A DNA stretch of 21,349 nt, taken from positions 1-21,349 of IMG/VR virus record IMGVR_UViG_3300025086_000307. One strand, given 5' to 3'. Below the pieces are notes generated by a model. The model was not told where the DNA came from. It did not search any database and saw only the letters and a program-made list of their open reading frames with translations. Position 1 is the first letter of the stretch. Each line of letters starts with the position of its first letter. This DNA is from a virus. Both the position numbers and the translations under genes were made by a program. Below, one piece after another: positions 1 through 21,349 of this stretch.

Positions 1-1750
1 AGTAACCGGGAAGTTTCTGTTTCTTTCCTTTAAAAAATTCTAGTGATTCTGTTAGAAATGGCTCTTCGGCATCATGCGGAGTTTCTGCTGATATAGCACC
101 GGCAGGGTCCGCTCTGTATACACCAGTTAACTTAGCAACTGCGAGCTTTGTATCTTTAGGTGTTGCTTCAAAAGTATTTTTATCAAACTGTCCAGCATTG
201 ATAGCATCTACTGTATTTTTAGATGCTTCTCCTAACGGATCATCAACACCTAGTTTTTCAAGCCTTTCAAATTCTGATTTAAAAAACGTACCAGCATCTC
301 GATACATACTATGATACTTCTGTATTTGCCAGTTTGTATCTAATACTTTTTTATCAAATACATTACGATTCGCAACTCTGCCCTGTATCAAGTCATTCAT
401 CTGACCTTTTATACCTTTAAACTCTGATCTCTCAAACACAGGCGTCTGACTTCTTTCTACTAACTGTAGTGCTTGATTACGTAAAGTAGGATCTACGATT
501 GTAGAAATCATCTCCATTGTTACAGGTATATTATCATTTTCAAATCTACCTGTTAAGTACTCAAGCCTACCTGTCTGCCAGTCCAACCCTTCCTTTTCTT
601 TAGCTGCATTATAATACTGACGTATTTCGTTAGCATTACCAGCTTGTAAGGATTGGTAATTAGTTTCTTTATTATTACCTTTAGGTACAAATTTTAGATC
701 GTCAAGTATATATTTTATATCTTGCTCGTCAAATACACGTTTATCTATACCACGTTTAACTAGCTTAACCCAATCAGCATTTGCTTCTTTCATAGAGTTT
801 TTACCGTAGCCTTTACCTTCATAGTATTTAGCTCGGTTAGCTATAAAACCATCTTGGTGATAAATTTCATCTCCTATAGGTTCTGTATAATTAGGATCGT
901 TTGTTTTTTCAGCATTAATTTTTATGGTATCAAAATAGTATTGATCTGAGCTACCTTGATTAACTGTATTTACAGCAGCAGCTTCTGCACTATAAGCTTG
1001 TGCATTATCTGAACTTAACCGATTATTCCATGCAGGGATAAAAAAGTTAATTAGCTGTCCTTTACTAATCTGTGGATATTCCTGTGTCCAGATTTCTATA
1101 TACCTAGAACCAGCTACACGCCACCACTGTTGCTTTTCAAGTGCTGTCATGTCAGCGTATAACTTATCTCCGACTACAAGACTACTTTTAGCAATATCTA
1201 AATACTGAGGAAGATAGTCTTTCATATTTTTAGCACCAGACAGCCCTGACACTATATTCTCATTAGCTATCATTTTTTGAAGCTCTAACAAGTCCTGATT
1301 ACTAACAGGCATACCAGTAGAATCTGTGCCAGTCGCTTCTATCTTTCCTATCTCAGCTTGTATATCGCCGTCATTCATATTCTTGAGCTCAGTAGCTCTT
1401 TTTTGAAGACTAGCGAATCTACTTACTATCTTTGGATCTTCAGATGTTTTTATTAATTCATCATAATCAGCATCATTATCTTTATAAGTTTGCATCTTCG
1501 CAAGAGCTTCACCACCTGTCTTAGTTAACTGGACTATATCTTTTAACCCGTCTACAATGGTGTACTTATTTGCAGCATTATAAGCTGCAATGTGTTGAGC
1601 AAAATCTTTAGCCCTAACTTGTATGTTACGGTCTATCGACTCGTTTACAGCCTTTTCAGCATTAGGAGCTGTTTCGGCGTAGTCTAGCTTCTCATCGGTA
1701 AACGGAAATAATTGTTGTTTACCGAGAGCAGCAAAATATGAATCTGACAT
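1..1750 (-). CDS. Internal virion protein C-like (T7 gp15-like), partial, 3' end outside window
   Basis: The reading frame is open from the ATG at 1750 to the left edge, about 583 codons with no stop, so the C-terminus lies outside the window. The start follows directly on the stop of the upstream gene (TAAATG junction). The product is hydrophilic, rich in Lys, Glu, Asn and Gln, with long stretches that look alpha-helical and no signal peptide or membrane segment. I see no catalytic motif. The name rests mainly on position: in T7-like phages a large internal core protein follows the gp14 gene, and gp15 forms part of the core ejected to help carry DNA across the host envelope. The visible length suits such a protein. 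A different virion protein at the same locus remains possible. Confidence 0.7.
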   Translation of the reverse strand, partial: MSDSYFAALGKQQLFPFTDEKLDYAETAPNAEKAVNESIDRNIQVRAKDFAQHIAAYNAANKYTIVDGLKDIVQLTKTGGEALAKMQTYKDNDADYDELIKTSEDPKIVSRFASLQKRATELKNMNDGDIQAEIGKIEATGTDSTGMPVSNQDLLELQKMIANENIVSGLSGAKNMKDYLPQYLDIAKSSLVVGDKLYADMTALEKQQWWRVAGSRYIEIWTQEYPQISKGQLINFFIPAWNNRLSSDNAQAYSAEAAAVNTVNQGSSDQYYFDTIKINAEKTNDPNYTEPIGDEIYHQDGFIANRAKYYEGKGYGKNSMKEANADWVKLVKRGIDKRVFDEQDIKYILDDLKFVPKGNNKETNYQSLQAGNANEIRQYYNAAKEKEGLDWQTGRLEYLTGRFENDNIPVTMEMISTIVDPTLRNQALQLVERSQTPVFERSEFKGIKGQMNDLIQGRVANRNVFDKKVLDTNWQIQKYHSMYRDAGTFFKSEFERLEKLGVDDPLGEASKNTVDAINAGQFDKNTFEATPKDTKLAVAKLTGVYRADPAGAISAETPHDAEEPFLTESLEFFKGKKQKLPGY

Positions 1751-2332
1751 TTAACCGAACCCCATCATGCTAAATATAGTTTTTTCTCCTCCAAAAGGCG
1801 TCATAGATCCGAGACCTACAACTTGTGTAGCTATCTGTAATGCTCCACCTAATCTGTTACTTGGTGGCATTAGTACAGGTGCACCATACTCTGGTCTCAC
1901 ACCTATTGAGTTGATTGCTTTTGCTCGTGCTCCTTGATACTGTTTGAGTCTAGCTTGTTGACGTCTCGCCATGTTAACTCCATACTCATTACGCACAGCA
2001 TTATTCAGAGCACCTCGCACTCTTGTTAAAGCTAGTAATCCTTTTCTACCAGCTGTTCTAGACCTACCTTCTTGTTTGCCTCTTATATCTCCGCCTTTAG
2101 CAAAGTAGTTAGCAAATGTAGTTTCGTATTGTTGTCTAGCTTGTCCCTGTACATACAAGGCTCGTTGTAAGTCGTTACTCATTGCACGACTAAAACCGAT
2201 GGTAGCAGTGTTTAAACCACGCTGACCGGTTGTTTCTCTATTCCAAAATTTTAGGGATGCAGAACGATAATTAGCGTCTTTCTCCATCCAGCGTTGTCTT
2301 GCTTGCTGTCTAGCAGCAGCGTTAAGATCCAT
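1751..2332 (-). CDS. Internal virion protein B-like (T7 gp14-like)
   Basis: About 193 residues, close to the 196 of T7 gp14, and in the gp14 position between the gp13-like and gp15-like genes. The N-terminal two thirds is rich in Arg, Gln and Ala and probably helical (for example AAARQQARQRW near residue 5). The C-terminal third is Gly- and Met-rich and more hydrophobic, ending MMGFG. In T7, gp14 is an internal core protein ejected into the outer membrane at infection. The start is uncertain: an ATG at 2332 is used here, but a GTG two codons upstream (2338) would add Met-Cys, and T7 gp14 also begins Met-Cys. Both starts lie inside the end of the upstream gene, so the two are probably translationally coupled. 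The assignment comes from position, size and composition, not from a clear motif. Confidence 0.7.
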   Translation of the reverse strand: MDLNAAARQQARQRWMEKDANYRSASLKFWNRETTGQRGLNTATIGFSRAMSNDLQRALYVQGQARQQYETTFANYFAKGGDIRGKQEGRSRTAGRKGLLALTRVRGALNNAVRNEYGVNMARRQQARLKQYQGARAKAINSIGVRPEYGAPVLMPPSNRLGGALQIATQVVGLGSMTPFGGEKTIFSMMGFG

Positions 2333-2762
2333 GCACACGGCAAAACTCTATAAATGGTAAATTGTTTGGTCCGTATTCAAACTTACGTAAGAACTTAAAA
2401 CCTAAAAACTTTAACAGTTTTAAATGTACTGTATTTCTACAGTCTACTATGTTCCACAAAAGAGGCTCTTCACGGCTATCGACATACCGTTTGGCTTCTC
2501 TTGCAAATGTAATTGGATAACGTTCTATTTCTGGTGTACATAACATCCAGATTGATCCGTCATTACCTACTCCGGCTAGTCCGGCAGTCTTGCCGTCTGG
2601 TACTGTAAAATACACAGTAGAGCTCCTCTGAGCCACCATAGGAAGAAAGGCTTTAGGATTGATCCCATGGCCTTCTGTAACCTCCCTGTAGTCGTCTGAA
2701 CGTAGGTTTGAGGCTACTTCTGTAGCAGCCTCTAGTGTAATTGGGTGTATGTAATTAGGCAC
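2322..2762 (-). CDS. Internal virion protein A-like (T7 gp13-like, GNAT-type fold)
   Basis: 146 residues, starting MPNYIHPIT and overlapping the end of the tail tubular protein B gene by 8 bases. T7 gp13 has 138 residues. Shared features include a central stretch with bulky hydrophobics before a charged helix, the PLLWNIVDCRNTVHLKLLK segment (residues 100-118; T7 has an LWNYVWVGNTSHIRFLK-like stretch), then a Leu-Gly-Phe turn and a Phe/Tyr-rich end. This late 'LWN...N..H..FL..lGF' pattern is typical of GNAT acetyltransferase-like folds found in phage gp13 proteins (DUF2833 type). In T7 the protein is needed for virion assembly; acetyltransferase activity is not established, and none can be claimed here. 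Confidence 0.75.
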   Translation of the reverse strand: MPNYIHPITLEAATEVASNLRSDDYREVTEGHGINPKAFLPMVAQRSSTVYFTVPDGKTAGLAGVGNDGSIWMLCTPEIERYPITFAREAKRYVDSREEPLLWNIVDCRNTVHLKLLKFLGFKFLRKFEYGPNNLPFIEFCRVHGS

Positions 2763-5631
2763 GTTTGTAGAATTTAGGTGAATAGTCTCCCTCCCACGAC
2801 ATAGCTCTTAATGTAGCTGGTGCGGGGTGACTTGATTTAAGTATAATATTTACGTTTGTATTCTTCTCATAAACAGGTATAGTTTTAATAAACTCTTCTA
2901 GATATGGGGCGTCAGATGTTTGGTACTCGTCTAGTATTGATGACTCATATACTTCACTATAATCAGACTTACCTAAACGTTCTAATACAGTTTCGTAAAG
3001 ACCTATCTTACCAAAGTGTAGCTTGACTCTATGTAATACAAGTGATGAGTTAACATCAGAAACTGATCTCTCATTCTGTACTTTAGTTGGGTATAGTTTA
3101 GGAAACTCTACTAGGTATTCATATACATAACCTATACGTAACGTCACGCCTGACCAGTTTCCCGGTACTGTAAAGCTTGTTGTACTTGTTAAGGTAGGTT
3201 TAGCATATCTACCTATTCTAGTAGCACTGCTGTTAACATCAATTAATGCTAAATCATAGTTAGGTGTAGTTACATTAGGCAACCAAGTAACACTACTAAA
3301 TGTAGTTAAATTTGTAGTAGAGCTATAACTACCACCACTAATTGTAGTATGGTTATCTAAGTGTATTAAATAGTTTACATCATCTTGGTCAAAGTTGGGG
3401 TCAGTATCAGACTGTATCAACTTAAGACATTGTAAGAAGTTATCAGTATCTAGAAAGTAATACTCGTCATTAATAATAAAATGATACTTAAGCGGATTAT
3501 TAAACTTCCATCTAAACCATGCTTGCTGCTGTACTTTATCACCAACTTGTAAATATTTGTACCCTAAGACTGTATCTGAGTCAGTTTTACCTATAAGTAT
3601 CATAGAGTTTTCTCTAGAATTAGTAAGTAAATCTAAATTTTTAGGTAATAGAGTAGGTACTAGCTTACTAATTTCTACAATACTTGGCTCACCCTCTCTT
3701 GCTGTATTAGCCATTTGATTCATGCGGCTAAATTTACCAGAATTATCTAGGTAAGCTACAGTAGTTCCTAACGAAATAGGCGGTATATCTTTATTATAGT
3801 TAAATGTAGATACACTACGTAGTTTAGCTGTATCAGGATTCAGTACAGTATCGTCTGTAGATAGTAAAAACTGTTGGTTTGTACTAAATACTAGCAGTCC
3901 AGCATTGATTTGTATGCCATCAAATAGGTCAGATGGAAACATGGATGCAGCAGATATGTCTATAGGGTCACTAGCGGCTACTGTAAGAGCTGATTCTATA
4001 AAGAAATCAGGGGTTCCTAGCGTACCCGGTCTAGATAATATGACGTTTTCGCCTGCTAATAATGCTAATCTGTTACGGAAAAACAATACTTTATTAATAC
4101 GTTTACCTACAAATGTAGGCATAGGGTTAGTATTTGTATCTCCTACTCGACGTACTTGATAAGTAAAAGGTCTAACAGTAAATGTAGTTGTAGCTGTACG
4201 CTGTATAACCAACGGCATGTTAGTCAAAGTATCAGTTATACCGGGTATTGGACATTCACTCCACGACCCTGCACCATCTAAATTATTTTCTCCGGAAAAT
4301 CTAAGAAAGTAATCATCCTCATCAGACATTCTAGCGTTAGCTACCTTAACTACATAACCATGTCTACACTGGTTTGGTAGTAATGTAACATCATTAACGG
4401 TCTTTTGAAAGACACGCATAAGATCTTCTTCTGCTATTTCTACGTTAAACGGAGAACTACTTGATAAGTATATTCCCGGTCCTATAACCTTTGCAGAAAT
4501 ACCAGACGGTAACTGTGCAGTTATACCAGCTAATATAGTATCAGCTGTTACTGCTGTATCAGAATCAAAAGGTGTAGGAGTTGGACGTATTAATCCATCA
4601 CCATTATTAGTAAGTGTAGCTTTAACAGTTGTTGTTTCTATTTCTGTTACAGTAATATCTAAAAATGCTTGACCATTACCACTAGCTGCATTACTAGCAG
4701 CATCTGGAACTACTCGTACAACGTCTCCTACATCCCAACCTTCACCACCATGTAGTAATACAACTTCTAGGTTATAACTACATCTATAATTATCACCACC
4801 CGGTCCAGACGAGTCAGCACTATAGTTAGGGCTAACACCTTGCTGACCCAAGGCTGTGCAACGAAATGTTAAGTTATCCTTACCTGTAGTAAGTGTAGTA
4901 CCACCACTGTTTTTTACATGTGTAATATTTTCTGATGAGCCATAACTACCCTTAGCTGTTACAGCAAAAACTTCTGTACCAATACCGGGACAGTGACCTG
5001 TACCATCTGATTCGTCGTAGCTGTTAGCTGTAATTTTAATTTTAGTTGCACGTTTAAGTGTAGTTAAATTACCTGTAGATGTTGAGTCAAATATATTTAC
5101 TCCGTACTGTCTACCATTTTCAGTTCGTAATAATTCTATCATAGCACAATGAGCTTCTGGTCTATCAGGTGTTGTACCCGACTCGCCTACTAAAGTGTTA
5201 GAGTTAGAAGAGTCTCTACTGTTAACAAATGTAGTATCGTTAATTGTAAGAAACTGTAAGTTTTCTGAGTTACTGGTAGCAAGGTAATTCTGTACTGTTG
5301 ATTGATGATTTACTCCATCATGTGTATAGCTAGTAGTCATCTGCTGCCCATCACTGCAACGCCAGACTCTGACTTGTCCATCTGCTGCAACTTGACCTAT
5401 ATAAGATCCTTCGCTTTCATCTCTATAGTAATGAAACCAAGAACCACCACTTTGTACATTAGTTAAAGGAGCTGTCCCAACTCTAGCTGCACCGGGTCTT
5501 TTAAATAAACCAAAGGTTGGGTCAGGAATTGCATTAACAATATCTCTAAGTTGCCCTTGAAATTTTAAGTGGTCTGCCTGTTCTGAAATTCCTTGAATAA
5601 AGCTAGGAATAGTTTGTGTAATACCAGCCAT
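2755..5631 (-). CDS. Tail tubular protein B (T7 gp12-like, nozzle)
   Basis: About 958 residues, longer than the 794 of T7 gp12, and placed right after tail tubular protein A as in T7. The protein begins MAGITQTIPSFIQGISEQ: the opening Gly, repeated Ser/Thr and 'IPSFIQGISEQ' pattern is typical of gp12 proteins. The body is rich in Thr, Ser, Asn and Gly with predicted beta structure, and includes the KRINKVLFFRNRLALLAGENV segment (about residues 513-533), a conserved-looking gp12 block. Gp12 forms the tail nozzle distal to gp11. A TTG seven codons upstream could extend the frame, but the ATG at 5631 overlaps the upstream stop as TAATG and has a GGAGG about a dozen bases before it, so I prefer the ATG. 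The Ser/Thr-rich middle may be an insertion relative to T7. Confidence 0.88.
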   Translation of the reverse strand: MAGITQTIPSFIQGISEQADHLKFQGQLRDIVNAIPDPTFGLFKRPGAARVGTAPLTNVQSGGSWFHYYRDESEGSYIGQVAADGQVRVWRCSDGQQMTTSYTHDGVNHQSTVQNYLATSNSENLQFLTINDTTFVNSRDSSNSNTLVGESGTTPDRPEAHCAMIELLRTENGRQYGVNIFDSTSTGNLTTLKRATKIKITANSYDESDGTGHCPGIGTEVFAVTAKGSYGSSENITHVKNSGGTTLTTGKDNLTFRCTALGQQGVSPNYSADSSGPGGDNYRCSYNLEVVLLHGGEGWDVGDVVRVVPDAASNAASGNGQAFLDITVTEIETTTVKATLTNNGDGLIRPTPTPFDSDTAVTADTILAGITAQLPSGISAKVIGPGIYLSSSSPFNVEIAEEDLMRVFQKTVNDVTLLPNQCRHGYVVKVANARMSDEDDYFLRFSGENNLDGAGSWSECPIPGITDTLTNMPLVIQRTATTTFTVRPFTYQVRRVGDTNTNPMPTFVGKRINKVLFFRNRLALLAGENVILSRPGTLGTPDFFIESALTVAASDPIDISAASMFPSDLFDGIQINAGLLVFSTNQQFLLSTDDTVLNPDTAKLRSVSTFNYNKDIPPISLGTTVAYLDNSGKFSRMNQMANTAREGEPSIVEISKLVPTLLPKNLDLLTNSRENSMILIGKTDSDTVLGYKYLQVGDKVQQQAWFRWKFNNPLKYHFIINDEYYFLDTDNFLQCLKLIQSDTDPNFDQDDVNYLIHLDNHTTISGGSYSSTTNLTTFSSVTWLPNVTTPNYDLALIDVNSSATRIGRYAKPTLTSTTSFTVPGNWSGVTLRIGYVYEYLVEFPKLYPTKVQNERSVSDVNSSLVLHRVKLHFGKIGLYETVLERLGKSDYSEVYESSILDEYQTSDAPYLEEFIKTIPVYEKNTNVNIILKSSHPAPATLRAMSWEGDYSPKFYKRA

Positions 5632-6275
5632 TATCTTGCTAAGTTCCTCCAAGGTTCGTAGGTAGGATATACTGTATCATCTGGAAATCCAAACATGCTA
5701 TGGTTGCCTTGATTACATTCGTATTCCATAAGTGCAGCACGGCTTAGTGCTTCTTGCTGTGCTAATAATTGTACCAGCTGTGGGTTAGCTACCAGTTGTG
5801 TAGCTGCTATTCTGGACGCTCTGTAAGTTATATATCTTTTAAAAACAAGAGGCAAGTCTTCGTAATTATATAACCTAATAACATCTAAGTCTATAGTTGA
5901 ACCCATGTCAGTAAAGACATCTGTGTGTTTATTTTTATCGTACAAAAAACCGTTACGTCTTACAAAGTTATAAGTTCTTGTGTTCCAGTTATCTGGTAAA
6001 TCTATTCTAATTATATCATCTGATATAGCTATTTTGTTATTAGCGTCTTTACTAAATGTTACATGACGCTCTCTGTTAAAGTGCCAGCCTTCCGACTGTA
6101 GATCTACATTTGCATCACGTAGTAAGTTATATATAAATTGTATCTCTGGGTTAGCGTTTGTAATAACTCCAGTAGATGGGTCTTTTAATTGTGTTATAGG
6201 TGCTTGTCCGATAGCTCCCAGTATTGAGTTAACTGCGGATAGTTCGGTATCGGTTTCAATAGTTGTGGTAGCCAT
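5631..6275 (-). CDS. Tail tubular protein A (T7 gp11-like, adaptor/gatekeeper)
   Basis: 214 residues (T7 gp11 has 196). The N-terminus has the family pattern 'ELSAVNSILGAIGQAPI', followed by a helical region with NLLRDANVDLQSEGWHFN (about residues 49-66), where 'GWhFN' is characteristic of gp11-type proteins, then a beta-rich core and a C-terminal helical part with YRASRIAATQL. Gp11 joins the portal to the gp12 nozzle and forms the adaptor ring. It is the first gene after the capsid terminator and ends in a TAATG overlap with the gp12-like gene. No good Shine-Dalgarno sequence precedes its ATG; the bases just upstream are the T-run of the terminator. Confidence 0.9.
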   Translation of the reverse strand: MATTTIETDTELSAVNSILGAIGQAPITQLKDPSTGVITNANPEIQFIYNLLRDANVDLQSEGWHFNRERHVTFSKDANNKIAISDDIIRIDLPDNWNTRTYNFVRRNGFLYDKNKHTDVFTDMGSTIDLDVIRLYNYEDLPLVFKRYITYRASRIAATQLVANPQLVQLLAQQEALSRAALMEYECNQGNHSMFGFPDDTVYPTYEPWRNLAR

Positions 6276-6278
6276 AAG

Positions 6279-6300
6279 AAAAAAGGGAGCCGAAGCCCCC
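6279..6300 (-). terminator. Rho-independent terminator after the capsid gene
   Basis: On the minus strand the sequence reads GGGGGC TTCG GCTCCC followed by six T. This gives a six-pair stem (one G-T wobble) closed by a very stable UUCG tetraloop, then a T-run. It lies between the capsid stop (6322) and the tail tubular A start (6275), the same place as the T7 late terminator Tphi, which follows gene 10. In T7 partial termination there sets high capsid and lower tail expression; the same role is inferred here. The plus strand has no T-run after the stem, so it is directional. Confidence 0.9.
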
Positions 6301-6321
6301 GTATAAAAAATAAATGTGTTA

Positions 6322-7500
6322 CTACGATGTAGTTACGTTTTCTGGGTATGTGTCACCGAAAGCGGCGTTACCTGTAGAACCTACAGCAGCACCAGCAACG
6401 AGTTCAACACAGCAAGCAGGGTTTAAGAAATCTGCACCCATAGCGAGACGTCCAAGTATTACGTCACCTTGGTATACAACTGAAACATCTCCAGAAGTTA
6501 CTTGAACCTGTGGTCCAATAGCTTCTACAACTCCAGCTCCTTCTTTTTGGAAGATTAAGCCACAGCTGTTAGCGAAGTCAGATGAGTTACCATAGTTGTT
6601 GTTGATACCTGTTACAGAAGCTCTACCGTCTTCTGCTGTTTCACCAACAAATGAACCAACGTTTCCGGGTGATGTTACACCGGGGTTAGTTGCAGATGCA
6701 GAACCATACTTAGTTCCGTATGATCCAAAGAATGGAATGTTCATTGACTTGAAGATCTTAATGCCTGCAATTTCAATGATGCCGTTTCCAGACTGTAGTG
6801 TATCACCTTGCTCGTCTCTGTTGATAAGACCGTTAGAACCAACATTTTGTATTAGTTCGTAGTACTGTCTTGGGTTCAACACAGCTACTCTACCTTCAGT
6901 AGAAACTCCTTTCTCATCTAGTGCAGCGGCTGCATCGTAGAAAGCGTTTATTAATGAAGCTGGTACATAAGCATCAGATGCTTGGTTATTTGTACCTACT
7001 CTGATCTGTGTTCCACCGGGCTCAACGAAGCCTGACTTAGTGATTGGTGAAGCAACTCTAGCTCCCTTCGCAATTTGACGGAAGATAAGTCTATCGTACT
7101 TCTCAGCTAGAGCATAGCCAATCTTCTTAGAGATTTCACCACGTAGATCGTAGTGTGCTAATGTTTCATCTAGCTCATAAACAAACGCTGAACTGATTAA
7201 TAGGTCATCGCAAGTTATGGTTTTTTCAGCTACTGGAGGTGCTCCATCAGAGTTACCTAGTATGCTGTTACCGGGTGTATGATACTCGGCTTTTGTGCGT
7301 CCAGTGTAGATGAACTGAAGACTCTTCCCGTTTGTTAGGGTTCTCTTCATTACAAGGTCTCTAGCGATTGTGTTACGCTGGAAGCCTTTGAACATCTCTC
7401 CACTGAACAGCTTTAGATACAGGGCTCTTGCGGAGCCTGTAGCGTTCGATTGACCCGTCCGTGTAAGACTTGCTGGGTCGTTAGTTGATTGTTGTGCCAT
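6322..7500 (-). CDS. Major capsid protein (T7 gp10-like, HK97 fold)
   Basis: 392 residues; T7 gp10A has 345. The N-terminal part (about residues 24-90) matches the T7-like pattern of ALYLKLFSGEMFKGFQRNT, 'GKSLQF' and 'Y.TPGNSI', followed by the LISSAFVYELDETLAHYDL segment (about residues 101-119), typical of the HK97-fold spine in podovirus capsids. The C-terminal half carries a Gly/Ser/Asn-rich insertion (about residues 260-310) and ends in Ala/Gly-rich sequence. It forms the icosahedral shell. The gene has its own upstream non-coding stretch (7501-7650) and a terminator just downstream, which suggests a separately controlled, highly expressed unit. No clear Shine-Dalgarno sequence precedes the ATG. 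I see no T7-style frameshift extension: the stop is followed almost at once by the terminator. Confidence 0.93.
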   Translation of the reverse strand: MAQQSTNDPASLTRTGQSNATGSARALYLKLFSGEMFKGFQRNTIARDLVMKRTLTNGKSLQFIYTGRTKAEYHTPGNSILGNSDGAPPVAEKTITCDDLLISSAFVYELDETLAHYDLRGEISKKIGYALAEKYDRLIFRQIAKGARVASPITKSGFVEPGGTQIRVGTNNQASDAYVPASLINAFYDAAAALDEKGVSTEGRVAVLNPRQYYELIQNVGSNGLINRDEQGDTLQSGNGIIEIAGIKIFKSMNIPFFGSYGTKYGSASATNPGVTSPGNVGSFVGETAEDGRASVTGINNNYGNSSDFANSCGLIFQKEGAGVVEAIGPQVQVTSGDVSVVYQGDVILGRLAMGADFLNPACCVELVAGAAVGSTGNAAFGDTYPENVTTS

Positions 7501-7532
7501 TGATATGGATTAAAAAAAAAGGTTGATATTGC

Positions 7533-7658
7533 TTTGTACAAATTTTTCTCGAGTTTTTTGTAGGTCTATCCCTACCGTCTAGACGGCTCAAGGTATCTCC
7601 TTAGAGGCTTGTGCCAAGTGGTAAGGGAGGACTTGCACCTCCCAGCTGGCTTAACCAG
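7533..7658. repeat. Cluster of inverted repeats in the capsid leader
   Basis: The intergenic stretch before the capsid gene holds at least six short inverted repeats one after another: TTTGTACAAA (7533-7542), CTCGAG (7548-7553), GTAGG/CCTAC (7560-7575, 6-base loop), CCGTCTAGACGG (7575-7586), AAGG/CCTT (7590-7602) and GGGAGG/CCTCCC (7625-7643, 7-base loop). A CTGG/CCAG hairpin (7646-7658) spans the stop of the preceding peptide gene. None is followed by a T-run on the coding strand, so they do not look like terminators. This is the only sizeable gap in the late region and the natural place for a late promoter and transcript-processing sites, as before T7 gene 10. I could not pick out a promoter with confidence. 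Confidence 0.6.
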
Positions 7659-7755
7659 TTACCTTTTTGTATGCTATGCCACGATACTTAAGTAATTGTA
7701 ATCTAGCATGATCTCTTTGCTCTTTGATTCGAGCTTGTAGTTCTACTTGAGTCAT
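7651..7755 (-). CDS. 34-residue peptide downstream of a glutamine-riboswitch-like RNA
   Basis: A short frame (34 codons plus TAA) with sequence starting MTQVELQARIKEQRDHARLQ, then LLKYRGIAYKKVTG. A Shine-Dalgarno-like GAGG lies six bases before its ATG (plus-strand CCTC at 7762-7765). The N-terminal two thirds looks like one amphipathic helix; the C-terminus is basic and contains Y-R-G-x-x-Y, a string I associate with short cyanobacterial peptides (for example DUF4278-type). The gene follows the riboswitch-like pseudoknot at 7771-7824. The 'Downstream-peptide' RNA class is named for lying before short peptide genes in marine cyanobacteria and their phages, which strongly supports this as a real gene. 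Its function is unknown; related cyanobacterial riboswitches control inhibitors of glutamine synthetase. Confidence 0.78.
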   Translation of the reverse strand: MTQVELQARIKEQRDHARLQLLKYRGIAYKKVTG

Positions 7756-7770
7756 AATTAACCTCAGTAC

Positions 7771-7824
7771 CTGACCCCCGTTCCATGGTCAGATTGCATG
7801 CGTCCCTGATGGGATGAACGGACG
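7771..7824 (-). promoter_or_regulatory. Glutamine-II ('Downstream-peptide') riboswitch-like pseudoknot
   Basis: On the minus strand, CCGTTC (plus 7816-7821) pairs with GAACGG (plus 7778-7783) to form P1. Inside it, TCCC/GGGA around an ATCA loop (7803-7814) forms P2, followed by the string GGGACGCATGCA. Then CTGACC (plus 7787-7792), inside the P1 loop, pairs with GGTCAG (plus 7771-7776), outside P1. This makes an H-type pseudoknot next to the GAGG ribosome-binding site of the 34-residue peptide. The CGTTCA-(stem)-GGGACG core, pseudoknot layout and short downstream gene match what I know of the glutamine-II riboswitch family of picocyanobacteria and cyanophages. A rival pairing of CGTCC (7820-7824) with GGACG (7801-7805) would break P1 and P2. 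Glutamine binding is inferred, not shown. Confidence 0.75.
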
Positions 7825-7830
7825 TGGCTA

Positions 7831-8913
7831 TTACCCTATAGCTGGTGCTGTAAGGGCAACGGATGTAGACTCAGCTGATGCTAAGTCGAGTGGAAAGTTG
7901 TGTGCGTTACGCTCATGCATAACTTCCATTCCAAGGTTCTGTCTGTTTACAACGTCAGCCCAAGTAGGGATGACTTTGCCGTTTGTATCAACGATGGATT
8001 GATTAAAGTTAAAACCATTAAGGTTGAAAGCCATGGTGCAGATGCCCATAGAGGTGAGCCATATGCCAACGACGGGCCAAGTAGCCAGAAAAAAGTGTAA
8101 GCTACGAGAATTATTAAAAGATGCATATTGAAAAATTAATCTACCGAAGTAGCCGTGGGCTGCAACGATGTTGTATGTTTCCTCATCTTGACCAAACTTA
8201 TAGCCATAGTTCTGTGAGACATTCTCAGTTGTTTCTCTAATGATAGAGGAAGTAACAAGACTTCCATGCATAGCAGAGAAAAGAGATCCACCGAATACCC
8301 CAGCAACACCGAGCATGTGGAACGGATGCATAAGGATATTGTGTTCTGCTTGAAATACGAACATAAAGTTAAAAGTACCAGAAATACCAAGAGGCATACC
8401 ATCACTGAAACTCCCTTGTCCGAAAGGGTAGACGAGAAAAACAGCTAGTGCTGCGGATAGAGGTGCTGTGTAAGCGACAAATATCCAAGGTCTCATACCT
8501 AGTCTATAAGATAGTTCCCACTGTCTGCCTGCATAAGCTGCTACACCGATGAGGAAATGGAAGACAACGAGTTGGTATGGTCCACCATTATACAACCATT
8601 CGTCCAAGGTTGCGGCTTCCCATATAGGATAAAAATGTAGTCCGATTGCATTAGAGGAGGGGACGACTGCTCCTGATATAATATTGTTTCCGTAGATTAA
8701 GGAACCGGAAACTGGTTCACGTATGCCGTCAATGTCTACTGGCGGTGCAGCGATGAAGGCGAGTATAAAACAAGTTGTTGCAGCGAGCAAGCAAGGGATC
8801 ATTAAGACACCAAACCAACCTACATATAGTCTGTTGTTTGTGCTAGTAACCCACTCGCAGAATCTCTGCCAGTTACTGGCTTGGCTTTCTCTTGTTACTG
8901 AGATAGCTGCCAT
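7831..8913 (-). CDS. psbA: Photosystem II reaction-centre protein D1
   Basis: 360 residues, full length for D1. Numbering is one higher than standard because of an extra residue near the N-terminus ([10 protein letters not shown]). Residues corresponding to Tyr161 (Y162), Asp170 (D171), Glu189/His190 (E190/H191), the chlorophyll ligand His198 (H199), the iron ligands His215 and His272 (H216, H273), the manganese ligands His332/Glu333/His337/Asp342 (H333, E334, H338, D343) and the processing site Ala344 (A345) are all present, so the protein looks functional. Residue 131 (standard 130) is Gln, as in D1:1-type proteins, not Glu. Five transmembrane helices are expected. D1 turns over fast in light; phage copies keep photosynthetic energy flowing during infection. 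The ATG directly abuts the hli stop (TAAATG), so the two are almost certainly co-transcribed and coupled. Confidence 0.98.
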
Positions 8914-9105
8914 TTAAAATATACCGGGGATGATTTGTCCTGTTGTTGCGTACGCACCTACTGCTGCTACGAAACCAAGCATTGCTGCCCAGCCATTAAA
9001 TCTTTCTGCTTCGTTTGTCATGATTGGATGTTTGTTAATTGGATAGTTTTCAATGACTCTAGGTGGAGTCTCATTTGGATAAATGTTTAATAGTTTGTCA
9101 GTCAT
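8914..9105 (-). CDS. hli: High-light-inducible protein (one-helix chlorophyll-binding protein)
   Basis: 63 residues. The N-terminal half is soluble; the C-terminal half is one hydrophobic helix carrying AERFNGWAAMLGF (about residues 32-44) and ending TTGQIIPGIF. This is the Hlip/CAB motif ExxNGxxAMxG, with Glu and Asn as predicted chlorophyll ligands; the Arg usual after Asn-Gly is Trp here. The TTGQIIPG ending is typical of marine cyanobacterial and cyanophage Hlips. Hlips sit in the thylakoid membrane, bind chlorophyll and carotenoid, and protect photosystem II and its assembly intermediates. The gene starts in a TAATG overlap with the upstream basic-protein gene and abuts psbA downstream, the common hli-psbA cassette of cyanopodoviruses. 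Confidence 0.95.
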   Translation of the reverse strand: MTDKLLNIYPNETPPRVIENYPINKHPIMTNEAERFNGWAAMLGFVAAVGAYATTGQIIPGIF

Positions 9106-9278
9106 TATTTTTTTTTAGTTTTTCTCTTGTAAGGTTTTGCTGTTTTCGCTGCCTTTTTAAAGTTAGCGGCGGTGGGAGAGCCCTTAGAACCCACCTTTCT
9201 CATCTTCTCACCAGAGCCAGCGGCGATCCGCTTTCTCTTGGCGTGAATGTTTGCGTATAATCCTCGTTTAGCTGCCAT
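9105..9278 (-). CDS. Small basic protein, DUF5872-like
   Basis: 57 residues, too short for a standard ORF cut-off. The N-terminus reads MAAKRGLYANIHAKRKRI, followed by AAGSGEKMRKVGSKGSP and a Lys-rich tail. 'KRGLYANIHAKRKRI...GSGEKMRK.GSKG.PT' is a pattern I recognise from small basic proteins of aquatic phages, listed under DUF5872. Function is unknown; the strong positive charge suggests nucleic acid or virion contact. The ATG overlaps the stop of the upstream gene as TAATG and its own stop overlaps the hli ATG in the same way, so it belongs to the late small-gene chain. Confidence 0.85.
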   Translation of the reverse strand: MAAKRGLYANIHAKRKRIAAGSGEKMRKVGSKGSPTAANFKKAAKTAKPYKRKTKKK

Positions 9279-9481
9279 TATACTTGACCTTTATTGTTGG
9301 TTTTTCTTTTGATTGCATCTAGTAGCATATCTTTACCAGCATCTTCTCTTGCCTTTTTATTCTGCCTAGCTTCGAGAATCTCTCTTTCTATTTCATAGTC
9401 AGGACCTAGTTTAGCAAGCATTTGTCTCTCTGTAATAGTGCGTGTTCGCTTGCCAGTCGACATATCATCTGTATAAGCCAT
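9278..9481 (-). CDS. Hypothetical charged protein, 67 residues
   Basis: 67 residues beginning MAYTDDMSTGKRTRTI. It has a mixed-charge, probably helical middle (YEIEREILEARQNKKARE, about residues 29-46) and a Lys-rich end. No signal peptide, membrane segment or known motif. The ATG lies one base after the stop of the 16-codon frame upstream, and the stop forms a TAATG overlap with the DUF5872-like gene. I do not recognise the family. Position in the late region between scaffold and capsid genes suggests a virion-associated or assembly role, but nothing in the sequence shows this. Confidence 0.75.
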   Translation of the reverse strand: MAYTDDMSTGKRTRTITERQMLAKLGPDYEIEREILEARQNKKAREDAGKDMLLDAIKRKTNNKGQV

Positions 9482-9482
9482 G

Positions 9483-9533
9483 TTAGTACCCTTTTGTTTT
9501 AGTACCTGTGCCTTTCTTTTTCTTTTTAGTCAT
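9483..9533 (-). CDS. Possible 16-residue Lys-rich microprotein
   Basis: A 16-codon frame, MTKKKKKGTGTKTKGY, with TAA. Its ATG overlaps the stop of the 49-residue gene as TAATG, and its TAA is followed one base later by the next ATG. It therefore fits the stop/start chain of its neighbours exactly and fills what would otherwise be a 51-base gap. Composition (seven Lys of 16) resembles the tails of adjacent small proteins. A frame this short could arise by chance, or serve only to pass ribosomes along the mRNA. Confidence 0.4.
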   Translation of the reverse strand: MTKKKKKGTGTKTKGY

Positions 9534-9682
9534 TACTTACCTACCATTTTTTGTGCTTTTTTGTGAGCTGCTGTAAAAGATGTACCAGCTCTCATCTCTT
9601 TACGCATCATAGCCATGTGTTTAGCTGAGTGATGCTCGGCATGTTTCTTAAGAGTTGCCTGTTGTCTTGCTGTTAGTTTCAT
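9533..9682 (-). CDS. Small basic His/Lys-rich protein, 49 residues
   Basis: 49 residues starting MKLTARQQATLKKHAEHHSA, then KHMAMMRKEMRAGTSF and a Lys-rich end. Rich in Lys, His, Met and Ala with a likely continuous helix and no hydrophobic segment. It is too short for a standard ORF cut-off, but both ends are TAATG overlaps with neighbouring frames and codon structure is open throughout. The 'LT.RQ...LKKHA.HHS.KHM..M...M..G.SF..AH..A' type of pattern occurs in small proteins of marine phages as far as I recall, without assigned function. I infer a nucleic-acid or virion-associated role from charge only. Confidence 0.75.
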   Translation of the reverse strand: MKLTARQQATLKKHAEHHSAKHMAMMRKEMRAGTSFTAAHKKAQKMVGK

Positions 9683-9933
9683 TAACACTTCCATTTACGT
9701 AGGGCAAGAGCCTTACGTGTAGGCTTGCCGTTTGGTTTCTTCATTGGTCCTTTTACTCCACTCATGCGAGCACAGAAAGAACGCTTACGTGCACCACCCC
9801 CGGGCTGAGGAGCCTTGAGGTTAGAGCCGGTAGCAGCATTATACTTCTTTCTACCGGCTGCTGTCAGTCCGCCTGAGCGAGACTTGTGCTTGCCCATTTT
9901 AAGACTGACGTTTTTTCTTTTACGGGAGGCCAT
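9682..9933 (-). CDS. Small basic protein, DUF6321-like
   Basis: 83 residues, very rich in Lys, Arg and Gly. Key strings are SGGLTAAGRKKYNAATGSNL (about residues 20-39), KRSFCARMSGVKGPM (about 50-64) and the end GKPTRKALALRKWKC. The pattern 'GGLTAAGRK.YN..TG.NL ... RK.SFCARM.G..GP..' is one I recognise in many aquatic phages, classed as DUF6321; its role is unknown. It overlaps the preceding 124-residue gene by 14 bases and the following gene by TAATG. The charge and place among capsid genes suggest DNA contact in the virion or during packaging, but this is inference. Confidence 0.88.
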   Translation of the reverse strand: MASRKRKNVSLKMGKHKSRSGGLTAAGRKKYNAATGSNLKAPQPGGGARKRSFCARMSGVKGPMKKPNGKPTRKALALRKWKC

Positions 9934-10294
9934 ACTTTTCTTTTAATTTTTGATACTCAGCTTTACCAGCGTCTGAATCTGGAAACCCGTATACGGTGTG
10001 CATAGAGTCATTCATCAGGTGATATTCTCGACGACGCATGCCATCATCGTTTCGGGTAATAGGTAAAGCTCCACCCTCGTCATTATACAATGGAACATCC
10101 ATGTAAGTTGCAGGCTTACCGCTCGGATCATAACCTATATGATCTTTAAAGTTATGATTTTCGCCTTGGTATCTACCTGTACCTTGCATTGTAAAATCAG
10201 GTTTGTCAACATGTGTACCGTGAGCAATCATTAAAGATTCCAAAGGTGGCTGACGTGGTTTTGGTTTAAGTGGATCTTTTTTCTCTTTAGCCAT
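9920..10294 (-). CDS. Hypothetical protein, 124 residues
   Basis: 124 residues starting MAKEKKDPLKPKPRQPP, a basic Pro-rich N-terminus, followed by a polar mid-section with Gly/Asp/Tyr turns (TGRYQGENHNFKDHIGYD, about residues 39-56) and a helical C-terminus (DAGKAEYQKLKEKYGLP). It has many His and Tyr residues and almost no hydrophobic core; no membrane segment or known domain is visible. The ATG forms a TAATG overlap with the upstream small gene, and the 3' end overlaps the DUF6321-like gene by 14 bases. It is the largest of the small genes between scaffold and hli. I do not recognise it; it could be a minor capsid or decoration-associated protein judging by location only. Confidence 0.8.
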   Translation of the reverse strand: MAKEKKDPLKPKPRQPPLESLMIAHGTHVDKPDFTMQGTGRYQGENHNFKDHIGYDPSGKPATYMDVPLYNDEGGALPITRNDDGMRRREYHLMNDSMHTVYGFPDSDAGKAEYQKLKEKYGLP

Positions 10295-10464
10295 TATGTT
10301 ATCATTAGTTTAGATTTGTTAGGCTTTGAAACTCGTTTTAGAAAAGGACGGAGATAAGTTGGAACAGCATCATTAGAGGGCATTGCTTTACTACCCTCTA
10401 AACCATTTTGCTTTCTCCAGTTTTCTACAAATAGACGAGCTTCGTTTGTATAGTCCTTAGCCAT
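10294..10464 (-). CDS. Hypothetical small protein, 56 residues
   Basis: 56 residues starting MAKDYTNEARLFVENWRKQN and ending KRVSKPNKSKLMIT. The N-terminal part looks like a short amphipathic helix with Trp; the middle has a YLRPFLKR string; the C-terminus is basic. Both ends are TAATG overlaps, with the AT-hook-like gene upstream and the 124-residue gene downstream, which supports it as coding although short. No recognised family. Location suggests late expression with the head genes. Confidence 0.75.
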   Translation of the reverse strand: MAKDYTNEARLFVENWRKQNGLEGSKAMPSNDAVPTYLRPFLKRVSKPNKSKLMIT

Positions 10465-10616
10465 TACTTTTTCTTCTTGGTTTTATTTTTCATGATTGCA
10501 GCCGCAACTTTTGGTCTTTTTTTTGCTAGTGCGGCTAGCCCCTTTGACACTTTCTTCTTGCCTTTAGCTGGCGGTCTGCCTCTCTTTGAACCATAAGTTC
10601 CTTTCCCTGCTGGCAT
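10464..10616 (-). CDS. 50-residue AT-hook-like basic microprotein
   Basis: 50 residues, about 40% Lys/Arg. The N-terminus is MPAGKGTYGSKRGRPPAKGK: KRGRPP matches the AT-hook core (R-G-R-P flanked by basic residues), which binds the minor groove of A+T-rich DNA. The rest is an Ala/Lys-rich segment (LAALAKKRPKVAAAIMK) with a poly-Lys end, resembling H1-like or Lys/Ala-rich nucleoid proteins. The ATG is two bases after the scaffold stop and the TAA overlaps the next ATG. A similar 'GKGTYG.KRGRPP' opening occurs, as I recall, in other marine phages. DNA binding is a reasonable inference; whether it acts in packaging, on host DNA or in regulation is not shown. Confidence 0.8.
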   Translation of the reverse strand: MPAGKGTYGSKRGRPPAKGKKKVSKGLAALAKKRPKVAAAIMKNKTKKKK

Positions 10617-10618
10617 AA

Positions 10619-11428
10619 TTAAAACTCCAAATTGTCAGATCTTTCTAGTTTAGCGATAACATCTTGCCTGTAGGCTGGGTCGTTATCATACCTTCGGTCA
10701 CTCATTGCTTGGACAAGCTCTGCTTGACTTCTAAACACATCGCTTGTGGTTTGTGGTGCTTTACCTGTATACATTTTACCTTCGTATCCGTTTGCTTGTT
10801 CGTATTGTGACTTTAATCCATTTACTGCAAGCTGTATAGAACCGATGTCTCCATTACTAATAATGTTATCAAATGCTTCTACATATTTTGCCTCTAAGTT
10901 TTCGCCTGCCCAACTAATAATATTAGAATAGGACTCCTCTCCGCCGACAGAAGTCTTTATCTGATCTATCTGTGATTCGGATATATCATTAGCTGTAGGT
11001 GGTGCTGCTTGCCACTCAGGACTGTTAGTCACCTCAATGTATGCATTAACTAACTCTTCACTAGACATACCCTTAAACTTACCTAAAGTCTCTGGGGATA
11101 ACTTACCATCATTAGAGTAGTACTCTTCTGAAGCGTTTGTAATAAGAGACGCAGTTTCAGATAAAGATGTTTCTTCCTGTTCGGTTTCTGGTTCTGCCTC
11201 TGCCTGTTCAGTTGTTGTTTCTGCCTCCTGTTCACCGAGCTTTGTCTCAAGTTCCTTGTAGGCTTTCTCTAGTTCTGCGGCATCTTTATACTTACCAGCT
11301 AGTAGCTGATCTTGTTGTTCGGCTATTTCTTCACCAACTCTCAGAGAATCTACTTCGTCTGTTGTAAGGTTGTCGCTTATTGTTTCTGTAGGTACGCTTG
11401 TATCTACTGTAAATGTATTGTTCTCCAT
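10619..11428 (-). CDS. Capsid scaffolding/assembly protein (T7 gp9-like)
   Basis: 269 residues (T7 gp9 has 307). It is strongly acidic: the N-terminal half is dominated by Glu, Gln and Thr with a predicted coiled coil (YKDAAELEKAYKELETKLGE, about residues 47-66). The C-terminus is diagnostic: AELVQAMSDRRYDNDPAYR (about residues 237-255), then ending in SDNLEF, parallels the T7 gp9 tail with its 'EMIKAMSDPRY..D..YR' segment and SNF end. Scaffold proteins guide capsid assembly through this C-terminal helix and are then lost. The gene begins immediately after the portal stop and precedes the block of small basic genes, not the capsid gene as in T7; hli, psbA and the small genes are inserted between. 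Confidence 0.9.
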   Translation of the reverse strand: MENNTFTVDTSVPTETISDNLTTDEVDSLRVGEEIAEQQDQLLAGKYKDAAELEKAYKELETKLGEQEAETTTEQAEAEPETEQEETSLSETASLITNASEEYYSNDGKLSPETLGKFKGMSSEELVNAYIEVTNSPEWQAAPPTANDISESQIDQIKTSVGGEESYSNIISWAGENLEAKYVEAFDNIISNGDIGSIQLAVNGLKSQYEQANGYEGKMYTGKAPQTTSDVFRSQAELVQAMSDRRYDNDPAYRQDVIAKLERSDNLEF

Positions 11429-13045
11429 TTATATTTGTGGGTCCTCCTGTGGTGGTTCGGGTGTGCTTCCGCCAGATAGATTTTGTATAGCTTCTGATGC
11501 CTGCTGTGCCAACTCTGGATTCTTCTGTGGATCCATAAGTGGTGTACCAGCAATCTGTCCTGTCTGCTCGACAAGTGATTTCTGAGCCATCTGCTGCATC
11601 TGCTCTTGCTTCATCTGCTCTAGCTGTTCTGGTGTCTTGATTAAGTTGAGTACATCTATACCCTGTGCTGCTGCTAATCTTGTGATAGCTTCGGCTGGGT
11701 TGACAAACTTTACGAGAGCTTCTGGTCCTAGTGTCTGTGCTACTGTAGCCATAAATCTAGTTAAGCTTTCGTTGTCTTGTCCTCTACCTAATGAATTTAT
11801 ACCAGCTACTATCTTAGGTCTAACGACATCTTTAGGTAGCTTTGGTATTTGATTGCTACGCTGTAGTATAAGCATAGTTCTATTGAGGTAGGGTACTAAA
11901 AACTCTACCGTTAATAAACTGAACAAGCCGCCAAGCGATTGTTCTAGCTCTAGCTGTGTAAGGCGTACCTCTTCAGCTGTAACCCTTTCAGCGTTTCGTA
12001 CATTCATTACTAAGAAAGCTTCAAGGATTCTTTTTTCTATTGACTGTGCCATCTGTGCGGCTGTAGAAAAGTCAGCAGTTTTACCTACCTGTACTACTCC
12101 TACGTCTTCTGGTCTACCTTGTATGATAGCACCGTTGCCAGCTTTTGATAAAGTCTGTGGCTTGGTTGTAGCTGAAGGTGATACAAGAAAGACTACCTTA
12201 CTTGCAACACTAGCTCCTTCTACGAGAGCTTGAGATAATCCATTAAGACTACGTAAGTCTCCTAAGAATTCCTCTACCCTACCACGTCCATAGTCCTCAC
12301 CATCTACTGTATTGAATCGAAGAACCAACCATGGAGAAGCGTTCTTGGGTGCGGTGCTACGGCTATCAGCAAGGATTCTATCGTCTACCTCCTGATGCCA
12401 GACCCAGCGACCACTACCTTCATCCATCTTGACACAGGTGTACACCTCAGCGTCGTCTTCATATGGTCCTAAGCCTTCGCTGTTTGGACCTACATCTTCG
12501 TCAGGCTTTTCTATACCTAACACTTTTCTATTTATTATTTCTTTAGTAACAATCTCTATGACATTACCATTACCATCTCTGTTAACTACGTATCTTTGTA
12601 ACGGAAAGTGTTTTAATCCATCTTTGCCCATAAATATAAGAGCATTACCAGATACAATTAGATGCTTTAATGCTTGGTGCACTACAACTCTATCATTAGA
12701 TGCAGCTATGTAGTCCATAATCAGTCTCTCAATTTTAGAGAAGGATAGGTCTAGCTCAGTGCGTATCTGTGGGTCAAGTGTTTGTCCAAGCTTATCGTCA
12801 CGTACTTGTAACTTAAAAAAGCTAGTCTGGGGTGGTAGTGTAGCAAGCATGAGTTTAGCTGCTAGAGTAACTACAGCCTTAGCTCCTACTGAGTGCCAAG
12901 GTTGTTGCAATGATCGCTTACCTTTGTAAGTATCATCTCTAGTAACCAAATAAGGTAAGGTAAGTTCAGAACATTCTACAGCCATATCAAGAAACTGAGT
13001 TCTTCCAGATTGTAGTTTGTCGTATCTTTCCTTAGCCTTAAACAT
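11429..13045 (-). CDS. Portal (head-tail connector) protein (T7 gp8-like)
   Basis: 538 residues, almost the same as T7 gp8 (536). It opens KAKERYDKLQSGRTQFLDMA followed by CSELTLPYL, the standard start of podovirus portals. It has the GAKAVVTLAAKLMLATLPP block (about residues 53-71), the SPWLVLRFNTVDGEDYGRG block (about 238-256) and the ERVTAEEVR segment (about 353-361), all hallmark portal strings. The C-terminus is Gln/Met-rich and then Pro-rich. It forms the 12-fold ring at the capsid vertex through which DNA is packaged and ejected. The ATG has a strong AGGAGG five bases upstream and overlaps the preceding small gene by 8 bases; the stop adjoins the scaffold gene. Confidence 0.93.
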   Translation of the reverse strand: MFKAKERYDKLQSGRTQFLDMAVECSELTLPYLVTRDDTYKGKRSLQQPWHSVGAKAVVTLAAKLMLATLPPQTSFFKLQVRDDKLGQTLDPQIRTELDLSFSKIERLIMDYIAASNDRVVVHQALKHLIVSGNALIFMGKDGLKHFPLQRYVVNRDGNGNVIEIVTKEIINRKVLGIEKPDEDVGPNSEGLGPYEDDAEVYTCVKMDEGSGRWVWHQEVDDRILADSRSTAPKNASPWLVLRFNTVDGEDYGRGRVEEFLGDLRSLNGLSQALVEGASVASKVVFLVSPSATTKPQTLSKAGNGAIIQGRPEDVGVVQVGKTADFSTAAQMAQSIEKRILEAFLVMNVRNAERVTAEEVRLTQLELEQSLGGLFSLLTVEFLVPYLNRTMLILQRSNQIPKLPKDVVRPKIVAGINSLGRGQDNESLTRFMATVAQTLGPEALVKFVNPAEAITRLAAAQGIDVLNLIKTPEQLEQMKQEQMQQMAQKSLVEQTGQIAGTPLMDPQKNPELAQQASEAIQNLSGGSTPEPPQEDPQI

Positions 13046-13298
13046 TCATACCTCCTGTACCTGTACCGGCTGTAGTCCCGGGGTTAAGGTTGATTTTAAG
13101 AGCATCAGTTCCTGTTTTCTGAGGTGTTCCTCGTGAAGCAGTCTTTGCTGTTGTACCATACTCTACGCCTGCTACCTCGTCTGGATCTACCAACTCTTTT
13201 TTACCGGGCAGTCTTGACGCATTAACTAAGTCAGGTTGCCTTGGTTGTATAGGAGCTGGTGTCGGCATAGGTGCTGGGCTTGATCTAAATAGACACAT
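13038..13298 (-). CDS. Small Pro/Gly-rich virion protein, T7 gp7.3-like
   Basis: 86 residues. The N-terminus (MCLFRSSPAPMPTPAPIQP) is Pro-rich; the C-terminus (TDALKINLNPGTTAGTGTGG then MNV) is Gly/Thr-rich. Small proteins directly upstream of the portal with a Pro- or Lys-rich start and a Gly-rich ending in '..L.I.L...G...G.G.N(I/V)' are common in podoviruses, and T7 gp7.3, a virion/tail protein needed for adsorption, sits in this place and ends GGGINI. I infer the same role. It overlaps the portal start by 8 bases and carries the portal ribosome-binding site within its end, so the two are likely coupled. The Cys at position 2 is not preceded by a hydrophobic signal, so it is not a lipoprotein. 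Confidence 0.65.
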   Translation of the reverse strand: MCLFRSSPAPMPTPAPIQPRQPDLVNASRLPGKKELVDPDEVAGVEYGTTAKTASRGTPQKTGTDALKINLNPGTTAGTGTGGMNV

Positions 13299-13485
13299 TA
13301 TCTTCGTTTAAAATAGATTTTATATATTGTACCACTTCCTGTTGTCCGGAGCGGTACATGATGGAGGCTAAGTCCTCCTTGGGGTGGACGGGGTACCAAG
13401 CGAACTTGGTTTCCAAATCCTCTACCAGTTTCTCTAACTTTTCTGAATGAAAGTTAAGCGTACTGGGGTAGGTTTGTGTTTGCAT
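13285..13485 (-). CDS. Hypothetical protein, 66 residues
   Basis: 66 residues from the ATG at 13485; a TTG two codons upstream could also serve. The sequence starts MQTQTYPSTLNFHSEKLEKL, then continues with an acidic helix, KFAWYPVHPKEDLASIMYRS (about residues 27-46) and a C-terminal helix GQQEVVQYIKSIL. The pattern of a 'mYrsGQQ.VVqyi' helix recalls small cyanophage proteins I have seen without function. It overlaps the beta-subunit gene by 32 bases and the gp7.3-like gene by 14, so it sits at the join between nucleotide metabolism and head genes. No motif indicates function. Confidence 0.7.
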   Translation of the reverse strand: MQTQTYPSTLNFHSEKLEKLVEDLETKFAWYPVHPKEDLASIMYRSGQQEVVQYIKSILNEDNVSI

Positions 13486-14170
13486 GTTCAAAAAACGCTG
13501 GCATACGAGCTGCTTTTGTGTCGGAAAACTGTGGAGCTTTACCTTGATACATTAACTGATCGCTCGCATCCAGCCAAAATTTTTTGTCTAAATATTTATC
13601 AGTTGTATTTGTTTTGAGGGGTTGCACTACCCAGTTAATAGTTGCCTTCCGAAGCTTATCCAAGCTAGAGCTAGGAACAAGACCCAACTCAGCACATACG
13701 AGGCTATTTGTCGCAACGTGGATTTGTTCATCTCTGGATATATCAGCTGATACTGTTCTAAGAGCAGCGTCACCAAGAAAGCGAAACATAGGTAGTAGAA
13801 CAAAGAATATAGCTCGCTCTGCAACGAGGGCTTTTGTGATAGTGTGGTCAGGGTGATCAATCCAAGCATCTCTTAACCTCTTGGCTTCGAGCTCTGATTG
13901 AATGTCTGCACCGTGGGCATCAACAATGTAGCCCAAAGCGAGATCATGTTTAATCTCATCTTGTACGTTTGACTCAAGAAGTGTCCTCGCTGCTGTCGGG
14001 ACTGTCCTCTCCAGTCCCTGAGAAATAAATTCTCCAACTGGTAGCTCCATATGACGTATTGCGAGTGCACGCTTGATGGTTTCTTCAGCACCTTCTTTTA
14101 ATTCTCCTTTCGTAGGTTGGACCGGTGTCCATGTTCTTTTTCTGTTTTGTAATTTTGTGTAGGGGTTCAT
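13454..14170 (-). CDS. nrdB: Compact ribonucleotide reductase beta-like protein (ferritin-like, di-metal)
   Basis: 238 residues, against about 320-375 for most NrdB proteins. A ferritin-like ligand set is visible with correct spacing: Glu42, Glu72-x-x-His75, Glu118 and Glu148-x-x-His151, the first/second and third/fourth sites each 30 residues apart, as in class I RNR beta subunits. The position four residues after the first His, which is the radical Tyr in E. coli NrdB, is Leu79; the nearest Tyr is Tyr81. A Tyr (237) is next-to-last, where a radical-transfer Tyr would be expected. The gene overlaps the alpha-subunit stop as ATGA, so the two are coupled. I infer it supplies the radical to the neighbouring alpha subunit. 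An unrelated di-iron protein is the alternative. Confidence 0.72.
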   Translation of the reverse strand: MNPYTKLQNRKRTWTPVQPTKGELKEGAEETIKRALAIRHMELPVGEFISQGLERTVPTAARTLLESNVQDEIKHDLALGYIVDAHGADIQSELEAKRLRDAWIDHPDHTITKALVAERAIFFVLLPMFRFLGDAALRTVSADISRDEQIHVATNSLVCAELGLVPSSSLDKLRKATINWVVQPLKTNTTDKYLDKKFWLDASDQLMYQGKAPQFSDTKAARMPAFFEHANTNLPQYA

Positions 14171-15543
14171 TGTTCGCAGTCACATTTAATTTTGTCATCA
14201 TTAATAATACCATCTAAGTAACTGTCGATGTCAGTGTCTGCTAAAGCTGCGTAAGCATCAGACTTATCCTGAACATCACCCATTACCTGAAGGCTGTAGT
14301 ACAAAGAGGTCTGTGAGCTTCCTAGCCACTCCTCTATAAATGCTTCATTATACTCTACAACATCACTCCAAGAGTTGAAGCTGTAGCCGTGAAGCAATCC
14401 TGTCCTATCGAGCATTGTCATGATTTCGTCTGCTACACGCTTGTATGCGTCCCATCCTACTTCACTCGCTATCTCAACGTCTCCGTAACTTACTTGTGTT
14501 ACTCCGAACTCGCCGGAGTCTCTGTCTACGGTTCTAGCTATTGGTGGTGCTATCTCGGGTGTGCATGTAAAGCCGTCTAGGTCTTTACTGCGATAGCTGC
14601 AACTGGCAGTGGGTGCAATAGCGAACGCCCTTACCATATCATTATCTCTTGCTACTTGAGCTGACTCAAAGATAGCATTGTTTAGTGCCCAAGCTAACAT
14701 CCCTGCTTCATTGTTAGCAGAGAATCCTTTGTTAACTAGCCTGAGTGCTTCTCCAAACTCTTCGTAACTTATTCCGTAACGTCTGAGGAGGTTGGCAAGA
14801 CCGAGCACTCCAAGCCCAACTTGTCTGTCGACTTCTGGGGCAAGGTATTCTCCAGATTCTCCAACACCTGTCCGGCCATGGAGATTACACAACTCGGACA
14901 TGCCTGATACGAAAGCCTCTTGTAGGTTGTCGAGTGTACAGGCACCGAGATTGACATGCTGTAACAAGCAAGTTCCACGTGAGGGCAAGTATACTTCAAG
15001 ACAGACGTTTCCATAGATACGCTCCCCGGTTTCTGTGTGTCTGATTTTATTGAGCCAGACGTCTCCTGATTTGATTCCATATATTAAGGCATCCTTTGTA
15101 GTTTGATTAGCAAACTTCCACATGTCTTCATCAATGTCGACACATCTCTTGACCCAAGGGAGAGCTGTTCTGGAAGCTGTTATAAATTCTACCACATCTG
15201 GGTGGCATAGGTCAAGGTGCAATACTATAGCACCATTTTTATAGGCTCCACCTCTACGAAGTATCTCGTTGAGAGCAGAGTAAATTTTACCAAAGCTGAC
15301 TGGGCCGGTAGCCACAAGTCCTTTGTCATTTGTTGATCCGGCTGGTCTAAGCTTAGATAGGTGGATTGCACACCCTGCACCAAATCTTAGTGCATGGCTT
15401 GCGAACCTCCAGCTAGCTTCAATGCCGTTTGGACCTTCCATGCTGTCTTCAACAACGAAGGTTGTGCATGACACGGGTAGTCTTGATGTAGGATCTTCTA
15501 TCCAAGACTCGACCCTGCCAGTACGGGAGATTAAGTTAGACAT
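14167..15543 (-). CDS. nrdA: Ribonucleotide reductase catalytic (alpha) subunit, compact class I-like
   Basis: 458 residues, far shorter than E. coli NrdA (761), with no ATP-cone. Visible active-site elements in order: Cys26 (PVSCTTF, first redox Cys), the RFGAGCAIHLSKLRPAGS block (about 53-70), Asn179-Val-Cys181-Leu-Glu183 (thiyl-radical Cys with its Asn and Glu), Cys202 (second redox Cys), the APTASCSYRS loop (about 310-319) and a C-terminal CDC (454-456), which is the thioredoxin-reducible pair. Tyr415-Tyr416 look like the tandem tyrosines used for radical transfer in class I enzymes; class II enzymes lack them. It reduces ribonucleotides to deoxyribonucleotides for phage replication. Podovirus enzymes of this type have often been labelled class II (B12-dependent); the Tyr pair and coupled beta-like gene argue for class I. 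Confidence 0.93.
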   Translation of the reverse strand: MSNLISRTGRVESWIEDPTSRLPVSCTTFVVEDSMEGPNGIEASWRFASHALRFGAGCAIHLSKLRPAGSTNDKGLVATGPVSFGKIYSALNEILRRGGAYKNGAIVLHLDLCHPDVVEFITASRTALPWVKRCVDIDEDMWKFANQTTKDALIYGIKSGDVWLNKIRHTETGERIYGNVCLEVYLPSRGTCLLQHVNLGACTLDNLQEAFVSGMSELCNLHGRTGVGESGEYLAPEVDRQVGLGVLGLANLLRRYGISYEEFGEALRLVNKGFSANNEAGMLAWALNNAIFESAQVARDNDMVRAFAIAPTASCSYRSKDLDGFTCTPEIAPPIARTVDRDSGEFGVTQVSYGDVEIASEVGWDAYKRVADEIMTMLDRTGLLHGYSFNSWSDVVEYNEAFIEEWLGSSQTSLYYSLQVMGDVQDKSDAYAALADTDIDSYLDGIINDDKIKCDCEQ

Positions 15544-15765
15544 TTAAATAATTACTGCGTTTTCTAATAGTTTTTTCAATGCGTTGGACAGTGCAAAGTT
15601 CTGTCTTTGTAAAGCAAGGAAGACAGTGATTATATCTTCCTTCTTGTCATAATTCTTACGTATATTATCTTCAATTACTCTCATCTTGAAGTCCTGTTCC
15701 GTTGTCAATGGCAGAGGGAACTGGTGTCCAGAGAATTGGTTCTTGTCTTTTGGTATCATAGTCAT
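15544..15765 (-). CDS. nblA: NblA-like phycobilisome degradation adaptor
   Basis: 73 residues. The segment LPLTTEQDFKMRVIEDNI (about residues 18-35) followed by KEDIITVFLALQRQNFALSN (42-61) and LKKLL (63-67) matches the NblA pattern: L-(S/T)-x-EQ-x-F-K-x-(R/K)-x-x-E-x-x-I, an acidic turn, then a helix with xxRQxxxxxN and LL. NblA is a small two-helix protein (usually about 60 residues) that binds phycobiliproteins and hands phycobilisomes to Clp protease. Phage versions are known. The first 95 bases overlap the end of the exonuclease gene in another frame; the ATG at 15765 is the best start, since a start after the overlap would lose the EQ motif. The stop abuts the RNR start (TAAATG). Assignment is by motif only. 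Confidence 0.65.
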   Translation of the reverse strand: MTMIPKDKNQFSGHQFPLPLTTEQDFKMRVIEDNIRKNYDKKEDIITVFLALQRQNFALSNALKKLLENAVII

Positions 15766-16432
15766 TTACTGTGAGTATTCTGGCTAACCTAGCGTTGAGT
15801 AAAGCATCGTCTTCTGTCAATCCTTTATCTGTAAACGCCTTGACAACTGTAGACCAGTTGTAGCCTTCTTTGTTGAAAAGAGTTTCGGCTCTCTTCACTC
15901 CGATACCGGGGACACCGCTGTACCCATCAGTCTGGTCGCCTGCTAGCGTCTGAATCATGTGCCACTTAGCACCCTCTTCAGCAGTGATAGTTGTAGTGTC
16001 GGTCAGGTTGTATAGTTTGCCGGGGATCTGTCTCATATCTTTATCAGGTGAGACGATGGTGTTACCGGGGTGTGCAGTAGCGTAGATACCCATGGCATCG
16101 TCAGCTTCTAACTCTTTCATCACAATCACATCATATTGTATCCTTAGATTTCGTATGACACGTTTGTATCCGCAGGGCTTTTTTCTATTTCGATGACCCT
16201 TGTAATCTGGGGAAATTTTTTTCCTAAAATTCTTAGAGTCACTAAAAAATAGTATTGGTGTGGCAAAGTTGCCGAACTGTTGTTGTATGTTTGATATATC
16301 TCTGGTTACGGCTTTATATGCGTCACTGTAGTTTGATGTAACGAATATAACGTCCTCTCCATAGTCTATCTCTGTTTCGCAGGCTGCACAGCATTTGTAT
16401 ACTATGTAGTCTGCATCTATTAATAAATTCAT
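15671..16432 (-). CDS. 5'-3' exonuclease (T7 gp6-like, FEN family)
   Basis: 253 residues. Acidic metal-binding motifs of the FEN/5'-nuclease family are present: Asp6/Asp8 (LIDADYIVY), the YKGHRNRKKP basic arch segment (77-86), Glu107/Glu109/Asp111/Asp112 (ELEADDAMG), Asp130/Asp132 (SPDKDMRQI), and the helix-hairpin-helix GDQTDGYSGVPGIGVKRA (165-182). T7 gp6 degrades host DNA to recycle nucleotides and removes RNA primers. The conserved part ends at ILWTP, matching the LWRP end of T7 gp6; about 16 further residues read through into the overlapping nblA-like gene. It starts 6 bases after the DNA polymerase stop. Confidence 0.93.
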   Translation of the reverse strand: MNLLIDADYIVYKCCAACETEIDYGEDVIFVTSNYSDAYKAVTRDISNIQQQFGNFATPILFFSDSKNFRKKISPDYKGHRNRKKPCGYKRVIRNLRIQYDVIVMKELEADDAMGIYATAHPGNTIVSPDKDMRQIPGKLYNLTDTTTITAEEGAKWHMIQTLAGDQTDGYSGVPGIGVKRAETLFNKEGYNWSTVVKAFTDKGLTEDDALLNARLARILTVNDYDTKRQEPILWTPVPSAIDNGTGLQDESN

Positions 16433-16438
16433 TGGTGG

Positions 16439-17701
16439 TTAGTGTACGTCAGCCCAAGTCTTGCCAATCTTAGCTTCAGCTGCGATGGGGCATCTTAGAC
16501 GGTAATGTTCGCCTGCCATTTTGGCTGCAAGCTCTAGCCATTTTGCCAATTCATCGGCATCTTTGGGGTAACATTCGTAGTTTAGTTCATCATGTACGAA
16601 TGATAGTTGGTGGCCGTCAGCTGGTATGCATTGATCTACAATGACCATCCATCTTTTGGCGATTGACGCTGCTGATCCCTGTAAGAGGTAATTGAGAAAC
16701 TTGTGCCCTTTGTCCACGCTGATACGACGACTGTCGATGGACACTGCATAACCTCTCGTACTACACTTCTTACAAGCCTGTAGCAGCTCCGCAAGACCCG
16801 GAATGGCAGCAACATAAGCTTTACGTATATCTGCTCCCTTTCGTGCAGCGGCTTCTTCGGATAGTAACTTATCAAAACTTCTACCTAATTTAATATTGCC
16901 GGCCCCGTAAAGGAAGGCGTAAGTGACTGTTTTGACTTGTCGTCTTGTGATCCCGATTCTGTCTGCGTTGGTTTGGTGTATATCTCCGGTGGTAAGGATT
17001 CTAGCATACCGTCCTTTATCATATCTGGCGAGATAATGAGCGAGCATCCTGAGCTCAATACCGCTAAGATCGGCAGAGACCAGAACTTTAGTAGGTGTAG
17101 CTTGAAATAGTTTTCTAAATCTTTCATCTGATGGTACTTGTGCGAGGTTTGGTTTTCTATGTGCACAACGAAAAGTGTTCGTTGCGACTGAGCAATGGTG
17201 GTGTATTCTGTTACACGTCGTAGATAGCTTCTGCCATGCGTTCACGCCTTCCGAGATCATCCCCAATTTCTTGGTAATATCTAGACATTTCAGAAACAAC
17301 AGGGCTGTCTCCGACCCAATATCTTTCAATACTGTCTCGTCTACGACTGGTTTGCCTGTGGCGGTTAGTTGGCTCGGTATCCACTGTTCGTGGGTCTTCA
17401 GTATCCATGCTATGTGGTCTCGTGAGGTGGGGTTAAGTTGTTTAAGTTTTGTAAATGAGCATCCTTGTACGTACCCTTGTGTCCTGTTATTTCGCTTAGG
17501 TGTAAACAACGCTCCAGCAACGAACCCGTATTTTGTGCGTAGTACTGCTGTAGTTTCTTCCAGCTCTCCTCTGAGAGATGATTCGAGTTTACAGGCTTCT
17601 TGTTCATTGAAGTACCATCCATGCTCTTCTTGTTTTTGTAGTATGTGTGCAACCTGATGTTCTAGTTGGACCCAATCAGGTAAGGGTGGAAATGTTGGCA
17701 T
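16439..17701 (-). CDS. DNA polymerase, family A polymerase domain (T7 gp5 C-terminal part)
   Basis: 420 residues from the ATG at 17701. It holds the polymerase half of a T7-type gp5: motif A SADLSGIELRMLAHY (Asp211), motif B RRQVKTVTYAFLYGAG (Lys257, Tyr261), motif C SFVHDELNYEC (His370, Asp371), and the PNLAQVP string before motif A. Tyr261 corresponds to T7 Tyr526 and E. coli Pol I position 762. The 3'-5' exonuclease half is encoded separately upstream in the frame that would require a -1 shift. The frame stays open up to 17767 with a TTG and an ATG upstream, but homology begins around DWVQLEHQ just after the 17701 ATG. It synthesises phage DNA, probably with host thioredoxin as in T7. Confidence 0.9.
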   Translation of the reverse strand: MPTFPPLPDWVQLEHQVAHILQKQEEHGWYFNEQEACKLESSLRGELEETTAVLRTKYGFVAGALFTPKRNNRTQGYVQGCSFTKLKQLNPTSRDHIAWILKTHEQWIPSQLTATGKPVVDETVLKDIGSETALLFLKCLDITKKLGMISEGVNAWQKLSTTCNRIHHHCSVATNTFRCAHRKPNLAQVPSDERFRKLFQATPTKVLVSADLSGIELRMLAHYLARYDKGRYARILTTGDIHQTNADRIGITRRQVKTVTYAFLYGAGNIKLGRSFDKLLSEEAAARKGADIRKAYVAAIPGLAELLQACKKCSTRGYAVSIDSRRISVDKGHKFLNYLLQGSAASIAKRWMVIVDQCIPADGHQLSFVHDELNYECYPKDADELAKWLELAAKMAGEHYRLRCPIAAEAKIGKTWADVH

Positions 17702-18204
17702 AGCTTCTTCGTAACAATAGTGTCCTGTACGCAGTAGTCTTCCATTTCCTTGCTCCATTCTAGCCAATCAGAAGTTTGCCCAAAGTCCCCTTTGTATTCT
17801 CCTAATCGGTAGCCGTAGGATTCAAGCGAATGACGCCCGTACAGCTTTGGTGGCATACCAGTTGGCTTAGTCTTTCTATCGACTTCAAGCATATCAGCAT
17901 GGTATAGCCTTGATAATAATAATGTATCTACGATACGTCCCTTTGGTTTAAACCATGGGTATATCTTCTTCATCACGGGTATATCAAATCCTATGATGTT
18001 ATGTCCTATAATAGTGTCAGCTAATTCTAGATACTGAACTGCTCTGACTATAGGTTGTTCTCCTCCAATATCATTGTATCTGGTAGTCTCACCTGTCTCA
18101 TAGTCAAGTGTGACGATACAGTGTATATCAGTTCTTTGTGCGTCTAGAGGTGTTGTCTCCAGATCGAACAGGAGCGTGGTAGGTTTTGTCTCTAAATTTT
18201 GCAC
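17662..18204 (-). CDS. DNA polymerase 3'-5' exonuclease domain (T7 gp5 N-terminal part), separate ORF
   Basis: 180 residues from a GTG at 18204; no in-frame ATG precedes it. Exonuclease motifs of family A polymerases are complete: Exo I LLFDLETTP (Asp14, Glu16), Exo II IIGHNIIGFDIP (Asn69, Asp74), Exo III YCVQD (Tyr157, Asp161). Other T7-like strings include VDTLLLSRLYH and GRHSLESYGYRLGE. The frame stops shortly after Exo III, where in T7 the chain continues into the polymerase domain. The next gene starts inside its last 40 bases at 17701. The domain should proofread or act as a free DnaQ-like exonuclease if it associates with the polymerase domain. A 41-base gap separates it from the primase/helicase stop. 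Confidence 0.88.
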   Translation of the reverse strand: MQNLETKPTTLLFDLETTPLDAQRTDIHCIVTLDYETGETTRYNDIGGEQPIVRAVQYLELADTIIGHNIIGFDIPVMKKIYPWFKPKGRIVDTLLLSRLYHADMLEVDRKTKPTGMPPKLYGRHSLESYGYRLGEYKGDFGQTSDWLEWSKEMEDYCVQDTIVTKKLCQHFHPYLIGSN

Positions 18205-18245
18205 GTTTCTTTGCTTGTCTGGTGGGTGTGTTTGGTTTCTGCAAG

Positions 18246-19841
18246 TCAGAAGTCTGTACTTGCGTCGAAAATTGGTGTTGTCTCAGTTTCATTTGCTTCA
18301 TAAAATTGGCACGTTTCTAAATCGTACGTTAATCTTGTAGCGACTCCAACCTCTCCTGAGTAACGGTTTTTAAGAACTCGCACAGTTGTTGTATTGTTGC
18401 TATCTTCGCTTTGTTGGTCTCTCTCCAGAGCGACGACGCAATCGCTGATTTGAGAGATCGAGTGAGATCCTCGTAGTTGTCCGAGGGATACACGTCCTCC
18501 TTCCTCGTGCGTATTACTGTCATTGCTGCTTCTCCTTAAATGTGATACTAAATAAAGTGTGATGCCTGTACGTTCAACTAAACTACGTAGTCTAGTCATG
18601 GTAGAGTCTATCATACGTCTCTCATCACCGTCAAGTCCTGAGAGCAATATTGACAGGTGGTCTAGGAATATAACACGACATTCCAATCCACTGGCAAGGT
18701 ACTCGATCCTGTTGTAAATAACATCTGGGTCAAAGCTACCAAAGCCATCAAAAAGATAGACGTTCCAATTACCAAGCGTAGCATCAAAAGCCTCCTTAAG
18801 TTCTTCTTCTTCGTGTTCTCCGATATGGAGTGCTTTACCTACAGCTGATGACATCAAGCCAAGAGCTGTACGTTTTGTATTGGACTCCAGTTCTAGTATA
18901 CCAACTGTCTCTCCTAGTTTGCATAGGTGAGAAGCTAAGTCTCTGACAAATGAAGTCTTACCACTGCCTGTACCGGCTGTGATCGTAATAAGTTCGCCAT
19001 ATCTTATGCCGTGTAGCTTGTCATTCAAACCTTGATACGCATACTCATGGTCACATGGTTTGGTTGGTTCGGTTACTACATCGAATAGATTTTTACCATC
19101 TATGATTCCGTCTGGTCTGTATGGCTTGGCGTCCCAGATGGCTTTTCTGATGCTGTCAGAATCCCCAGCTTGGAGAGCATCTGAAGCATCTTTATAATTC
19201 TCGAGACGGGCAACTTTGACTCGGCCAGATGGGAGTATTCCCGTGGCAGATTCAGTGGCCTGACGCCCTGCTTCATCGTTGTCGAAGAAGAGGACAATCT
19301 CTTGGTATCCTTGCAAGAAGGGGATTGCTTTTTGGAGGTCTTTCTTGGCACTTGCCGCACCATGAGGTAGGCTGACCATCGGCCAACCTGACATAACCTC
19401 GTAACAAGAGGCGGCATCTAGTTCTCCTTCAGTGATAACAATTCGCTTGCCAGTTGTAGGAAATAGGTGTTGACCAAAAAGCGTGCTTGTAGATCCTCCT
19501 TCGTAATGGAACTCTTTTGATTTAGTCTTGATTTTAAAGCCAGCAACTGACCCATCATCTCCATAATATGGGAAACGTAGGGTATTACCGTATCTGTATA
19601 TGCGGTAGAAGTTGTTGGTAGCTTCGCTGATTCCTCGCTTTTTAAGGGCTTCTGCTTCTCCGAGGAATCTTGCTTTGGTGTTGTTGTCATTATTCATGCG
19701 TGGTGTATAAGTGTCCCCTTCGGCAGGGGTGTATGTTTGGCACGCAAAACAGAACTTGTGACCGTCCGTGTAAACAGAGTTAGCATCGGACGAACCACAA
19801 TTACTGCAAGGTTCGTGTGCCACAAATTCGCTTTCATTCAT
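18246..19841 (-). CDS. Primase/helicase (T7 gp4-like)
   Basis: 531 residues from the ATG at 19841, chosen because it overlaps the endonuclease stop as TAATG; the frame continues upstream but with no better start. Domains in order: zinc ribbon with Cys12/Cys15 and Cys31/Cys34 (PCSNCG...FCFACQ); TOPRIM primase with Glu138 (ITEGELD) and Asp187/Asp189 (FFDNDEAG); then a RecA-like helicase with Walker A TAGTGSGKTS (Lys295), Walker B VIFLDHLSIL (Asp394), LVSHLRR (His434 sensor) and LRGSHSISQISD. It ends in DASTDF, like the T7 gp4 acidic, Phe-ended tail that contacts the polymerase. Length is near T7 gp4 (566). It unwinds DNA and makes primers at the fork. Confidence 0.95.
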   Translation of the reverse strand: MNESEFVAHEPCSNCGSSDANSVYTDGHKFCFACQTYTPAEGDTYTPRMNNDNNTKARFLGEAEALKKRGISEATNNFYRIYRYGNTLRFPYYGDDGSVAGFKIKTKSKEFHYEGGSTSTLFGQHLFPTTGKRIVITEGELDAASCYEVMSGWPMVSLPHGAASAKKDLQKAIPFLQGYQEIVLFFDNDEAGRQATESATGILPSGRVKVARLENYKDASDALQAGDSDSIRKAIWDAKPYRPDGIIDGKNLFDVVTEPTKPCDHEYAYQGLNDKLHGIRYGELITITAGTGSGKTSFVRDLASHLCKLGETVGILELESNTKRTALGLMSSAVGKALHIGEHEEEELKEAFDATLGNWNVYLFDGFGSFDPDVIYNRIEYLASGLECRVIFLDHLSILLSGLDGDERRMIDSTMTRLRSLVERTGITLYLVSHLRRSSNDSNTHEEGGRVSLGQLRGSHSISQISDCVVALERDQQSEDSNNTTTVRVLKNRYSGEVGVATRLTYDLETCQFYEANETETTPIFDASTDF

Positions 19842-20209
19842 TATATTAACCAATCTATGGGGATTGCGTGTGCTGCTGCCCATTTGATGCCATGCTTCTC
19901 ACACCATTGAGCATAAGTTGTTTTGGATTTCTTACTGATCTTATTGAAAGGAGCTTGAAATACCATACGTAAGTCTAGGTCAGGATTGTCTCGCATGACT
20001 GCCTTAATCTTACGTCTATCTTCTGCGTCCCAGTAGCCCTTAGTCTCTAGCATTACGCCATTGACCAGAACAAAGTCAGGATTGTATAGATGCTGTATGG
20101 TGTATGCAACTTTGTGAGTCTCGTACTCATACTTAGCACCTACCTTATCCAAGACATCTGCGACGCTCTCTTCGAGCTTAGACCTAAAAGTCTTCTTCTT
20201 CTTCGACAT
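19841..20209 (-). CDS. Endonuclease I / Holliday junction resolvase (T7 gp3-like)
   Basis: 122 residues (T7 gp3 has 149). Catalytic residues of T7 endonuclease I are all in place: Glu13 (FRSKLEESV), Asp45 (NPDF), and Glu55 with Lys57 (LETKGYW). The WCEKHGIKWA string (about 102-111) also matches T7. The enzyme cuts branched DNA and, in T7, degrades host DNA to feed phage synthesis. The N-terminus is MSKKKKTFRS; its first 26 bases overlap the end of the single-stranded DNA-binding protein gene in another frame, and its stop overlaps the primase ATG (TAATG). Confidence 0.94.
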   Translation of the reverse strand: MSKKKKTFRSKLEESVADVLDKVGAKYEYETHKVAYTIQHLYNPDFVLVNGVMLETKGYWDAEDRRKIKAVMRDNPDLDLRMVFQAPFNKISKKSKTTYAQWCEKHGIKWAAAHAIPIDWLI

Positions 20210-20759
20210 TTGCTATTTCTGTCTCTGGGTTTCTACCGACAGCTGTTGCAGTAAAGCCTTCAGTTGTACCGAACATGTCGGCAACTGCTTTCTCATCCAT
20301 GCTATCTGTGTCTACAGCAGCACCTTCTCCTACAGCAACAACTTGTACGCCAAGCAGTTTAAGAGAACTTCCGTAGGTAACTCCATCCCTGAGTATGTAA
20401 GGCTTCTGAAAGAAACCAAGCTTAACTGTTGATCCACCATATAGTGGTGTCTTTGCATCAGTGACTGGTGTACCCTCTGTGTCGACAACACCGGGTCTCT
20501 TGTCTTCTCCCCACGAGAATTTGATTTTAAATTTACCATCAGCTACCTCCTCCCATGGTGTGGGTTTTAGGGTGGCTCTCTTTGGATTCTTGAGCTTTGA
20601 TTCAGCCCATCTGAGCACTTCTGCTCTCTCTGTCTCGAGCTTGTCAATTACATCTTCGCCAACAATAGCAGCGAGTGAGTAACCGAACTTGCCGGGTTCT
20701 AGTATGGCTTGAAAGCCTTCTAATTTGATTTCGTCAGTAACGTGTACGTTCTTGGGCAT
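20184..20759 (-). CDS. ssb: Single-stranded DNA-binding protein (T7 gp2.5-like)
   Basis: 191 residues from the ATG at 20759; a TTG three codons upstream would overlap the RNA polymerase stop but is less likely. The middle is beta-rich, as expected for the OB fold of gp2.5: LYGGSTVKLGFFQKPYIL (about residues 102-119) parallels the 'GGGSKLKVKYSLVPY' strand region of T7 gp2.5. It ends in an acidic tail EEEEDF with a terminal Phe, the signature of gp2.5 and of other SSBs that dock replication proteins. It coats single-stranded DNA and coordinates polymerase and helicase. No clear Shine-Dalgarno sequence precedes the start. Confidence 0.88.
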   Translation of the reverse strand: MPKNVHVTDEIKLEGFQAILEPGKFGYSLAAIVGEDVIDKLETERAEVLRWAESKLKNPKRATLKPTPWEEVADGKFKIKFSWGEDKRPGVVDTEGTPVTDAKTPLYGGSTVKLGFFQKPYILRDGVTYGSSLKLLGVQVVAVGEGAAVDTDSMDEKAVADMFGTTEGFTATAVGRNPETEIANVEEEEDF

Positions 20760-20761
20760 AT

Positions 20762-21349
20762 TTAACAAAAAAAGTAAGTTGATTCAATAACCGTCTCAGG
20801 CTGTAAGTCGCCTATGATCGGTGGTTCTGTCTCTGCTCCGACATATAGAGCAAAGGTTCTGAGGTAGTCATGTTCTGCAAACAGAATCATGTATGTCTCC
20901 CTTATTATAGCACTAAGTTTACCCATATCGCAAGCCCTGCTTAACACACTGTCATGTATTAGTGCAATCGGCTCATCGAATTTACGCACAGCGAGGTGCA
21001 AGAGGCTTGCATCTAAACTATGGATAAGGTTAGGAGCTGTAGCTGCCTTGTGCCTGTTGATGTCGACATCCTTCCCGTCTTCTACAGCGACGGAAAGATC
21101 GCACCGACCTAATAGCTGTAGTTGTATACGTTCGACTTTTTTCTTGAAGTAACGCTGTCTAACTAAGAAGCCAGAAGGTGTCGTCCATTCTATGTGATCT
21201 TCGCCACGCTTGATGGCTTGACCTACCTCACTCTCTATCCATCGCATAACTGACATCGGCCCGGGCACTACTGCCTGCATAGCCTGACGAACTGATTGAA
21301 CAATGATTGTGAGGTCATCTTTGTCTACATCTACACCCTTCTCTTCGAG
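20762..21349 (-). CDS. T7-like RNA polymerase, C-terminal part (5' end outside window)
   Basis: 195 residues visible, open to the right edge; full-length relatives have roughly 800-900, so only the C-terminal quarter or less is here. Conserved T7 RNAP strings: TTPSGFLVRQRYFKK (T7 has TPDGFPVWQEY), TAPNLIHSLDASLL (T7 APNFVHSQDGSHL) and ALIHDSV (T7 ALIHDSF, containing catalytic-region His811 and Asp812). The end ESTYFFC matches the T7 C-terminal ESDFAFA foot, which lies in the active site. It transcribes the middle and late genes to its left. It is followed within a few bases by the SSB gene. Confidence 0.93.
   Translation of the reverse strand, partial: LEEKGVDVDKDDLTIIVQSVRQAMQAVVPGPMSVMRWIESEVGQAIKRGEDHIEWTTPSGFLVRQRYFKKKVERIQLQLLGRCDLSVAVEDGKDVDINRHKAATAPNLIHSLDASLLHLAVRKFDEPIALIHDSVLSRACDMGKLSAIIRETYMILFAEHDYLRTFALYVGAETEPPIIGDLQPETVIESTYFFC

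Follow-up and report, generated by a model that had tools for sequence, protein, structure and literature searches.

The closest described systems are the type 2 glutamine riboswitches of Prochlorococcus, which bind glutamine, activate expression and are associated with DUF4278 genes (PMC6316151). The crystal structure of a type 2 aptamer provides the nucleotide numbering used here and shows a long-range C19:G41 pair (PMC6698751). DUF4278 also forms the N-terminus of IF17 (gifB), a glutamine synthetase inactivating factor of cyanobacteria, the gene of which is controlled by a type 1 glutamine riboswitch in Synechocystis (PMC6316151). Glutamine riboswitches have furthermore been described in other phages, namely in T4-like cyanophages (PMC9602691, PMC9964418) and in the methylophage Melnitz (PMC9004378). 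In the literature searched, we did not find a description of this known riboswitch class in the setting analyzed here, between psbA and the capsid gene of a podovirus. The locus lies on a viral stretch of 21,349 nt (IMG/VR record IMGVR_UViG_3300025086_000307), the whole of which is called the window in the following.

The aptamer and its distribution

A comparison of the whole 21 kb window with the 4227 families of Rfam 15 by cmscan returned Glutamine-II (RF01704) as the sole match at gathering score, with 57.6 bits against a gathering cut-off of 33, an E-value of 8.2e-12 and coverage of model positions 1–60 of 60. The type 1 glutamine aptamer (glnA leader, RF01739) reached 17.4 bits on the window, below its cut-off of 35, and this identity was rejected. 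Hence, the Glutamine-II/Downstream-peptide class proposed in a preliminary description of this DNA is upheld far above the cut-off of the covariance model, and the coordinates and the psbA–capsid placement given there are exact (Table 1). The CGTTCA, GGGACG and GAGG strings that it had pointed out are all found in the element region, and the short gene led by GAGG that it placed after the element is a 34-aa ORF. The three helices named in it all pair, and two of them merely change names, its P2 and P3 being P1 and P2 of the literature. Its P1 (7821-7816/7783-7778) also pairs, but corresponds to the pseudoknot (PK) helix, and the outermost pair assigned to it, 7821-7778, competes with C19:G41. 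P2 is longer by one U-G pair, 7793-7770, and in full spans 7793-7787/7776-7770. The ligand-site nucleotides C17, G18 and C19 (CGC 7802-7800), G41 and G42 are all present together with C1-C5/G36-G40 (7820-7816, 7783-7777). By class membership, and as far as its sequence can tell, the element belongs to the true type 2 (Glutamine-II) riboswitches.

Table 1. Features of the psbA–capsid locus of the window, listed in gene order along the minus strand
Feature	Position	Strand	Basis or detail
hli	9105-8914	minus	directly before psbA
psbA (photosystem II D1)	7831..8913	minus	Pfam PF00124, 290.7 bits
Glutamine-II (type 2 glutamine) riboswitch aptamer	7769..7823	minus	RF01704 and P1/P2 covariation
PK helix	7820-7816 / 7783-7779	minus	C1-C5 / G36-G40 in crystal numbering
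P1 of the literature	7814-7811 / 7806-7803	minus	UCCC/GGGA
P2 of the literature	7792-7787 / 7776-7771	minus	CUGACC/GGUCAG
Shine-Dalgarno-like GAGG	7762..7765	minus	from sequence; 6 nt upstream of ATG 7755
34-aa YRG micro-protein gene	7651..7755	minus	MTQVELQARIKEQRDHARLQLLKYRGIAYKKVTG, core LKYRGIAY; ORF, related loci, sub-cut-off DUF4278 match
tRNA-like three-way junction	7620..7663	minus	minimum-energy fold and geometry in relatives
Junction, acceptor-like helix	7663-7659 / 7624-7620	minus	GGTAA / TTACC
Junction, small arm	7658-7646	minus	CTGG-TTAAG-CCAG; contains peptide stop codon
Junction, T-arm-like	7643-7625	minus	GGGAGG-TGCAAGT-CCTCCC
Module B, structured RNA in capsid leader	7558..7617	minus	covariance model R1 and covariation
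Module B, P1	7615-7613 / 7587-7585	minus	
Module B, P2	7611-7608 / 7592-7589	minus	
Module B, bulge		minus	conserved AUAC
Module B, P3	7606-7604 / 7599-7597	minus	
Module B, palindrome		minus	GTCTAGAC
Module B, P4	7575-7571 / 7564-7560	minus	loop GAUAGA
Major capsid protein gene (Gp10A-like)	6322..7500	minus	Pfam PF21703, 249.2 bits

The preliminary description had also named compensatory changes in relatives as a mark of a true element, and these were found. Among 50 distinct phage aptamer sequences, 97.6% of the cells in paired columns are paired, and double changes occur in 77 cells compared to a mean of 15 after shuffling. Ten of the 17 aptamer pairs are changed on both sides (4/4 in P1 and 6/7 in P2), none of 500 shuffles reached the covariation score, and sliding the partner by 1–3 columns takes this score down from 0.31 to 0.08 or less. 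As the search pattern used to gather the relatives imposed an invariant PK helix, only P1 and P2, both of which covary strongly, count as independent evidence.

A gapped pattern search identified at least 119 viral contig stretches with the invariant aptamer core, most of the matches listed being flanked by psbA on the upstream side, by the capsid gene on the downstream side or by both genes, and with later searches of T7-like cyanophage contigs added, at least 223 viral loci carry the aptamer. In 66 of 150 loci, no more than 20 nt separate the end of psbA from the aptamer. The element is also present in named isolates, as detected by the covariance model in P-SSP7 (48.1 bits), S-RIP2 (56.1 bits) and NATL2A-133 (51.5 bits) and by blastn in S-TIP37, S-TIP28, S-RIP1, P-SSP2, P-SSP3, P-SSP6, P-SSP10, 9515-10a, P-GSP1, KBS-P-1A and S-SBP1; the public annotations of the isolates are blank at this site or list a hypothetical protein. 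When loci were picked by capsid homology alone, the strict aptamer pattern was found in 30 of 35, and Rfam recovered one of the five misses (L445). S-B28 possesses psbA and the capsid-leader RNA in the same layout and gave no Glutamine-II match, which counts against the explanation preferred below. In this phage (L461), the 3′ end of psbA is present in repeated copies after psbA at 1640-1780; the riboswitch is absent from the phage and the capsid-leader RNA is kept.

The YRG micro-protein and its host counterparts

An ORF with a YRGxxY motif, which we defined after a first set of loci had been inspected, follows the aptamer in 213 of the 214 phage loci with at least 260 nt of downstream sequence, the exception being L025. 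The start codon is mostly located 20–28 nt past the aptamer core and thereby within reach of the ribosome. The encoded peptides are short (14–48 residues, some only 14–18) and rich in Arg and Lys; that of P-SSP7, the host of which is Prochlorococcus MED4, reads MKVTFVYRGVAYTRVIG. In 139 distinct phage peptides, the first tyrosine, the arginine and the second tyrosine are invariant and the glycine is changed once, and the sequence outside YRGxxY, including the charged N-terminus, varies widely. The dN value was lower than dS in 35 of 40 independent pairs with a summed dN/dS of 0.54, indicative of purifying selection on the ORF. These counts bear out the short downstream gene that the preliminary description expected from the class name.

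DUF4278 (PF14105) was the sole Pfam match of the window peptide, with 14.7 bits below the curated cut-off of 25.3; going by score, we classify the peptide as DUF4278-like and not as a DUF4278 member. Of 16 phage peptides, 14 match this family as well (best E-value 6e-7), and no other is matched consistently. The LxYRGxxY core, which typifies DUF4278, is present in the window peptide as LKYRGIAY and also in host proteins that pass the cut-off, while the profile match between phage peptide and host proteins spans only nine residues. Searching for a solved structure that resembles the peptide yielded chance matches only.

Glutamine-II loci were found in 11 Prochlorococcus/Synechococcaceae genomes with 2–7 copies per genome; since the pattern scan of genome contigs was loose and its matches mostly due to chance, only picocyanobacterial loci were kept. 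Most of these host elements have proteins with 1–3 YRG repeats downstream, and all seven host YRG proteins scanned match DUF4278, the first of them with 33.1 bits against the cut-off of 25.3. Because host Glutamine-II switches thus precede YRG/DUF4278 proteins, phage and host share one regulatory unit, of which the phage carries the single-repeat form. The Glutamine-II element and the type of gene that it is predicted to control are common to cyanopodoviruses and their picocyanobacterial hosts, and the direction of transfer was most likely from the hosts, from which the cyanopodoviruses would have taken both riboswitch and gene.

Further ORFs were observed near the peptide gene in some relatives. 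Five loci (L020, L053, L073, L101 and L114) contain a second small conserved ORF in the interval between peptide and capsid gene, which has a CGHCGDKKPECRKQKKCLKDLL-like ending and might encode a zinc-binding micro-protein. Six loci (L008, L017, L043, L055, L056 and L099) carry an ORF of about 120 aa right after the YRG peptide and before the capsid gene, with a signal-peptide-like start (MKTLALAALAS...) and the look of an outer-membrane barrel.

The junction and the RNA in the capsid leader

The less expected part of the locus is an unnamed RNA in the capsid leader, which we call module B, together with the tRNA-like junction in front of it. Module B is an undescribed structured RNA of about 60 nt that covaries strongly. 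As its variable stem was misaligned by MAFFT, anchor parsing and a length-matched set were used instead. Anchor parsing revealed a common architecture in 123 of 126 distinct sequences, in which P1 (GGCN/NGCC), P2 (NNAG/CUNN), an AYAC bulge and a P3 of 3–4 bp capped by UACG-like tetraloops are followed by a palindrome, GTC(TA/AT/-)GAC, and P4 (GTGG/CCAC) with the loop GAUAGA. Changes on both sides were found at P1 pair 4 in 51 sequences, at P2 pair 2 in 59 and at P4 pairs 3 and 4 in 20 sequences each, the latter with 100% pairing. In P3, more than 70 sequences carry changed letters on either side of the helix; here, the 100% pairing is not independent because the parser required it. In the length-matched set, 53 cells show double changes compared to 17.6 after shuffling.

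The covariance model built for module B (R1) matches the window with 57.6 bits and an E-value of 4e-11. Each of the 35 loci picked by capsid homology alone is matched as well, once and just before the capsid gene; L394, one of these loci, is itself part of the model. Overall, nearly all of the T7-like cyanophage loci analyzed possess module B. R1 matched none of 11 host loci, and module B has no match in Rfam. That module B might be a phage promoter recurring among the late genes was considered as well and rejected, since only one copy exists in each of the window, P-SSP7 and S-RIP2. The stretch GGGATAGACC in the capsid leader (window 7575-7558, minus strand) may resemble the transcript start of T7 gene 10, which could be a coincidence.

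Directly before module B, about half of the distinct loci carry a hairpin with the loop CACCTCAGAGTCGGA, and 75 distinct loci carry a T-arm whose loop has seven bases, in most cases together with an acceptor-like helix. The distance from the end of the T-arm to module B is 8 nt in 56 and 9 nt in 18 of these 75 loci, a spacing that equals the geometry of a tRNA acceptor plus discriminator base, and the acceptor helix has a mean length of 4.8 bp compared to 3.1 bp when the upstream sequence is shuffled. The junction of the window (7663-7620) matched a tRNA neither in ARAGORN nor in Rfam and is hence termed only tRNA-like. In several relatives, tRNAs end at the same boundary: L056, L306, L374 and L381 (6224-6154, minus strand) possess a complete tRNA-Gly(UCC) ending there, L273 a complete tRNA called as Leu, and the tRNAs scored by Rfam in L304 (2128-2195) and L357 (1565-1632) end exactly on it. 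The hairpin that replaces the junction in L003, L010, L099, L101 and others has an almost invariant loop of 15 nt, CACCTCAGAGTCGGA, which was not found in six host genomes; a host origin of the CACCTCAGAGTCGGAC hairpin loop was rejected on account of its absence from six host genomes.

The junction may plausibly serve to signal processing of the capsid mRNA, whereas a remnant of an attachment site is disfavoured because the 5′ strand matches. We tentatively propose, as a possibility that falls somewhat short of even, that the gap between psbA and the capsid gene forms an RNA-based control island, in which a tRNA or minimal tRNA mimic would come after the glutamine riboswitch and YRG peptide and place its 3′ end on the base at which module B begins, the latter being a new class of structured RNA. 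Host tRNA-processing enzymes might then cut at this point (tRNA punctuation) and free a capsid mRNA that starts with a stabilizing or regulatory RNA of its own. These observations suggest that capsid expression in T7-like cyanophages depends on RNA elements absent from annotation.

Possible function and comparison with known systems

Taken as a whole, the locus is in our view probably best explained by a genuine riboswitch within a late mRNA, which turns on a host-mimicking YRG peptide at high glutamine and tunes nitrogen flux. The element would most likely be part of a polycistronic late transcript comprising psbA, riboswitch, peptide and capsid gene. High intracellular glutamine would lead L-glutamine to lock the pseudoknot, as expected of the phage copy from its class, and translation of the 34-aa micro-protein would rise, where the ON direction is taken from the host type 2 switch by analogy. 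Since psbA ends close to the aptamer (7 nt between its stop codon and the riboswitch match in the window) and neither a sigma-70-like promoter nor a terminator-like site was found on the minus strand between psbA and the capsid gene, control within such an mRNA is most likely exerted at the level of translation. Terminator-type control was rejected, as no minus-strand terminator-like site follows the aptamer. The micro-protein is most likely a cut-down mimic of the glutamine-controlled DUF4278/YRG proteins of the host and would act on the same target within nitrogen assimilation as they do, so that nitrogen flux would be tuned in the infected cell. It counts against this explanation that a Shine-Dalgarno sequence is missing in 78 of 168 relatives, that the window peptide scores below the DUF4278 cut-off and that its profile match to host proteins is limited to nine residues. 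A sequestering helix acting as the expression platform was rejected, as no conserved one was found in relatives; the ribosome-binding region has no conserved alternative pairing (mean accessibility 0.48 vs 0.50), which offers no route from binding to a change in translation and likewise speaks against this reading.

The preliminary description had guessed at an inhibitor of glutamine synthetase, that is, an inactivating factor that binds and inhibits the host enzyme at high glutamine. Host type 2 switches indeed control DUF4278 proteins that resemble the IF17 N-terminus (PMC6316151), and a short, Arg/Lys-rich peptide would suit this role. The phage peptide keeps only the YRG half-motif of DUF4278, the sole Pfam family matched consistently, and the corresponding region of IF17 is reported to be dispensable for inhibition, while such inhibition is itself unproven in picocyanobacteria (PMC6316151). 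As some of the phage peptides moreover comprise merely 14–18 residues, the guess is weakened and we regard an inhibitor as unlikely.

Quite unlikely, too, is a cis effect of riboswitch and peptide on the capsid gene in the fashion of a leader peptide, with glutamine-driven translation remodeling the junction and thereby setting capsid mRNA processing or translation. Such an arrangement would agree with the position of the peptide stop codon in the small arm of the window junction and, for several relatives, within its 5′ half, with the variability of the peptide outside YRGxxY and with the junction and capsid-leader RNA lying directly 3′ of it. But an invariant YRGxxY would be superfluous in a leader that acts purely in cis, at least one extra gene separates peptide and junction in many clades, and in other clades the junction follows whichever stop codon precedes it. 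A decayed remnant of host transfer, the aptamer of which folds and regulates nothing useful, might be suspected because phage genomes carry host-derived fragments and some relatives such as S-B28 are without the element, but it is highly improbable given the compensatory P1/P2 changes in very diverse phages, the maintained YRGxxY core with dN below dS and the strict aptamer in 30 of 35 capsid-chosen loci, plus L445 by Rfam.

Since a host-type glutamine sensor lies ahead of a host-type tiny gene, the virus may read the nitrogen state of its host in the middle of an infection. If the copy is active, widespread marine viruses would sense this state via glutamine and reply with a host-like micro-protein, and the viral adjustment of nitrogen use in highly abundant photosynthetic cells could be put to the test. 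The locus would also give a starting point for work on the YRG/DUF4278 proteins of Prochlorococcus, which are unexplained.

With the small DUF4278/YRG proteins of Prochlorococcus (e.g. PMM1846), the phage peptide shares the upstream Glutamine-II switch and the LxYRGxxY core. While the host proteins contain 1–3 repeats and those tested pass the cut-off, the phage peptide consists of a variable charged N-terminus and one YRG core and scores below it. IF17 (gifB) resembles this system in its DUF4278 N-terminus and its control by a glutamine riboswitch (PMC6316151), but its switch is of type 1, and the remainder of IF17 is missing from the phage peptide. The glutamine riboswitches of other phages are likewise aptamers borne by the phage itself; these phages, however, are myoviruses, their switches are of the glnA type where the type is stated, and other genes are attached to them (tmRNA in Melnitz). 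Compared to RF01704, the window element has the PK helix, P1, P2, the conserved CGC and GGAACGGG nucleotides and the short ORF just downstream in common with the class, and it differs in a linker between P1 and P2 that is shorter than in the consensus, in a peptide with one YRG repeat where the host has two or three, and in its setting, a T7-like cyanophage in which it lies between psbA and the capsid gene.

Follow-up and report, generated by a model that had tools for sequence, protein, structure and literature searches.

What does the short reading frame between a T7-like exonuclease gene and a ribonucleotide reductase (RNR) gene of an uncultured oceanic cyanophage encode, and what could its product do in the infected host? 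The question is raised by 21,349 nucleotides of viral DNA (IMG/VR record IMGVR_UViG_3300025086_000307, positions 1 to 21,349; hereafter the window), for which an original prediction, made from the letters alone, proposed an NblA-like gene. In the cyanobacterial model, NblA is an adaptor linking the phycobilisome to the ClpC chaperone; it has a helix-loop-helix layout, in which a conserved motif at the N-terminal end serves for ClpC and a second, C-terminal motif for phycobiliproteins (PMC7966870, PMC4103541).

The coordinates given for the gene were right, although its strand had been left unstated. The frame is read on the minus strand, from an ATG at 15765 to the stop codon ending at 15544, and its 73-residue product is MTMIPKDKNQFSGHQFPLPLTTEQDFKMRVIEDNIRKNYDKKEDIITVFLALQRQNFALSNALKKLLENAVII; the plus strand of the same interval contains stops throughout and no open frame. 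Every element of the NblA pattern that had been quoted is present in this product (L20-T-T-E23-Q24-D-F26-K27, E32-x-x-I35, R54-Q55-N56 and L66-L67). The last 95 nt of the exonuclease gene overlap the ORF in another frame, and the RNR gene starts directly after its stop codon (Table 1).

Table 1. Features of the NblA-family locus, in window positions
Feature	Position	Strand	Basis
NblA-family ORF, 73 codons and stop	15544..15765	-	ORF list; Pfam; PHROG; phage relatives
Probable start codon, ATG of residue 3	15757..15759	-	Kept in tested copies
N-terminal motif L-T-T-E-Q-D-F-K, counterpart of NblA L-S-L-E-Q-Q-F	15685..15708	-	Alignments and hhalign
Predicted helix 1, residues 22-37	15655..15702	-	AlphaFold2, 30-sequence alignment
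Predicted helix 2, residues 42-70	15556..15642	-	AlphaFold2
T7-like 5'-3' exonuclease	15671..16432	-	Pfam 5_3_exonuc_N 8.2e-11; same neighbour in phage isolates
RNR	14167..15543	-	Pfam Ribonuc_red_lgC 3.6e-20

Translation probably begins at the second methionine. The upstream ATG (15763-15765) is not conserved and is missing in many relatives. The ATG at 15759 is kept: all 50 of 50 copies have TAT as the exonuclease tyrosine codon that overlaps it, compared with a background TAT share of 245/551 among the tyrosine codons of those exonuclease genes, although these copies are mutually related and do not count as independent events. This ATG is therefore the likely start, and the product would have 71 residues. 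A TTG at L20 and an NTG before the EQ pair were also considered as starts; the conserved ATG was preferred to both, in the second case because that codon is ACG in the window phage and several relatives.

The frame is a real gene under clear purifying selection. The mean base entropy at codon positions 1/2/3, computed over 53 distinct copies, is 0.53/0.15/0.83 for helix 1, which is still within the overlap with the exonuclease, and 0.60/0.22/1.15 for helix 2; the segment before LT-EQ is unconstrained in the NblA frame (0.97/1.11/1.19), and here too the copies are related rather than independent. Codon position 2 is thus nearly fixed and position 3 free, both within the overlap from LT-EQ onward and past it, which is the signature of a constrained protein. 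Relatives were found by tblastn in at least 37 phage records, all of them picocyanobacterial or uncultured marine phages among the matches listed, and by an IMG/VR scan at at least 241 loci; in the records inspected the gene comes immediately behind the T7-like exonuclease each time, a constant position beside genes of DNA metabolism. The idea that the ORF is not a gene and stands open by chance beside the exonuclease could draw on the overlap and on phage records that leave it unannotated, as those of S-TIP37 and S-CBP3 do, but it is refuted by the codon-position constraint, which extends past the overlap, by the conserved start ATG and by the number of IMG/VR loci, and we give it practically no credence.

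Assignment of this gene to the NblA family depends on its relatives. The best Pfam match of the window protein is NblA (PF04485; E 0.02), at 15.8 bits against a curated cut-off of 25 bits, so that the profile search proposed as a check returned the expected family at a single-sequence score under its threshold. The best PHROG is the unnamed PHROG 27006 (E 1.6e-15). Pfam NblA is matched by 13 of 17 family members (best E 1.5e-6), and its cut-off is exceeded by the copies of S-TIP37 (27.8 bits) and of IMG/VR locus L078 (29.0 bits); since the window protein lies below the cut-off and these relatives above it, membership rests on transitive homology. A profile of the phage family, run against 177,635 distinct PDB sequences, gave five matches at E <=10, three of which are NblA structures (2q8v, 2qdo and 3cs5, the 3cs5 alignment covering both helices); phmmer with the window protein alone gave zero matches to PDB sequences. 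When an alignment of 20 phage sequences was compared by hhalign with one of 20 cyanobacterial NblA proteins from a phylum-wide search, the two matched with a probability of 78.5 (E 1.7e-5, 49 of 50 columns); the best of 100 column-shuffled controls reached 11.3, and the reversed alignment 0.1.

Structure prediction points the same way. For the monomer, AlphaFold2 with a 30-sequence alignment gave the helical hairpin that had been anticipated, namely a helix at residues 22-37, a loop and a helix at 42-70 (mean pLDDT 72.8), and this layout and the size of 71-73 residues fit the NblA pattern of about 60 residues in helix-loop-helix form. Run with no alignment, AlphaFold returned a single long helix (pTM 0.31), which is uninformative. 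Foldseek found 0 matches to the predicted model in the PDB, a result that says little for a two-helix model of 73 residues and moderate confidence, and a fold search against viral structures gave only matches of E 2 or worse, which are uninformative for so short a model. The original prediction had named a missing NblA profile match together with a fold other than a hairpin as evidence against itself; what was found is a match, if a weak one, and a predicted hairpin.

Alternatively, the protein could have no relation to NblA and be a small helical phage protein that resembles it by chance in the L-T-x-E-Q-x-F segment. The sub-threshold Pfam score of the window copy, its equally weak match to the unrelated DUF2420 and some other small-helix matches among the relatives would suit such a protein. 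It would, however, have to account for the S-TIP37 and L078 copies that pass the NblA cut-off, for a short list of PDB profile matches that includes NblA structures, for a profile-profile score far above the shuffled controls and for a predicted fold that is the correct helix-loop-helix, and we consider it improbable. Judged by sequence profiles and a predicted model, the window protein belongs to the NblA family, even though its sequence taken singly stays under the curated Pfam threshold; the proposed identity is upheld through transitive homology and the predicted helix-loop-helix.

Placed among known systems, the gene is closest to the cyanopodovirus NblA group of PHROG 27006 (S-TIP37, S-CBP3, P-SSP2, P-SSP3, P-SSP7 and KBS-P-1A), with which it shares the sequence family, the slot after the T7-like exonuclease and the overlap with it. 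The window protein has roughly 40-53% amino-acid identity to those of cyanopodovirus isolates and carries the same motif. It differs in its short C-terminus, the long tail of the S-CBP3 and P-SSP2 proteins being absent, and in having RNR directly next, where many isolates interpose a MazG-like gene (gp32) or another small gene. With cyanobacterial NblA (PF04485; PDB 3cs5, 2q8v, 2qdo) it shares size, helix-loop-helix layout and the N-terminal L-x-x-E-Q-x-F, but identity is about 20% over 49 aligned columns and the second helix of the phage family has other conserved residues. The freshwater cyanophages Ma-LMM01, MaMV-DC and PaV-LD likewise carry an NblA, in their case against hosts that have phycobilisomes; their nblA is expressed during infection, with phycobilin loss, and in phylogeny it lies far from the nblA of marine and estuarine phages (PMC9602691). 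The view that viral NblA is known in a few cyanophages was correct as to its being known but understated its extent: as summarized in PMC9602691, the predictions of Nadel et al. (2019) extend nblA to 14 cyanopodovirus isolates, which cluster with an uncultured phage sequence, and nblA genes from marine viral metagenomes led to phycobilin loss in S. elongatus, while a passage in PMC12892361 reports NblA for 'many oceanic cyanophages'. The function of viral NblA in oceanic cyanophages is, by its citation, the subject of a 2025 article in Nature (Nadel et al.). The window gene is consequently not new; it adds a rather divergent member to a published group, and its small departures are the compact exonuclease-nblA-RNR order, common to its oceanic relatives, and the short C-terminus.

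That compact order, with nblA followed directly by RNR, is found in the window and in an oceanic sub-group of relatives (L005, L009, L015, L019, L024, L030, L036, L069 and L071), and a MazG-like gene lies between nblA and RNR in other lineages (e.g. L078 and L081). The NblA-like gene is not universal in T7-like cyanophages: in P-SSP6, NATL2A-133 and P-SSP10 (L214, L215 and L216; Tangaroavirus) the NblA-like profile had no match, and a DUF3310-type gene directly follows the exonuclease instead. In Synechococcus phage S-RIP1 (L227/L228, HQ317388.1, about 34752-34963) the NblA-like gene does not run in a single frame but is divided between two, either as a pseudogene or through a sequencing error in the deposited sequence. 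A search of Synechococcus RCC307-family genomes with the phage-family profile yielded one good match (L209, 1426-1713, minus strand), a picocyanobacterial-genome copy that scores 23.1 bits against Pfam NblA, higher than the window copy. It was rejected as a host nblA and is phage DNA, because it adjoins a T7-like polymerase, an exonuclease and a MazG-like gene; the region is possibly a prophage or an infecting phage.

The host bears directly on what the protein could act upon. The T7-like cyanophage context was borne out, the window also carrying psbA and hli. By its psbA protein the window is nearest to P-SSP7 (94.4%) and P-SSP3 (91.9%), by its capsid to P-GSP1, a phage of MED4, and by its polymerase to NATL1A-7. 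A psbA nucleotide tree that also took in cellular psbA places the window with P-SSP7, P-SSP3 and P-GSP1; this tree contained no Synechococcus podovirus psbA, so the host placement is a lean and not a proof. Phages recorded on Prochlorococcus carry the NblA-like gene themselves, namely P-SSP3 (MIT9312), NATL1A-7 (NATL1A) and, in a divergent form, P-GSP1 (MED4). Prochlorococcus has chlorophyll a2/b2-binding proteins in place of phycobilisomes and is without nblA (PMC7439483). In agreement with this, the Pfam NblA cut-off was reached in 0 of 151 Prochlorococcus genomes, and the phage-family profile, which does match in seven phage records, matched 0 of 200. Weak NblA matches in Prochlorococcus genomes (E 0.01-0.05) were rejected, all being below the cut-off and several containing stops; the only one inspected, L204, lies at the edge of another gene. 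As phages isolated on Prochlorococcus carry the gene and Prochlorococcus has no phycobilisomes, it cannot be concluded from the gene that the host bears phycobilisomes, contrary to what the original prediction held. Going by the grouping of its genes, the window phage probably infects a host that lacks a classical phycobilisome antenna.

Two side observations may be added. The minus strand of the window holds, at 7769-7823, a Glutamine-II riboswitch (Rfam RF01704) that scores 57.6 bits, the cut-off being 33; it is located between psbA and the capsid gene, shortly downstream of the former and upstream of the latter. The record of P-SSP2 (L003, GU071107.1) names Synechococcus WH8017 as its host; P-SSP2 shares the genus Tritonvirus with P-SSP3 of Prochlorococcus MIT9312, and its host field may be wrong.

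The reading that we favour, with a probability of about 0.82, is that the gene encodes a viral NblA-family ClpC adaptor that would deliver host light-harvesting protein to the Clp protease. The protein would most likely dimerise; its conserved N-terminal L-x-x-E-Q-x-F region would bind the host ClpC chaperone and its second helix a host light-harvesting protein, which would thereby be handed to the Clp protease. The phage may gain amino acids and lowered light capture during infection, and in a Synechococcus host the target would be the phycobilisome. The two halves of this mechanism do not stand equally. In alignments of the phage family the E, Q and F of the N-terminal motif are near-invariant, whereas in the second helix conservation falls on a different set, A-L-Q-x-Q-N-F-x-L-x-N, where NblA has L-Y-E-Q-M..R-E..Y. 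The hhalign alignment agrees with the NblA consensus in 6 of 17 columns of the N-terminal part versus 5 of 32 in the C-terminal half, and most of the invariant C-terminal positions of NblA (Y33, M36 and Y43, cyanobacterial alignment numbering) are not kept. The absence of phycobilisomes from the likely host genus also speaks against the favoured reading. With the motif kept almost invariably and the set in the second helix different, ClpC docking is the better-supported half and the choice of substrate the weaker one, though we infer both.

The same asymmetry lends some weight to a retargeted NblA, one that would still dock to ClpC and, in Prochlorococcus, a host without phycobilisomes or nblA, would deliver another substrate: residual phycoerythrin, a chlorophyll-binding antenna protein, a photosystem or some other host protein. 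Besides the strongly kept motif beside a non-NblA set in the second helix, the presence of the gene in phages isolated on Prochlorococcus and the grouping of the window psbA with Prochlorococcus phages favour this possibility. Yet the same type of sequence occurs in the Synechococcus phages S-CBP3 and S-TIP37, which do meet phycobilisomes, and, by the account in PMC9602691, an NblA from an uncultured phage clusters with those of cyanopodoviruses and nblA from the same data set caused phycobilin loss. We therefore regard retargeting as unlikely, if the strongest of the alternatives, and retain a ClpC adaptor for host light-harvesting protein as the preferred reading.

The window gene adds an uncultured oceanic lineage to those with a viral NblA. 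It also raises a useful question for the biology of these phages, namely which protein such an adaptor would degrade in Prochlorococcus, a host with neither phycobilisomes nor an nblA of its own.
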